Positions 1-64,000 of a stretch of 64,000 nt of DNA are shown here, piece after piece. Numbering within the stretch: position 1 is the stretch's first letter; each line of letters starts with the position of its first letter. Source of the stretch: Segatella baroniae DSM 16972 = JCM 13447 (GTDB taxonomy: Bacteria; Bacteroidota; Bacteroidia; Bacteroidales; Bacteroidaceae); assembly GCF_000426585.1 (NCBI RefSeq), contig NZ_AUFQ01000002.1, positions 186,001 to 250,000 of the forward strand, written 5' to 3'. A program made the translations under genes and the position numbers. The notes under the pieces were generated by a model. That model worked only from the letters and a program-made list of their open reading frames with translations. It was not told where the DNA came from and did no database searches.

Positions 1-1003
1 CCGGCATGGCCAGCATGTAGGCGTTGGCGGCCAGCGTGTCGGCGCCGATGGGGTCCTGGCCTTCGCCGTTGGAGCGTTTTTCGGTGTCGTGGTTTTCGAC
101 GAACGTCACGGAATAGCGTCGGTAATCAGCGTCATGCACCAGGTTGTCCGAGCTGTTCAGCTTGGTCCAGTTCCTCTCGCGGATGGCGTCGCGCACGTTG
201 TAGCGGAACGGGAAGTCGAAGGCCGCGCTCTTCCTGCCCGTCGCGGCAATCCAGTTCTTGACCCTATAGAGGCCGTCCCAGCATTCGCCGACGGAATATT
301 CCACGCCCGCCGCGTCGTTGTAGTCGGCTACGTGTGCGCCGGCGAAGCCCTTCACCATATCATATCGGAACCCCACGTAGCCCATTTCCTTGAGCAGGAA
401 TTGCTCGTAGGCCTTCACGACAGCCTTCACGTTGGCGCTGTTGTGGTCCAGGTCGCGCATACCGGGCCAGTCCTCGCCGTCATCCCTGTGCGCGCCGAGC
501 GTGACGCCGTCCTTCTTTGCCTGTTCGGCCGTCACGTAACCGGCGTTCCGGCTGTCGTCGTCGGCCGTGATGTCGGTGGTCTTCAGCTGGTAAGCCGTGC
601 CGTTGTAGGTCTCCAGGGGGAACTCCCACCAGCCCTTAGTGTTGTGGTGGTTGACGACGATGTCGGCCATCGTGCCCAGTCCTTTGGCCTTGAACGTGGC
701 GATCATGCGCTTCAGTTCGGCCGCCGTACCGAAGCTGCTGTTCTGGTCGAAGTAGCAGTAGGGGTCGTAACCCATGGAAGTTGCGTTGAGACATCGGCCA
801 CTTTGCGGCACCCAGATGAGCGAGAAGTAGCGGCTCAGTTCGTCGGCTTGGCTCTCAAGTGCCGTCCATTTGCTGTCGGCAAACGAGTCCCAGTAGAATC
901 CTTGCAGCATGACGCCGCCATAACCGGCCGGCCATCCCTGCGACTGCGCGGCGAGTTGAAGGCTCACGAGGAGTGCCGTGAGCATGGAGAAAAGCTTTTT
1001 CAT
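1..1003 (-). CDS. Secreted alpha-amylase, GH13 (3' end cut by window edge)
   Basis: Hydrolyses internal alpha-1,4 bonds of starch or maltodextrins. The reading frame stays open from the ATG at 1003 to the window edge (334 codons), so the C-terminus is missing. Residues 1-19 are a typical signal peptide (MKKLFSMLTALLVSLQLAA), so export to the periplasm or beyond is expected. All four GH13 regions are visible: I, DIVVNHH at about 114-120; II, GFRYDMVKGF with nucleophile Asp215; III, GECWD with acid/base Glu240; IV, FVENHD with Asp306. It is transcribed divergently from the C10 protease gene. A -7 element at 1033-1040 and a CRP/FNR-like dyad at 1067-1080 lie just upstream, the dyad roughly where a class II activator would sit. 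No SusC/SusD neighbours are visible on this side. Confidence 0.93.
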   Translation of the reverse strand, partial: MKKLFSMLTALLVSLQLAAQSQGWPAGYGGVMLQGFYWDSFADSKWTALESQADELSRYFSLIWVPQSGRCLNATSMGYDPYCYFDQNSSFGTAAELKRMIATFKAKGLGTMADIVVNHHNTKGWWEFPLETYNGTAYQLKTTDITADDDSRNAGYVTAEQAKKDGVTLGAHRDDGEDWPGMRDLDHNSANVKAVVKAYEQFLLKEMGYVGFRYDMVKGFAGAHVADYNDAAGVEYSVGECWDGLYRVKNWIAATGRKSAAFDFPFRYNVRDAIRERNWTKLNSSDNLVHDADYRRYSVTFVENHDTEKRSNGEGQDPIGADTLAANAYMLAMP

Positions 1004-1032
1004 CGTGATTGTTTGGCTGAGATAATATGCTG

Positions 1033-1040
1033 CAAAAATA
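1033..1040 (-). promoter_or_regulatory. Bacteroidetes -7 element for the amylase gene
   Basis: Read on the minus strand this is TATTTTTG, matching TAnnTTTG, 30 bases upstream of the amylase ATG. Confidence 0.6.
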
Positions 1041-1066
1041 ACCATTTCCCACCAACCGGCCCCCGC

Positions 1067-1080
1067 TTGATTTGCGTCAA
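1067..1080 (-). promoter_or_regulatory. CRP/FNR-family-like operator
   Basis: The minus strand reads TTGACGCAAATCAA, a TTGAC-N4-ATCAA dyad of the kind bound by CRP/FNR-family regulators. Its centre is about 44 bases upstream of the start point predicted from the -7 element at 1033-1040, close to the -41.5 position of class II activation. A near-identical site (13 of 14 bases) occurs at 7558-7571. Confidence 0.45.
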
Positions 1081-1175
1081 GCGTCCTTTTGCCTGCGCAA
1101 ACGATTGCATTTGCCGGCATTCCATCGGCCATGCGCTTTTTCAAGCAGCCGTTTTGCACTGTAAACATTATTTCT

Positions 1176-1183
1176 TACCTTTG
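1176..1183 (+). promoter_or_regulatory. -7 element for the C10 protease gene
   Basis: TACCTTTG, with a TTTTG tract at 1152-1156 placed as a -33 element 19 bp upstream. It ends only 14 bases before the first ATG (1198). A second in-frame ATG at 1219 would give a more usual leader. Confidence 0.65.
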
Positions 1184-1197
1184 CGGCAAAGTTCTTC

Positions 1198-3495
1198 ATG
1201 AACATCAACAGAACAACAATGACTCAAAAAAAACAACAAAACAGGCGCATGCCTGCCGGTAATCCACTCCAGCCCCTTCGTTCCTTATCCCGCACGTTCG
1301 TGCTTGCGCTGCTTGCCCTGGCAGCCTTCTCTTCGCTTTCGGCCAAGCGGGTGACGCCGCAAAAGGCCCACGACATCGCGCTGAAATACGTGCAACCAGA
1401 CCGTCATCGGCCCTCCGTTACACGCTCAAAGGGCAGCTTTGAGACGGCAATGGAGCCTTTCTACGTCTTCAACGACACGCGGGGCAAGGGCTTCGTCGTG
1501 GTCGCCGGCGACGACGCCATGGGCGAAGTGCTCGCCTACAGCGACACGGGCCGGCTGGACACGCTGAACGCCAACCCGGGCGCAAGGTTGCTGTTGCAGG
1601 CCTACCGCGAGCGTTTCGCGCAGCTGCAACAGCACCCCGAGACGGCAAAACCGAGCACACGGGCCGTCCCCACGTACAAAGCGGTGGCGCCGTTGCTGTC
1701 GTGCAAGTGGAATCAGGACTATCCCTACAACAAGAAAACGGGCTATCGCTACACCGGTTGTGTGGCCACGGCGATGGCGCAGATGATGTATTTCCATAAA
1801 TGGCCCACCCGAGGAAAAGGTGAGAACACTTATATCGTTTCGTACGACAACAGGACTTTACATGCCGATTTCAGCAAATCGCGCTATGACTGGGCACACA
1901 TGAAAGATTGGTATGACAATCGTCACCACTATACCGATGGGGAAGCGGACGCCGTCGCTCTGCTGATGAGCGATGTGGGCATTGCTGCCAACATGCAATA
2001 TACCCCCTCTTCGAGCGGCGCTTACGACAACGCAGCCGAACGTGCCTTGCAAAACAACTTCGATTACACTACCGCCCTTGTGACAAGAGCTGACGAGGGC
2101 ACGGCGGGCTTCACCGAAATTGTGCGGCAGGAACTGCTCAACGGTTTTCCCGTATATCTCTCCGGATTTTACAGTCTGGAAGGAAGCGGACATGCATGGG
2201 TGACCGACGGTCTGAACGACAAGGGACTTTTCCACATGAATTTCGGATGGGGAGGACAAAGCGATGGCTACTTCTCGCTCACCGCAACAGATGTCGCACA
2301 AAGCGGAAGCGAATTTGGCGGACGGCCATTGTCCTTCAAATTCAGGCTCACCGCTATCCTTGCCCACCCCAACAAGGCCGATGCGAAACCCATAGACCCA
2401 TCTCTTTTGCCCGACAGTCCTAAACTCAAGTTCAACTTAGGCGGCAGTCTGCGCTTACCCGAAGGCCACGCCAAGACCTTCGCTACTACAACGATTCTTC
2501 CTGCGGAGATGTGTGAATTTGTCAACAAAGGCAAGGATTTCAGAGGCGATATCGGTGTCGGCATCTTCGATATGGAAGGCAAACTGCTGAAAATATGCCC
2601 ATCTGACGACCACGCCACAGGAGGTTTCACGCAACGGATGTACGCCAACTACGACAATGGCGCCATGAAAACCGACTATCTTATCAACGTTCCGCAAAAG
2701 ATAAAGGTTGATGTTTCAGGACTTACCGACGGCTATTACCAGCTTCTTCCCATTTGTGTTCCGAAGAAAAATGACGGTAAATGGGGCGAATGGACACGCA
2801 TGAAACTGGCTCCACGCATGGAAATAGAAATCAAAAACAAGATGGTACGCGTATCGGAAGAAGGCTTCTTCGAGGCTGGTTTTCAACTTTCCGAACATCC
2901 ATCGAAGACGAATTTCAAGCCCGGAGACGAAGAAAAGGTATATTTCGCCGTCAGAAATAAAGGTGGGTTGGAGCGCACTTGCTACGCCAAACTACAGTTG
3001 CTGGGCGCGAACGATCAGGTTATGCTGGAAGTTCGGCAAGAGAATAAAACGGAGTTGACAGGGTTCGACGTCACCCTGTTGCCTCTTACCATCAAGATTC
3101 CCGCAGATTTCGCGGAAGGACGCTACCGCACCAAACTGGAATTGATTTACGCCAATGGCAACGGCATTGACGATTCCGAGGCCGAACGACATACGGTTGC
3201 CAAGGTGCACGGCAATGACGAAACGCTCTTCGACATCTCGTCACAGGCCACCCGCATAGAGAATACACCGACAACCGACTTCCGTCTGACCATCGATGGC
3301 AATACATTGACCGTACAGGGCAAGGCTTTGCAATGGATAAAGATCTTCGACCAGACAGGACGACTGCTCAAGCAGGCCGCAGCCACGAGCAAGCACAGTG
3401 CCGTTCTTTCGCTCAGCGGCCTTCCACAAGGCGTTTATCTCATGCAGGCAGCCGATGGCGGACATGTCTACGCCCGTCGTTTCCTGAAGCGATAA
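1198..3495 (+). CDS. Secreted C10 (streptopain-type) cysteine protease with T9SS tail
   Basis: A papain-fold cysteine endopeptidase of the streptopain/PrtT family, probably made as a zymogen. A hydrophobic export signal lies at about 34-48 and an inhibitory prodomain at about 50-155. The catalytic Cys188 is in TGCVATAMAQMMYFHKWP, the catalytic His332 in GHAWVTDGL, and a conserved FGWGG follows near 349-353. Beta-rich domains follow from about 390. The last 70 residues form a type A sorting domain (QWIKIFDQTGRLL, then LPQGVYLM, ending RRFLKR), so secretion by the type IX system is likely. The start at 1198 is the first ATG after the promoter; 1219 is equally plausible and keeps the signal peptide. 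A frameshifted relative of this gene lies at 37161-39697. Confidence 0.9.
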   Translation: MNINRTTMTQKKQQNRRMPAGNPLQPLRSLSRTFVLALLALAAFSSLSAKRVTPQKAHDIALKYVQPDRHRPSVTRSKGSFETAMEPFYVFNDTRGKGFVVVAGDDAMGEVLAYSDTGRLDTLNANPGARLLLQAYRERFAQLQQHPETAKPSTRAVPTYKAVAPLLSCKWNQDYPYNKKTGYRYTGCVATAMAQMMYFHKWPTRGKGENTYIVSYDNRTLHADFSKSRYDWAHMKDWYDNRHHYTDGEADAVALLMSDVGIAANMQYTPSSSGAYDNAAERALQNNFDYTTALVTRADEGTAGFTEIVRQELLNGFPVYLSGFYSLEGSGHAWVTDGLNDKGLFHMNFGWGGQSDGYFSLTATDVAQSGSEFGGRPLSFKFRLTAILAHPNKADAKPIDPSLLPDSPKLKFNLGGSLRLPEGHAKTFATTTILPAEMCEFVNKGKDFRGDIGVGIFDMEGKLLKICPSDDHATGGFTQRMYANYDNGAMKTDYLINVPQKIKVDVSGLTDGYYQLLPICVPKKNDGKWGEWTRMKLAPRMEIEIKNKMVRVSEEGFFEAGFQLSEHPSKTNFKPGDEEKVYFAVRNKGGLERTCYAKLQLLGANDQVMLEVRQENKTELTGFDVTLLPLTIKIPADFAEGRYRTKLELIYANGNGIDDSEAERHTVAKVHGNDETLFDISSQATRIENTPTTDFRLTIDGNTLTVQGKALQWIKIFDQTGRLLKQAAATSKHSAVLSLSGLPQGVYLMQAADGGHVYARRFLKR

Positions 3496-3526
3496 ATCCA
3501 CCTCCGACTTTTGATCACAATCATAT

Positions 3527-3563
3527 AAAAAGGCGCCCCCTGACCTATCAGTGGGCGCCTTTT
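3527..3563. terminator. Bidirectional intrinsic terminator
   Basis: AGGCGCCC (3531-3538) and GGGCGCCT (3553-3560) form an 8-bp stem flanked by A's on the left and T's on the right, so it can act on both strands. It lies between the converging C10 protease and GH92 genes. Confidence 0.85.
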
Positions 3564-3583
3564 GTGTGATGACACGTAAGACG

Positions 3584-5857
3584 TTACTTACTCATGCTAT
3601 AAGGGCGGGCGTCTTGAGCCGTGGCGCGTTGCTTATTGGGCACTGCCGACAGGTCGAAGCGGAGGGCCGCGCCCCGCAACAGGTCGGTATGCGTCAGATA
3701 AGTCTTGTCGTATTCCGCGCCGTTGACCGTCAGGCGGTTGATATAACGATTAGCCGGCGAGTTGTTGTCAGCGTCGATGGTCACCGTTTTTCCATTCTCC
3801 AAATGCAGCGTCACATGCTTGAAATAGGGTGTTCCCACCACATACTGGTCGCTACCGGGGCATACAGGATAGAATCCCATGGCCGAGAACACATACCACG
3901 CCGACGTCTGCCCGTTGTCCTCGTCGCCGCAATAACCATCGGGATGGGGCGTATAGAGGCGATCCATCACCTCGCGCAGCCAGTACTGGGCTTTCCAAGG
4001 CTGCCCGCTGTAGTTGTAAAGGTAAATCATGTGCTGGATAGGTTGGTTGCCATGAGCGTAGTTTCCCATGTTCATAATCTGCATTTCGCGTATCTCATGA
4101 ATCACGCCCCCATAGTAACTATCGTCGAAAACCGGCGGAACGACGAACACGGAGTCCATCATTCGGTTGAAAGTAGCGTCGCCACCCATCAGATGAATCA
4201 GTCCCTGCGGATCATGAAACACGCACCACGTCCAGTGCCAAGCATTGCCCTCGGTGAAGGCATCGCCCCATTTGAAGGGACTGAAGGGGCTTTGGAAGCT
4301 GCCGTCCTTGTTGCGTCCACGCATCAGATTGACTGTTTTGTCAAACACGTTACGATAGTTCTGTGCCCGCTTAGCAAAAGGCTCCAGTTCCTTTCTCGAC
4401 TTTCCGAGTGCCTTACCGAATTGATAAATGCACCAATCATCGTAAGCATACTCGAGCGTTCGGGCCACATTTTCATTGATATTCACGTCGTAGGGCACGT
4501 AGCCCAACTTATTATAGTATTCATATCCCTTACGTCCCGTGCTGCTAACGGTAGGATGTACGGCATTGGCACCATGCTTCACGGCCTCCCACAAGGTTTC
4601 GGTGTCGGGCGTGCGAATCCCTTTCAGATAGGCGTCGGCCACGATCGAGGCCGAATTATTGCCCACCATGCAACCGCGATGGCCCGGACTGGCCCACTCA
4701 GGAAGGAACCCGCTCTCCCTGTAAGCGTTGGCCAAACCCTGCTGCATCTTGGCGTTCATCGACGGATAAACCAGATTGAGGAAGGGGAACAGGCAGCGGA
4801 AGGTGTCCCAGAAGCCTGTATCAGTAAACATATAGCCCGGCAACACCTTACCGTTATAGGGACTATAATGAACAGGATTGCCGTCTTTGTCGATTTCGTA
4901 GAAGCTTCGTGGGAAGAGCACCGACCGATAGAAGCAGCTGTAGAACGTACGCAGATGGTCAATATTGTCGTCTTTCACCTCGATACGGCTCAACACCTCG
5001 TTCCAACGATGGCGCCCTTGCGCCACGATTTCATCGAAACCGCTGTTGCCCAGCTCCTTTAGGTTCTGTTCGGCCTGCGCGTAACTGATGAACGACGAGG
5101 CCACCCGGGCGTGCACGGTTTCGCCCCGACGGGTCTTAAAGCCGATAATGGCCCCGGCATGCTCGTCCCGCAGTTCGGTCGTTCCTTTCTGTACGCCCTT
5201 TGGATTGGCTGTGGCGGTAAAGTCGAAAGGCTTGTCAAAGACAATGACAAAGTAGTTTTTGAAACCTTCGGGCACACCTCCGTTGTTGTAAGTGTTGTAA
5301 CCTACAATCTTGTTTTCCGAAGGAATAATCTTCACATACGACCCTTTCATATAGGCGTCGACCACCACCTTGGCGGCATCCGTCTGCGGAAAGGTGAAAC
5401 GAAAGATGGCCGCGCGCTCCGTCGGTGCCACTTCGGTCACGATATCATAGTCGGCCAGATACACCCTATAATAATAAGGTGTCGCCTTTTCGGCCTTATG
5501 CGAGAACCAACTGGCCCGCTTTTCCTCGTCAAAGACGGCCTTTCCGGTGATGGGCATGAGCGAAAACGTGCCGTAGTCGTTAATCCACGGACTCGGCTGA
5601 TGGGTCTGCTTGAAGCCCCGCAGCTTATCGGCGCCATAGGTATAGGTCCATCCGTCGCCGTTCTTGCCGGTCTGCGGCACCCAGAAGTTCATGCCCCAAG
5701 GCAGGGCAATGGCAGGATAGGTGTTGCCGGTAGACAGCGAATGCTTCGACTCGGTGCCCACAAGCGTGCTTACGTAGTCGACGGGTTGCGCGCCAGACTG
5801 GGCCAAAGCGGCCGCAGCGAGGCAGAGCAACACTGCCGAAACCAGGATTTTTTTCAT
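3584..5857 (-). CDS. GH92 alpha-mannosidase, secreted
   Basis: A calcium-dependent exo-alpha-mannosidase, probably acting on mannose side chains of N-glycans or yeast mannan. The 757 residues match the family length. A signal peptide covers residues 1-19 (cleavage after ALAQ). Family signatures include GWTYTY in the N-terminal beta domain, EGNAWHWTW with the likely acid Glu536, and GDEDNGQTSAWYVFSAMGFY near 643-662, whose acidic residues (Asp645, Asp647) correspond to the catalytic base/calcium site. The gene stands alone, with its own promoter at 5937-5944 and a shared terminator downstream. No other mannan genes are adjacent, so it may serve host-glycan trimming more generally. The mannosidase class is secure; linkage specificity cannot be read. 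Confidence 0.93.
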   Translation of the reverse strand: MKKILVSAVLLCLAAAALAQSGAQPVDYVSTLVGTESKHSLSTGNTYPAIALPWGMNFWVPQTGKNGDGWTYTYGADKLRGFKQTHQPSPWINDYGTFSLMPITGKAVFDEEKRASWFSHKAEKATPYYYRVYLADYDIVTEVAPTERAAIFRFTFPQTDAAKVVVDAYMKGSYVKIIPSENKIVGYNTYNNGGVPEGFKNYFVIVFDKPFDFTATANPKGVQKGTTELRDEHAGAIIGFKTRRGETVHARVASSFISYAQAEQNLKELGNSGFDEIVAQGRHRWNEVLSRIEVKDDNIDHLRTFYSCFYRSVLFPRSFYEIDKDGNPVHYSPYNGKVLPGYMFTDTGFWDTFRCLFPFLNLVYPSMNAKMQQGLANAYRESGFLPEWASPGHRGCMVGNNSASIVADAYLKGIRTPDTETLWEAVKHGANAVHPTVSSTGRKGYEYYNKLGYVPYDVNINENVARTLEYAYDDWCIYQFGKALGKSRKELEPFAKRAQNYRNVFDKTVNLMRGRNKDGSFQSPFSPFKWGDAFTEGNAWHWTWCVFHDPQGLIHLMGGDATFNRMMDSVFVVPPVFDDSYYGGVIHEIREMQIMNMGNYAHGNQPIQHMIYLYNYSGQPWKAQYWLREVMDRLYTPHPDGYCGDEDNGQTSAWYVFSAMGFYPVCPGSDQYVVGTPYFKHVTLHLENGKTVTIDADNNSPANRYINRLTVNGAEYDKTYLTHTDLLRGAALRFDLSAVPNKQRATAQDARPYSMSK

Positions 5858-5936
5858 AAAGATGTAAGTTTTTAGGTTGATTCACTTAGGTTGTCACGCG
5901 TCGCGGCTCGATGACGGCCCGCCACATGGCCGCAAG

Positions 5937-5958
5937 CAAAATTACGGATTTTATCCGT
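5937..5958 (-). promoter_or_regulatory. GH92 -7 element with adjoining dyad
   Basis: Minus-strand TAATTTTG (5937-5944) is the -7 element, about 80 bases before the GH92 start. Overlapping its upstream end is a perfect dyad, ACGGAT-TTT-ATCCGT (5944-5958), in the divergent interval shared with the YqiA-type hydrolase gene. A repressor could block the GH92 promoter there. Confidence 0.45.
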
Positions 5959-5986
5959 CGGCTGCAAATAATAGGCCGATAATACG

Positions 5987-5994
5987 TAACTTTG
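5987..5994 (+). promoter_or_regulatory. -7 element for the YqiA-HAD gene
   Basis: TAACTTTG, ending five bases before the ATG at 6000. If the usual spacing holds, the transcript starts at or very near the start codon (leaderless), or translation starts at the in-frame ATG 6033. Confidence 0.55.
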
Positions 5995-5999
5995 CGCCC

Positions 6000-6986
6000 A
6001 TGAATCCATATATCAAGCAATATCCCGACCTCATGGCGGGCAAAAAGATCATGTATGTGCATGGTTTTCTTTCGTCGGCGGCCAGCGGCACCGTCAAGAT
6101 GTTGCGTGAACTCATGCCCCAAGCCACCCTCGTGGCCGACGACATCCCCGTGCATCCCGCCGAAGCCATGGCCTTTCTGCGCGCCATGGCCGACCGCGAG
6201 CGGCCCGACCTCGTCATCGGCACGTCGATGGGCGGCATGATGACCGAAATGCTGACGGGCTACGACCGCATTCTGGTGAACCCGGCATTCGAGATGGGCG
6301 ACACGATGAGCGGCATGACAGGCCGCCAGGAGTTTCAGAACCCACGCAAGGACGGGGTTCAGGAACTGATGGTGAACAAGAGTCTCATCAAGGAATACAA
6401 GGACATCACGCAACAGTGCTTCGCCCAAGTGACGCCCGAGGAGCGGCAACGGGTCTACGGCCTTTTCGGCGACAACGACCCGGTGGTCCACACTTTCGAC
6501 CTTTTCCGCGCCCACTACCCCAACGCCATCCGCTTCCACGGCGAACATCGGCTCGTCGACAAGGTGGCCGTGCACTATCTGGTGCCGGTGATTCGCTGGA
6601 TCGACGACCGGCAGAACCGGACCGAAAGGCCCGTCGTCTACATCGACTTCGCATGCCTGCACGACGCCTACGGCCACCCCACGAGCAGCATGCACAAGGC
6701 TTATGAACTGCTGTTGGAGCACTACGACGTCTACATCGTGGCCCCGGCGCCCACCAACGACCACGCGTCGCTCGCCAAGGTGCAGGAGTGGTGCGAGGAA
6801 TACTTGTCGGCGCCGGCCCATGACCACGTGCTCTTCGCCAACCGCAAGGCCTTGCTCTACGGCGATTACTTCATCGACCCCGCGCCGGCGGCCGACTTCA
6901 TGGGCACCGCCATAGCCTATGGCAGCGACAGTTTCAAGACTTGGGAGGACATCATCACGTTCTTCGAGCGGCTCGGAGGGCAGTGA
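6000..6986 (+). CDS. YqiA-type alpha/beta hydrolase fused to degenerate NT5C-like HAD domain
   Basis: Residues about 16-195 are a small serine hydrolase of the YqiA/YcfP family: an oxyanion-side HGF motif (21-23), nucleophile Ser76 in GTSMGG, acid near GDND (157-160) and catalytic His183 in GEH. These enzymes are carboxylesterases of unknown natural substrate. Residues about 210-328 resemble the C-terminal part of NT5C-type 5'-deoxynucleotidases (HYDVYIVAPAP, NRKALLYGDYFID, AYGSDSFKTWEDII). The usual cap region is missing and the DxD nucleophile motif reads D216-F-A218, so phosphatase activity is unlikely. Lys283 and Asp289/Asp293 remain. I infer an active esterase carrying a pseudo-HAD domain for binding or dimerisation. 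The start follows the promoter; ATG 6033 is an alternative. No signal peptide: cytosolic. Confidence 0.8.
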   Translation: MNPYIKQYPDLMAGKKIMYVHGFLSSAASGTVKMLRELMPQATLVADDIPVHPAEAMAFLRAMADRERPDLVIGTSMGGMMTEMLTGYDRILVNPAFEMGDTMSGMTGRQEFQNPRKDGVQELMVNKSLIKEYKDITQQCFAQVTPEERQRVYGLFGDNDPVVHTFDLFRAHYPNAIRFHGEHRLVDKVAVHYLVPVIRWIDDRQNRTERPVVYIDFACLHDAYGHPTSSMHKAYELLLEHYDVYIVAPAPTNDHASLAKVQEWCEEYLSAPAHDHVLFANRKALLYGDYFIDPAPAADFMGTAIAYGSDSFKTWEDIITFFERLGGQ

Positions 6987-7097
6987 TGGTCGGGTGATGA
7001 CGGAATGGGATGAAGGTGGCAGATGGTGAAGGCAGGTGTCTAAAGCTGGCCTTGCCTGGCCGATTCGACCCTTTCGACCGGTCTTACTTGGTTTTTG

Positions 7098-7482
7098 GGC
7101 AAAAAAAAATCGCAGGAACCCACGTCCCTCCGACCAACATTGGTGGGGCCGCCTTTCGGCACCACCATTCTAAAAACCAATCTTATACCTAATAACTAAA
7201 AACCTAAAACTAAAACATGAACAATTGCGTTTCCTTCAACAACAATCTTTGATTACCTTAACCAATAACCTATATCCTGATTCCAAACAATCTATTGAAT
7301 TACCTTAACTAAACCTATGTTTCGTTTCCCTTGACAATCTTTTCTTTACCTTAAACCAATCCTATCCTGTTGTCGGTTATCTGAACAATCTTTTATTACC
7401 TTAACCAAACCTATTGGCCTTGATCCTTTATAACAATCTCTATTCTTTACCTTAAGAGTAACTAACCCTTGTTGTTCTTTTG
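7098..7482 (-). ncRNA. Putative non-coding RNA built of five ~48-nt repeats
   Basis: A well-formed minus-strand promoter (7489-7519) faces a stretch with no plausible gene. The predicted transcript runs through five imperfect direct repeats (7242-7480), each holding TTAAGGTAA followed by AGATTGT. It then reaches a GC-rich hairpin (GGTGGTGCC-GAAA-GGCGGCCCCACC, 7146-7170) and a run of nine U's near 7098-7107. Unit spacings of 45, 47, 51 and 48 are not all multiples of three, so this is not a coding repeat. I do not recognise an RNA family. The ends are inferred from the promoter and the U-run. Confidence 0.45.
7242..7480. repeat. Five imperfect ~48-bp direct repeats
   Basis: Units begin at the ACAATC words at 7242, 7287, 7334, 7385 and 7433 (plus strand). 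Each continues as T/A-rich sequence, then TTACCTTAAnC and usually CCTAT. The conserved words are ACAATCTnT and TTACCTTAA; the rest diverges. Confidence 0.85.
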
Positions 7483-7488
7483 ACGTTG

Positions 7489-7519
7489 CAAAGGTAATCA
7501 TCATTCGGCCATCATGCAA
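7489..7519 (-). promoter_or_regulatory. Promoter reading into the repeat RNA
   Basis: Minus-strand -7 element TACCTTTG (7489-7496) with a TTG (7517-7519) 20 bp upstream. No coding start follows within 300 bases. Confidence 0.6.
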
Positions 7520-7557
7520 TAAAAACACTTCGTTTTCATCCAAAAACCTTGTTATTC

Positions 7558-7571
7558 TTGACGTAAATCAA
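7558..7571 (+). promoter_or_regulatory. Second CRP/FNR-like dyad
   Basis: TTGACGTAAATCAA, differing by one base from the site upstream of the amylase when that is read on its minus strand. It lies about 80 bases upstream of the predicted start of the repeat RNA; no plus-strand promoter is close. Confidence 0.4.
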
Positions 7572-7573
7572 GC

Positions 7574-7591
7574 GTTGTGTGCGCACACAAC
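7574..7591. repeat. Perfect 18-bp palindrome
   Basis: GTTGTGTGCGCACACAAC is an exact dyad without spacer, two bases after the CRP/FNR-like site. It could be an operator or simply a cruciform-prone sequence. Confidence 0.6.
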
Positions 7592-7628
7592 AGCCCAATC
7601 ACCCTTGAAAGGAGGTGGAATTTGAAGT

Positions 7629-7799
7629 TGAAATGTGCAGTGTGCAGTGTGAAATGATGGGCGGCTGTCTTGCAAGAGGGCTGCTTTGGCACGCTAAAAG
7701 GGCCGCTTTTAGCGCGTAAAAGCTTTGCTTTTAAAAGCTGAAAAGGCAGCTTCTGCATTTCAGCCGCCCATCATTTCACACTGCACACTGCACATTTCA
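7629..7799. repeat. MITE-like element with 39-bp perfect terminal inverted repeats
   Basis: The arms 7629-7667 and 7761-7799 are exact reverse complements over 39 bases. They are made largely of GTGCAGTGTGAAATG-type words and enclose a 93-bp core that is a 22-bp repeat array. No gene and no clear target duplication is present. It ends 34 bases before the GH2 promoter and would fold into a very stable hairpin if transcribed. Confidence 0.75.
7673..7756. repeat. 22-bp phased repeat array (copy A)
   Basis: About four units of 22-23 bp, each starting AAAAGnnnnnCTTTT-like (for example AAAAGGGCCGCTTTTAGC). Same family as the arrays near 19.4, 29.5, 35.4, 36.2, 36.8 and 52.2 kb. Confidence 0.7.
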
Positions 7800-7832
7800 C
7801 ATTTCAAAAGCAGCCATTTCAAACGTTTTTCG

Positions 7833-7840
7833 TATATTTG
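7833..7840 (+). promoter_or_regulatory. -7 element for the GH2 gene
   Basis: TATATTTG, 66 bases before the GH2 start codon. Confidence 0.6.
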
Positions 7841-7861
7841 TGGCTGTGAAATAATCACTGA

Positions 7862-11065
<3,204 letters not shown>

Positions 11066-11120
11066 GGCCAAAGCCGTCTCCCGACCGACGACCGACGCGT
11101 CTTTTTAGATTTCATCTGAC

Positions 11121-11160
11121 TGCCCCCGCGCCCGATACGACTGTACCGGACGCGGGGGCA
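11121..11160. terminator. Hairpin downstream of the GH2 gene
   Basis: TGCCCCCGCG (11121-11130) pairs exactly with CGCGGGGGCA (11151-11160). There is no T-run after it on the plus strand, so it may be a processing or stabilising hairpin rather than a simple intrinsic terminator. Confidence 0.55.
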
Positions 11161-11239
11161 CAGCGTGTTTCCACCACCCATGTCAAGCCCCTTTCTCGCT
11201 TTCTCCCACCAACTATTGGGCCACATAGCTTCTTTTCAT

Positions 11240-11247
11240 TATATTTG
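11240..11247 (+). promoter_or_regulatory. -7 element for the S9 peptidase gene
   Basis: TATATTTG, ending 24 bases before the ATG at 11272. It overlaps an upstream in-frame TTG, which rules that TTG out as the start. Confidence 0.65.
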
Positions 11248-11271
11248 CAGGCAAATCATTTTTCAACCGTT

Positions 11272-14046
11272 ATGCACAAATCCCTCCTACTGCTGTTCAT
11301 CAGCCTTTCATCCTTGAACTTCGCCGTGGCGAAACCACAGGATTCCGTCGCGCAAAGCCTTCGGGGCGACGCCAAACAGAAGAAACCACTGACCCACGCG
11401 GTCTACGACGACTGGCAAACGGTCGACAAGCCGAAACTCTCCACGCACGGACGCTACGCCGCCTGGGAAGTGAATCCCCAGCAAGGGGACGGCATGCTCC
11501 GGCTGCGCGACGCCTCCGGACGCCTGATGACGCTGCCCCGGGGCCACCAGTTGCAGTTCACCGACGACGAACGGTTTGCCGTGACCCTCGTGAAACCTAC
11601 CTACGCGCAGACCCGACAGGCCAAAATCAAGAAAAAGAAGAAGGACGACATGCCGCTCGACTCGCTGGTCGTGATTCGTCTGAACGACTTCACGACACGG
11701 ATGTTTCCAAGGGTGAAGTCGTTCGACATGGCCCGACACAACAACAAGGTGGTGGCTTTCGCGCTGGGAAAGGACGACAAGGGCAAGGAAAAGAAGAAGG
11801 AAAAGAAGGACGCGGCCACCGACATGATGGTGTATTTCTTCGCCGACGACGACACGCTGCGCCTGCCCCACGCCGACAGTTACGCGATGGCCAACCACGG
11901 CCGACGGCTGGCCTACGTGGAAAAGACCGACAAGCACAAGTGCGTCATGAAGGTCGTGGACCTCGACCGTCGGCAGACGGTGGCCGTCAACGACACGACC
12001 GCCTACCTCTCGCGCCCCTCTTTCAGTTGGCAGGGTGACAAAATGCTGTTCCTGGCTTCGGCCGACACGGCCAAGACGGGCAGCAAGCACTGTGCCATCC
12101 ATGAATACAAGGTGGGCGGAAAGCCACGCACGCTGCTGCCCACGGACTACAGCGACGGTCTCGACAAGGGCTGGGGTGTCACCGAAAACAGCGCGCCTTT
12201 CTATTCACGGGACGGCAGACAGACCTTTGCGGGCATACAACCTTACGTGAATCCCGACGATACGACGAAGTATGACTTTGAAACGGCCGAGCCAAACATC
12301 TGGCGTTACGACGCCGACGAGCTGCCGCCCATGCTCAAGGCACGCATGGCCGACAACCGGAAGCAGACGATTCTCTGCGCTGTCGTGGGCGGACGGCTGG
12401 TTCAGTTGGGCCGTTCGATGTACGACCGTGTGCGGCTGGCCGACCGTGGCAACGCTTCCTACGCGCTGTCGACCGACCACACGGCGGGCAAACTGGCCGA
12501 ACAGTGGGACTTCCAAGGCCGTGTGCAGCTTTCGTTGGTCGACACCCGTGACGGCAGTCGCACGCCGATAGCCGACACGCAGCTCGAAAACGCCATCATC
12601 TCGCCCGACGGCAACCATGTGGCATGGTTCGATTTGCGGCAGCGGCAATGGCTGGCGTGGAGCCGGAAAGACCGTCAGACCCGCAATCTCACGGCCCGGC
12701 TGAAGACGGCCTTCCATGATGAGGACGAAGACCATCCCATGTTGCCCGCGCCCTACGACCGCGCTTATTTCACCACTGACAGCCGCCAGCTGCTCGTGGC
12801 TGACCGCTACGACGTCCATCTCCTGTCGGTCGACGGCAAGGACAGCCGCTGCCTGACCCGCGGAACGGGTCGGCGCGACAGCCTTCAGTATCGTTATGTC
12901 AACCTGCCACGTCCCGACGACATCGAGGGAGTGGACTTGAAACGACCCATCTGGCTGCAAATGTTCAACTATCGGGACAAGACGCAGGGCTACGCCACGA
13001 CCGACTTGCGGGCCAACCTGCACGTCGTCGACGCAGGGCCTCACAGCTATGGCGCGCTCACTACAGCCGATTCGGCCCCGGTATGCCTATATAGGAAAGG
13101 TGACTTCGCCCACCCGATGGACCTCTACATGCGCACTGACACGACGCTCCGATTGTCTTTCATCAACCCTCAGCAGCAGGATTACCTCTGGGGCACGGCC
13201 GAACTCCATCGCTGGAAGGCCTTCGACGGCACGCCACTCGACGGCCTTCTCTACAAGCCCGAGGGCTTCGACCCCAGCAAGAAGTACCCCGTGATGATCT
13301 ATTTCTACGAGCGGCGCAGCGAAAGCCTCTACACCTACTACTCGCCGGCCCCCAGCCGCTCGATCGTCAACATACCGTATTTCGTGAGCAACGGCTATGT
13401 GGTGTTCGTTCCGGACATCGTCTACCGCCCCGGACATCCCGGAGAGTCGGCCTACAACTGCATCGTGAGCGGTGCCGAGTCGTTGACGAAACTGCCGTGG
13501 GTCGACGCCGCCCACATGGCCATCCAGGGACAGAGCTGGGGCGGCTATCAGGTGGCCTACCTCGTGACCCGCACCAACATGTTTGCCGCTGCAGGCGCGG
13601 GCGCTCCCGTCAGCAATATGACGAGTGCCTACGGCGGTATTCGCTGGGAATCGGGCATGAGTCGCCAGTTCCAATACGAGCAGACGCAGAGCCGCATCGG
13701 GCAAGACCTGTGGAAAGGATACGACCTTTACGTCGAGAACTCACCCCTCTTCGGCATTCCGAAGATACAGACGCCGTTGCTCATCACCCACAACAACGCC
13801 GACGGAGCGGTGCCCTACTACCAGGGTATCGAGATGTTCATGGGCATGCGGAGGCTCGGCAAACCGGTGTGGCTCATCGAATACGACAAGGAAGCCCACA
13901 ACCTGCGGGAACGAAAGAACGCCAAAGACCTGAGCCAACGCCTCTCCGACTTCTTCGACCATTATCTGAAAGGCGCGCCCATGCCCGATTGGATGAAGCC
14001 CGACACACCTTACATCATCAACGGTAAGGAAATAAAAAGGAAATGA
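11272..14046 (+). CDS. S9 prolyl-oligopeptidase-family peptidase, secreted
   Basis: A serine exo- or oligopeptidase of the prolyl oligopeptidase/DPP-IV clan, 924 residues. A signal peptide covers residues 1-20 (ending AVA). Most of the N-terminal 660 residues form a beta-propeller that limits substrate size, with two Lys-rich loops (around 122-128 and 168-182, KKKKKDD and KEKKKEKKD). The catalytic domain holds Ser755 in GQSWGGYQ, Asp844 in HNNADGAVP and His876 in EAHNL. It probably trims peptides in the periplasm, alongside secreted proteases such as the C10 enzyme. The start is the first ATG after the promoter. Family assignment is firm; the choice between dipeptidyl peptidase and acylaminoacyl peptidase is open. 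Confidence 0.9.
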   Translation: MHKSLLLLFISLSSLNFAVAKPQDSVAQSLRGDAKQKKPLTHAVYDDWQTVDKPKLSTHGRYAAWEVNPQQGDGMLRLRDASGRLMTLPRGHQLQFTDDERFAVTLVKPTYAQTRQAKIKKKKKDDMPLDSLVVIRLNDFTTRMFPRVKSFDMARHNNKVVAFALGKDDKGKEKKKEKKDAATDMMVYFFADDDTLRLPHADSYAMANHGRRLAYVEKTDKHKCVMKVVDLDRRQTVAVNDTTAYLSRPSFSWQGDKMLFLASADTAKTGSKHCAIHEYKVGGKPRTLLPTDYSDGLDKGWGVTENSAPFYSRDGRQTFAGIQPYVNPDDTTKYDFETAEPNIWRYDADELPPMLKARMADNRKQTILCAVVGGRLVQLGRSMYDRVRLADRGNASYALSTDHTAGKLAEQWDFQGRVQLSLVDTRDGSRTPIADTQLENAIISPDGNHVAWFDLRQRQWLAWSRKDRQTRNLTARLKTAFHDEDEDHPMLPAPYDRAYFTTDSRQLLVADRYDVHLLSVDGKDSRCLTRGTGRRDSLQYRYVNLPRPDDIEGVDLKRPIWLQMFNYRDKTQGYATTDLRANLHVVDAGPHSYGALTTADSAPVCLYRKGDFAHPMDLYMRTDTTLRLSFINPQQQDYLWGTAELHRWKAFDGTPLDGLLYKPEGFDPSKKYPVMIYFYERRSESLYTYYSPAPSRSIVNIPYFVSNGYVVFVPDIVYRPGHPGESAYNCIVSGAESLTKLPWVDAAHMAIQGQSWGGYQVAYLVTRTNMFAAAGAGAPVSNMTSAYGGIRWESGMSRQFQYEQTQSRIGQDLWKGYDLYVENSPLFGIPKIQTPLLITHNNADGAVPYYQGIEMFMGMRRLGKPVWLIEYDKEAHNLRERKNAKDLSQRLSDFFDHYLKGAPMPDWMKPDTPYIINGKEIKRK

Positions 14047-14171
14047 AGTGTGGAATGTGAAATGTGAAGTATGAAATGAGAAGTGTGGAATGTGGAGTGT
14101 GAAATGAGGAATGTGGCAATGTGGAATGAAAAACTTCACACTTCACATTTCACACTTCACACTTCACATTA
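14047..14171. repeat. Heptamer low-complexity repeat forming an inverted repeat
   Basis: The left part is GTGTGAAATGTGAAG-type sequence; the right part (14131-14168) is about five CTTCACA heptamers, so the two halves are largely complementary. It fills the gap between the converging S9 peptidase and glnN genes and could terminate both. Related words form the arms of the 7629-7799 element and occur near 35370. Confidence 0.75.
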
Positions 14172-16361
14172 TCATCTGATGAACAACAGTTCCCTATACT
14201 TGGGCAACGTCCAGAGTTCATCGGCCACGATGAGTTCCAACTTGTCTATCTGATAGCGCACCCTGTCCATCTTCGGAATCACCGTGTCGTGGTAGGCGAC
14301 GGCCTTCTCGCGCTCGTTCTGAATCCTGTTGGCCACTTTGCGGGCGTCGACAAGCTCCTCTATGCCCGTCTCTATCAGCTGGGTGCGCTCCGCAATCTCA
14401 CGGATGATCTTCACGTTGCGGGCCGTCAGGGCCTTGCCCTCTTCCCTTCCGAAGACATTGAACATGCCTTCCACGTTCTTGGCCAGCCTGCTTTGGTAGT
14501 GCGTGGCCACTGGAATGATGTGGTTCATGCTCAAGTCGCCCATCACGCGGGCCTCTATCTGAATCTTCTTGGTGTACGTTTCCCACTTCACCTCGTTGCG
14601 GGCTTCCAGTTCACTGCGGCTCATGACGTTCATCTTCTCGAACATCCGGATGGTCTCGGGGTCGAGATAGCGGTCGAAACAGAGCGGGCACGAAGCCTCG
14701 CAGTCGAGTCCGCGGCGGGCGGCCTCGGCTTTCCACTCGTCGCTGTAGCCGTTTCCGTCGAAGCGGATGAGGCGGCAACGACGGATGTCCTCACGAATCA
14801 CGTCGATGATGGCGCTCGTCTGGTCTTCGCCGCCGGATATCAGCGCGTCCACCCGCTGCTTGAAGTCAGTCAGGGCCTCGGCCACGGCCGTGTTGAGCAC
14901 GATGAGCGCGCTGGCACAGTTGGCCTCCGAGCCCACGGCGCGGAACTCGAAGCGGTTGCCCGTGAAGGCGAACGGACTCGTCCGGTTGCGGTCGGTGTTG
15001 TCAATCATCAGTTCCGGAATCTCCGGAATGTCGAGTTTCATGCCCTTCTTGCCCACGACGTTGAAGAGTTCGTCCTTGTCCGCCTTCTCGATATGGTCGA
15101 GCAAGTCGGTCAACTGTCGGCCCAGGAACGACGAGATGATGGCCGGCGGCGCCTCGTTGGCCCCCAGTCGGTGGGCGTTCGTGGCGCTCATGATCGACGC
15201 TTTGAGCAGTCCGTTGTGCCTGTAGACGCCCATCAGCGTCTCGACGATGAAGACAACGAAGCGCAGGTTGTCCTCGGGTGTCTTGCCGGCAGCGTGCAAC
15301 AACACGCCCGTATCGGTGACAAGACTCCAGTTGTTGTGCTTGCCCGAGCCGTTGATACCGTCGAACGGCTTCTCATGGAGCAACACCCGGAAGCCGTGTT
15401 TGTGGGCCACCTTCTTCATCAAGCTCATCAACAGCATGTTGTGGTCGACCGCCAGGTTGCATTCCTCGTAGATGGGAGCCAGCTCAAACTGCCCCGGCGC
15501 CACCTCGTTGTGGCGCGTCTTGCAGGGAATGCCCAGTTCCAGGGCCTGCGTCTCCAGGTCTTTCATGAAGGCCTGGACGCGTTCCGGGATGGTGCCGAAG
15601 TAGTGGTCGTCCATCTGTTGGTTCTTGGCCGAGTCGTGCCCCATGAGCGTCCGTCCCGTCAACATGAGGTCGGGACGCGCCGAGTAGAGGCTTTCGTCCA
15701 CCAGGAAATACTCCTGTTCCCAGCCCAGGTTGGTCTGCACCTTCTTCACTTTCCTGTCGAAATAACGGCAGACGGCCGTTGCCGCCTCGCCGACGGCATG
15801 CAGCGACTTCAGCAGCGGGGCCTTGTAGTCGAGCGCTTCGCCCGTGTAGGAGATGAAGATGGTGGGTATGCAGAGCGTGTCGTCGATGATGAAGACGGGC
15901 GATGTGGGGTCCCAGGCCGAGTAGCCGCGGGCCTCGAAGGTGTTACGAATGCCGCCGTTGGGGAAGCTCGACGCGTCGGGTTCCTGCTGAACGAGCAGCT
16001 TTCCCGAGAACTCCTCTATCATTCCACCCTTCCCGTCGTGCTCGACGAAGGCGTCATGCTTCTCCGCCGTGCCCTCCGTCAGGGGCTGGAACCAGTGCGT
16101 GTAGTGCGTCACGCCGTGCTCCTCGGCCCACCGCTTCATGCCGGCGGCCACGGCGTCGGCGATGCTCCGGTCGAGCCGGCAGCCGTTGTCGATGACGTCT
16201 ATCAGTTTGTTGTAGACCTCCACCGACAGATATCGGTACATTTTCGGGCGGTTGAACACATACTTGGCAAAGTATTCGGACGGCCGTTCCTTGGGGGCGG
16301 GCACCTCCAGGGGACGCTTGCGGAACGCTTCGGCTACGACTTCAAATCTCAAGTTCGACAT
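14172..16361 (-). CDS. glnN: Glutamine synthetase type III
   Basis: Makes glutamine from glutamate, ammonium and ATP, the central ammonium-assimilation step; type III is the usual form in Bacteroides and Prevotella. The 729-residue length is typical and clearly longer than GSI. Visible features are the N-terminal GSIII domain, NLGWEQEYFLVD (an ATP/metal-site motif, about 213-224), RHNEVAPGQFELAP, and NGSGKHNNWS for substrate binding. The C-terminal 200 residues are helical (the GSIII-specific region). No signal peptide: cytosolic. It is monocistronic with its own promoter (16404-16411); no PII or ammonium transporter gene is adjacent. Confidence 0.96.
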   Translation of the reverse strand: MSNLRFEVVAEAFRKRPLEVPAPKERPSEYFAKYVFNRPKMYRYLSVEVYNKLIDVIDNGCRLDRSIADAVAAGMKRWAEEHGVTHYTHWFQPLTEGTAEKHDAFVEHDGKGGMIEEFSGKLLVQQEPDASSFPNGGIRNTFEARGYSAWDPTSPVFIIDDTLCIPTIFISYTGEALDYKAPLLKSLHAVGEAATAVCRYFDRKVKKVQTNLGWEQEYFLVDESLYSARPDLMLTGRTLMGHDSAKNQQMDDHYFGTIPERVQAFMKDLETQALELGIPCKTRHNEVAPGQFELAPIYEECNLAVDHNMLLMSLMKKVAHKHGFRVLLHEKPFDGINGSGKHNNWSLVTDTGVLLHAAGKTPEDNLRFVVFIVETLMGVYRHNGLLKASIMSATNAHRLGANEAPPAIISSFLGRQLTDLLDHIEKADKDELFNVVGKKGMKLDIPEIPELMIDNTDRNRTSPFAFTGNRFEFRAVGSEANCASALIVLNTAVAEALTDFKQRVDALISGGEDQTSAIIDVIREDIRRCRLIRFDGNGYSDEWKAEAARRGLDCEASCPLCFDRYLDPETIRMFEKMNVMSRSELEARNEVKWETYTKKIQIEARVMGDLSMNHIIPVATHYQSRLAKNVEGMFNVFGREEGKALTARNVKIIREIAERTQLIETGIEELVDARKVANRIQNEREKAVAYHDTVIPKMDRVRYQIDKLELIVADELWTLPKYRELLFIR

Positions 16362-16403
16362 GATGATGATGTTTTTGATTTACTAAAGTGGCGGTTTCGC
16401 TGG

Positions 16404-16411
16404 CAAAAATA
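16404..16411 (-). promoter_or_regulatory. -7 element for glnN
   Basis: Minus-strand TATTTTTG, about 42 bases before the glnN start. Confidence 0.6.
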
Positions 16412-16485
16412 CGAAAGAAGAGCGGCCCGAAGGCCGAAAACAAAAGAAACTCCCACGGCAGGTGAGAGCTTCTCGCTGTATTCTT

Positions 16486-16665
16486 TTACCAGAACTTGTT
16501 ATATTTCTCGCTGTATTCGAAGCCGGCCGCGGCCAACTTCTTTTCCAAATCGCGTCGGTTCACGTCCATGTCATCACACAAGGCGTCGAGCGAACGATAG
16601 TCGTCGCGCAGCAACATGTTGACGGCACTGAACAAAATCATCGGATCGTTAGGTAACTTATCCAT
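16486..16665 (-). CDS. DUF4250 family small protein
   Basis: A 59-residue cytosolic protein of unknown function starting MDKLPNDPMILFSAVNMLLRD and ending KYNKFW. The pattern (LPxDPxxLxSxxNxxLRDxYxSLDxLCDDxxV, then a short helix and GFEY) fits DUF4250, a helical domain widespread in Bacteroidetes and Firmicutes. The start is set by a purine-rich AGGAAA six bases before the ATG and a -7 element at 16693-16700. It is transcribed on the same strand as glnN but has its own promoter and lies upstream of glnN's promoter, so co-transcription is possible only by readthrough. Confidence 0.85.
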   Translation of the reverse strand: MDKLPNDPMILFSAVNMLLRDDYRSLDALCDDMDVNRRDLEKKLAAAGFEYSEKYNKFW

Positions 16666-16692
16666 TATTTTCCTTCTGTTTTAAAACGATTG

Positions 16693-16700
16693 CAAAGTTA
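16693..16700 (-). promoter_or_regulatory. -7 element for the DUF4250 gene
   Basis: Minus-strand TAACTTTG, 27 bases before the ATG at 16665. Confidence 0.65.
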
Positions 16701-16805
16701 CTTGAAATCAACGGCTTGACGAAGGAATTTAAATATTTTTCATATAAAAAGATGATTCTGTTTCGATTATCCCCCATTTCCTTTTGATTTATCTCCCAAT
16801 TGAAC

Positions 16806-16813
16806 TACCTTTG
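16806..16813 (+). promoter_or_regulatory. -7 element for the pyridoxal-kinase gene
   Basis: TACCTTTG, ending 23 bases before the ATG at 16837. Confidence 0.65.
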
Positions 16814-16836
16814 CACCGCTGACAAGTTATATCCCA

Positions 16837-17661
16837 ATGAGCAAGAAGCAGATTCTTCTGATCAACGACATGGCCGGTTACGGCAAGGTGGCCACGGCCG
16901 CCATGCTCCCCATCCTCTCTTATTTCGGCCATCCCACCTACAACCTGCCGACGGCGTTGGTTTCCAACACGCTGGACTACGGCAAGTTCAACATCCTCGA
17001 CACCACAGAATACATCAAAGGCGTGTTTCCCGTCTGGAAACAGCTGGGCTTTTCGTTCGACGCCATCGCCACCGGCTTCATCGTTTCCGAGCTTCAGGCC
17101 GGCATCATCGCCCGCTATTGCAAGCAGGAGGCCGCCAAGGGCACCGTCGTCTACGTGGACCCCATCATGGGCGACGAAGGAAAGCTCTACAACGGCGTCA
17201 CGCCGGCCACCATCCACTCGATGCGCGAAATGCTCGGCGTGGCCCACCTGTGCTATCCCAACTACACGGAGGCCTGCTATCTGACCGACCGCCCCTACCG
17301 ACCGGAGGGCGTCGGCCGCGACGAAGCCGAGAGCCTGCTGCGCCATCTGCGCAAGCTCGGCTCCAAGTCGGCCCTCATCACCAGCATACCGGTCGACGGG
17401 CAGCCATCGGTCGTGGGCTACAACCACGAAGACGACGGCTTCTTCCAACTCACCTATGACGAGATTCCCGTGCATTTCCCGGGCACGGGCGACATCTTTT
17501 CGGCTGTGCTCATCGGCCACCTGCTCGACGGCGGGCCGCTGCCGGCCAGCACCCGCAAGGCCATGGACGCCGTCTATACGTTCATCAGCCTCAACAAGGA
17601 CAACGAAGACAAGAACCGAGGCATTCCGTTGGAGCAGCACCTCGACATACTGAAACGATAA
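16837..17661 (+). CDS. Pyridoxal/pyridoxamine kinase (PdxY type)
   Basis: Phosphorylates pyridoxal or pyridoxamine with ATP in the vitamin B6 salvage route. The 274-residue ribokinase-fold protein starts with ILLINDMAGYGKVA (PdxY/PdxK N-terminus), has the substrate-loop region TALVSNTLDYG, the YVDPIMGDEG motif near 108-117 that contacts ATP/Mg, and the anion-hole sequence PGTGDIFSAVL with catalytic Asp219. No signal peptide. A hairpin follows the stop and the AspT-like transporter gene begins 65 bases further on, so partial co-transcription is possible. Other ribokinase-family kinases lack the PdxY-type N-terminus, so the assignment is fairly secure. Confidence 0.9.
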   Translation: MSKKQILLINDMAGYGKVATAAMLPILSYFGHPTYNLPTALVSNTLDYGKFNILDTTEYIKGVFPVWKQLGFSFDAIATGFIVSELQAGIIARYCKQEAAKGTVVYVDPIMGDEGKLYNGVTPATIHSMREMLGVAHLCYPNYTEACYLTDRPYRPEGVGRDEAESLLRHLRKLGSKSALITSIPVDGQPSVVGYNHEDDGFFQLTYDEIPVHFPGTGDIFSAVLIGHLLDGGPLPASTRKAMDAVYTFISLNKDNEDKNRGIPLEQHLDILKR

Positions 17662-17665
17662 TTCC

Positions 17666-17704
17666 ACGGCCGACACGGAGCCTACGGGCTTCGACGGCCG
17701 TTTT
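17666..17704 (+). terminator. Intrinsic terminator or attenuator after the kinase gene
   Basis: ACGGCCG (17666-17672) pairs with CGGCCGT (17695-17701) and is followed by TTTT. The next gene starts 23 bases later with no clear promoter between, so some readthrough seems likely. Confidence 0.6.
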
Positions 17705-17726
17705 CCGTAACCCTATCTCCTCATCT

Positions 17727-19385
17727 ATGTGGCTCGAATCCTTATTCAGCATCCATTCAGCCGTGCAGGCCGTAGCGGTCCTGTCGGCCGTCTGCACCCT
17801 GGGACTTGCCCTCGGCAAGCTCCACTATAAGGGCATATCGCTCGGCATTGCCTTTGTTTTCTTCATCGGAATCATAGGCGGTCACTACGGTTTCACGCTC
17901 GACCGCGACGTCCTTCTCTTCGCCGAGAGCTTCGGACTGTCCATGTTCGTCTACGCACTCGGCCTCTATGTAGGCCCCAACTTCTTCGGTTCGCTGCGCC
18001 ACGAGGGCATTCAGCTCAACCTGTGGGGGCTGGGCGTCATCCTCACGGGCACGCTCATGGCCATCTTTCTGTGCTATGTCTTCCCGGTGAACGTGGCCGA
18101 CATGGTGGGCATTCTCTGCGGGGCGACCACCAACACGCCTGCTTTGGGTGCCGCACAGCAGGCCTTGGAGCAGATGGGACTGCCGAGTGGACGCGCCGCT
18201 CTGGGCTGCGCCGTCACCTATCCGCTGGGCGTCGTGGGCGTCATCCTGGCCATGGTGGTCATGCGCAAGCTCTTCGTGAAGCCCATCGACCTGCACCCCC
18301 ACTCGCCGACGGACGAAGACCACACCTATGTGGGCCAGTTCGTGGCGGTCAATCCGGCCCTGGCGGGCAAGACGCTCGCCGCCATCTCGCTCATGACCCA
18401 CCGCCACTTCATCATCAGCCGCGTGTGGCGCAACGGCCAGGTCATCGTGCCCCACGCCACCACCGCGCTGCAAGTGGGCGACAACCTGCTCGTGGTGACC
18501 AACAAGGACGAAGTGCCAGCCATGGAAATCCTGTTCGGACAGAAGGTGGAAAAGGACTGGAACCGCGACCAGATAGACTGGAACGCCATCGACTCGAAGG
18601 TCGAAAGCCGGGTCATCGTCATGACAAAGACCCAGCTCAACGGCAAGAGGCTCGACCAGTTGCAGCTCCGCAGCACCTACGGCGTCAACGTGAGCCGCGT
18701 CACCCGCGGCGACATCAAGCTGCTGGCCACCGACAATCTGCGGCTGCAATACGGCGACCGCCTGACCATCGTGGGCCCGCCGGCCGACATCGACCATGTG
18801 GAGGCCTTCCTGGGCAACGCCGTGCAGACGCTGAACGAGCCCAACCTGGGCGCCATCTTCTTCGGAATGCTGCTCGGCGTGGCCGTCGGCACCATCCCCA
18901 TCGACATCCCTGGCATGACGGCCCCCGTGCGCCTGGGCATTGCCGGCGGCCCCATCATCATGGGAATCGTCATCGGCGCGCTCGGCCCCCGCGTGCATTT
19001 CATCTCCTACATGACCCGCAGCGCGGGCCTCATGCTGCGCAAGCTGGGCCTGTCGCTCTATCTGGCGTGTCTCGGAATCGACGCCGGCGGCCAGTTCTTC
19101 GAGACTGTCGTGCGCCCCGAAGGCCTGATGTGGGTGGGCATAGGCTTCGTGCTGACGGTGGTGCCGGTGCTCATCGTGGGCTGCATCGCGCTGCGATTGC
19201 ACAAGTTCGACTTCGGAACCATCTGCGGAATCCTTTGCGGCAGCATGGCCAACCCCATGGCCCTGACCTATGCCAACGACACGATAGAGGGCGACACGCC
19301 GTCCGTCAGCTACGCCACCGTCTATCCGCTGGGCATGTTCATCCGCGTGGTCATCGCCCAAGTGCTGGTCATGTTTCTGGCATAG
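17727..19385 (+). CDS. AspT/YidE/YbjL-family transporter with two RCK_C domains
   Basis: An inner-membrane antiporter-like protein of 552 residues. It has about five hydrophobic segments in residues 1-180, two consecutive soluble RCK_C (TrkA-C) domains at about 205-290 and 295-375 (AGKTLAAISLMTHRHFIISRV and NGKRLDQLQLRSTYGVNVSRV are parallel motifs, quoted in part), and six more segments to the end. The two membrane halves are internal repeats (GILCGATTNTPALGAA versus GILCGSMANPMALTYA), as in the AspT antiporter duplication. The family includes the aspartate:alanine exchanger, but most members have unknown substrates, so none is assigned. It lies in the same direction as the pyridoxal kinase gene; the tail is followed directly by a 22-bp repeat array. 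Confidence 0.85.
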   Translation: MWLESLFSIHSAVQAVAVLSAVCTLGLALGKLHYKGISLGIAFVFFIGIIGGHYGFTLDRDVLLFAESFGLSMFVYALGLYVGPNFFGSLRHEGIQLNLWGLGVILTGTLMAIFLCYVFPVNVADMVGILCGATTNTPALGAAQQALEQMGLPSGRAALGCAVTYPLGVVGVILAMVVMRKLFVKPIDLHPHSPTDEDHTYVGQFVAVNPALAGKTLAAISLMTHRHFIISRVWRNGQVIVPHATTALQVGDNLLVVTNKDEVPAMEILFGQKVEKDWNRDQIDWNAIDSKVESRVIVMTKTQLNGKRLDQLQLRSTYGVNVSRVTRGDIKLLATDNLRLQYGDRLTIVGPPADIDHVEAFLGNAVQTLNEPNLGAIFFGMLLGVAVGTIPIDIPGMTAPVRLGIAGGPIIMGIVIGALGPRVHFISYMTRSAGLMLRKLGLSLYLACLGIDAGGQFFETVVRPEGLMWVGIGFVLTVVPVLIVGCIALRLHKFDFGTICGILCGSMANPMALTYANDTIEGDTPSVSYATVYPLGMFIRVVIAQVLVMFLA

Positions 19386-19402
19386 CTGAACCACTGCATT
19401 CC

Positions 19403-19534
19403 AAAAGGGCTGCTTTTGCGTCGCAAAAGCAGCCCTTTGACTTTCCAACGGCAGCCCTTTCAGCCGCCAAAAGCTGTGCTTTGAGGTTCCAACGGCAGCC
19501 CTTTCAGCCGACAAAAGCAGTGCTTCCGGAAGGC
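19403..19534. repeat. 22-bp phased repeat array (copy B, best preserved)
   Basis: Exactly six units of 22 bp starting at 19403, 19425, 19447, 19469, 19491 and 19513. Each begins AAAA or AACG, then GCAGCCCTTT or a variant, then about 8 variable bases ending in CC or GC. The first unit is inverted in its core, so units 1-2 also make a 17-bp-arm hairpin (19404-19420 with 19422-19438) that could terminate the transporter transcript. Confidence 0.85.
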
Positions 19535-19553
19535 CGGGGCACAGCCGTTGCAA

Positions 19554-20444
19554 TCATATAATGTAGTTTTCTGTGTTGATCTCGGGCATGGCGCCTTTCT
19601 GGGTGCACACGTAGGCGCTCACCTTGACGGCCCGCTTGTGAGCTTGCTCGATGGTCTTGCCCTCCAGGATGGCCGCCGTGAAGCTGCCGGTGAACGAGTC
19701 TCCGGCGCCAACGGTGTCGGCCACTTCGACCTTCGGCGTGTCGACGAAGCTCTTCTTCTTGGGCGCGAAGACGTAACTGCCGTTCACGCCGCAGGTGAGC
19801 ACGAGCATTTTGAGGTTGTACTTGCCCAGGATGAGCCAGCACTTGTTCTCTATGTCGAGGCCGGGATAGCCGAAGAGGCGGCCGATGGTGACGAGTTCCT
19901 CGTCGTTTATCTTGAGGATGTCGCAGGCATTGAGCGAGTCGCAGATGACCTCCTTCGTATAGAAGTTCTGTCGGAGGTTGATGTCGAAGATCTTGAGGCA
20001 GTCCTCGGGCGTGGCCGCCAGGAACTTCTGGATGGTCTCCCGCGACACGGTGTTGCGCTGGGCGAGCGACCCGAAGCACACGGCGCGGGCGTGGCGGGCC
20101 ACGTTTTCCAGCTCGGGCGTGAACGGAATGTTGTCCCATGCCACGTCGGTCTTGATGTCGTAGGTGGGCACTCCTTCGTCGTCGAGCGTCACCTGCACCG
20201 TTCCCGTGGGATAGTCGACCGTCGGCATGATGTAGTGGAGTTTCTTTTGGTCGAACTCCTTGCGTGCCTGGTCGCCCAACATGTCGTTGCCCAGGGCGCT
20301 GACGGCCATGGCGTCGAAGCCGAACTGGCTGGCGTGATAGGCGAAGTTGGCGGGGGCGCCGCCCAGTTTGGAGCCTTCGGGCAGACAGTCGAACAGCGCT
20401 TCGCCCAAGCCCACTACGTATCTCTTTTGTTCTTTCTTGGTCAT
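19554..20444 (-). CDS. Fructokinase, PfkB family
   Basis: Phosphorylates fructose released from fructans, feeding it into glycolysis. The 296 residues carry the PfkB signatures: GEALFDCLP and GGAPANFAYH near the N-terminus (the sugar-binding GG motif at 28-29) and DTVGAGDSFTG at 243-253 with catalytic base Asp249. No signal peptide: cytosolic. It lies 47 bases downstream of the MFS permease gene on the same strand, and the intervening DNA is an octamer repeat tract, so the pair is probably one transcript controlled by the operator at 21803-21863. A permease-fructokinase pair next to GH32 is the same logic as in the Bacteroides thetaiotaomicron fructan locus. Strict sugar specificity is inferred from this context. 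Confidence 0.9.
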   Translation of the reverse strand: MTKKEQKRYVVGLGEALFDCLPEGSKLGGAPANFAYHASQFGFDAMAVSALGNDMLGDQARKEFDQKKLHYIMPTVDYPTGTVQVTLDDEGVPTYDIKTDVAWDNIPFTPELENVARHARAVCFGSLAQRNTVSRETIQKFLAATPEDCLKIFDINLRQNFYTKEVICDSLNACDILKINDEELVTIGRLFGYPGLDIENKCWLILGKYNLKMLVLTCGVNGSYVFAPKKKSFVDTPKVEVADTVGAGDSFTGSFTAAILEGKTIEQAHKRAVKVSAYVCTQKGAMPEINTENYII

Positions 20445-20450
20445 GACGTT

Positions 20451-20508
20451 TACTTTTTTACCTTTTTCACGTTTTTACTCTTTTACTTTTTTTACCTTTT
20501 TACCTTTC
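20451..20508. repeat. Octamer tract TTTTTACC-type
   Basis: A run of TTTTTACC/TTTTTACT-like 8-mers. It overlaps the last codons of the MFS permease gene: the tail KVKR and its TAA stop are written in the tract. Confidence 0.75.
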
Positions 20509-21664
20509 CGATGTAGCTGAACAGGTAGGCCACGCCGGCCGCCATCACGACGACGGCGCCACTCTGGCCCACGGCGTCGCCGGCCAAGCCCATCAGCAAT
20601 GGGAAGACCGTGCCGCCGAAGAGTCCCATGATCATCAGTCCGCTCACCTCGTTCTTCTTCTCGGGCACAGCCTGGAGGGCTTCGCTGAAGACGATGGAGA
20701 AGACATTGCTGTTGCCGTAGCCCACCAGGGCGATGGCAACGTAGAGCGTCAGTTTGGATTCACCGAAGTACATGCCCGCCATACTCAACGCCATCATCGC
20801 TACGCTGATGACGAAGAAGGTGCGGTTTCTCATCACCCGCAGGAAGAAACTGCCCGTCAGGCAGCCCAAGGTGCGGAAGATGAAGTAGAGGGAAGTGGCG
20901 AATCCGGCCTCGTTTAGTGTCATCCCGAGGCGTTCTATCAGAAGTTTTGGAGCAGTCGTATTGGTTCCCACGTCGATTCCCACATGGCACATGATGCCCA
21001 GGAACGACAGCAGGACGATGGGTTTGGCCAGCAGTCGGAAGCAGGCGACATACTCGCCGAACACCGAAACATGGCCGGTCAGGACGTCTTTCTCCTCTTC
21101 TATGGCCGTAGAGGAGAGCAGGAGCGTGGCCACAATGCCGACGACCATGTAGATGGGGAACAGCACCCGCCAGCCGAGGCCGAACGCCGGTATCGTGGCC
21201 GTGGCCCCCCACATGGCGATGTAGGGTGCCATGAACGAGGCGATGGCCTTGACAAACTGGCCGAAGGTGAGCGTCGAGGCCAGGTTGCCGCCCTTGATGA
21301 CGGTGCTCACCAGCGGGTTGAGCGACGTCTGCATGAGCGCGTTGCCGATTCCCAGTAGGGAGAAGCTCACCAACATCACGCCGAAGCTCTCGCCGAAGAT
21401 GGGCAACAGCAGGGAGACGAGGGTGACGATGAGCGACAACAACACCGTCTTCTTGCGGCCGATGCGGTTCATCAGCACGCCCGTGGGCACCGAAAAGATG
21501 AGGAACCAGAAGAAGACGAGCGAGGGAAAGAGGTTGGCCGTGGTGTCGTTCAGGTGCAGGTCGGCCTTCACATAGTTGGAGGCGATACCCACCAAGTCGA
21601 CGAATCCCATCGCGAAAAAGCAGAGCATGACGGGAATCAACGCCATTTTGTTTGATTTACTCAT
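20492..21664 (-). CDS. MFS monosaccharide permease (FHS-like, probable fructose importer)
   Basis: An inner-membrane major-facilitator symporter of 390 residues with about 12 hydrophobic segments. The loop 2-3 signature appears as GVLMNRIGRKKTV (about 62-74), typical of MFS. The N-terminus (ALIPVMLCFFAMGFVDLVG) resembles the fucose/hexose:H+ symporter group found in Bacteroidetes utilisation loci. It precedes fructokinase on the same strand and has its own promoter and operator, so it probably brings fructose from the periplasm into the cytoplasm. The C-terminus runs into an octamer repeat tract that supplies the stop codon, so the last few residues may have changed recently. Substrate is inferred from context. 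Confidence 0.87.
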   Translation of the reverse strand: MSKSNKMALIPVMLCFFAMGFVDLVGIASNYVKADLHLNDTTANLFPSLVFFWFLIFSVPTGVLMNRIGRKKTVLLSLIVTLVSLLLPIFGESFGVMLVSFSLLGIGNALMQTSLNPLVSTVIKGGNLASTLTFGQFVKAIASFMAPYIAMWGATATIPAFGLGWRVLFPIYMVVGIVATLLLSSTAIEEEKDVLTGHVSVFGEYVACFRLLAKPIVLLSFLGIMCHVGIDVGTNTTAPKLLIERLGMTLNEAGFATSLYFIFRTLGCLTGSFFLRVMRNRTFFVISVAMMALSMAGMYFGESKLTLYVAIALVGYGNSNVFSIVFSEALQAVPEKKNEVSGLMIMGLFGGTVFPLLMGLAGDAVGQSGAVVVMAAGVAYLFSYIGKVKR

Positions 21665-21766
21665 TATATTTAGGTTTTGATTTCTTGTGAACCGGCTTTG
21701 CGAATCGACCTTGTCATCGGGCGGCGGAGGCTTGCCGGAATTGTGGTTTCTTGGGTTTTACGACTG

Positions 21767-21774
21767 CAAAATTA
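21767..21774 (-). promoter_or_regulatory. -7 element for the permease-fructokinase operon
   Basis: Minus-strand TAATTTTG, about 100 bases before the permease start. Confidence 0.6.
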
Positions 21775-21802
21775 GCATTTGGCGGCATAAAGCCATTGTT
21801 GA

Positions 21803-21863
21803 AATCGTTCATTTGATTGCAAAAATGTTACATGAAACATTTTTACTACACAAAAGAACGATT
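21803..21863. promoter_or_regulatory. Fructan-locus operator 1 (nested dyad)
   Basis: Outer arms AATCGTTC (21803-21810) and GAACGATT (21856-21863) are exact inverted repeats. Inner arms AAAAATGTT (21821-21829) and AACATTTTT (21836-21844) are likewise exact. The centre (21832.5) is 58.5 bp upstream of the -7 element. The same arrangement occurs before susC at 28617-28676, at the identical distance, so both are probably bound by the locus regulator. Confidence 0.7.
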
Positions 21864-21883
21864 CCCGCAAGGCTGCCGAAACT

Positions 21884-23617
21884 TCATTTCAGGTTGTAGA
21901 CGGTGCAGCGGGCCTTGCCTTTCAGGGTCACTTTCGTATAGGGTTCGCTTGGGAATACAAGGTTGGTCATGGCCACCTTACCCTCGGCGTCAATCGCTTC
22001 GATGCTGCACTTATCGATAAACACCCGCAGCTGACCGAGCTTTCCGAGCGTGGGAGCAGTGGTAACACAGGGGAAAGCGTCGCTGAATTGCACGTCGCCG
22101 CTCTTTGTGCGATCCATCGAAAGGGTCTGGCGGTCGGCGTCATAGGTCAGGACAAGCTGCTCGCCCCGTGCGTTCGACAGGGTCACGGTGGCCGAATGGC
22201 GGAAGTCTACCACCAGTTCGCAGGCCGATGTCAGCGCTTTGCCCTTCTTGCCACGCAACGTCAGCAGTTCTTTCGATGGCGTTGAACTCAGGAAAGTGTC
22301 GCCTTTATACTCAAACAGTCCCAAATCACGCGGCACGGCGTTGGCCGAACGATATTGCGTTGTGGGCACTTGGTTGGCATATTGCCAGTTGCTCATCCAC
22401 GCCAAGGCCACCCGTCGGCCGTCGGGAGCGTTGTCGAAGCTGACCGCCGCATAATGATCTTTGCCGTAATCCATCCACTTGGTCACCTCGGGTTTCGTAT
22501 CGCAGACGAAGCGATGACCATCAAAATGCCCCGTAAAGTACTGCGTGGCCGAACCGCCAAAGGGCCCACCGGGATTGATATTGCACAATAACACCCACTT
22601 ATCTTGGCCTGCCGACGTTGCGTTTTTGACAGGAAGCCTGAACAAGTCGGGGCATTCCCACACGCCACCATGGTTGCCGTATTCGTGGCCGAAGCTGCTT
22701 TCATACTTCCATTGCTTCAGGTTCGCCGACGAATAGATCTGCATTTCCTGCCCGGCGGCCAGTATCAGGTACCACCGACCATACTCTTCGCTCCAGAACA
22801 TGTGCGGATCGCGGAAGTCGGGAAGGGTCGACGTGATGACCGGATTGCCACTGTACTTCTGAAAGGTCTTGCCTCCGTCGGTGCTGTAAGCCAGACTTTG
22901 CGTCTGATTAGCCCCCGCGCTGGTATACATCGCTACGATAGCACCGGCGCCGAAGCCCGCCGTGTTGTTGTGGTCTACCACCGACGAACCGCTGAAAATC
23001 GTCCCCAGCGCGTCCGGTTCTATGGCTTCACCCTCATTTTGCCAGTGAATGAGGTCGCGGGATGTAGAGTGTCCCCACGTCATGTTCTCCCATGTAGAGC
23101 CGTAAGGATTGTACTGGAAGTACAGATGCCACACGCCGTCCTTGTAGAACATACCATTGGGGTCGTTCATCCAGCCGTAAGCGGGCGTGTGATGATAGGC
23201 GGGACGGAAGCGTTCGCGGTTACTTGCGTCGAAGGTATCGGCCGTTTTGAGCAGCTTCCACACCGCGAAATCGTTGATATTACCCGTCGAACGGCGGTTG
23301 CCGGAGAAGATAATATCGAGCAGGAGAGGCTCTCCCTGAAGGTCTTTTAGGTCTACCGGCACCATATAATCTTTCTTATCAAGCGCCAACCGACAGTTAA
23401 ATTCCTTCACAACGGTGTGCCCTTTGATGACGCGCACACGTGCGTTCTCCTCCTTTTCCTCCACGGGCAGCAATAGGTAACGTGCGGACGTCTGCAAACG
23501 ATAGATAGCATGGGTGTCACTGAGCGCGTTCATACTACCGATAGCGGTCTGTGCGCCGGCTGTCAGGCCCGTCATGAGACAGGCCACGGACAGCAATATT
23601 TTCTTCAAACTTATCAT
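21884..23617 (-). CDS. GH32 fructan hydrolase with N-terminal DUF4980-like domain
   Basis: Hydrolyses beta-fructosyl bonds of levan or inulin. Signal peptide 1-22; residues about 25-130 form an extra beta domain like the DUF4980 region of Bacteroides fructanases; then the five-bladed propeller. The catalytic triad is clear: nucleophile Asp152 in WMNDPNG, transition-state stabiliser Asp270 in FRDP, acid/base Glu321 in WECPD. A C-terminal beta-sandwich covers about 440-577. No lipobox is visible, so a periplasmic exo-fructanase is more likely than a surface enzyme. It is the third gene of the susC-susD-GH32 operon, 35 bases after susD. Levan versus inulin preference cannot be read. Confidence 0.94.
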   Translation of the reverse strand: MISLKKILLSVACLMTGLTAGAQTAIGSMNALSDTHAIYRLQTSARYLLLPVEEKEENARVRVIKGHTVVKEFNCRLALDKKDYMVPVDLKDLQGEPLLLDIIFSGNRRSTGNINDFAVWKLLKTADTFDASNRERFRPAYHHTPAYGWMNDPNGMFYKDGVWHLYFQYNPYGSTWENMTWGHSTSRDLIHWQNEGEAIEPDALGTIFSGSSVVDHNNTAGFGAGAIVAMYTSAGANQTQSLAYSTDGGKTFQKYSGNPVITSTLPDFRDPHMFWSEEYGRWYLILAAGQEMQIYSSANLKQWKYESSFGHEYGNHGGVWECPDLFRLPVKNATSAGQDKWVLLCNINPGGPFGGSATQYFTGHFDGHRFVCDTKPEVTKWMDYGKDHYAAVSFDNAPDGRRVALAWMSNWQYANQVPTTQYRSANAVPRDLGLFEYKGDTFLSSTPSKELLTLRGKKGKALTSACELVVDFRHSATVTLSNARGEQLVLTYDADRQTLSMDRTKSGDVQFSDAFPCVTTAPTLGKLGQLRVFIDKCSIEAIDAEGKVAMTNLVFPSEPYTKVTLKGKARCTVYNLK

Positions 23618-23652
23618 ACGATATTTGGTTTTAAGGTTTTTAACGACCGTTC

Positions 23653-25389
23653 TTATTGATAACCATTGTTCTGGGTGTACAATCCCGGAATGTAATAAAG
23701 CTGATTGTAGGGCACGGGGAAGAACTCGTTCTTGTCAGGCGTGAACCGCGCGTCCTTGTAATACTGCGCGAACTTCGTGCCATCGTATTCACTGTTCACC
23801 TCTGTTTTGAAATATCGGTTCAGCGTTTCCGAAGCAATGCCCCACCGGCGCAGGTCAAAGAAGCGCTCATGTTCCATCGCCAGCTCCAGACGGCGCTCCC
23901 AACGCAGACACTTACGGGCCGTATCCTTGTCTTGGAAGTAGCTATCGGGATAGAGCGCAATCTCACATTGGTCGGCCGCATAGGCGATATGCTTGTTCAC
24001 GGAGTTAGCGGCACGCTGCCGGATGGCGTTGATTATCGTCTTGGCGTCGGCCAATCGTCCGGTTTCGATGAGCGCTTCCGCACGCATGAGCATAACATCG
24101 GTGTAACGGAACATGTATTCGTTCATGGCGAAAGCCTGCCAGGGATTGTTGTAGGTCTCACCCTTGCTGCGCTGCGGCACTTCTTTCAAAGACGTGTAGT
24201 AGCCATACGCGCTTGGGTTGCGCGAGTTGTCCTTCGTCAGGGTGTATTCTTTCTCATACTTATAGGGGAACGTCGGCATGCCCACCGTGTGGAACAAGCG
24301 CGGATCCCACTTCTGTGTGTTAGGCTGACCGTTGACCGGATGAGCCGGTGTTTTGTCGAAATCGTCAAACTCGGGCAGTCCATTGCGGGTCTTGAAAGCG
24401 TCTACTAAGTTCTGCGAAGGCTTGTGAAAGTCCCATCCGCACGACCATATTCCCCAGCAACCGTTCAGCGTATTCGACCAGTTGCCACGTCCGAAGGTGG
24501 TATTATCGTCCTTATAGTCGGAGCATTGGATAGAGAATATCGACTCCTTGCTGTTCTTATATTCGGGCAGGAATATGTCGCCGTAGTCCTCCAAATAGCC
24601 GTAGCGCGACTTACTCACGACATCCGTGTAGTCAACAACCTTCTGCATGTAGTCCGCTTTGATGTGGCTGATGCCCGTTGTCTTCTCATAACCGTCGCCC
24701 CAAGCCAATTGCAGGTAGCATTTGGCTAAGTAAGAAGCCGCCGCAATCTTGTTGATTCGACCGCCTTCCTTCTGTATTTCGGGCAAAACGTCATACGCTA
24801 CCTTGAAATCGGCGATGATTTTGTCGAACAACTGCTCGTAGGTAAACGCGTCGTTGTGGGTCTGCTCCTGCGCGTTGGTCTTGAAAACCTCCTCGTCAAT
24901 CCAAGGAATCTTGCGGAAAACGGTGATGAGCTTATAATAGAAGTGTGCACGGAGGAACTTCACCTCAGCTATGCGCTCCCGTGTTGTGGCCTCGCCCAGC
25001 TTATCATTGCCGTTTTTTTCGAGCGACACCAGCGCACGATTGCAGCGCGACACGGCCGCATAGAGCCGATACCACAGCTCGTCAAGCGGGCCGATGGTCG
25101 ACGTCAGGTTTGTCCAAACCTCAAAAGGATGATAGTCGGTGTCGTTAACGCCCGAACCACCTTTCAGGCAATCGTCGGAAGTAACGTCGCCGTAGGGCCA
25201 CAGATTGAACGGAAACTGATACCAGCAGTCGCCTAACATGGCGTAAGCACTGTTGACCATGCTCTCCGGATCGGAGAAAGCCTTGTCTTCATCGACCACG
25301 GCCGTGGGCTTATAATCCAGAAAATCATTGCAGCTTGTCAGTGTAAGACTACCTGCGAGGGCCAAAATGGCAATATATATCTTTTTCAT
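23653..25389 (-). CDS. SusD-family fructan-binding lipoprotein
   Basis: A surface lipoprotein that caps the partner SusC transporter and binds glycan. The lipobox LTSC places the acylated Cys at residue 20, followed by NDFLDYKP, the usual SusD start. The 578-residue length is normal. The N-terminal SusD-like region (about 21-230) with helical repeats precedes the RagB/SusD C-terminal domain, which contains the conserved stretch MRYADVMLMRAEAL (here MFRYTDVMLMRAEALIE). It follows susC after 23 bases and precedes GH32, all on the minus strand. The fructan ligand is inferred from operon context; no binding residue can be assigned. Confidence 0.93.
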   Translation of the reverse strand: MKKIYIAILALAGSLTLTSCNDFLDYKPTAVVDEDKAFSDPESMVNSAYAMLGDCWYQFPFNLWPYGDVTSDDCLKGGSGVNDTDYHPFEVWTNLTSTIGPLDELWYRLYAAVSRCNRALVSLEKNGNDKLGEATTRERIAEVKFLRAHFYYKLITVFRKIPWIDEEVFKTNAQEQTHNDAFTYEQLFDKIIADFKVAYDVLPEIQKEGGRINKIAAASYLAKCYLQLAWGDGYEKTTGISHIKADYMQKVVDYTDVVSKSRYGYLEDYGDIFLPEYKNSKESIFSIQCSDYKDDNTTFGRGNWSNTLNGCWGIWSCGWDFHKPSQNLVDAFKTRNGLPEFDDFDKTPAHPVNGQPNTQKWDPRLFHTVGMPTFPYKYEKEYTLTKDNSRNPSAYGYYTSLKEVPQRSKGETYNNPWQAFAMNEYMFRYTDVMLMRAEALIETGRLADAKTIINAIRQRAANSVNKHIAYAADQCEIALYPDSYFQDKDTARKCLRWERRLELAMEHERFFDLRRWGIASETLNRYFKTEVNSEYDGTKFAQYYKDARFTPDKNEFFPVPYNQLYYIPGLYTQNNGYQ

Positions 25390-25412
25390 TTTGCTTATCG
25401 TTTATGTATTAT

Positions 25413-28400
25413 TTAAAAACCAACTTGAAGGCCGAATGATACGGAAGTAGGAATAGGATAACTCCAGTTGGGGTTTTCGGGATCGGAACAGGTAAGACTG
25501 CTGCTCTTGAGGGTCAGCAGATTCTGGCCCGATATGTACACACGTGCCGTGGCAACCCGCAGTTTCGACAGAACGGATGTCGGGATGTTGTAGCCCAACT
25601 GCAAGGTACGCAGTTTCAGATAAGAGCCATTCTCCACGTAATAAGACGAGGCACGTCCTTCGTCGGCGGTGTTATTGGTTGTCAGGGCCGGAATGGTCGA
25701 GCTTGTATTACCTGTCGTCCACGCGCCCAACATGCGGTTACCCTTATTGGAACCTGGGTCGGTGATACTCCAGAAATCGGTCTGGAACTTCTGATTATTA
25801 TAGACATCCTGATTGTATACGCCCTGCCAGAACATCGTCAAGTCGAAGTTTTTGTAGTTCAAAACGGCATTCAGACCATAAGAGAAGGCCGGAACGGGAT
25901 CGAAAATCCATGTTTGGTCGGCCGAGGTTATCTTTTGGTCGCCGTCCAGATCCTTATATTTCAAGCCACCCACGCGGGCGTTGTCCTGACCCGACGCGGC
26001 CACTTCTTCCTTCGACTGATACAATCCGTCTGCCACATAGCCCACGATGGAGCCGTATGACTTGCGCGACTGAACGAGATTTTCCTTTGTGGTATGCGCG
26101 TAAGAGCCGGTCGTCGACGCGGGCAGACTGGTCACTCTGTTGCGGAAGAAATCAAGACTGCCGTTGAAATCAACGCCTAACCCATTGGCAAAAGTCTTAC
26201 GATAGCCCACGGCGAACTCCATACCCCAGTTGCGGAGCGAAGGGCCGTTCGACCAAGATGCGCCACCTTCGCCCATCGCGCCTAAGTAAGCGGGATTGAT
26301 CAGCATATCGTCCACGTCCTTGATATAGGCATCGACATTACCATAGAGCGAACCGCCGAAGAACATATAGTCGATACCGGCGTTGTATTGCGTTGCCGTT
26401 TCCCACTTCAAGTTAGGATTGGCCGTCTGCGTAGCTCTGTAACCGGAGGGGAAAGTGCCCGAACCGGCCAGACGAAGGTCGTAAGCGGTAGAGGTAACAC
26501 GGTCGAGTCCGTAGTCACGGGTGTAGAGTCCGAACTGCGCGTTGTTGTCGATGGCCTGATTACCGGTCTTACCCCAAGAGAGTCGGAGCTTCAAATCGTC
26601 GAGCCATTTCTGCTGCAACAACTGTGAAAGACGGAAACCGAGCGAGGCTGCGGGGAACGTTCCCCAACGGTGATTGGCACCGAAGCGCGACGAACCATCA
26701 TGACGAATGGTAAACGAAGCCAGCAAAAGGTCTTTGAAATTATAGTCTACCTTACCGAAGAAAGAGGCCAACCGATAGCCCACCTTCGCACCGGAATTGC
26801 GCATCGTGCCCGTGGCGGCATTGGGCCACATGTAGTCCGTGTCCTCCAAAGCGTAGTCTTCGGAGTAAGCACTGAAGTCTACGACGCTTTGCTTATTGAT
26901 TTCGGAACCCGCGAGCAAGGAGAAGTTATGTTCGTTTAAGAGCGTAAAGTTATAGTTCAAGGTATTCGACCACGTGTAGTTTACGTTGTTGGTCTGGCCC
27001 AAAGTGGTCTTGGCCATGTTGTTCTTCACCACGTCCGACGTGAACGTATGGGTGAGGGCGTTAATAAAAGAGGTCGTGAAGTCGATACCGAAGTTAGAGC
27101 GGAAGAGCAAGCCCTTGATGGGTTTGATGTCGACAAAGGCATTGCCGAAGAGTCGCCAGAAATCTAAATGGTTGTCCTTGTTGTGATATTCCTCGCGCAC
27201 GGGATTCTGGCGGTCGCTCATACCACCCACCGGACCACCGAAAGTAACACCATCTTCTTCGTAAACGGGCACGATAGGCGCCATCTTCAAGGCGTTTTCC
27301 ATCGGCGCTACGTCCACTTGCTTGGTGTAGGTAACGGTGAAATTCTCACCCACACTGACCATCTTATTAATATGATAGGTAGCGTTCATACGTGCCGACA
27401 GGTTTTCAAAGTTGGTATACTTCAATATACCGTCATTCTTCTTGTAGCCCAGCGAGAACATCGCGGAGTGCTTCTCGTTGGCATGCGAAAGAGAAACGTT
27501 GTAATTACGGGCAAAACCGGTGCGCGAAATCTCGTCTACCCAGTCGGTATCGGAGAAGCGCATGGTCTTCTTGCTATTGATGAAACCATCGTAGCGACCA
27601 TTAATCGTATAATTCACGTATTTCGACAGGGCCGGATTCCACACGCTGATGGCGGTTCCGTTGGCCGCGTTGATGTTGATTCCGTAGTTCTGAGCGTAGG
27701 TCACGGGGTCGACGCCGTCGTTAAGGGCGGCCTGCACCATGGCCGTAACATATTCACGGGTGTTGCTGAGCTTCATCTTGGACTGCGCGGTATAGAACTG
27801 CGCCGTCAGGTTGGTAGAGAAATCGACCTTTACCTTATCCCCTTTCTTGCCTTGTTTGGTGGTAATGATGATTACACCATTGGCCGCACGGCTACCGTAG
27901 ATAGAGGCCGAAGCAGCGTCCTTGAGCACCTGCATGCTCTCAATATCGCTGGCATTGAGCGAGTTGAGGGCCGAGTTGGTTGGCACGCCGTCAACAATAT
28001 AGAGTGGATCCTGCGACGTATTGAACGAACCGATACCACGAATACGCACCGTACCCGTGCCACTGGGCGAACCATTGGCAGTAATATTCATGCCCGGAAC
28101 CTTGCCTTGCAGTGCACGCATGGGGTCGGCATCGGGCGAAGTCTTCAGCGCGTCGGTCTTCACGACGGCCACCGAACCGGTCAGGTCGGCCTTGCGCTGA
28201 GTCTGATAGCCCGTTACGACTACCTCGTTCAATTCTTTCGCGTTTTCTTTCAGCTGTACACGCATGTTCGCTTCGGCTTTCTGCTCCAGCGTAGCATAGC
28301 CAATATAGGTGAAAACGAGGACAGCGCCCTGCTTCACTTTCAGCTTGAAATGACCATCAAGATCGGTTACGGCGCCATTGGTCGTACCCTTCTCCATTAC

Positions 28401-28526
28401 CGTAGCACCGATGATAGGCTCATTGGCCCCATCAACAACGGTACCACCAATCTCTACTTGCGCATAAATTAATGTGCAACAGAACATGAGTAGCATGCTC
28501 GTCAGAATTCTTTTTAGATTGTCCAT
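25413..28526 (-). CDS. SusC-family TonB-dependent transporter for fructans
   Basis: An outer-membrane importer of fructo-oligosaccharides, 1037 residues. Signal peptide 1-21, a carboxypeptidase-D-like regulatory domain (about 25-105, VEIGGTVVDGANEPIIGATV), then a plug with the TonB-box region ELNEVVVTGYQ, RIRGIGSF and PLYIVDGVP, then a 22-strand barrel ending in an aromatic-terminated strand (FGLQVGF). The start was moved to the ATG at 28526, because the upstream in-frame TTG lies inside the promoter. It is first in the operon with susD and GH32. A nested-dyad operator lies 58.5 bp upstream of the -7 element. No N-terminal STN domain is present, so no anti-sigma signalling is expected. Confidence 0.94.
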   Translation of the reverse strand: MDNLKRILTSMLLMFCCTLIYAQVEIGGTVVDGANEPIIGATVMEKGTTNGAVTDLDGHFKLKVKQGAVLVFTYIGYATLEQKAEANMRVQLKENAKELNEVVVTGYQTQRKADLTGSVAVVKTDALKTSPDADPMRALQGKVPGMNITANGSPSGTGTVRIRGIGSFNTSQDPLYIVDGVPTNSALNSLNASDIESMQVLKDAASASIYGSRAANGVIIITTKQGKKGDKVKVDFSTNLTAQFYTAQSKMKLSNTREYVTAMVQAALNDGVDPVTYAQNYGININAANGTAISVWNPALSKYVNYTINGRYDGFINSKKTMRFSDTDWVDEISRTGFARNYNVSLSHANEKHSAMFSLGYKKNDGILKYTNFENLSARMNATYHINKMVSVGENFTVTYTKQVDVAPMENALKMAPIVPVYEEDGVTFGGPVGGMSDRQNPVREEYHNKDNHLDFWRLFGNAFVDIKPIKGLLFRSNFGIDFTTSFINALTHTFTSDVVKNNMAKTTLGQTNNVNYTWSNTLNYNFTLLNEHNFSLLAGSEINKQSVVDFSAYSEDYALEDTDYMWPNAATGTMRNSGAKVGYRLASFFGKVDYNFKDLLLASFTIRHDGSSRFGANHRWGTFPAASLGFRLSQLLQQKWLDDLKLRLSWGKTGNQAIDNNAQFGLYTRDYGLDRVTSTAYDLRLAGSGTFPSGYRATQTANPNLKWETATQYNAGIDYMFFGGSLYGNVDAYIKDVDDMLINPAYLGAMGEGGASWSNGPSLRNWGMEFAVGYRKTFANGLGVDFNGSLDFFRNRVTSLPASTTGSYAHTTKENLVQSRKSYGSIVGYVADGLYQSKEEVAASGQDNARVGGLKYKDLDGDQKITSADQTWIFDPVPAFSYGLNAVLNYKNFDLTMFWQGVYNQDVYNNQKFQTDFWSITDPGSNKGNRMLGAWTTGNTSSTIPALTTNNTADEGRASSYYVENGSYLKLRTLQLGYNIPTSVLSKLRVATARVYISGQNLLTLKSSSLTCSDPENPNWSYPIPTSVSFGLQVGF

Positions 28527-28580
28527 TCGCTTTTTACTATTAGGTTGATACTTTCTTCTCGGGTTTTCAGGATTCTGCGG

Positions 28581-28588
28581 CAAAGTTA
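28581..28588 (-). promoter_or_regulatory. -7 element for the fructan susC operon
   Basis: Minus-strand TAACTTTG, 55 bases before the ATG. Confidence 0.65.
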
Positions 28589-28616
28589 AATGAAAGCCAT
28601 CGCAGCTCTTGCCACA

Positions 28617-28676
28617 AATCGTTCATAGGCTGAAACGATTGTTGCATGCAACATTTGTGATTGCAAATGAACGGAA
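28617..28676. promoter_or_regulatory. Fructan-locus operator 2 (nested dyad)
   Basis: Inner perfect palindrome GTTGCATGCAAC (28641-28652) inside outer arms AATCGTTC (28617-28624) and GAACGGAATT (28669-). Its centre (28646.5) is 58.5 bp upstream of the -7 element, as in operator 1. The two sites also share the flank CAAATGAACG in the same orientation. Confidence 0.7.
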
Positions 28677-29027
28677 TTTGCTAATGGAAGGGCAGCGCGC
28701 AGGGGCGGAGGACGAGGCGGCTGATTGCGACAATGCCGCAATCCACACGCAACGACAAGCAACAGGAAGCAAGCGGAGGGCAGAACGGCGAAGAACAAGT
28801 GCCCCCAGGTCAAAATGCGGGGCTGCCATGACGTTGGTGTGGCGGGCGATATCATCGCCCGAAAACCAGCTGTCCATCGCCCGAAAGCCCGCCGGCAATT
28901 GCAAAGAAAAGCCAAAAAGCGGCGGCGGCAGGCCAAAAAAACACAAAATAACGGCAAAAACCGGCGGCGCTCCTTGCTTTTTTGTCGTCCTTTTGCTATC
29001 TTGCTTTCGCTTTCAAACACCGCCACC
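28677..29027. other. Intergenic stretch without recognised gene
   Basis: GC-rich on the left, A-rich on the right. I see no start with a plausible protein, no strong promoter (only a weak TATCTTGC near 28998-29005) and no array. It separates the susC promoter from the transposase remnant. Confidence 0.5.
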
Positions 29028-29465
29028 ATGGAAAAGCCCAAGCTTGTTTCCGGCCCTCCCTCGTCTTCTGAAACCGCCGCTTCCCATCCGTCCCCCAACG
29101 AAATCGCAGGGGCCGTCGCGTCGGCACTGCGCGAGAAGGCCCTGGCGAAGCTGGAACGGGCCCGCCCCTACCAGGCCCCGACGAGACCGTCGATGAAGCG
29201 TCGCTGCGACTACAACGACTACACGGCCCCTAAAATCTACATGGTCACGCTGATGGTGGAGGGCCGCAGGCCGCTCTTCGGCACGCTCTCGGGCGACCCG
29301 CACATCCCTTACGCCACGCAAGAAAGGGCCCGGCTCATCGTATCACAGGCCGAGCATCACAACGAGCGGACAGCCTTCAGCCGCAACAAGTGCCTGGAAC
29401 TCAACGAAATGGCCCGACTGCTCTGTCAGGACAGCCCTCCGCCTTTCCAAGAAGCCCCCTTTTAG
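29028..29465 (+). pseudogene. Probable remnant of a REP-associated (Y1-type) transposase
   Basis: An open frame of 145 residues. Residues 1-50 are low-complexity; then KRRCDYNDYTAPKIYMVTLM, VEGRRPLFGTLSGD and a helix with ARLIVSQAEHH. This resembles the first strand and loop of REP-associated tyrosine transposases of Bacteroidetes (DY..P.IYMVT....RRPLFG). The catalytic HUH motif and the Tyr helix, normally 60-110 residues further on, are absent. The frame instead ends (ARLLCQDSPPPFQEAPF) inside a 22-bp repeat array. I infer a 3'-truncated gene. It could instead be a domesticated small protein; no strong promoter supports expression. Confidence 0.5.
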
Positions 29466-29536
29466 CTGGCAAAAGCTGTGCTTTGATCTGGCCAAAGGCC
29501 CCCTTTCGCTGCCCAAAAGCAGCCCTCTCACAATCC
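29449..29536. repeat. 22-bp phased repeat array (copy C)
   Basis: Exactly four units of 22 bp (starts 29449, 29471, 29493, 29515), for example AAAAGCTGTGCTTTGATC and AAAAGCAGCCCTCTCACA. The first unit forms the 3' end of the transposase remnant. One more core (AAAAGCAGCCCTTTT) lies at 29579-29593. Confidence 0.8.
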
Positions 29537-29633
29537 TTTTTTACCTTTTTACCCTTTTACTTTTTTACCTTTAAAAGACAAAAGCAGCCCTTTTACTTTT
29601 TCATCTTTTTACCCTTTTACTTTTTTACCTTTG
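29537..29633. repeat. Octamer tract containing the regulator promoter
   Basis: Two runs of TTTTTACC/CTTTTACT 8-mers separated by one 22-bp-type core. The last octamer reads TTTTTTACCTTTG and is the -7 element of the next gene. Confidence 0.75.
29626..29633 (+). promoter_or_regulatory. -7 element for the fructan-locus regulator
   Basis: TACCTTTG, ending 17 bases before the ATG at 29651. Confidence 0.6.
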
Positions 29634-29650
29634 CAATACCCCCCAACCAT

Positions 29651-31873
29651 ATGAAAATACCCCATCTGCAACCATTGATTCCACTTCTTGCGGCACTGCT
29701 GTTGTCGTGCTCGGGCGGCAGCAGGAAATACGAAATCGGCGTGTCGCAATGCTCCGAAGACATCTGGCGCGACAAGTTCAACCAGGAATTGCGCACCGGC
29801 GCCTATGCCTATAACGACGTGACGCTGCACTTTGCCTCGGCCGACGATTCCGACATGCGCCAGATAGAACAGATAAACCGGTTCGTCAACCGCGGCGTCG
29901 ACCTCATCATCGTGGCCCCCAACCAGACCAACACCATCACGCCAGCCATCGAAAACGCCTACCGCCACCACATTCCCGTCATCGTCTACGACCGCAAGTC
30001 GGGCACCAGCCACTACTCGGCATACATCGGCGCCGACAACAGAGAGGTGGGACGGCAGATGGGCCACTACATCGCCACGCGGCTGAAGGGCCACGGACGC
30101 GTGGTCGAAGTGATGGGGCTGCGCGGGTCTTCGCCCGCCATCGAACGCCACGAGGGCTTCATGGAGGCGCTCAAGGCCCATCCGGGCATACAGGTGGCCG
30201 CCACGCTGCAAGGCGACTGGACCGGCGCTTCGGCCGAACGGGCCATGCGCCGCTTCCTGAAGCAGGACAAGGGCCGCATCGACTTCGTCTTCGGGCAGAA
30301 CGACCGCATGGCCATGGGCGCCCGCGACGCCATTCTGGCCCACGACAGGCAAGCCACGACCCGCTTCTGCGGCGTCGACGCCCTGCCCACGGGCGACAGC
30401 GGACTCGAACAGGTGCGCGACGGGCTGCTCGAAGCGTCCTACATCTACCCCACCCGCGGCGACGAGGTGATGGAACTGGCCATGAACATACTGACCGGCC
30501 GGCCCTATGAGCGCGAGAAGAAACTGAAGTCGGCCCTCGTCACCCGCGAAAACGCCAACGTGCTGCTGCTCCAGGCCGAGGAGGTGGCACGGCAAAGCAA
30601 CGACCTGAAACGCCTGCACGACAAGACCAACGACTATCTCAGCCGCTACAACACGCAGCGGTGGATGCTCATGATGGCCGTCGTCATCCTCATTCTGCTC
30701 GTGGCGGCCATCTTCATGACCTACCGCTACTACTACGAACGCATGCGCATCAACGAGGAACGCGAACGGATGCAGGGCCGACAGCTCGACTTCTTCACCA
30801 ACGTGAGCCACGAGATACGCACTCCCCTGACGCTCATCGCCGACCCCATCAACCATATCGTGGAGCGGGGAAGGCTGAAAGACCACGACCTCGACACGCT
30901 TCGGTCGACAGCCCGCAACGCCAACGAACTGATGAAGCTGGTGAGCGACATCCTCGACTTCAAGAAAATAGAATTCGACACGGCAGGAAACCGCATCGAC
31001 AAGCAGGACAACATTTCGGACAAAAACGTGCCTGAATGCGCCGAAACGACTGCCGACGCGACGGAGTCGGAGCCTGACGGCGGCCGCGAGACGCTGCTCG
31101 TCGTCGACGACAACACCGACATCCGCCACTATCTGCGCACGGTGCTCCGCGAACGGTTCCACATCGTCGAGGCCGCCGATGGACAGGAGGGACTGCAAAA
31201 GGCCCGCGAGCACGTGCCGGCCCTCATCATTTCAGACATCATGATGCCCGTGATGAGCGGACTGGAACTATGCCGACACGTGAAGGCCGACACCGCCACG
31301 AGCCACATTCCCATCATCCTGCTGACGGCCAAGAGCGAGGACTCGCAGGTGGCCGAGGGCTACAAGAGCGGCGCCGACTCGTATATCACCAAGCCTTTCA
31401 GCTCGGCCGTGCTCATGGCACGCATCGACAACATCATGCAAAGCCGCGACCGCATGCGACGCCTCTATGCCCGACAGACGGTGAGCAGCAACGGCGACGC
31501 GACGGAGCCGCCGACGACAGCCAGGAACGACGACCTGGCACGGCCGTCGGCCCGCGACCAGGAGTTCATCGCACGTCTGCACGACGTCATCCAGCGCCAC
31601 ATGGTGGAGAGCGAGTTCAGCGTCGAGGTGATGGGAAGCGAAGTGGGACTGAGCCGCGTGCAGCTCTATCGCAAGGTGAAGGCCCTCACGGGTCTGTCGC
31701 CGGTGGAGCTGTTGCGCAAGTCGCGCCTTGTCAAGGCCGACCAACTGCTGCGCTCCAAGGACATGAACATATCGGAAGTGGCCTACGCCGTGGGCTTCAC
31801 GTCGCCCAGCTACTTCTCGAAATGCTTCAAGGACGAGTTCGGCATGCAGCCGGTGGAAGCCTTCAGAAAGTGA
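29651..31873 (+). CDS. Hybrid sensor-regulator with sugar-binding sensor, lacking the HATPase domain
   Basis: Probable regulator of the fructan locus, 740 residues. Signal/lipobox-like start (LLLSC, Cys20); periplasmic type 1 sugar-binding domain (about 26-315, with AYIGADNREVG and VFGQNDRMAMGA); membrane segment about 338-357; HisKA dimerisation domain with His387 in NVSHEIRTPL; receiver domain about 482-595 with phospho-acceptor Asp529 and Lys581; AraC-type DNA-binding domain about 640-740. Between DFKKIEFD (about 443) and the receiver only some 35 residues of linker remain: the HATPase_c domain with N, G1 and G2 boxes is absent without any frameshift. Sugar-binding hybrids of this kind (e.g. 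BT1754 in B. thetaiotaomicron) sense fructose. The start follows the promoter; upstream frame is repeat DNA. Confidence 0.88.
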   Translation: MKIPHLQPLIPLLAALLLSCSGGSRKYEIGVSQCSEDIWRDKFNQELRTGAYAYNDVTLHFASADDSDMRQIEQINRFVNRGVDLIIVAPNQTNTITPAIENAYRHHIPVIVYDRKSGTSHYSAYIGADNREVGRQMGHYIATRLKGHGRVVEVMGLRGSSPAIERHEGFMEALKAHPGIQVAATLQGDWTGASAERAMRRFLKQDKGRIDFVFGQNDRMAMGARDAILAHDRQATTRFCGVDALPTGDSGLEQVRDGLLEASYIYPTRGDEVMELAMNILTGRPYEREKKLKSALVTRENANVLLLQAEEVARQSNDLKRLHDKTNDYLSRYNTQRWMLMMAVVILILLVAAIFMTYRYYYERMRINEERERMQGRQLDFFTNVSHEIRTPLTLIADPINHIVERGRLKDHDLDTLRSTARNANELMKLVSDILDFKKIEFDTAGNRIDKQDNISDKNVPECAETTADATESEPDGGRETLLVVDDNTDIRHYLRTVLRERFHIVEAADGQEGLQKAREHVPALIISDIMMPVMSGLELCRHVKADTATSHIPIILLTAKSEDSQVAEGYKSGADSYITKPFSSAVLMARIDNIMQSRDRMRRLYARQTVSSNGDATEPPTTARNDDLARPSARDQEFIARLHDVIQRHMVESEFSVEVMGSEVGLSRVQLYRKVKALTGLSPVELLRKSRLVKADQLLRSKDMNISEVAYAVGFTSPSYFSKCFKDEFGMQPVEAFRK

Positions 31874-31883
31874 GAAGGCGGAA

Positions 31884-34800
31884 CTATTGCCGCCAAATGC
31901 CTTGCTTTTCGCCTATCTCCCGAATCAGTTCGGCGAAGACGCGGTTGGCCTTCATGAGCTGTTCGTTGCCCGTAATAATCATCTGTTTGCGTGCCCGGGT
32001 GAGGGCCACGTTGAGCTTTCGGTCGATGACATGCCCGTTTTCCTCGAAGCAATTGCCCGTCAGGAAATCGAGCTGGTAGTGTTGTTGGATGGTGAAGGAA
32101 TAGATGATGACGTCGCGCTGCGACCCTTGGTAGCGTTCCACCGTGTCGATGCTGACGCGTTCGAGGGCCGGAATGCCGAGCGTCTCCACGCGTTTGCGAA
32201 TCATGGCTATCTGGTTGCGGTAGGGAACGATGACGCCCACCGTCTTGTCGGGGTCGAACCGGGAGCCATAGAAGCGATGGATGCGGCGCAACACGTCGGC
32301 CACGATGGCCGCCTCCGCGGTGTTCACCTTGTCCGACAGCGCGGGTTCGTGGCAGAAAGCCGAGGGGATGTAGACCATACGCCGCCGCTTGAGCAGGTCG
32401 TCGAAGGCGTCGAGGGGGGGCGCGGCATAGCCGAGACTGTCCTCCCGCTGGTGAGGCAGGGGCACGGGGTGCAGCTTTTCCGCGCTGTAGAACATGCGGT
32501 TGGGGAACGCGGCGACATCGGGGTGCATGCGACCCTGGCGCCGCAACACGCCCACAAAGCGGCTGCGGCCGGCCCGACGCTCCAGGCGGAGCAGACGTTC
32601 GAAGAGCGACTGCCGGCAGTTGTCCAGCCCGATGGCGCGCAACGACGGCTCCGTGACGGCCGACACGGCCTCGTCCTGCTGCACCACGGCGGGCAGTTGC
32701 TTGTGGTCTCCGACGAGAATGAACTTGCCGCAGTGGGTCAACAGTCCCACGATGTTCGGCTCCAAGATCTGGCTGGCCTCATCGACCATGGCCACGGCGA
32801 AGCGTTTCAGGCTGAAAAGATACGACTTGCTTTGCAGCGTACTCGTCGTTCCCACGATGACATGGGTGTGCAACAGCCGCTGACGGACGGCGTCCAGGCG
32901 GGGCGTGGCTTCGACAATGGCCCCCAGCAGATGGTCGCGGTAGCGCGCGTCGCAGGTGTATTCGTTGCCGATGCGGATGTAGTCGATGGCATTGTCGGTC
33001 AGCATGCCGCACAGTTCGTCCACGGCGCGGTTGGTATAGGCCATCAGCAGAATGCCCTCGTCGGCCGGTTTCACGGCCAGGGCTTCCCTGACGAGAAATT
33101 GCAGGGCCATGCTGGTCTTGCCGGTGCCGGGCGGTCCCACGAGCAGAAAGTAGTCGCGGGCCTGCCGGGCCTTCAGCACGACGTCGTCGTAGCTGGGATG
33201 ATAGGCCGTCGTCAGCCCTGCGGTGGTGTCCACTTCCGGCTCTCTCTGCCCCAGCAGGAGCTGCCGGCAACGGCTGTCGGCCGTCATCAGCTGGTGCAAC
33301 GAGCGAATGGCGGCCGTGGTGCCGACGTCGCTTCCGCCGTGTTCGATGGCGTAGTGGTCGGCCTGTCGGTGCAGGTTGAGTCCGTTGATGAGCTTCAGTT
33401 GGAGGCGGTCGGTGCGTATGTCGACGAGCGTTCCCTTATACAACGGCGCCTCACGAACGTCGGGCTGCGCGCCATCCGCGTAGCCATAGAAGTACACAAG
33501 GTCGCCCAGTCGGAAGTTGGGGAGGAAGTCTTCGCCCTGATCGGGCACGCGCAGCATAATCAAATCCACGCCGCTGAAGTCGCTGCTGCGCTCCGCCGAC
33601 ACGATGGTCAGCCCCGTATAGATGTTTCCGGTCTCCCGTTTTTCGGCCAAAGGCATGTTCCACAGGTCGGCCACGGCATTGCCCACGCCCTCCTGTTGGC
33701 CCACTTTCGCGGCCAACTGTTCGCGATAGACAAAGGTCATCATGCGGCAGAAATAGGCGCGTTCCACGTCCGTCAGCCGCTGCAAGGGCTGGGTGACGGC
33801 CTGCAGTCGGGGCAGAACGTAGCGTTGGAAGAAAGGTGTGGCGACTTGTTTCTCGTTGAGCGTGGCCGGCGTAAGGCTGTCGAGCACGCGTCCGAAGCCA
33901 TGGAGCGCAAAGTCGAACTCCCCGAAGACGACGGCGTTGCGCAGGCGGATGGCCTCCCGAAACAGCTTTTGATAGAAATTGACGACCACCAATCCGCCGG
34001 GCAGCGGGTATTTGGAATAGAGCAACCGGATGTCGGTCTGGTGGTTGCCTACGTGGAAATTCTGGCGCAACACGCCGTAGTAGAGCAGCAACTGCACGTA
34101 GTGGTCTTCCTTCTGATACGACCCGTACTCGTTGGGAAGGTTGCGCTGGATGTTGAAGTTCTTGCCCGCTTTCTGCTCCACGAGCAGCTTCATGTCGGCC
34201 GTCATGAGGTCGACGCGGCCTTGCAGGCCCAGTTGCTCGCACACGAAGGACGGTTCCAAGAGAACTTGACGGCGGTCGTAGGTGAACGCCGTGCGGGGTT
34301 TGAACACCGTCGAACTGAACTCGCCGAATAGTTCGGCCACAATCTGCCGGATGTTCTGGGTCTGCGAGAGTGCCGCCGCCTTGAATTGCTCGTCCCGATT
34401 GAGGTCTTCACAGGTGCAGAACTCCAGCGCTTTCTCCCTGAAGTTCTTCTTGAAGGTCTCTTTCCACTCATAACGACCCTCTCCGTTGATGATGTCGTCG
34501 AGTGCCTTGCCTGCAAAGTCACCCACCAGGATGGCCTGGCTGTTGGCCGCCGGGGCCATGCGGTTGACGGTATAGGCCAACGGATGGTGGCCATAGTCGG
34601 TGAAGCAGCGGGCGATACTGCTGATATCGACCAGGAAATCAGGCTCCACGACGATGAGCTGGGCCGAGGCCCGTGCCCGACGGGACTGCGACAGCGTGGG
34701 TGCCGACACGTCAATCAGGTTGAGTTGCATGCCGGGCCGCAACATATCAATAAGGTATAGCTGGTCATCGGCCAGGCTCACGGCCACCTCCCTCTCGTCG

Positions 34801-35270
34801 GCGTCCTGGTCGATGGTGGCGGTGAAGCCGTCGGCGTCGGTTTCCCGCACGATGCAACGCACGCAACGATAGTCCACGGGCTGCAGATTCTCGTGCGGCC
34901 GGTCGGTGTGGGGAATGCGGCCGACGATCTCCCGCGGCACATCCACGCCGAGAACGGTCGAGATGAACAGGGCCAGCGCACGGCTGTTGTAGCGCAGGTC
35001 ATCCGCCGTGGGTCGTCCGGGGCGGTTGGTTTCACGGCGCATGCGCTGGATGGCGATGGCGTCGGCCATGCCCACATGGTGCTTCTTGCAGAGAAAGTCC
35101 ACTTGCGAGAAGAGGTTGCCGAAGGCCAGATTGCTCCCCGCCAGCCCCTCGTGACACACCTGCACCAGCGTTTCGTGCATCAACTTGTTGGCCATGGCCC
35201 CGTCGGTCATGCCCAGTATCTGCGCCACCCGACCGAAAAGCTCGGCCGCTATCTTGTCCGTATCGTTCAT
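31884..35270 (-). CDS. Dna2-like nuclease-helicase (PD-(D/E)XK plus SF1B helicase)
   Basis: A cytosolic DNA or RNA helicase of 1128 residues. The N-terminal part has a probable Cas4/Dna2-type nuclease site: GRVDLMTADMKLLVEQKAGK (about 345-372) supplies the Asp and the Glu-x-Lys. After a middle beta-rich region (about 560-640, likely an OB-like domain) comes the superfamily 1B helicase: Walker A GPPGTGKTS near 710, Walker B DEAS near 828, GDHKQLPAV, a VIVPYRNQI motif, ERYQGSQRD and LNVALTRARK. This order matches Dna2, used in end resection or replication-intermediate processing. It converges on the regulator gene with a 10-base gap. The start is the ATG at 35270; the frame extends upstream only through the promoter. 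It stands alone, with no restriction or phage-defence partner visible. Confidence 0.85.
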   Translation of the reverse strand: MNDTDKIAAELFGRVAQILGMTDGAMANKLMHETLVQVCHEGLAGSNLAFGNLFSQVDFLCKKHHVGMADAIAIQRMRRETNRPGRPTADDLRYNSRALALFISTVLGVDVPREIVGRIPHTDRPHENLQPVDYRCVRCIVRETDADGFTATIDQDADEREVAVSLADDQLYLIDMLRPGMQLNLIDVSAPTLSQSRRARASAQLIVVEPDFLVDISSIARCFTDYGHHPLAYTVNRMAPAANSQAILVGDFAGKALDDIINGEGRYEWKETFKKNFREKALEFCTCEDLNRDEQFKAAALSQTQNIRQIVAELFGEFSSTVFKPRTAFTYDRRQVLLEPSFVCEQLGLQGRVDLMTADMKLLVEQKAGKNFNIQRNLPNEYGSYQKEDHYVQLLLYYGVLRQNFHVGNHQTDIRLLYSKYPLPGGLVVVNFYQKLFREAIRLRNAVVFGEFDFALHGFGRVLDSLTPATLNEKQVATPFFQRYVLPRLQAVTQPLQRLTDVERAYFCRMMTFVYREQLAAKVGQQEGVGNAVADLWNMPLAEKRETGNIYTGLTIVSAERSSDFSGVDLIMLRVPDQGEDFLPNFRLGDLVYFYGYADGAQPDVREAPLYKGTLVDIRTDRLQLKLINGLNLHRQADHYAIEHGGSDVGTTAAIRSLHQLMTADSRCRQLLLGQREPEVDTTAGLTTAYHPSYDDVVLKARQARDYFLLVGPPGTGKTSMALQFLVREALAVKPADEGILLMAYTNRAVDELCGMLTDNAIDYIRIGNEYTCDARYRDHLLGAIVEATPRLDAVRQRLLHTHVIVGTTSTLQSKSYLFSLKRFAVAMVDEASQILEPNIVGLLTHCGKFILVGDHKQLPAVVQQDEAVSAVTEPSLRAIGLDNCRQSLFERLLRLERRAGRSRFVGVLRRQGRMHPDVAAFPNRMFYSAEKLHPVPLPHQREDSLGYAAPPLDAFDDLLKRRRMVYIPSAFCHEPALSDKVNTAEAAIVADVLRRIHRFYGSRFDPDKTVGVIVPYRNQIAMIRKRVETLGIPALERVSIDTVERYQGSQRDVIIYSFTIQQHYQLDFLTGNCFEENGHVIDRKLNVALTRARKQMIITGNEQLMKANRVFAELIREIGEKQGIWRQ

Positions 35271-35277
35271 ATCGCCG

Positions 35278-35285
35278 CAAAGATA
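35278..35285 (-). promoter_or_regulatory. -7 element for the nuclease-helicase gene
   Basis: Minus-strand TATCTTTG, seven bases before the ATG, suggesting a leaderless or nearly leaderless transcript. Confidence 0.55.
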
Positions 35286-35305
35286 GCCGTTTTTCACGGA
35301 GCGAC

Positions 35306-35361
35306 AAAAGGTAAAAAGGTAAAAAGGTAAAAAAGTAAAAAGGCCATTGGAAAGGTAAAAA
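35306..35361. repeat. Octamer tract (GGTAAAAA-type)
   Basis: Complement-strand version of the TTTTTACC tract, directly upstream of the nuclease-helicase promoter. A short heptamer-type word GAAGTGTGAAATG follows at 35371-35383. Confidence 0.75.
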
Positions 35362-35401
35362 GCAGGAATATGAAGTGTGAAATGACGTGTCGATGAAATA
35401 T

Positions 35402-35468
35402 AAAAGCTGCCCTTTCACCTCCTTAAAAGGCAGCTTTTAGCGTGTGAAAAGGCAGCTTTGATTTTCCC
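35402..35468. repeat. 22-bp phased repeat array (copy D)
   Basis: Three units of 23, 22 and 22 bp starting at 35402, 35425 and 35447, with cores AAAAGCTGCCCTTTC, AAAAGGCAGCTTTTA and AAAAGGCAGCTTTGA. Confidence 0.8.
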
Positions 35469-35575
35469 AAAGAACCACGTTTGAAAAGTAAAGGATAAAA
35501 AGAGAAAAGAGAAGAGTGTAAAGTAAACTGTGTCAGGTCGGTTCATAGGAGCATGGCCATGGTGCACTGCGCACT

Positions 35576-36033
35576 ACCGCCTTGGCGGTTGCAGGCACCC
35601 CACCCTAAAGCAACAAGGTATGACTATTCCAAATCAAGGCCACCTGCCATGCGGTTGTTGGTGTTGTGCCCACAGCCATCTTACATTGCGCGTCAAAGCC
35701 CATGAAGCCAGCTATATAAATAAGACCAACCGCCCTGGCGGTTGCAGGCGGAGTACAAGCGGTAGCATGCGCAATGCGCCATGATTATGTCCCTATTCGT
35801 CGATTGGATATAAGGAATGCAGCATGACTATGTCCCCATAAACCGATTGAGTATCAAGAAATGCCTGTAGCAGGCAGCGTAAGAGGTGAAGCCGGAGGCT
35901 TCATCGCTCGATAACCCCTGGTCATCTCTGCGAAGCGGAGTGACCAGGGGATAGAAGACCAGGCGGAAATCGACCCTGGAAGGGTCGCCCAAAGACAGCC
36001 GTGATGATGGTGGTCGACCCCTCCTGGGTCGAC
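35576..36033. repeat. Cluster of short perfect palindromes and paired 41-bp repeats
   Basis: Non-coding region with at least seven compact hairpins: ACCGCC-TT-GGCGGT (35576-35589), AACCGCC-CT-GGCGGTT (35728-35743), TGCCTG-tag-CAGGCA (35862-35876), GAAGCC-gga-GGCTTC (35888-35902), CCCCTGGTCA/TGACCAGGGG (35915-35950), CGACCC/GGGTCG (35971-35987) and GTCGACCC/GGGTCGAC (36013-36033). Two similar 41-42-bp direct repeats (35780-35820 and 35823-35864) begin CATGAnTATGTCCC. The first two hairpins share the flank GTTGCAGGC. No gene is visible between 35271 and 36177. Confidence 0.8.
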
Positions 36034-36142
36034 GGATGGATGGCTGCCTCGCTCCCTTCCGCCCACTCCGGCCCGTGCCGGGCACGACGCCGTGCGTGCC
36101 ATCGGGCACCGCCCGAATCCGTCCATGCAATCACCGCCTTGC

Positions 36143-36252
36143 AAAAGCGGCCTTTCGGGCTTGCGGAAGGGCCGCTTTCACCGCCCAAAAGGACTGCTTT
36201 CAGAAACCAAAAGCTGCCCTTCTGCAAGCCGAAAGGGCAGCGGTGGCAAACC
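36143..36252. repeat. 22-bp phased repeat array (copy E)
   Basis: Five consecutive units of exactly 22 bp (starts 36143, 36165, 36187, 36209, 36231), cores in both orientations (AAAAGCGGCCTTTCGG, AAAAGCTGCCCTTCTG). It runs into the 3' end of the SnoaL-like gene. A strong GC hairpin (17-bp arms, one mismatch) lies just beyond at 36277-36317. Confidence 0.85.
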
Positions 36253-36684
36253 AAAGGACAGCGAGCGGCAAGACGCCCCCGCCCCTTCTGCCGCAGCCGA
36301 CGGCAAAAGGGGCGGGGAAAAGGCCGCGGCCCTGTCGCCGTCCAACGTCACCGTCTGCTGTCCGTTCTGATGGAAGGTCAGTTCGGTCGTGGCCAGGTAG
36401 TCGCCGAAGGCCTTCACGATCTCGCGGCAGCCGTTGAGCGTCGTCGTGGGGCGGCCCTCGGCGTGGTTGACGACCTTGGCGTCCTCGGTGAAGAGCAGCC
36501 CTTGCAGTTCCACCTCCTTGGTGTCTGCCAGCGTGGAGAACGTGTCCACCACGTTCTTGATGGCCATGCGGTCTTCAATCGCTTCGATGCGCTGCTCCAG
36601 TGTCTTTTCGTTGATGTTCTGTCCGTTCATTGTCGCAAAATTGAATGCCGTCATGAGGGCGGCGATGAATAATGTTCTTTTCAT
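36178..36684 (-). pseudogene. SnoaL/NTF2-like gene truncated by a repeat array
   Basis: Starts MKRTLFIAALMTAFNFA (export signal), followed by EQRIEAIEDRMAIKNVVDTFSTLAD and FTEDAKVV, the N-terminal half of an NTF2/SnoaL-like cone fold. The similarity stops near residue 118 (TVTLDGDRA). The remaining 50 residues are translated from a GC hairpin and the 22-bp array, so the C-terminal strands that complete the fold are missing. Members of this family typically act as small periplasmic binding or isomerase-like proteins. A good -7 element (36710-36717) remains upstream, so a truncated transcript may still be made. Confidence 0.65.
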
Positions 36685-36709
36685 TTGTCTCTCGTTTGAA
36701 TTTCTGCCG

Positions 36710-36717
36710 CAAAGGTA
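36710..36717 (-). promoter_or_regulatory. -7 element for the SnoaL-like gene
   Basis: Minus-strand TACCTTTG, 25 bases before the ATG at 36684. Confidence 0.6.
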
Positions 36718-36756
36718 CGGCCTCCGCCCGAAAGACGGGTTATCGCTTTTGCCCGA

Positions 36757-36864
36757 AAAGCTATCCATACTGCGCAAGCCGCCTGCCGAGTCGCCCGACC
36801 TGCCTTTTTGGGGAATCGCAAGCCCGCTTTCACGGCGAACATGCAGCCCTTTTGCAACGCCCAA
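36757..36864. repeat. Degenerate 22-bp array (copy F)
   Basis: About five units of 21-22 bp with decayed cores (GAAAAGCTATCC, AAGCCCGCTTTCAC, ATGCAGCCCTTTTGC). Recognisable mainly from the period. Confidence 0.5.
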
Positions 36865-36906
36865 GACCATCGACCGATTTCCTTAACAAAAGCAAAAGTC
36901 CACAGG

Positions 36907-36953
36907 TTTGTGGTCCACAAAGTTGTGAACTCAATGCTTTTCCAATAATTTTG
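36907..36953 (+). promoter_or_regulatory. Promoter with dyad upstream of the ATPase fossil
   Basis: TTTGTGG-T-CCACAAA (36907-36921) is a perfect dyad; TAATTTTG (36946-36953) is a -7 element 21 bases before the ATG at 36975. Confidence 0.5.
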
Positions 36954-36974
36954 CATCAAAAGGAGACGCAAATC

Positions 36975-37084
36975 ATGGACAAACCTTTTGTTTACGGCAT
37001 GTCCGTCGAGGGCGGCAACTTCACCGACAGGGCCAAGGAAACGACGCGGTTTTTGAAAAATGGTTCGCCAAGGAGTTCATGTAG
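36975..37084 (+). pseudogene. Fossil of an AAA ATPase gene: both ends joined, middle lost
   Basis: The ATG at 36975 (with GGAGA upstream) opens MDKPFVYGMSVEGGNFTDR, then AKET, which is how Bacteroidetes AAA-ATPase genes of the archaeal-ATPase type begin (family recollection). Within 25 codons and one base out of frame it changes to VFEKWFAKEFM and a stop, resembling the C-terminal end of the same proteins. About 1 kb encoding the Walker motifs would have been deleted. It keeps its promoter and dyad. The N-terminal match is the stronger part; the C-terminal match is short. Confidence 0.5.
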
Positions 37085-37160
37085 GCCCCATGACGACATG
37101 ACGGCGGCACGGGAGCCACCCACCGCTCAAGACATTGTTTTTCATATAAGCAAGACAGTA

Positions 37161-39697
37161 ATGACAAAAAGCACAAACACAATTTTGAAAGGAATACGGC
37201 ACGTCCTTGACACGGGCATGCTGATGTATGAAATGCGGACGCTGCTGCTCGTCCTGCTGCTCTCCACGACGATGGCCGCCGCACTTGCCGCCTCCGTCGA
37301 CGAGCTGCAGGCACGCCGGAAGGCGGCACGGTTCCTCGCCTCCAAGGGTGTTGGCATGCCCAAAACGGCAAAGACGACGCGCGCCGGCGTCTCCGTAAAC
37401 GCAGCCGTCCCCTTCGGACAGCCGGAAGGCACGCCCTTCTACGTCTTCAACGGCGACCACGGCTTCGCTATCATCTCGGGCGACGACCGCACGGCACCCG
37501 TTTTGGGCTACTCCACCACATCCACCTTCACGTGGGACGAGGCTCCCGACAACCTCAAGTCATGGTTGCGGGGATATGCCGACCAGATAACGGCGCTGCG
37601 CAACGTCGACGCCCAATCGGCCGCAAACATCGCTTCGCCCGGCGAAGGCATTGCTTCAAAGCCGAAGATAGAATCGATGACCACCGCCAAGTGGGACCAG
37701 AACACGCCTTACAACAGGCATTGCCCGAAGTCGCCGACGGGTGGCGGGCAGACGGTGACGGGCTGCGTGGCCACGGCCATGGCCGAATTGCTCTACTATC
37801 ATTGGCAAAAGACACCCGATGATGGTCAAGGAGACGCAGGCTGCCATGCCGGCGTATGACACGGACACGCCGTGGCCGGGCAACCGGCTGATCCATGTGG
37901 ACGGCATAGCCCAAAACAGCGTGATAAACTGGGCCGACATGCTGCCAACTTATAGTCAGGGAACATACACCGACGCACAGGCGGAAGCCGTGGCCAAGCT
38001 CATGCAATATTGCGGCGTGTCGGTCTACATGGATTACGCCAGCGGCGCGTCGGGCGCCAACGCCTTCCACGTGCCCAACGCGCTGATCAAGTATTTCGGT
38101 TTCGACCATGCCACGCGCATCATCGACCACGAAGACTTCTCGGTGAACGAATGGAACCGGGTCATCTACAATGAATTGGCCGAAGGTCGACCCGTGTTCT
38201 ACAGCGGCGAGGCAGGGGGACTGAACGGCCACGCCTTCGTCATCGACGGATATGCCGGCAACAACTACTTCCGGGTGAACTGGGGATGGAGCGGAGCAGG
38301 CAACGACGGTGCCTATCTGCTCTCCATCCTCGAACCGAACGCCAGCGGCACGGGCGCGGGAAACGCGAAAGGCGGCTACAACCAGCTCATGCGCGCCGTG
38401 ATTGGGGCCAAGCCTGCTACCGCAGGAAGCCCCAGAACAAGGAGTCCAATATCATAGTGCAGAACTTCAAGGTGGACGAAGGCCAGCTCAGTGCCAACTT
38501 TGTCAACGGACTGGATGTAGAACAAAAAGCGGAATTGGGTTTCGCCTATCGCAAAGCGGATGGAGAATTGCAGCTGGTTGCCGCCACGGCAAGCACGAAA
38601 ATGGCCCCTCCCAGGAAGCTGTACTACTCGCCCTACACCCTCAAGTGCCCCGTCACGTCGCTGTCCGACGGCACCTACAAGGTAGTACCCGTGGCCCGCA
38701 CGCAGCCTGAAAACAAGTGGCAGAGCGTGTGGTCGGCCGAAAATATGCCGAGGCGACCGTCAAAAGCGGACGGGTGGTCGGCTATACCATCAAGCCGACG
38801 CCGTCCGTCGAACTGTCGGAGCTGGCTGCCGGCGACATCGCCTTGACCGGATTTGCGCTCCAGGTGTCGTTCAAGGCGAAGGGAACAGGCCCCGACGGAC
38901 TTGCGCAAAGCCTCTACATGTTCGTCTCAACGACGACGGAGAAAGGCTACTGGAAGACCAGCCAACTGGTCATTGTGGGCAACGGAGAGACGAAAGACAT
39001 CAAGATGACGTGGACACCCAAGGACGTCGGCACCTACACGATATGGATATGCGCCGACAGAGAGGGCCAACAGGTCGTCGGAGAGCTGACCGACATCAAT
39101 GTGCGGAAGGGCTGCGGCAGTACCAACACAGGCTTACTCAAATTTGACACGCTCATGGGAGTCAGCGTAAACAACACGCTGAAGAAGCATTCGGTCGACG
39201 AAGACGGCCGGCTGATTACCCTTGTCGGCACAAAGGACTTCTATGGCTCGTTCACGGTGAAGATCAATCGGGGACTCAGCTCAATGGTGTCGACTGCACT
39301 ATACAAGTACAACACTGAAACAAAGAAGTACATATTCCATAAGAGTGGAGAGTCAGGCTGGCTGGCGGCCGAAGCCGGCGCGCAATACAACGGGCACATA
39401 TCCTTCCCCGGACTTGCCGAGGGCACCTATCTGTTTGTCGTGGGACTGGGACTAAGTAAGGAGGAACAGCCTCTTGAGAATACAAACAAGCTCTACTGGT
39501 ACAACGACGCCTACTGCTTCACCATCAGCGAGGCCACGGCCATCGACACGCCGAGGGCAAATCGTGGCGACACCGTCTCCATCCACACCCTGCGGGGGAC
39601 GAAGGTGGCCACCGTGAAGCGCAGCGAAGTCGACCGTTTCCTGCAATCGCTGCCCCACGGCATATACGTCGTCGACGGAAAGAAGGTCGCACGATAG
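37161..39697 (+). pseudogene. C10 cysteine protease gene broken by three frameshifts
   Basis: Similar in plan to the intact gene at 1198-3495. Segment 1 (37161-about 37820) encodes the export signal, prodomain and catalytic Cys in TGCVATAMAELLYYH. Segment 2 (about 37819-38457) encodes the His region GHAFVIDGY and NWGWSG. Segment 3 (to about 38750) and segment 4 (to 39697) encode beta domains and a T9SS-like tail (IHTLRGTKVATV, LPHGIYVVDGKKVAR). Successive segments are in different frames, switching near 37815, 38420 and 38750. None of the shifts sits in a long homopolymer, so a decayed gene is more likely than sequencing error. Only short fragments could be translated. Confidence 0.82.
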
Positions 39698-39714
39698 ACG
39701 GCGGCGACATCCAA

Positions 39715-39754
39715 CATGCCCGAAAGCAATGGCACCGGCCAGCTTTCGGGCATG
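39715..39754. terminator. Hairpin between the C10 pseudogene and GH3 gene
   Basis: CATGCCCGAAAGC (39715-39727) pairs exactly with GCTTTCGGGCATG (39742-39754). It lies between converging genes and has no T-run on the plus strand. Confidence 0.6.
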
Positions 39755-39790
39755 AAAGGTTAAAATGGGAGGTGGAGAAGCAGGCTTTTT

Positions 39791-42169
39791 CTACATTCTT
39801 TTCAATACATCGAACTGTTCAACAGGCCGCAACACGTCGTGCACCTTGGCCTCCCACGCCTTCACTTCGACAGAGAGCGTGGCCTTGATGTCGCGCGACG
39901 ACGCGCCGACGCGCAGCTGATACTGGCCGGCAGCCACCTTCCAGGCCGAAGCATCGGCATCGAACGAAGCCAGGTCGGCCGTCTTCACGGCCAGCGTCAG
40001 CGTCTCGGCTTCACCCGGTTTCAGACTCTTGGTCTTGGCAAAAGCCTTGAGTTCCTGCGCAGGTTTGTCGCATTGCCTGCTGTCGGGAGCCGCCACATAA
40101 AGTTCAACGACCTCCTTGCCCTCTGCCTTTCCCACGTTCTTCACGCTCACCGTCACGCTGATGACGTCGTCCTTGACGTCCACCTTTGCGTCGGCATAGT
40201 CGAACTTCGTATAGCTGAGCCCATAACCGAAGGGATAGGACACCTCTTTTCCGAAGCTGTCGAAATAGCGGTAACCCACATAGATGTCCTCTTCATAGTT
40301 GGTATAGTCCACGTCTTTCTCGCCATTGCCGGCCTTTCCTTGATTTGTCAAGTTGAGATCGGGCGTCTTGTCGATGGGGAAGTTGCGGGAAGAATAGGCG
40401 TCGGTGAAGTTCACGGGCCACGTCATGGTGAGCTTGCCCGACGGCGAAGCCTTGCCACCGATGACATCCGCCACCGAGTTTCCACCCTCCTGGCCGGCTT
40501 GCCATGCACAGAGGATGGCGTCGGGCATGTCCTTCCAGGAAGCCGTTTCGATGACACCACCGACATTGAGCAGCACGATGACCTTCTTGCCGACCTTGTG
40601 ATAGGCTTCGCAAACCTGTGAAATGAGTTGCTTTTCCTCTTTGGACAGATTGAAATCGGCCACCTTGCGGTCGATGAACTCCCCGCTGATGCGGCCCAAA
40701 GTGATGACGGCCACGTCCGAAAGCCGCGCCTGCCGGTCGAGTTGCGCGGCCTCGAAGTTCATTTCCACGGGTCGGGGCGTCGGCAGAAACATGGCCAGCA
40801 TGGCCGCTTTCTTGCTTTTCTTCACCGCAGCTTCCAGCTTCGCCTTCGCTTCCGCCTGCCGTTGGGCGACATACCGGGTGTATTGCTGCTGCAAATCGGC
40901 ATTCACCTGATAGCCCGCAGCCTTCAAACCATCGAGCAATGACACCACGTAGGCATGGTTGACGTTGCCCGAGCCGGTGCCACCCGCAATGAAGTCATAG
41001 CTTGTGCAACCGTAAAGCGCCACCTTGGTGTCGGACGCCTTGGTGGCTATCGGCAAGGTGTTGGCCTCATTTTTCAGCAGCACCATGCCTTCGGTCGCGC
41101 TCTGTCGCGTCACGGCGGCATGTGCCTTGAGGTCGGGTTTGTTGCTGTATTTGTAGCCTTGATAGCGCGGTGTCTTCTCGATGAGGCTCAGAATGCGGGC
41201 GACATTGCGGTCGAGGTCGGCTTCTTTCAGCCTTCCACTCTTCACGCCGTCGACAATCGACGTGAACTGCTCGGCCTTGCCGGGCTGCAACATGTCGTTG
41301 CCGGCCCACATCTGCGCAGCTCCGTCCTTGCCGCCGAACCAGTCGGTCATGACCGTTCCTTCATATCCCCACTCGTCGCGCAGGATGGTGGTGAGCAAGT
41401 CTTTGCTTTCCGACGTGTAGACACCATTGATTTTGTTGTACGAAGACATGACCGTCCAGGGCTGCGCGTCCTTCACCGCAATCTCGAAAGGCTTGAGATA
41501 AATCTCCCGGATGGCACGTTGCGAGACGCGTGCGTCGGTATTCATGCGGTTGGTTTCCTGATTGTTGAAGGCAAAGTGCTTGATACTGGTGCCCACGCCG
41601 TTGCTCTGAATGCCGCGGATATAGGCTGCAGCGGTCTTTCCGGCCACCACGGGATCCTCACTGTAGTACTCGAAGTTGCGGCCGTTGAGTGGGTTGCGAT
41701 GGATGTTGACGGCAGGAGCCAGCAACACGTCGACGCCATATTCCTTCACTTCCGCGCCCATCGCCTTGCCCACTTCCTCAACGAGTTGCTGGTTCCAGGT
41801 GGAGGCCAGCAGCGTGCCGATGGGGAAATGCGTGCAGAAGTAGCTGGCTTTGTCATCCTTGCGGTGGGCGTCGATGCGCAGCCCGGCGGGCCCGTCAGCC
41901 AGCACAATGGCCGGTATGCCGAGCGAATCGAGCGGATAGGTGGTGCCGGCGGCACCCGGAACAAGCGCCTTGGTGGCACCGATGACGGCATTGTCGCCGC
42001 TCATTCCGGCCATGCCCGTGCCGATAACGAAGTGGGCTTTGTCCTCCAGCGACAGTTTCCGGAGCACGTCTTGTTGGTCTATGGTTCTGCCTTGGGGCGC
42101 GCACGACACGACAAGCGACGCGGCCAAAGCAACGGGAAATAGTTTTTTTGCTTTCATTGGTTGTTTCAT
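39791..42169 (-). CDS. GH3 beta-glycosidase, lipoprotein (last gene of second utilisation operon)
   Basis: Removes terminal beta-linked glucose or xylose. Lipobox VVSC (Cys23) suggests membrane anchoring. The 792 residues comprise the GH3 N-terminal barrel with nucleophile Asp276 in VMTDWFGG, the GH3 C-terminal alpha/beta domain (about 390-640), and a fibronectin-III-like domain at the end. KHFAFNNQETNR supplies the conserved KH substrate motif. It is the last of six same-strand genes, 26 bases after the other GH3 gene, and is a diverged paralogue of it (both share GNDMLQPG and the DEDIYVGYRYFDSF stretch). Glucosidase versus xylosidase cannot be decided by eye. Confidence 0.92.
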   Translation of the reverse strand: MKQPMKAKKLFPVALAASLVVSCAPQGRTIDQQDVLRKLSLEDKAHFVIGTGMAGMSGDNAVIGATKALVPGAAGTTYPLDSLGIPAIVLADGPAGLRIDAHRKDDKASYFCTHFPIGTLLASTWNQQLVEEVGKAMGAEVKEYGVDVLLAPAVNIHRNPLNGRNFEYYSEDPVVAGKTAAAYIRGIQSNGVGTSIKHFAFNNQETNRMNTDARVSQRAIREIYLKPFEIAVKDAQPWTVMSSYNKINGVYTSESKDLLTTILRDEWGYEGTVMTDWFGGKDGAAQMWAGNDMLQPGKAEQFTSIVDGVKSGRLKEADLDRNVARILSLIEKTPRYQGYKYSNKPDLKAHAAVTRQSATEGMVLLKNEANTLPIATKASDTKVALYGCTSYDFIAGGTGSGNVNHAYVVSLLDGLKAAGYQVNADLQQQYTRYVAQRQAEAKAKLEAAVKKSKKAAMLAMFLPTPRPVEMNFEAAQLDRQARLSDVAVITLGRISGEFIDRKVADFNLSKEEKQLISQVCEAYHKVGKKVIVLLNVGGVIETASWKDMPDAILCAWQAGQEGGNSVADVIGGKASPSGKLTMTWPVNFTDAYSSRNFPIDKTPDLNLTNQGKAGNGEKDVDYTNYEEDIYVGYRYFDSFGKEVSYPFGYGLSYTKFDYADAKVDVKDDVISVTVSVKNVGKAEGKEVVELYVAAPDSRQCDKPAQELKAFAKTKSLKPGEAETLTLAVKTADLASFDADASAWKVAAGQYQLRVGASSRDIKATLSVEVKAWEAKVHDVLRPVEQFDVLKRM

Positions 42170-42195
42170 TTAACAGAAAATCAGTTGCCCATCAC

Positions 42196-44529
42196 TCAAC
42201 GCCGAAGGAGATGGAGTTTGACGGTGGGCTTCATCACATTGTCTACTTTGGTCTTCATTCCGTCGACCTTGACCGACAAGGTCTTCTCCACATGGCTGGA
42301 AGAAGAGGCCAGCATGAACCGGTAAGTCCCTGCGTCGACCACCCATGCCGAAGCTTTCTCATTGAAAGAAGCCAGGTCGCGCGCCTCCACCATGAGTTCC
42401 ACGGTCTCGCGTTGGCCAGGTTGGAGCAGCTCGGTCTTGGCATAATCCTTCAACTCCTTGGACGGTTTGTTGAGCAGTTTGCCCTTGGGCGCGACCACAA
42501 AAAGCTCCACCACGTTCCTGCCCGCCCTGCTTCCGGTATTCACGACGTCGACCGTCACGACATATTCAGCACCCTTTCGCGTCATCTTGGCGTTCTCATA
42601 AGCAAACGTGGTGTAGCTCAGGCCGTAGCCGAAGGGATAACTCACGGGCTTATTGAAGCTGTCGAAATAGCGATAACCCACATAGATGTCCTCGTCATAG
42701 TCGGTGAAATCGATGTTGGCCTTGGGCTCCCGCTTGGCACTCTGCTTGTCGCCACCCCACATATACATCGTTGCCAAGTCCTTCGTATCTTTCACATCAG
42801 AAGGGAAATTGCGGTCGGAAGCGGCGTCGCCATACTTGTTTTGGAAAGTGACCGGCAAGCGGCCCGACGGATTCACTTGGCCCGAGAGCACGTCGGCAAT
42901 GCTGTTGCCCACCTGTTCGCCGCTCTGCCAAGTGCAGACAATGGCGTCGACAAGGTTCTTCCAGGAAGCGGTTTCGACCGGACTGCACACGTTGAGCAGC
43001 ACGACGACTTTCTTTCCTGCCTGTCGATAGCCCTCACTCACCTGCTTGATCATGGTCTGTTCCTTCTCATACAGGTTGAATTCATCCTGCGTGCGGTCGG
43101 CCGCCTCACCGCTCTTGCGCCCTATCGTTATTACGGCCACGTCGGTATTGGCCGCCGTCTCGGCCACTTGGCGGTCGGTCATGTCCATCTCTTCAGCCCT
43201 GTTGAGCGGCCGGAGTGAGAATGGCGGAAGGCCGTTGGGATAAAGACGTTTCTGCTCTGCGGCGACATGTTGCTTGTATTGGTCGAGCAACGGCTTGTAG
43301 ACGTTCATGCCGGCGTTGCGCAGCCCCTCCACCAGCGACACGGTGTAGCGACCCACCATCGTGCCGCCGAAGCCCGTTCCGCCGGGAATTATCTCATAAC
43401 TGGTGCAGCCGAAGAGCGCCACCCGACTGCCCGGAGCCAAAGGAAGCGTAGCTTTGTTTTCGAGCAACACCATGCCTTCCGCTCCAATGACACGATCGTC
43501 AAGAGCATGCTGTTTGAGATCGGGTTCGTTGGAATAGGGATATTCCGCGAAGCTATGGCTCTTGACAACGAACTGCAACACGCGTCTTACGTTACGGTCG
43601 AGCACTTCCATGGGCAGTCTGCCGCTCTTGGCGTCTTCCATCAGCTGATTGAATTGGCGTTCCTGGCCAGGTTGCAGCATGTCGTTGCCGGCCAACATCG
43701 AGAGCGTGGCGTCCTTGCCGGCATTCCAATCGGACACAACAAGCCCGTCGAACCCCCACTCCTTGCGCAGAATCGTTTCAGTCAGGTCGACATCTTCGCA
43801 TGTGGCTTTGCCGTTAATGCTGTTGTAGGCCGTCATCACCGTCCAGGGATTGCCTATCCGCACGGCCAGTTCGAATCCTCGGAGATACAGTTCGCGCAGC
43901 GCACGCTGGCTCACCCTGCTGTCATTGGCATTGCGGTTGGTCTCCTGGCTGTTGGCTGCGAAGTGCTTGACGCAGGCCGCCGTGCCCTCGCTTTGTATGC
44001 CTTTCACATAGTAGGCGGCCATCGTTCCCGACAAGTAGGGGTCTTCCGAATAGTATTCATGGTTGCGCCCGCACAGAACGTTGCGCATCAGGTTCATGCT
44101 GGGGGCCAGAATCCAGTCCAACCCATATTCTTTCGTCTCGTTGCCGATACCCTTTCCCACGGTGAAAGCTGCCTTCTTGTCCCATGTCGAGGCCAGCGCG
44201 ATGCTCGTCATGTAATCTGTACAGAAGTAGTCGCGGCTGTCGAAGTCGCGATGCGCGCTCATGCGAAGGCCTTGGTTGCTGTCGGCGCAATACGTAGAAG
44301 GTATGCCCAGACGGGGGATGGCGTAGCTGCTGCCGGCCGTTCCGGGGAACTTCACGTCACGGCCGAAGCCCATTCCGCACCCCAGAACCAAATGGCACTT
44401 CTCTTCGAGAGTCATTTCCCTCACCACTTGGTCGATGTTGTCGGGGCGCAAGCGGGTCTGTGCCACTGCCGTTGCGCCGTGGCCAAACAACAGGGCCACA
44501 GCGCAGATCATCATATCACTTAACTTCAT
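42196..44529 (-). CDS. GH3 beta-glycosidase, periplasmic
   Basis: The second GH3 enzyme of the operon, 777 residues. The signal peptide (1-23) ends in a standard cleavage site (TAVAQ) with no lipobox. Nucleophile Asp267 is in VVSDWNAG; KHFAANSQETNRN holds the KH motif; GNDMLQPG follows; a fibronectin-III-like domain ends the protein. Same domain order as its neighbour, so the pair probably arose by tandem duplication and then took different locations, one lipid-anchored and one soluble. It follows the CE1 esterase gene by 18 bases. Expected to finish depolymerisation of imported oligosaccharides. Confidence 0.92.
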   Translation of the reverse strand: MKLSDMMICAVALLFGHGATAVAQTRLRPDNIDQVVREMTLEEKCHLVLGCGMGFGRDVKFPGTAGSSYAIPRLGIPSTYCADSNQGLRMSAHRDFDSRDYFCTDYMTSIALASTWDKKAAFTVGKGIGNETKEYGLDWILAPSMNLMRNVLCGRNHEYYSEDPYLSGTMAAYYVKGIQSEGTAACVKHFAANSQETNRNANDSRVSQRALRELYLRGFELAVRIGNPWTVMTAYNSINGKATCEDVDLTETILRKEWGFDGLVVSDWNAGKDATLSMLAGNDMLQPGQERQFNQLMEDAKSGRLPMEVLDRNVRRVLQFVVKSHSFAEYPYSNEPDLKQHALDDRVIGAEGMVLLENKATLPLAPGSRVALFGCTSYEIIPGGTGFGGTMVGRYTVSLVEGLRNAGMNVYKPLLDQYKQHVAAEQKRLYPNGLPPFSLRPLNRAEEMDMTDRQVAETAANTDVAVITIGRKSGEAADRTQDEFNLYEKEQTMIKQVSEGYRQAGKKVVVLLNVCSPVETASWKNLVDAIVCTWQSGEQVGNSIADVLSGQVNPSGRLPVTFQNKYGDAASDRNFPSDVKDTKDLATMYMWGGDKQSAKREPKANIDFTDYDEDIYVGYRYFDSFNKPVSYPFGYGLSYTTFAYENAKMTRKGAEYVVTVDVVNTGSRAGRNVVELFVVAPKGKLLNKPSKELKDYAKTELLQPGQRETVELMVEARDLASFNEKASAWVVDAGTYRFMLASSSSHVEKTLSVKVDGMKTKVDNVMKPTVKLHLLRR

Positions 44530-44547
44530 CTTGAAAATTCTGCACGA

Positions 44548-45750
<1,203 letters not shown>

Positions 45751-47379
45751 TTATTTAAAATAGTTTCCTAATCGTTTCATGAACTTCGGGTAGCATTCTT
45801 TCCAGAAATTCCAGTCGTGCATGCCCGCCCGCTCGATGTAAGTGTAATTTGAAAGGCCCATCGTCTGCATGCCTTTGCCGAACGGTGCGGCCATGGCATA
45901 GACCGTTGCGTCTTCCGTCCCCACCTCGATGGTGATGTCGGGATAGTCATTTGTCTTGAGATTCTTCATCTCATCCTTCAGATTCGTCTTGCCGTTTCCC
46001 GTCGCCGGGCTCATGGCATAGGCGCAGCAGAACAGCTCATGGTGCTTGAAAGCATAGAGCAACGTGCCGAATCCGCCCATCGACAAGCCGCCGACGGCAC
46101 GGGAATTGCGGTCGGTCTTCACGCTATAGGCCTTCTCCACGGCAGGCATCAGTTCCTGAAAGAAGTAGTCTTCATACTTCATAGCTTCCTGAACACCGTT
46201 GCTGTAGAAGCTTTGGAGCGCGTCGGGCATGACGACAATCATCTTGCCGACCGTGCCGTCGTCGACGGCTTTGGTGGTCAATGCGGCCAAGTTGCCCTTG
46301 TCGAGCCACGCGTTGTTGTCGTCGCCGTAGCCATGAAGCATGTAGAGTACCGGATATTTCTTGTCCGCAGTGTAACCCTCGGGCAAATATATGGAATATT
46401 TCATTTCCCTATTACAGTATGTACTCTTTATTTTGAGGTCGCGCAACAGGGTTCCCTTCGCCTCCAAGAGCTCTGCATAGCTGATGTTGAACGGCACGGG
46501 CGTCTGGATTTCGGCACCGGTGGCGTCGAGAACCTTTGTGTTTTTGGAGCTGATGGAGTAGAGTGTACGGCCTTCGACGTCCTTGGCGACGGCCAAAGTG
46601 ACGTCTCCTGCCGCGAGATACTGCTTGTTTCCTTTGGCGTCGGCAATATAGGAGCCACCCGCTACATTATATTGCGGAACGACATAGCCGTTCCCACACA
46701 GGCCCGCAGCGGCCGGACTACCCTGAATCTTGTACGTTCCTACCAGTTCGGATGGTTTCAGCTTCTCCTTGGCCACCAGCTCGAACAAGCCGGCCGGCTT
46801 GCCTTCGGGGTCACTGAAGGTGACGACATACTTTGTAATACCTGGGATGACGGTCTGTTGGTAGGTCGTCATGTCCATCACCGTGACGGGTTGTGTCTGT
46901 ACACTCATCATGCAACCGCTGGCTTCGGGGTCGTCCTGGCCCACGACAAAGGGCAGCGTCCCCTGGTAACTCACGTGATACGACTTGCCGTCGGCCGTCT
47001 TCACCAATCCGTTCAGGAAGTAGACGCTGTCCACTTGGTTCACGTCGAGGTCGCCTCCGGCTATGGCCGCACCGTTCACCGTGCCCGAATAAGTGTTGGC
47101 GGACGAGACTTCGGCCACCGGCGTAAAGCTTCCGCCGGACAAAACCCATTCCTTGCTGCCCAGACGCAATGTCATGGCCTGGTTGTCTGCTCCCGAAAGA
47201 GTGATGTTCAGAGCCTTGACGCCCTTGCGAAGCTTATCGGTCGGAGCCACGGCAGCCTTGGTGAAGGCACACTGTCCTACTTCGCTGAACCGTCCTTCCA
47301 AATCGCTGACCGCGCTTTCCGTGCATCCTGCGGTGCAAAGGAGCACACACAATGCGAACAAATACTTTATCGTTTTCAT
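45751..47379 (-). CDS. Lipoprotein esterase with two N-terminal beta domains
   Basis: A surface-lipoprotein-like esterase of 542 residues. Lipobox CTAGC (Cys19). Residues about 25-310 hold two beta-rich segments with no hydrolase motif (LNITLSGADNQAMTLRLG, then YVVTFSDPEGKPAGLFELVA). The rest is an esterase-D/CE1 hydrolase: VLYMLHGYGDDNNAW, nucleophile Ser433 in GGLSMGGFG, Asp in VGTEDA, His in GMHDWNFW. It sits immediately after susD, where many loci encode a surface glycan-binding protein, so the N-terminal part may bind glycan and the C-terminal part remove decorations at the cell surface. It is translationally coupled to the next esterase. Confidence 0.82.
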   Translation of the reverse strand: MKTIKYLFALCVLLCTAGCTESAVSDLEGRFSEVGQCAFTKAAVAPTDKLRKGVKALNITLSGADNQAMTLRLGSKEWVLSGGSFTPVAEVSSANTYSGTVNGAAIAGGDLDVNQVDSVYFLNGLVKTADGKSYHVSYQGTLPFVVGQDDPEASGCMMSVQTQPVTVMDMTTYQQTVIPGITKYVVTFSDPEGKPAGLFELVAKEKLKPSELVGTYKIQGSPAAAGLCGNGYVVPQYNVAGGSYIADAKGNKQYLAAGDVTLAVAKDVEGRTLYSISSKNTKVLDATGAEIQTPVPFNISYAELLEAKGTLLRDLKIKSTYCNREMKYSIYLPEGYTADKKYPVLYMLHGYGDDNNAWLDKGNLAALTTKAVDDGTVGKMIVVMPDALQSFYSNGVQEAMKYEDYFFQELMPAVEKAYSVKTDRNSRAVGGLSMGGFGTLLYAFKHHELFCCAYAMSPATGNGKTNLKDEMKNLKTNDYPDITIEVGTEDATVYAMAAPFGKGMQTMGLSNYTYIERAGMHDWNFWKECYPKFMKRLGNYFK

Positions 47380-47404
47380 GATTCTGTTAGCTTTTTAAAT
47401 GAGA

Positions 47405-48973
47405 TTACCAATTCGGATTCTGCTTCATGTTGGGGTTCAGGTTGATCTCCTTCAATGGAATGGGCAGCAACTTGTTGCGTTCCTTGAAGCCGTAAGACTC
47501 GTTCTTATAGTTCCATTCCACACCCGTGGTCGTGAAAGAAGGTATCTCCTTGCCCTGTCGGCCCAGCATCTTCTCGCCATCCCCCCAGCGCACAAGGTCC
47601 TGATAGCGCACGCCTTCCAGGCAAAGTTCCAGCCGCTTCTCGGTCTTGATGGCCTCAAGCGTCACGTCGGAGAGCTGCGGCAGCTTGGCACGCTTGCGTA
47701 TCTGGTTCACATATTCCAATGCTTTCGCCTTGTTGCCGGCCTGCAGATGGGCCTCGGCAGCGAGCAACAGCACTTCGGCGTAGCGCATCACGCGGTTGTC
47801 GGTGTACTGCATGGTCTGGAAAGCGGGGAAGTTGATGATCAGGTCGCTCTGCAATATGCGGTTCTTCCAGAAGAAGTAGCCTTCATTGCCGGGCAGGAAC
47901 ACGCCTGCCTTTAGCGTTATGCCATACGCTTTCATCTGCTCATACGTGCGCATCGTGCTCTTCAGCCGATATCCGTCCTTGCCTTCGGCGGCCACGAAAG
48001 CGTCGTAGAGCGACTTGCGGGGTGAGCAGAAGCCGTATGTCCCTTGGGCAATCTCGGCCGCGGCCTGGCCGCTATACTGCAAATGGTCGGTGCGCCAGCC
48101 CTGCATGATGTAGGTCATCGACATGAACGTGTTGGCCTGCTTCGGGTCGTTGCGGCTCTGCCATTCAATCATCGACTCGCAGTTGTTGTTGTTCACCGCA
48201 TGTTGCATCATGTCGTATTCGCCCGTGAAGAGCGCATACTTGCCCGAGGTGATGACTTTCTCCAGTTCGGCGGCCCCTTCCTTGTACTTTCCTTGGAACA
48301 CGTATGCCTTTCCCAGCAGGGCTTCGGCCAGCTCCCGGGTCACCCGAATGGTCGTTTCCCGGTCGTCGGCGTCCTTCTTCGACGGCAGCGCGTCGGCGTT
48401 GATGGCCTCAGTCAGGTCTTTTTCGATGAACGCCCACATCTCTTCAGGCTTGGAATTGCCCGGCCGATACTCGCTCGGAGCAAGCAGATGGTCGACGATG
48501 GGGGCCGTTCCCCAGAGGCTGACGAGCTCAAAGTCGGCCCATGCACGATAGAACTTGGCCTCTGCTATGCAGCGTTTCTTCTCGGGGGTGTCGCCTTTCA
48601 CCTGGTCGACAATCAAGTTGGCTTGGTAGATAATGCCATACATGCTCTGGTAATAGCCGGCAACCGAGCCGTCGTCCGTGCCGAAAGTATATTCATTGAG
48701 CTTCTCCAATCCGGCGTTGTCGCCCCGCGAACCGCCGCCGGCCCACACGTCGTCAGAGAGGCAATTCTTCATGAAGAACCAGTTGAAGTAGCTGCCTTTC
48801 AATGCAACATACAAACTGGCGAGGGCTTCCTTGGCTTCTTGGTCGGTCTTGTAGAAGTCCGACTGTCCACCCATGTTGCCATGCTTCGCGATATCCAGCC
48901 GGTCTTCGCAACTTGACAGGCCACCGGCCAGCAGCACGGACGCCATGGCGATATATAAGAATGACTTTTTCAT
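47405..48973 (-). CDS. SusD-family glycan-binding lipoprotein (second locus)
   Basis: Surface lipoprotein partner of the adjacent SusC, 522 residues. Lipobox LSSC with Cys22, followed by EDRLDI. The N-terminal SusD-like region and the C-terminal RagB/SusD domain (with MRYAEVLLLAAEAHLQAGN and ALEYVNQIRKRA) are both present. It follows susC after 13 bases. Sequence similarity to the fructan SusD is limited, so a different ligand is likely; the enzymes of the operon point to an ester-decorated beta-glycan. Confidence 0.93.
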   Translation of the reverse strand: MKKSFLYIAMASVLLAGGLSSCEDRLDIAKHGNMGGQSDFYKTDQEAKEALASLYVALKGSYFNWFFMKNCLSDDVWAGGGSRGDNAGLEKLNEYTFGTDDGSVAGYYQSMYGIIYQANLIVDQVKGDTPEKKRCIAEAKFYRAWADFELVSLWGTAPIVDHLLAPSEYRPGNSKPEEMWAFIEKDLTEAINADALPSKKDADDRETTIRVTRELAEALLGKAYVFQGKYKEGAAELEKVITSGKYALFTGEYDMMQHAVNNNNCESMIEWQSRNDPKQANTFMSMTYIMQGWRTDHLQYSGQAAAEIAQGTYGFCSPRKSLYDAFVAAEGKDGYRLKSTMRTYEQMKAYGITLKAGVFLPGNEGYFFWKNRILQSDLIINFPAFQTMQYTDNRVMRYAEVLLLAAEAHLQAGNKAKALEYVNQIRKRAKLPQLSDVTLEAIKTEKRLELCLEGVRYQDLVRWGDGEKMLGRQGKEIPSFTTTGVEWNYKNESYGFKERNKLLPIPLKEINLNPNMKQNPNW

Positions 48974-48986
48974 ATTGAGTGATTGA

Positions 48987-51900
48987 TTAAAATTCGATGT
49001 TGAAACCTAATACCAACTTCTTCGACAGGGGGTAGGCACCCTTGTCTATGCCCATGCCCGACGTGGCGTTGGTCGACGCTTCGGGGTCGAAACCTTTATA
49101 TTTAGTGAATGTAAAGAAGTCGTCGAGCGACACGTAGAGGCGCACGTTGTTGAGCGCGGCCCGCCGGACGAGGGCCTTCGGCAAGGTGTAGCCCAGCTGT
49201 ATCTGCTTGATCTTGAAGTAGGAGCCGTCGAACACCATCGCATCTGACACCGCATACTTGTCCATGTCGGCCGCGCCGGCCTTCGGTTGGGTGGCATTTG
49301 TGTGGTCGGGAGTCCATCGGTCGGTGTAGAAAAAGTCCTTCAGTTTGTTGCTGGCAGCGTAGTCCGGGCGGTTCACACAGTTGAAAATCCTGTTGCCGTG
49401 TGAGCCTGTACCGAAGACGGTAAGGTCGAATCCCTTCCAGGCGGCGGTCAAAGTGAGTCCATAGGTGTAGTCGGGGATGGCGTCACCGATGTCCGTCAGG
49501 TCGCCATCATTCACCGTTCCACTGCCATCGAGGTCGGCAAATGTGGGGTTGCCGGTCTGCGGATCGATGCCTGTGAACCGATAACCGCGGTAGTAATAGA
49601 CCGGATATCCCTGTTCGAAATAGGTGATTGTATAGGTGTGGAAGGTAGAGCCGGGCAGCCGGGTGATGGACGGGTCGATGTAGGTCACCTTGTTGGTGAG
49701 GGTCGCCAGATTGGCTTTCACGCTGTAGTTGAAGTCCTTCACGTGGTCGCGCCAGCCGATTTCGAACTCCAGTCCCTTGTTGCTGACGTTGCCGGCGTTG
49801 ATGGGCGACGTGGCGCCGCCGATTTCCAACGAGGGCGTCGTGCCGCTGACGAGCAGGTCCTTGGTCTTTTTCACGAAGTAGTCGACGCTGAAATTGAGCC
49901 GGCTGTTGAAGAGATAGGTGTCCAGACCGATGTCGGTCTGCTCCGAAGTCTCCCACTTCAGGTCGGGATTGCCCATCGTCGAGGGCTTCACGGCATTGGT
50001 GTAGTCGAGGCCGCTGCCGAAGGGATAGAAGCCGCCCTGCGCCATGTCGGTGCTGTAGGAGTAGCCGCCGAGGGCCGCCAGACTGCCGTTCTGTCCCCAG
50101 CTGACACGCAGCTTCAGGCTGTTGACAGCGTTGCGGAGCGGCTCGAAGAACCTTTCCTCAGAGACGGTCCAGCCCAACGAGGCGGCGGGGAAGTAGCCCC
50201 AGCGGGTCGTCGTGGGCAACTTGGAGAGGTCGGCGGCGTCGGCACGCAGCGAGAACTGCGCGAAATACTTGTTGGCGTAGTTGTAGCCCAGGCGGCCGAA
50301 GTACGACAACTTGGCCGAACGGCTCTTCTCGCCACCCGTTCCCTTGGTGGCCGAGGTGGAGGCGTAGTTCAAATAGTAGAACAGCGGGTCGTTCTTCTTG
50401 ATGGCGTCTTCGTTGTTGGCGCTGAGACTGCCGCTGGTATAGTCGTTCGTAGCCTCCTGATAGGACATGCCCACCATGCCCGTGACGGTGTGAAGGCCCA
50501 TCCGCCTCATGTAGTTGGCGAAGTTTTCCCACTGATAGTAGATGCTGGTGGAGTTCTGCCCGTTGAGACTTACATAGTCGTTGCCTTGCACGGCATTGCC
50601 ATAAAAAGGCAGGGAGACGGAGCTCTGGCGGCCGCCGCTCAGGCGATAACCGAAGCGGGAGGTGAGCGTAAGGCCCTTGACGGGCGTGAAGTCGGCATAG
50701 ATGGAGCCGTTCACATTGAAGCCGCTGTTGCGCGAAAGGCCATTGTCGCGCATGATCATCGGGTGCGTCTGCTCGCCGGCATAGAACTTGGAAATGCCAT
50801 AGTAGCCACCTTCGGCGTCGGTCATGAGCTTCTTTCCCTGTGCCAAAGCGTAGCGCATGTGGTAAGGCAGGGCGTTGGGGGCATAGGTGTAAGGCGTCAG
50901 CGGGTCGAGCACCATGACCGAAGTGAGCAGCGAACCATACTCGTTGTTGCTCGAAACGGAGCGCACATTGTACTTCTCTATCTGGTTGGTGGTGCCCACG
51001 GTCAGCCATTTCTTCACCTTGTATTCCGAGTTGATGGTGGCTGTCAGGCGGCGATAGACGTCGGCATTGCCCTTCACAATGCCATTATTATCAAGATAGG
51101 TGAGGCTCAGATAGTAGTTGCCGCGCTCGCTTCCGCCCTCGAACGCGATGTTGTGCTTCATCATCTTGCTGCTCCCGAAGGTGCGGTCTATCCAGTCGGT
51201 GTTGGTCTTGCCGTCCCAGTTCTTCAGCAAGTAGTCCTTCGTGAATGTCTTTCCTTCGCTCATATATTGGATGTATTCCTCGGCATTCAACATCTTCGGC
51301 GTGCGTGCGATGGACTGTCCGGCAAACTGGAAGTCGTAACGGATGCGGCCTTCGCCCACCTTTCCCTTCTTCGTCGTTATCAAAACGACGCCGTTTCCGG
51401 CCTCTGCGCCATAGATGGCGGCACTCGCCGCGTCCTTCAGAATCTCCATTGAGGCGATGTCGTTGGGGTCGATGCCGCTGATGTCGCCCAACCGCACGCC
51501 GTCAACGACGTACAAAGGTTCGGAACCTACGTTGGAGGAGAAGCCGCGGATGCGCACCGTGGGCGAGGCTCCGGGGGCCGAAGAGGCGGAGATGATCTGC
51601 ACGCCGGCGGTCTTGCCTTGCAGCGCCGACTTGGCATTGGTGATGGTGCGGTTCTCCATATCGGCCGCCTTCACCTGCGAGATGGCCCCCGTCACGTCGC
51701 TCTTCTTCTGCACGCCGTAACCGACGACGACCACATCTTCCAGCGTTTTGGAATCTTCCTTCAATACAATCCTAAGGTCTGTGCCCGCCTTCACTTCCTG
51801 CGTGGCGTAACCGATGTAGGAAATGACGAGCGTGGAGCCCTTGTGCGCCTTGAATTTAAACGTGCCGCCGAGGTCTGTCACAGTGCCATTGCAGGTGCCT

Positions 51901-52049
51901 TTCTCGACGACACTCACGCCGATCATCGGCTCTCGCGAACCGTCGACCACCTTTCCGGCCACACTGACCAGCTCCTGCGCCCATGACGGCAGGCTGACCA
52001 GCGCAAAAAAAACAAAGGTTAGATACCTGATAGATTTGATTTTTTTCAT
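48987..52049 (-). CDS. SusC-family TonB-dependent transporter (second locus)
   Basis: Outer-membrane oligosaccharide importer of 1020 residues, first gene of the six-gene operon. Signal peptide 1-24; carboxypeptidase-D-like regulatory domain (about 26-105, VAGKVVDGSREPMIGVSVV); plug with LEDVVVVGYGVQKKSDVTGA, VRIRGFSS and PLYVVDGVR; barrel ending LVLGFNIEF. The start ATG is set by the promoter at 52078-52085. The hybrid regulator gene upstream is on the same strand, separated by 296 bases containing a 22-bp array and a direct-repeat candidate operator. Confidence 0.94.
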   Translation of the reverse strand: MKKIKSIRYLTFVFFALVSLPSWAQELVSVAGKVVDGSREPMIGVSVVEKGTCNGTVTDLGGTFKFKAHKGSTLVISYIGYATQEVKAGTDLRIVLKEDSKTLEDVVVVGYGVQKKSDVTGAISQVKAADMENRTITNAKSALQGKTAGVQIISASSAPGASPTVRIRGFSSNVGSEPLYVVDGVRLGDISGIDPNDIASMEILKDAASAAIYGAEAGNGVVLITTKKGKVGEGRIRYDFQFAGQSIARTPKMLNAEEYIQYMSEGKTFTKDYLLKNWDGKTNTDWIDRTFGSSKMMKHNIAFEGGSERGNYYLSLTYLDNNGIVKGNADVYRRLTATINSEYKVKKWLTVGTTNQIEKYNVRSVSSNNEYGSLLTSVMVLDPLTPYTYAPNALPYHMRYALAQGKKLMTDAEGGYYGISKFYAGEQTHPMIMRDNGLSRNSGFNVNGSIYADFTPVKGLTLTSRFGYRLSGGRQSSVSLPFYGNAVQGNDYVSLNGQNSTSIYYQWENFANYMRRMGLHTVTGMVGMSYQEATNDYTSGSLSANNEDAIKKNDPLFYYLNYASTSATKGTGGEKSRSAKLSYFGRLGYNYANKYFAQFSLRADAADLSKLPTTTRWGYFPAASLGWTVSEERFFEPLRNAVNSLKLRVSWGQNGSLAALGGYSYSTDMAQGGFYPFGSGLDYTNAVKPSTMGNPDLKWETSEQTDIGLDTYLFNSRLNFSVDYFVKKTKDLLVSGTTPSLEIGGATSPINAGNVSNKGLEFEIGWRDHVKDFNYSVKANLATLTNKVTYIDPSITRLPGSTFHTYTITYFEQGYPVYYYRGYRFTGIDPQTGNPTFADLDGSGTVNDGDLTDIGDAIPDYTYGLTLTAAWKGFDLTVFGTGSHGNRIFNCVNRPDYAASNKLKDFFYTDRWTPDHTNATQPKAGAADMDKYAVSDAMVFDGSYFKIKQIQLGYTLPKALVRRAALNNVRLYVSLDDFFTFTKYKGFDPEASTNATSGMGIDKGAYPLSKKLVLGFNIEF

Positions 52050-52077
52050 GTTGATGGTTTTAGTTTGACAACTGCGG

Positions 52078-52085
52078 CAAAGTTA
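52078..52085 (-). promoter_or_regulatory. -7 element for the second susC operon
   Basis: Minus-strand TAACTTTG, 28 bases before the susC ATG. Confidence 0.65.
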
Positions 52086-52135
52086 CTGCATCCCGCCGCC
52101 ACGCCCTTGCTCACAAATTCTTTTCTGTTTCATTT

Positions 52136-52165
52136 TTGTTCAACGTGCCTTTCACGGTTGTTCAA
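52136..52165. promoter_or_regulatory. Candidate operator: direct repeat of TTGTTCAA
   Basis: TTGTTCAA occurs at 52136-52143 and 52158-52165, exactly 22 bp apart, centred about 65 bp upstream of the -7 element. A direct repeat two helical turns apart suits an AraC-type dimer such as the neighbouring hybrid regulator. Confidence 0.45.
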
Positions 52166-52226
52166 AAGTTTTAGAATGCGTGCAAGGCGGCCCATGACTC
52201 CGCCGGAGTGGGTCGGTTCCAAAACA

Positions 52227-52292
52227 AACGCAGCCCTTTTGCACGGGCAAAGGGCTGCTTTTGGATTGCCAAAGGGCTGCTTTGAGCCGCTG
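52227..52292. repeat. 22-bp phased repeat array (copy G)
   Basis: Three units of exactly 22 bp (starts 52227, 52249, 52271): cores AACGCAGCCCTTTTG, AAAGGGCTGCTTTTG and AAAGGGCTGCTTTGA. The first two units face each other and make a hairpin (52230-52258). Confidence 0.8.
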
Positions 52293-52345
52293 AAAGCATG
52301 CTGATGAAAACGCAACGGACAAGCGGTGACAAATCGCCGGAGCGG

Positions 52346-55300
52346 TCATTTGTATTCGCTCGGGGCTACGCCGAACTGGCGCTTGAAGGCCGTGGAGAAG
52401 TAGGAAAGCGAACTGAAGCCCGTCATGTCGGATATTTCCGAGACGTTGCAGGTGCCCTCGCGCAGCAATTCAGCCGCCCGGTTGAGCTTGTAGGTGCGGA
52501 AGAAAGCCGCCGGTTTCTCGCCCGTCAGCCCCTTCATCTTGTAATAGAACTTGGTGCGCGACATGTGCAACATCTCCGTAACGCGCGTGATGTCGATGTC
52601 GGCATTGGAGAGTTCCGACTCCATCACCTCGTACAGCTCCTTCATGAAACGCTGGTCCTGCGGCGCCAACACCTTCTCTACGGCTGCATCGGTCTGTGTC
52701 GACTGGTTCAACAGGGCGTGTATCTTCTTCCTGTTTTGCAGCTGCGAGTTGACCAAAGCCAGCAGCAGCTTGGGTTCGAAAGGCTTGGTGATGTAGGCAT
52801 CGGCCCCCGTGTTGAGCCCCGCAATCTGGTCTTCGACCGTCGTTTTGGCCGTGACGAGCACCACGGGGATGTGGCACAGCTGGGCGTCGGCTTTGATTCG
52901 CCGGCAGAACTCGTAGCCGTCCATGCCCGGCATGACCACGTCGCTCAGCACGATGTTGGGGTTTTCCTCGCCCAAAGCCTTGAAAGCGCTCTCTGCATCG
53001 AAGCGATAGATGACGCGATAATGGGGCGACAGCAGCGTCTGAAGATAGTTCACCACGTCCGCGTCATCATCGACCACCAGTATCAGCGGCTTTTCCTCGT
53101 CCGCATCGCCGCCTGCCACCGGCTGCCGCACGCCGATGGGGTAACGTTTCTCCTGCACTTCGAGCTGCGCTTCGCGCTCTTCCTCGGTGTACATCCGGTC
53201 GCCCACGGGCAGCAACAGCGTGAAGACGGCGCCCTGCCCGTTGTCGCGGTTGCCTGCCGTCAGGCTGCCATGGTGCAGCCGGGCCAGCTTGCGGGCGTAG
53301 TAGAGGCCTATGCCGGTGCCCCAGTTGAGCGTCCCCGCCGCCTGGTCGTTGAGCTGATAGAAGCGTCGGAAGATGTTTTCGAGTTCGCCGGAGGGAATGC
53401 CCTTGCCCGTATCGGCCACGACAATCTTCACAAAACCGTCGTCCACGTCGAGCGTCACGTCGATTCGACCTCCGCTGGGAGTGAACTTCATCGCGTTGGA
53501 GAGCAGGTTGCTCACGATCTTGTCGAGCTTGTCGGCGTCCACCCACGTGAGCAGGCAGTCGTCAAGACCATGCTTCTGCATGTCGATTCCCTTCTCGTGG
53601 GCGTTGAAAAGGAAGATGTCGCAGATTCGGTTCATCAACGCCGTGACGTCCATCCGCCTGACATTGAGCTTCAAGGTGTCCTGGTCGAGCTTGCTGAAGT
53701 CCATCACCTGGTTGACCAGCCTCAGCATGCGCTGAATGCTGTGCTGCACGATGAGCAGCAGATGGCGGTCGTTTCCTTTCAGGTCGGCGCTCTCGCCGAG
53801 CATGCTGACAGGCCCGGCAATCATCGTCAGCGGTGTGCGGAACTCATGGGAGATGTTGGCAAAGAAGCTCATGTTCATCTTGTTGACCCGCTGTTCCTGC
53901 TCCTTCTCCATCTTTTCGCGCTCCACGGCCCGCTTGTCGGCGGCGATGCGGCGGCGTATCCTGACCGTAAAGTACAGCGCGACAGCCGCCACGACGATGT
54001 AGACGAGCCACGCCCACCACGAGTTGAGCGGCGTGGGAGCCACGTAGATTTCGATGGCATTCTCGGAAATGGGCTTCTCCCGGTCGTTGTTGGCCACTTT
54101 CACGCGGAACGTGTAATGGCCGGCGGGCAGGTTGGCGTAGGACGCCTCGTGGCTCGTTCCGGCGTCGTTCCAGTAGCAGTCTATGCCTTCGAGCTTGTAG
54201 AAATAATGTACACGCTCGAACTCGCTGTAGTCTATGGCCGCGTAGGATATGGAAAAGCTGTTCTGGTCGTGCCGCAGGCGAATCTCGGGATTGTTGTCCA
54301 TGCTCTTGTCGATACACTCGTCGGCGTAGGCGTGCACCTGTTGGTTGTGCACCTTCAGCGTCTCGAACACCAAAGGCAGGTTGCGGCGGGTGGTGATGTC
54401 GATGGGATTGAAGGTGGTGATACCGTGGGTTCCACCGAAGACGAGCGTTCCGTCGGCCAGACGGCAGACCGCACGGTCGTAGAACTGGTTGCCGCCAATG
54501 CCGTCGGAGACATAGAACTGCGTCACTTTGCCGACGGTGCGGTCGTATTTGTTGAGCCCGTACATCGTACTGACCCACAGATTGCCCTGGTTGTCCTCGA
54601 TGATGGCCGACACGTCGGAGCACGACATGCCGCCGATGGCGTCGAGCTTGCGGGTGCGGGGATTGTAGCGCAGCAGGCCGTTGCTGTCGGTTCCTATCCA
54701 GACAAGCCCGCCCATGTCCTGATACAGGTCGGTGGGGATGAACGCCGGGCGGCGCATGCAGCTTTTCATCTCCTCCCTGCTGATGGGAAAGTCGGCGACG
54801 GTCATGGCGTCGGGACGAATGACCTTGACGTTGTCCATGAAGCTCGCCACGAGCACACGGCCGTCCTTCAGCGACAACAGGCTGGGCGAGAACGAGACGG
54901 CGCCGACATCCAGCCGCTCGAAAGCGCCGCTACGGGGGGCGTAGCGTGTGACTTGATTGCCCAGACCGGTGCTCCACACGTCGCCGTGGCGGTCTTGTGT
55001 CATGTCGAGTTGCAGTCCGCCGGGATATTGGCGCACCACGCAGAGCGTGCCGCCGTCGACCTTGCACTGCAGCACCCCTTTGCCAGTGGTGACCCAAAGG
55101 CCGCCCTGGCGGTCGACAAACAGGAAGTAGGGGCCGGCGGCACGCAGTTCGGGAAGGGCCACGGGGGCCGCTTTCTTGGACTGGATGTCGTAATGGACGA
55201 GCCCGCTGTGCTTCGCCAGCACCCACAGGTGCCGCTGCCGGTCGGTGGCCAGCGACAGAACGGGCTGCTGACCGATGTAGTCGTGCAGATGACTGTTGTT

Positions 55301-56326
55301 GTTGAAGAGCTTGTGGTCGCGATAGTTGATGATGTATCCTTCATCCGTGGAGCCCATCCAGATGTTGTTGCGGGAGTCACGGAACAGACAGGTGGGCCAG
55401 AACTTGTCGGCTTTCACGGGGAAATCGGGGCGGTCGGGAGCGGTCAGCGTGTTTCTCCTTATATTATATAGATACATCTTGCCCGCCCCGGTCGATATCA
55501 GAATGCTGACCGCGTCGTAGGGGTGGATGCAGAGCGGACGGCTTTTGGCGATGTCGGCGTTGGCCTGCAACACGTCGGGCAGCGGCTCCAGCCGACGGGT
55601 GCGGGTGTTGTAGCAGGCCATTCCCGAACGCAGACAAAGCCAGAGCCTGCCGCCGGCGTCCAGATAATGGATGTTGGAGTCGGAACTGTAGAACGGCAAC
55701 GCCTCGAAAGCCATCTGCCGGAAGCTGCCGTCGAAGCCGTAGAGCCCCTTTTCGGTGGTGACCCAAAGGCAATCGCTCCGGTCTATGACGAGCCTCATGA
55801 AGCTTCCCCGCGTCAGGTCGGCGTCGATGGCCGGCTCGAAACGCTCTCTTGCGGCGTCGTAGACCATCACGCCGCCCGAATTGCATACGAAAATGCGCCC
55901 GCGACTGTCCTGCGCCAGATTGTTGCAGTTGCCGGTTTCGCGCACGAAAGGCACACGGACGAAGTTGTCCTGGTCGGTTCGGCGGCACACGCCGTTGAGG
56001 CTGGCGGCCCACAAGCGGTCCTGACGGTCGACAAGGATGTCGCGAATCTGGTTGTCGGGCAGCCCCGTGCTGTCGTCGTTGCAGAAGTATTGCTGGTACT
56101 GGTGGCCGTCAAACTTGTTGAGTCCTCGGAAAGTGGCGATCCAGACGTGGCCTTTGCCGTCTTCGGCAAAGGCGTTGACATGATGGTTGGAGATGGTTTC
56201 GGTTATCAGCGGATTGCGTTTCACCTCCCTGTCGCCCTGTTGTGACGGGCCCTGACAGGCGCACAACAATGTTGAGAGACAAACGAAAAACAGATGACGG
56301 TGAAGCTTGTGGGAAGGGATTTTCAT
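52346..56326 (-). CDS. Hybrid two-component system regulator (complete)
   Basis: A one-protein sensor kinase and transcription factor of 1326 residues, likely controlling the susC operon downstream. Lipobox-like LCAC after the signal sequence; two seven-bladed propellers of Reg_prop repeats (about 45-690; repeated DxxGxLWIGT-like strands); Y_Y_Y domain (about 700-775); membrane segment near 782-802; HisKA with His827 in NISHEFRTPL; HATPase_c with NLLSNAMKFTPSGG and DTGKGIP; receiver with Asp1129; AraC-type HTH at the end (FSSLSYFSTAFKRQFG). The start is the ATG at 56326; the TTG further upstream lies next to the promoter. Oligosaccharide is probably sensed by the periplasmic propellers. Confidence 0.95.
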   Translation of the reverse strand: MKIPSHKLHRHLFFVCLSTLLCACQGPSQQGDREVKRNPLITETISNHHVNAFAEDGKGHVWIATFRGLNKFDGHQYQQYFCNDDSTGLPDNQIRDILVDRQDRLWAASLNGVCRRTDQDNFVRVPFVRETGNCNNLAQDSRGRIFVCNSGGVMVYDAARERFEPAIDADLTRGSFMRLVIDRSDCLWVTTEKGLYGFDGSFRQMAFEALPFYSSDSNIHYLDAGGRLWLCLRSGMACYNTRTRRLEPLPDVLQANADIAKSRPLCIHPYDAVSILISTGAGKMYLYNIRRNTLTAPDRPDFPVKADKFWPTCLFRDSRNNIWMGSTDEGYIINYRDHKLFNNNSHLHDYIGQQPVLSLATDRQRHLWVLAKHSGLVHYDIQSKKAAPVALPELRAAGPYFLFVDRQGGLWVTTGKGVLQCKVDGGTLCVVRQYPGGLQLDMTQDRHGDVWSTGLGNQVTRYAPRSGAFERLDVGAVSFSPSLLSLKDGRVLVASFMDNVKVIRPDAMTVADFPISREEMKSCMRRPAFIPTDLYQDMGGLVWIGTDSNGLLRYNPRTRKLDAIGGMSCSDVSAIIEDNQGNLWVSTMYGLNKYDRTVGKVTQFYVSDGIGGNQFYDRAVCRLADGTLVFGGTHGITTFNPIDITTRRNLPLVFETLKVHNQQVHAYADECIDKSMDNNPEIRLRHDQNSFSISYAAIDYSEFERVHYFYKLEGIDCYWNDAGTSHEASYANLPAGHYTFRVKVANNDREKPISENAIEIYVAPTPLNSWWAWLVYIVVAAVALYFTVRIRRRIAADKRAVEREKMEKEQEQRVNKMNMSFFANISHEFRTPLTMIAGPVSMLGESADLKGNDRHLLLIVQHSIQRMLRLVNQVMDFSKLDQDTLKLNVRRMDVTALMNRICDIFLFNAHEKGIDMQKHGLDDCLLTWVDADKLDKIVSNLLSNAMKFTPSGGRIDVTLDVDDGFVKIVVADTGKGIPSGELENIFRRFYQLNDQAAGTLNWGTGIGLYYARKLARLHHGSLTAGNRDNGQGAVFTLLLPVGDRMYTEEEREAQLEVQEKRYPIGVRQPVAGGDADEEKPLILVVDDDADVVNYLQTLLSPHYRVIYRFDAESAFKALGEENPNIVLSDVVMPGMDGYEFCRRIKADAQLCHIPVVLVTAKTTVEDQIAGLNTGADAYITKPFEPKLLLALVNSQLQNRKKIHALLNQSTQTDAAVEKVLAPQDQRFMKELYEVMESELSNADIDITRVTEMLHMSRTKFYYKMKGLTGEKPAAFFRTYKLNRAAELLREGTCNVSEISDMTGFSSLSYFSTAFKRQFGVAPSEYK

Positions 56327-56348
56327 GTTGTGATGTATTATCAAGGCC

Positions 56349-56356
56349 CAAAGTTA
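56349..56356 (-). promoter_or_regulatory. -7 element for the hybrid regulator gene
   Basis: Minus-strand TAACTTTG, 22 bases before the ATG at 56326. Confidence 0.6.
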
Positions 56357-56495
56357 AGCAATATTTCGAGCAATCCGCTTGCCGAAAAACATGTTTTGAA
56401 CACAGAGACAAAACTTTATACGCCTGCAAAAGCACGGATGAATGAAAACAAAAGCGAAAAGAATGCAGGCGCATCCCGTGTTCGCCTAATCACAC

Positions 56496-56503
56496 TAACT
56501 TTG
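56496..56503 (+). promoter_or_regulatory. -7 element for the carboxylesterase gene
   Basis: TAACTTTG, 32 bases before the ATG at 56536. Confidence 0.6.
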
Positions 56504-56535
56504 CGAAAAGGAAACCAAACATCCATCTCTATCTT

Positions 56536-58188
56536 ATGAAAACAAAACGAATCGTTGCGGCCTTGGCCGCGTTGGCGTGCCTGCACGCCTGTGGCCATCT
56601 CACGAAAGAAGGACGAACGGCCGCGGAAAACACAAGTGAAGTCGTTGCAGACTCGACCACCATCGTCGCCAAAGTGAAGCAAGGCGAGATAGCGGGCTAC
56701 CAAACGATGGGCGTCAACGTGTTCAAGGGCGTGCCCTACGCCAAGGCCGAACGCTTCATGCCCCCCACGGCACCCGACAGTTGGACGGGCGTGCGCAGTT
56801 GCAGAGCCTACGGCCCCACGTGTCCGCAGGTCGTCCGCACGGGATGGCAAAGCGACGAGGCGGCCTTCGCCTTCAACTGGGACGACGGACACGCCGGAGA
56901 AGACTGTCTGCGGCTGAACATCTGGACGCGCGGGCTGGCCGACAACAAGAAACGGGCGGTCATGGTATGGCTTCACGGCGGTGGTTTTGCCGCCGGTTCG
57001 GGACAGGAACTGCCCGCATACGACGGCACGAACCTCGCACGGAAGGGCGACGTGGTCGTCGTGACGGTCAACCATCGGCTCAATGTGTTGGGATTTCTGG
57101 ACTTGTCGGCCTTCGGCGAGAAGTACGGAAAGTCGGGAAATGCCGGCATGCTCGACCTTGTGGAGGCGTTGCGGTGGATCAAGGAGAATGTGGAAAGCTT
57201 CGGCGGCGACCCCGACAACGTGACGATTTTCGGGCAGTCGGGCGGCGGCGGCAAAGTGTCGACGCTGCTGGCGACACCGGCCGCCAAGGGATTGTTCCAC
57301 AAGGCCATCATCGAAAGCGGCTCACAACTCAAGTGCATGGAGCAGCAATACACCCGCAGAATCGGAGCGAACGTGGCGAAAAGACTGGGACTCAACGCCT
57401 CCAACATCGACCGCATTGCCGAAATGCCCTACGAAAAGCTGCTCGCCGCAGGAGAAGAGGCCATCAAAGAGGAGAAGGCCGAGGCCTTGAAAGCAGGCTG
57501 GAACGGCTTCATCTTCGGCTGGGGGCCTGTCGTCGACGGCGACTTCCTGCCGCAACATCCTTTCTCCCCCGCCGCTCCGGCACAGAGCAAGGACATTCCG
57601 CTCATCATAGGAACGACGCTGAACGAGTTCTGTGCCAGCGCTTATGTGCCGGCATTGCGCAACTTGTCGGAAGAGGCTGTCATGCAGCAGGTGAAGCAAC
57701 GCTACGGAAACTTCGCCGACGACTACCTGAAGGCATTTGCAGAGGCCTATCCCGACCATAAGCCCAACGACCTGTTGGACGTCGACCTCACGTTCCGGCC
57801 GATGGCGATGGAGCAGGCCCGGCTGAAGGAAGCGCAGCATGGAGCACCCGTCTACATGTATCTCTTCACGTGGCAGTCGCCCGCCATGAACGGAATCTGG
57901 CGTTCCATCCATTGCATGGAGATTCCGTTCGTCTTCGACAACACCGCTTTGCAGGGCGGCATGACCGGCAACGGCCCGCAGGCACGGGCCTTGGCCCAAA
58001 CCATGAGCCAGGCCTGGATCAACTTTGCCAAGACCGGAAAGCCCACGGCCGGCGGCCTTCCCGCTTGGGAAGCCTACACCGCCGCCAATGGCGCGACCCT
58101 CCTGTTTGACAACACCTGCAAAATGCGCTACAACCACGACGCCAAACTCGTCAAGATTGCGCGCCAATGTCCGCAGAAGCCCTTGTGA
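56536..58188 (+). CDS. Type-B carboxylesterase, lipoprotein
   Basis: Hydrolyses carboxylic esters; 550 residues, normal for the COesterase family. Signal with lipobox LHAC (Cys19). The family start is IAGYQTMGVNVFKGVPYA; EDCLRLNIW is the type-B signature 2; LHGGGF forms the oxyanion hole; nucleophile Ser235 is in GQSGGGG; a conserved GxxxxE/D region follows; the likely catalytic His is in IHCMEIPFVF. It is divergent from the hybrid regulator gene and adjacent to the esterase-rich locus, so it may act on the same decorated glycan. It is a separate transcript and could equally serve detoxification. Confidence 0.9.
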   Translation: MKTKRIVAALAALACLHACGHLTKEGRTAAENTSEVVADSTTIVAKVKQGEIAGYQTMGVNVFKGVPYAKAERFMPPTAPDSWTGVRSCRAYGPTCPQVVRTGWQSDEAAFAFNWDDGHAGEDCLRLNIWTRGLADNKKRAVMVWLHGGGFAAGSGQELPAYDGTNLARKGDVVVVTVNHRLNVLGFLDLSAFGEKYGKSGNAGMLDLVEALRWIKENVESFGGDPDNVTIFGQSGGGGKVSTLLATPAAKGLFHKAIIESGSQLKCMEQQYTRRIGANVAKRLGLNASNIDRIAEMPYEKLLAAGEEAIKEEKAEALKAGWNGFIFGWGPVVDGDFLPQHPFSPAAPAQSKDIPLIIGTTLNEFCASAYVPALRNLSEEAVMQQVKQRYGNFADDYLKAFAEAYPDHKPNDLLDVDLTFRPMAMEQARLKEAQHGAPVYMYLFTWQSPAMNGIWRSIHCMEIPFVFDNTALQGGMTGNGPQARALAQTMSQAWINFAKTGKPTAGGLPAWEAYTAANGATLLFDNTCKMRYNHDAKLVKIARQCPQKPL

Positions 58189-58267
58189 ATCATGGGCGGC
58201 GGTTCCACGCACACACCCTGTTTCGCATCGAAGGCCGCATGAGAGCCACACGGTTCCGTTGCGAACG

Positions 58268-59350
58268 CTACCTCTTCATCTTGGCCCTGCGGGCATATTC
58301 GAAGAGGCGCGGAGGCAGATGGCAGTAGCCCGAGGGGTTCTTGTCGAGATAGTCCTGATGGTATTCCTCGGCCGCATAGAAGTTCTTGAGCGGCTCCACC
58401 TCCACGACGATCGGCTCCGCATGCTTCCGCTGCTGCGCCTCCATGACGCGGCGAATCGCCGGCAGGTCGGCTTTGTCGGTGTAATAGACGCCCGTTCGGT
58501 ACTGCGTTCCTTGGTCGTGGCCTTGCCGGTTGAGCGCGGTGGGGTCGATGGCCATGAAGTAGAGGTCGAGCAGAAAGTCGAGACTGACGACAGACGGGTC
58601 GTAGCTGACGCGCACAGTCTCGGCAAACCGGGTCCGGCCGGTGCACACTTCCTCGTAGGTGGGGCTCTGCGTCACGCCGTTGGCATAGCCCACTTCGGTG
58701 GACGCGACGCCTTCCACCTGCTTGAAGTAGTGCTCCGTGCCCCAGAAGCACCCTCCGGCCAAATAGATTTCCTTCATAGTAGTATGTTGTTGGGTCAATA
58801 ATTCCAGGTAGGCTCCGTAGCCCTCGGCCTCCATCCGCTCCCGGGGGACGAAGCGGAGGGCCGCGCTGTTGATGCAGTAGCGCAGTCCGCCACGCGCCGT
58901 CAGGCCGTCGGGGAAGACATGTCCCAGGTGGGCGCCCCCCACGCGGCTGCGCACTTCAGTGCGCACCATGCCGTGGGAGTGGTCGGCGCGGGCCTCGACG
59001 AGTCGGCCGTCGATGGGCTTGGAGAAGGCCGGCCAGCCGCAGCCCGAGTCGTATTTGTCGGTGGAGGCGAAGAGCGGCTGCCCCGTGGTGACGTCAACGT
59101 AAATGCCCGGCCTGAACTCATGGTCGTAGGCATTGCTGAAAGGGCGTTCGGTGGCGGCATGCTGCGTCACCTCATACTGTTCGGGCGTGAGCATTTGGCG
59201 CAGACGAGCCTCATCGGGCTTCGTGTAGCGGTTGGTGTCTTTGATTTCCATTGTCGAGGAATTGTCCCGGCCCATGCCCGTCTGTCCGTTCGACCGACAG
59301 GCCTGCAACAGCAGAATCATGAGCCAGAATGTTGTGTAAACGTACTTCAT
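58268..59350 (-). CDS. msrAB: MsrB-MsrA fusion, methionine sulfoxide reductase, exported
   Basis: Repairs both stereoisomers of methionine sulfoxide. 360 residues: N-terminal membrane or lipoprotein signal (LLLQAC, Cys18); MsrB domain about 45-175 with CGWPAFSKP and catalytic Cys159 in [11 protein letters not shown]; MsrA domain about 192-360 with catalytic Cys201 in [11 protein letters not shown]. The order MsrB then MsrA is the reverse of the Neisseria PilB type. The start at 59350 was chosen because the frame upstream is repeat DNA and a -7 element sits at 59369-59376. Recycling electrons could come from the DsbD-type protein encoded next door. Confidence 0.92.
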
Positions 59351-59368
59351 AGGGGTTGTCGTGTCGGT

Positions 59369-59376
59369 CAAAGGTA
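59369..59376 (-). promoter_or_regulatory. -7 element for the msr gene
   Basis: Minus-strand TACCTTTG, 18 bases before the ATG. Confidence 0.6.
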
Positions 59377-59460
59377 CGCAATAATCTTTGTTTCCGCACG
59401 CCGTTTGACATTTTTTGGGCCGGCGATAATACATCTTAACGGATGGTGGACAGGCTTTGG

Positions 59461-59548
59461 AAAGGTAAAAAAGTAAAAAGGTAAAAGGGTAAAAGGACTT
59501 GGGAAAGGTAAAAAAGTAAAAAGACAAAAGGGTAAAAGGGCAAAAAAA
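59461..59548. repeat. Octamer tract (GGTAAAAA-type)
   Basis: Ten or so GGTAAAAA/AGTAAAAA words between the divergent msr and dsbD genes, upstream of the dsbD promoter. Confidence 0.75.
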
Positions 59549-59583
59549 CGCGATGATTATGCAGCGATTATCAATTTTAATCC

Positions 59584-59676
59584 TACCTTTGCCATCACAT
59601 CCCCTATTTGGGGGCGGGGAGACAGCTCGACCTTGGCGTCATCCCCATCCATCGGCTGCGGGCCGCGGATCGATGG
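59584..59676 (+). promoter_or_regulatory. dsbD promoter and start of a long leader
   Basis: TACCTTTG (59584-59591) begins a leader of about 180 bases before the dsbD ATG at 59778. The leader holds a hairpin with stem CCATCG/CGATGG (59649-59676). No known riboswitch is recognised. Confidence 0.5.
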
Positions 59677-59777
59677 TTAAAGATTACAAAAAAGCACAGG
59701 GGCCGCTTACCCGAACACGGCCCGACAACGTAATAGTAATAAACGCATCATCATTTACAATCGAGAATACAATCAGT

Positions 59778-61889
59778 ATGAAGAAAGCAATGACCCTAGC
59801 CTTGATGTTCGTCACCGTCATCCTGGCTCACGCGCAAATGGGCAACCAGCGGTTGAATCCCGTCACGTTCACTTCACAGCTCAAAACCGATGGCAGCGCC
59901 AACGCCGAAATCGTCTTCTCGGGCAAGATCCAGGCCGGTTGGCACATCTATTCCACCAATATTCCCGACGGTGGGCCCACCTCGGCCACGTTCAACGTGG
60001 GCAAGCTCGAGGGCGTCGAACTGGTCGGCAAGCTGACACCGCGCGGCAAGGAAATCTCGACACACGACCCGCTCTTCGACATGCAGCTGCGCTACTTTGA
60101 AGGCAGCGTGCAGTTTGTGCAGAAAATCAAGTTCACGAAACCCGATTACAAGATAGAAGGCTACCTGGAATACGGTGCCTGCAACGACCAGAACTGCATG
60201 CCGCCGACGGCCGTCGACTTCAACAAGAGCGGCAAGTCGCCCGCCGTCGCCGAAGGCAAAGCGGGCAAGGGCGCAAAGGCCGCCACGGAGGCTGCGGCAA
60301 CGGCCGACAACGCCACGGCGACAACAGCCGAGACGGCAGCCGCTGCCGAACAGGAGGGCGAAGCCCTGGCCGCGCAGCGTGCCGACAGCCTTGCCCAAGC
60401 CGACTCGGCGGCCGCTTCCGTGCTCTCCGACGCGGACAAGGACGCCCTTTGGCAGCCCGTCGTCAAGCAGTTGCAGCAACTGGGCGGCAGCAACGACCTG
60501 TCCAGCCACGGCCTTTTCTACATTTTCTTCATGGGACTCGTCGGCGGTCTGCTGGCCCTCGTCATGCCCTGCATCTGGCCCATCATCCCCATGACGGTGA
60601 GTTTCTTCCTCAAACGCGCCAAAGACGACAAGAGAAAGGGAATCAGAGACGCCGTCACCTACGGTATCAGCATTATCGTCATCTACCTCGGACTGGGCCT
60701 TCTGGTGACTGCCATCTTCGGTCCGAGCACGCTCAACGCCCTCTCCACCAACGCCGTCTTCAACGTTTTCATCTTCCTTTTGCTCGTGATTTTCGCGGTA
60801 AGCTTCTTCGGTTGGTTTGAAATCAAGCTGCCCGACAGCTGGGCCAACGCCGTAGATTCCAAGGCCGGCAATGCGACGGGGCTGCTGTCCATCTTCCTGA
60901 TGGCCTTCACCCTGGTGCTGGTGAGCTTCTCCTGCACGGCCCCCATCATCGGCTTGCTGCTCGTCGAGACCGTCACCTCGGGCAACTGGGTGGGTCCGGC
61001 GGTCGGAATGTTCGGCTTCGCCTTGGCGTTGGCCGTGCCCTTCACGCTCTTCGCCATGTTCCCCACGCTGATGAAGAAGAGTCCCAAGAGCGGTTCGTGG
61101 ATGAATCAGATCAAGGTTGTCCTCGGCTTCGTCGAACTGGCATTCTCCCTGAAGTTCCTGAGCGTGGCCGACCTGGCCTACGGCTGGCACCTGATGGACC
61201 GCGAAGTGTTCCTCAGCCTGTGGATCGTCATCTTCCTGGCATTGGGCTGCTACCTCATCGGATGGCTCAAGTTCCGGACCGACGAGATTGGCGGCGACCT
61301 GCGGAAGCCCATGCCCGTGCCGGCCATCATGCTGGGATTGTGCTCCCTGGCCTTCACCGTCTACATGATACCGGGCCTCTGGGGCGCGCCCTGCAAGGCC
61401 GTCAGCGCCTTCGCCCCGCCCATCAACACCCAGGACTTCAACCTCAACACCAAGACCGTGGAGGCCAAATACACCAACTACGAGGCCGGCATGGCCGCCG
61501 CCAAGACACTGGGCAAACCGGTGCTGATAGACTTCACGGGCTTCGGTTGCGTCAACTGCCGCAAGATGGAGGCCGCCGTCTGGACCGACCCGCAGGTGGC
61601 CGACAAGCTGACGAAGGACTACGTGCTCATCTCGCTCTTCGTGGATGACAAGACACCGCTGCCTGAGCAGATCAAGGTCATGGACAACGGACAGCAGCGA
61701 ACACTGCGCACCGTGGGCGACAAATGGAGCTACTTGCAGAGCCATAAGTTCGGTGCCAACGCGCAACCGTTCTACGTTGCCGTCGACAACGCGGGCAACC
61801 CACTGACGGCAAGCCATTCCTATAAGGAGGATGTGGCCGACTATCTCGACTTCCTCAACAAGGGATTGGACGCCTACAAGGCCAACTGA
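59778..61889 (+). CDS. dsbD: Thiol:disulfide interchange protein DsbD
   Basis: Carries electrons from cytoplasmic thioredoxin across the inner membrane to periplasmic proteins; 703 residues. Signal peptide 1-20; N-terminal DsbD-alpha-like domain (about 25-150) with Cys135 and Cys140; an Ala-rich linker (about 156-214); eight-helix membrane domain (about 244-520) with MPCIWPIIP (Cys265) and SFSCTAP; C-terminal thioredoxin-like domain with Cys591-Val-Asn-Cys594. The ATG at 59778 is chosen because it begins the signal peptide; the frame upstream is leader. It is followed after 23 bases by the cysteine desulfidase-like gene, so the two are probably co-transcribed. Confidence 0.93.
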   Translation: MKKAMTLALMFVTVILAHAQMGNQRLNPVTFTSQLKTDGSANAEIVFSGKIQAGWHIYSTNIPDGGPTSATFNVGKLEGVELVGKLTPRGKEISTHDPLFDMQLRYFEGSVQFVQKIKFTKPDYKIEGYLEYGACNDQNCMPPTAVDFNKSGKSPAVAEGKAGKGAKAATEAAATADNATATTAETAAAAEQEGEALAAQRADSLAQADSAAASVLSDADKDALWQPVVKQLQQLGGSNDLSSHGLFYIFFMGLVGGLLALVMPCIWPIIPMTVSFFLKRAKDDKRKGIRDAVTYGISIIVIYLGLGLLVTAIFGPSTLNALSTNAVFNVFIFLLLVIFAVSFFGWFEIKLPDSWANAVDSKAGNATGLLSIFLMAFTLVLVSFSCTAPIIGLLLVETVTSGNWVGPAVGMFGFALALAVPFTLFAMFPTLMKKSPKSGSWMNQIKVVLGFVELAFSLKFLSVADLAYGWHLMDREVFLSLWIVIFLALGCYLIGWLKFRTDEIGGDLRKPMPVPAIMLGLCSLAFTVYMIPGLWGAPCKAVSAFAPPINTQDFNLNTKTVEAKYTNYEAGMAAAKTLGKPVLIDFTGFGCVNCRKMEAAVWTDPQVADKLTKDYVLISLFVDDKTPLPEQIKVMDNGQQRTLRTVGDKWSYLQSHKFGANAQPFYVAVDNAGNPLTASHSYKEDVADYLDFLNKGLDAYKAN

Positions 61890-61912
61890 CCATCCACAAC
61901 ACACCACATGCC

Positions 61913-63208
61913 ATGATTGATTCAACGACGAAAGAAAGCATTCTCGCCCTCATCAAGAGGGAGGTCGTGCCCGCCGTAGGCTGCACAGAGCCTATGGCGG
62001 TGGCCCTCTGCACCGCCAGAGCACGCGAAAACCTGGGCTGCCGCCCCGAGAAAATCACCGTTTTGCTGAGCGCCAATATACTCAAGAACGCCATGGGCGT
62101 GGGCATTCCAGGCACGGGAATGATCGGGCTGCCCATCGCCGTCGCCCTGGGCGCGCTCATCGGCAAGTCGGAATACCAGCTGGAGGTCATCAAAGACCTC
62201 ACGCCCGAAGCCTTGGAGGAGGGCAAAAGCTATATCGCCGACAACCGCATCGATATCAAACTGAAGGAGAATATCACAGAAAAGCTCTATGTGGAAGTGA
62301 CCTGCGAGGCGGCCGAAGCACGCTCGACGGCCGTCATCGCCTGTGGACACACGAGCTTCGTGTATGAGGAACGCGACGGGAAAGTGCTGCTCGACAAGCG
62401 CAAAAGCACAGGCGGCACAGAGCGTGAGGCCGAGACCAAGCTCGACATGAAGACCGTATGGGACTTCGCGCTCACCACACCGGTGAACGACCTGCGCTTC
62501 ATCCTGCAAACGAAAGAATACAACCTGAAAGCTGCCGAAGAAAGCATGAAGGGCAACTACGGCCACTGCTTGGGCAAAACGATGGAACGCCCCCTCAGCC
62601 ACGGAATATTCGGCAACAGCATATTCTCGCACATCATCGCCAAGACGGCGTCGGCCTGCGACGCCCGCATGGGCGGCGCCATGATTCCGGTGATGAGCAA
62701 CAGCGGCTCCGGAAACCAGGGAATATGCGCCACAAACCCCGTGGCGGTGTATGCGACGGAGAACGAAAACACGGAGGAAGAACTCGTCCGGGCGCTCACA
62801 CTCAGCCATCTGACGGCCATCTACATCAAGCAGAGTCTCGGCAAACTGTCCGCGCTCTGCGGTTGTGTGGTGGCCAGTATCGGCAGCAGCTGCGGTATCA
62901 CCTATCTGATGGGCGGCGACTACACGCGTGTCTGCCATGCCGTGAAGAACATGATAGCCAACCTCACCGGCATGATTTGCGACGGTGCCAAGCCCAGCTG
63001 TGCCCTGAAGATTTCATCGGGCGTCAGCACGGCTCTCCTCTCCGCCCTTCTTTCCATGGAAGGAAAGCACGTGACGGCGGCCGAGGGTATCATCGACGAA
63101 GACGTAGACCGCTCCATTCAAAACCTGACGAGTATCGGCAAGGAGGCCATGTGCTCCACCGACGACATGGTTTTGAACATCATGACGAATAAACAGTGCA
63201 GGGATTGA
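61913..63208 (+). CDS. L-cysteine desulfidase-like protein (UPF0597/CyuA family)
   Basis: Members break L-cysteine into pyruvate, ammonia and sulfide using an oxygen-sensitive iron-sulfur cluster. 431 residues, normal length. GCTEP with Cys24 near the N-terminus, then SNSGSGNQGI in the middle (a serine-dehydratase-like substrate loop), GSSCGIT and MICDGAKPSCALK near the C-terminus supply the expected cluster cysteines. No signal peptide: cytosolic. Its place behind dsbD suggests a thiol or cysteine-stress unit. Some family members may act on other amino acids, so activity is inferred from family. Confidence 0.9.
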   Translation: MIDSTTKESILALIKREVVPAVGCTEPMAVALCTARARENLGCRPEKITVLLSANILKNAMGVGIPGTGMIGLPIAVALGALIGKSEYQLEVIKDLTPEALEEGKSYIADNRIDIKLKENITEKLYVEVTCEAAEARSTAVIACGHTSFVYEERDGKVLLDKRKSTGGTEREAETKLDMKTVWDFALTTPVNDLRFILQTKEYNLKAAEESMKGNYGHCLGKTMERPLSHGIFGNSIFSHIIAKTASACDARMGGAMIPVMSNSGSGNQGICATNPVAVYATENENTEEELVRALTLSHLTAIYIKQSLGKLSALCGCVVASIGSSCGITYLMGGDYTRVCHAVKNMIANLTGMICDGAKPSCALKISSGVSTALLSALLSMEGKHVTAAEGIIDEDVDRSIQNLTSIGKEAMCSTDDMVLNIMTNKQCRD

Positions 63209-63226
63209 CGCGTAGGGAGCAGCCTT

Positions 63227-64000
63227 CTATTCCCTACTCGTCACCGGATTGCGCAATCCTTTCATGCCAACAAGAAACGCTTTGGCAGAACCGAATTTCA
63301 GAAACATGTCCAAACGGACGGGCACATGGTTGTCGTCGTCCGTCACGTAGAAGTCGACAATGCGCTTATAGTTGCCGTCATCCAGTTCCATATAGGACAG
63401 ATGCAGCGTGCGATACTTGACGCCGTTGTCGGCTTTGATTGTCTTCTTGCCGTTGTAGACCAGCCTTGCGGGCGTACGCCCGTTGCCGTCGGCAATCGGG
63501 AAGTTGACCACGTTGCCCCGCTTCCACCCTTCGGGGTTGAAGGAGCGGGCCCGCAGGAAGATACTCATCATGTCGTAGATGCAATCATTGTACGTGTGCT
63601 TCTCCCAGGAGTGCGTTCCATCGCGGTGCTGGCGGTGCTGGCGCACGTGGCAGTTGCCGTTGGGATAGCTGTAGAAGATTTCGTCCACGGTGTAGCGGCT
63701 GCCTTCGAGGGCCCCCTTGCGGTAGTAGAGCGGGGCCAGGTCCAGTGAATTGTAGCACAGCAGCGTGTCGCGCAGCACAAACAGTTCGTCCACCCTGCTG
63801 TTGCCGCGGGTCGTCAGGCTGGTCCGGAAAGCCGGTTTGCCGCCATACTGGCTCTGGACGGTGGAGATGGAAGCCGTTCCCGCCTTCACCCACACGAACT
63901 TCCAGTTGTAATATAGGTTGTAGGAAAGAAATTCACCGGAGTTGAACGCTGTGTTGCGGAACGTGCACTGGGCTGCCGCCGGCAACGCGGCCAGCAGCAA
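63227..64000 (-). CDS. DUF3108 protein, exported (5' end cut by window edge)
   Basis: The frame is open to the right edge, so the start and most of the signal peptide lie outside; visible residues begin in the end of a signal (LLAALPAAAQC). FNSGEFLSYNLYYNWKFVWVKAGTA is the typical DUF3108 opening (quoted in parts elsewhere as GEFLSYNLYYNW), and VPVRLDMFLKFGSAKAFL ends the domain. DUF3108 proteins are beta-rich and periplasmic, of unknown function. It converges on the cysteine desulfidase gene with an 18-base gap. Confidence 0.85.
   Translation of the reverse strand: MLLAALPAAAQCTFRNTAFNSGEFLSYNLYYNWKFVWVKAGTASISTVQSQYGGKPAFRTSLTTRGNSRVDELFVLRDTLLCYNSLDLAPLYYRKGALEGSRYTVDEIFYSYPNGNCHVRQHRQHRDGTHSWEKHTYNDCIYDMMSIFLRARSFNPEGWKRGNVVNFPIADGNGRTPARLVYNGKKTIKADNGVKYRTLHLSYMELDDGNYKRIVDFYVTDDDNHVPVRLDMFLKFGSAKAFLVGMKGLRNPVTSRE

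Follow-up and report, generated by a model that had tools for sequence, protein, structure and literature searches.

Iterons and the ends of Tn7 and Mu, with their 22-bp transposase sites, are examples of protein sites that recur at intervals of roughly two helix turns, and some BIMEs of E. coli carry IHF sites. Nucleoid organization in Bacteroidota is, to our knowledge, little known. Among dispersed intergenic repeats, REPs are described as hairpins tagged by GTAG or CGTC, often associated with a RAYT transposase (PMC3733652), and the REP/BIME elements of E. coli as dispersed intergenic palindrome arrays, some of them with gyrase sites (PMC6379681). Within the Bacteroidales, the BrickBuilt MITE of Porphyromonas gingivalis consists of tandem short units in scattered intergenic copies, and PINSR is described from the Prevotella intermedia/nigrescens group (PMC4596501; PMC4755523).

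The arrays reported here are likewise dispersed and intergenic. Unlike REPs, they rarely carry a tag (GTAG or CGTC within 23 bp of only 8 out of 132 units on contig C2), they avoid pairing in the core, and they keep an exact 22-bp lattice. The transposase family of REPs, PF01797 (Y1/RAYT, IS200-type), showed no association with them, being present in 12 out of 29 array-rich and 17 out of 29 array-free genomes and missing from G012, G102, G341, G374, and G402. On tag rarity and this distribution, a REP/RAYT system was rejected. Of the two options raised by the earlier note, a protein-binding array or a REP/MITE-like family, membership in the latter is thus unsupported by these tests, and a phased protein-binding array appears to be the better reading of the sequence. 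Iterons and Tn7/Mu ends have sites with a direction, confined to a single origin or end of an element, whereas the lattice presents dyad cores at up to hundreds of chromosomal positions. BrickBuilt differs by units of 23 nt with no spacer between them, by leader and tail segments that have IS5-like ends, and by a number of 19 copies (PMC4596501).

PINSR (177-184 copies) is also intergenic and lineage-specific, and it is described without terminal inverted repeats; the section describing it presents a single 188-bp sequence and mentions neither lattice, dyad, nor cross-species family (PMC4755523). A repeat at eight loci of genome G156 contains 22-bp lattice units, and this genome may belong to the P. 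intermedia group, since its two contigs resemble the two chromosomes of P. intermedia. Compared by description, PINSR is probably one instance of the lattice element, and the statement of the earlier note that no such element had been described was probably too strong. No description of a 22-bp dyad lattice was found in the open-licence papers searched. We consider the element to have an anatomy of its own among dispersed intergenic arrays and do not file it as a member of REP, BrickBuilt, or PINSR.

Arrays in the window

The window, meaning the whole 64-kb stretch of DNA analyzed (G000:C2:186001-250000), belongs to a genome of 3.13 Mb. Six of the seven loci listed by the earlier note hold as arrays, and a lone unit is found in addition:

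1428..1440, no strand assigned, lone high-scoring unit (27.2 bits) without lattice neighbor
7675..7753, no strand assigned, four-unit array (units at 7675, 7697, 7719, 7741)
19404..19526, no strand assigned, six-unit array on the 22-bp lattice (cores start at 19404, 19426, 19448, 19470, 19492, 19514)
29450..29528, no strand assigned, four-unit array (units at 29450, 29472, 29494, 29516)
35403..35481, no strand assigned, four-unit array, the fourth unit weak (12.0 bits)
36144..36244, no strand assigned, five-unit array, about 0.7 kb from the array at 35403..35481
52227..52283, no strand assigned, three-unit array; a weak site of 7.6 bits lies at 52293

The remaining locus, 36757-36864, which the earlier note had called degenerate, was not confirmed as an array: it scored one site of 6.6 bits and no other above 5 bits. 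All steps between the six core starts of the 19404-19526 array are exactly 22 bp, and this array occupies the convergent gap between a gene for an AspT-type permease (17727-19385, +) and a gene for a pfkB-family kinase (19554-20444, -). The gene functions adjoining the window arrays are mixed. A weaker unit at 7807-7819 stays on the lattice beyond the array at 7675, and an extra unit at 29581-29593 lies 1 base off the lattice of its neighbor. The arrays at 35403 and 36144 are the sole close pair on contig C2. The window gave no match in a tRNA scan or in an Rfam scan at the gathering threshold.

Two further types of short repeats were observed in the window. Arrays of about 8 bp (AAAAGGTA / TTTTTACC) at 20449-20507, 29538-29572, 35306-35343, and 59455-59546 often stand beside 22-bp arrays, and arrays of about 7 bp (TGAAATG / ACTTCAC), intergenic and in both orientations, occur at 14043-14168 and near 7630-7660, 7770-7800, and 35370. 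Words of the 8-bp type like TTTTACCT read outward from arrays in 10 out of 124 flanks and inward in 1.

Unit anatomy, lattice, and placement

Opposite cores are spaced by 23, 45, or 67 bp in one order and by 21 or 43 bp in the other, which places the symmetry center at base eight, so that the dyad is 13 bp long. The 14-bp core of the earlier note is consequently better read as the dyad AAAG-N5-CTTT followed by a 9-nt spacer than as a directional 14-mer, and the core is seen in both orientations because it is a dyad. With strands averaged, the unit consensus of G000 is AAAG-S-NNN-S-CTTT, the spacer leaning to R-S-NNN-S-Y. Samples from three genomes (G000 contig C2, G366, and G374; strands averaged) have a G+C share of 0.84-0.99 at lattice positions 3, 6, 9, 15, and 19 and of 0.00-0.12 at positions 0-2 and 10-12. 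The AA/TT power of their arrays peaks at 11-11.5 bp with nothing at 22 bp, and no 11-11.5 bp peak is present in the other intergenic DNA of the three genomes. Taken together, the G+C positions and the 11-bp peak describe a lattice with one A- or T-tract per helical turn.

The strict period of a dispersed family, as claimed by the earlier note, was borne out. On the 330-kb contig C2 the pattern AAAG-N5-CTTT occurs 79 times, and 60 out of the 61 distances between sites no more than 100 bp apart are multiples of 22 (22 bp in 26 cases, 44 bp in 17, 66 bp in 13, 88 bp in four; the last one is 87 bp). When every distance from 14 to 30 bp was counted, pairs were found solely at 22 bp, namely 26 on C2, 10 in G366, and 49 in G374. 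The reversed control of the exact core AAAAGCAGCCCTTT is absent from the G000 genome, and direct exact pairs, with gaps of 4-12 allowed, had a gap of 8 in five out of five cases. A weight matrix of the unit detected 147 units on C2, 127 of which have a neighbor at 22, 44, or 66 bp (background: 14 matches in one shuffled C2 contig). C2 holds 27 arrays of at least two units; together with six further 20-kb stretches we count 36 arrays of 2-7 units each, apart from one with 19 units. The longest array seen in G000, at G000:C2:34850-35257 outside the window, has 19 units with one 21-bp step and lies in a convergent gap.

Placement between or at the ends of genes likewise holds beyond the window, with 56 out of 57 arrays of the three samples located in gene gaps of at least 120 bp according to simple gene calls; in a separate pass over C2, 2 out of 27 arrays fell inside predicted genes. 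Arrays occupy 13 out of 59 convergent, 14 out of 83 divergent, and 29 out of 209 codirectional gaps, and a convergent preference over the rest is not significant in the three samples (p=0.17); neither a promoter nor a terminator bias is significant. C2 by itself leans weakly toward convergent gaps (6/10 vs 20/75 others, p=0.06).

In two of the three genomes, arrays keep away from each other over about 5-8 kb. On C2, 1 out of 26 intervals is shorter than 4.5 kb, with 7.0 expected from random dealing to gaps (p=0.0009), and within 400 kb of G374 there are 0 out of 16 intervals below 7.5 kb vs 4.2 expected (p=0.004) and none below 4.5 kb vs 2.4 expected (p=0.06), the interval cut-offs having been picked after the intervals were seen. 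Over the first 1.41 Mb of G374, 2 out of 55 intervals between strict triples among the matches listed are below 8 kb, where a uniform null expects 14.6. In G366 avoidance was not significant (0/12 intervals below 4.5 kb vs 1.5 expected). An even spacing of arrays can be rejected, as only short-range exclusion was found: the interval CV is 0.60 on C2 (p=0.015), 1.0 in G374, and 0.84 in G366, and the intervals of the latter two are not regular overall.

Species-specific letters and flanking palindromes

The exact core AAAAGCAGCCCTTT is abundant only in G000 (57) and G012 (63) among 60 genomes, with one or two copies in four others. Searched without fixed letters, a dyad pair on the 22-bp lattice is found in 112 out of 398 genus genomes, about 50 of which have at least 10 pairs, up to 526 in G402. 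The remaining 286 have no pair, showing that a chromosome can do without the element. Triples were present in all eight array-rich genomes tried, with controls at 0. The inner letters vary by genome (TTGAA, TGGCA, and GGGAA in G374; AGCCG in G108; ACGCC and GTGCC in G156; GTTAG in G341; GTCAG in G334), some being common to species, as TTGAA occurs also in G187 and TGGCA in G302. The G374 cores fall into a TTGAA-type and a TGGCA/GGGAA-type class that are mostly pure per array, and in 400 kb of this genome 88 out of 99 within-array unit pairs are of like class vs 53.7 expected. Reversed-control matches occur in about 27 out of 398 genus genomes, including G333 (17), G354 (14), and G367 (143). 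The last genome also has 154 forward lattice pairs, and its control matches (TTTC-N5-GAAA) point either to a different type of lattice or to a genome very rich in repeats.

Beyond the genus, few genomes have the lattice. Order-wide, 11 out of 392 genomes match, including two of the genus; seven have a single match, close to the five single matches of the control, and more than one match is found only in G562 (16) and G703 (7, near-perfect inverted repeats). A scan of named genomes for the paired core, from which the window's own genome records may be left out, returned Prevotella illustrans only, with four stretches. Three of these are identical to stretches of G012, identifying G012 as P. illustrans A2931, with G000 in the same GTDB genus. 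A plasmid or phage origin is dismissed, as one distant-mode search gave no plasmid match to the window array and viral contigs are nearly empty of the strict triple pattern (three stretches in two contigs). Two four-unit arrays with the core AAAGCATAGCTTT (L247, L248) lie on one 49.6-kb IMG/VR contig, perhaps in host sequence that flanks a provirus.

For six array loci, the orthologs in G000 and G012 were set side by side. At two loci the arrays are identical, a third differs in length by exactly 44 bp with few letter changes, and two, one of them the window array at 19404, have diverged with the phase kept and without indels. The G012 gap orthologous to that of the 35403 array carries another array-bearing repeat. 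At the two diverged loci, changes affect 15 out of 88 AAAG/CTTT positions, 21 out of 55 inner positions, and 46 out of 99 spacer positions (frame vs spacer, p=2e-5), with some bias from picking the units by AAAG/CTTT in G000. Six of the 15 frame changes lie in the last, degenerate unit of the window array; without this unit, the counts are 9/80, 17/50, and 39/90. A slippage minisatellite was rejected, since the phase persists while the letters diverge, in agreement with the earlier note, which saw the spacing kept and considered ordinary slippage the poorer fit. A repeat of about 300 bp with a degenerate array and the flanking palindrome described below (box B) in reverse order was observed at G012:C138 ~8330-8720 (L234) and at L088 ~1900-2200.

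In 400 kb of G374, 16 out of 17 arrays align over about 230 bp as a composite of TGTATATTTATGCA and box B (YAANNNNTTGAWTWTCAANNNNTTR), then four units whose spacers are specific to the slot, an incomplete fifth unit, and two more TGTATRTTTATGCA-like boxes; the element ends are similar near-palindromes TGTATRTTTATGCA, direct as written. The near-palindrome CTGTATATTTATGCAG flanks G374 elements on both sides (L112, L121, L148-L172) and is likely a further, putative protein site. Box B consists of WATCAANNNNTTR doubled symmetrically; this string co-occurs with IHF in the parts of the literature consulted, and we take it to be the IHF consensus.

Outside the last core, the spacer dyads of the lattice lie at 4 and the core dyads at 15, modulo 22, and box B is consistently within one base of such a dyad in 9 out of 13 genomes with matches. 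Its centers lie 26 nt from the outer core in 15 out of 15 G374 matches and at 71 in 8 out of 8 G156 loci, five of which have a second, off-phase match at 152. Nine out of 11 near-array matches in G366 are at 4, 26, or 48 and the remaining two at 14 and 120, so that 10 out of 11 are within one base; in G108 the centers are at 14 or 36 in five out of six loci and at 49 in the sixth, all six being within one base. The other five of the nine genomes are G341 (4, one locus), G063 (26), G102 (71, weak), G077 (37 and 26), and G089 (14). Phases are mixed or off the dyad in four genomes: G247 (83 and 26), G187 (128 and 104 in two out of four loci, none in the other two), G000, and G012. High-scoring box B in the latter two is found in 9 out of 122 flanks vs 1 out of 435 other intergenic pieces and 0 out of 366 shuffles, with phases of 4 and 6-7 and one at 95, some of these being copies or orthologs of each other and thus not all independent. 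At a lower threshold, C2 has four near-array matches, at 26, 51, 86, and 95, one of them in phase. The one locus sampled in G402 and the two sampled in G212 show no box B. An IHF-like palindrome flanks arrays in many species, and it is rare in G000.

Candidate roles of the lattice

Conserved geometry with changing letters points to selection on the helical layout and, by extension, to a protein-DNA assembly on phased DNA. Our tentative preference, put at a little below even odds, is that the window array is one copy of a dispersed Prevotella element serving as a phased landing strip for a putative dimeric protein that would bend or wrap DNA in chromosome organization. The AAAG-N5-CTTT cores on the 22-bp lattice would all face one side of the helix and could be bound cooperatively, assisted by a predicted IHF/HU-type bender at the flanking palindrome. 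Such an assembly might pin supercoils or mark chromosomal microdomains, as proposed for the BIMEs of E. coli, and the species-specific middle may have arisen as arrays and protein diverged in step, alongside array copying within the genome. A nucleoid role like that of BIMEs would agree with the IHF-like box, the 11-bp phasing, and the way copies avoid each other. Weighing against this reading are the rarity of box B in G000, its mixed or off-dyad phases in some genomes, the non-significant avoidance in G366, the many genus genomes with no pair, the weak convergent lean of C2, and the reversed-control matches. Curvature is described to pin plectonemes (PMC6301789), and A-tract periodicity has been linked to nucleoid proteins (PMC3940949).

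The main rival, which we judge unlikely on balance, is a non-autonomous mobile repeat, in which a transposase provided in trans would bind at the array and the avoidance would be target immunity. The 22-bp transposase sites at the ends of Tn7 and Mu offer a parallel to the array; G374 copies are spread in the genome with conserved flanks of about 230 bp, and conserved flanks are also found in G156 and G108. The patchy presence across the genus, the likeness of units within arrays, and the mutual avoidance over several kb would be accounted for as well. On the other hand, neither terminal inverted repeats nor target duplications have been established (in the empty-site comparison, G374 relatives match at 64-85 percent identity), Y1 transposases, the sole transposase family compared, show no association, viral contigs and plasmids yield next to nothing for the pattern and the window array, respectively, and two of the six orthologous arrays are identical in G000 and G012.

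An operator array of a transcription factor regulon would explain dyad cores, cooperative spacing, and the presence of arrays in divergent gaps; lacking a significant gap-type preference and with functionally mixed neighbor genes in the window, this reading is distinctly improbable. Still a little less credit goes to a gyrase or intrinsic supercoil-pinning site, i.e., curved 11-bp-phased DNA without a dedicated protein. The 11-bp AA/TT phasing suits it, flanks of the E. coli gyrase motif have a 10.75-bp G+C periodicity within about 130 bp, with BIME-2 as gyrase sites (PMC6379681), and curvature is described to pin plectonemes (PMC6301789), but it leaves the species-specific inner letters, the slot-specific spacers, and the absence from most of the genus unexplained.

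Regarding RNA structure, neighboring units in inverted orientation, for instance the first two of the 19404 array, can fold into a long hairpin, and many of the G108 pairs listed are inverted. Spacer positions 1 and 7 pair above expectation (78 vs 63.5 in G000, 58 vs 47.8 in G012), positions 2 and 6 below it, and pairing between neighboring units is near expectation. Inner core positions pair below chance (45 vs 83 and 35 vs 57 expected in G000; 42 vs 55.8 and 21 vs 42.5 expected in G012), which makes hairpins unlikely. Neither these pairing counts nor the gap types, with arrays also in divergent gaps, fit the hairpin plus T run at gene 3' ends of an intrinsic terminator, and no outward T skew is common to the arrays of C2, G366, and G374. 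Readings as hairpins, bidirectional terminators, or mRNA ends were rejected and keep very little probability.

Extending the phased landing strip to a new class of chromosome-organizing element, with a 22-bp dyad lattice, an in-phase IHF-like site, its own fast-evolving protein in each species, and kb-spaced anchors of supercoil microdomains, is a doubtful step that we offer as a speculation. A fixed geometry, species-specific letters, and sites that number up to hundreds in a genome make it testable which protein reads the lattice. The lattice family likewise makes it testable whether arrays on the chromosome define supercoil domains in bacteria other than proteobacteria, and it may explain PINSR, a published Prevotella repeat without known function.
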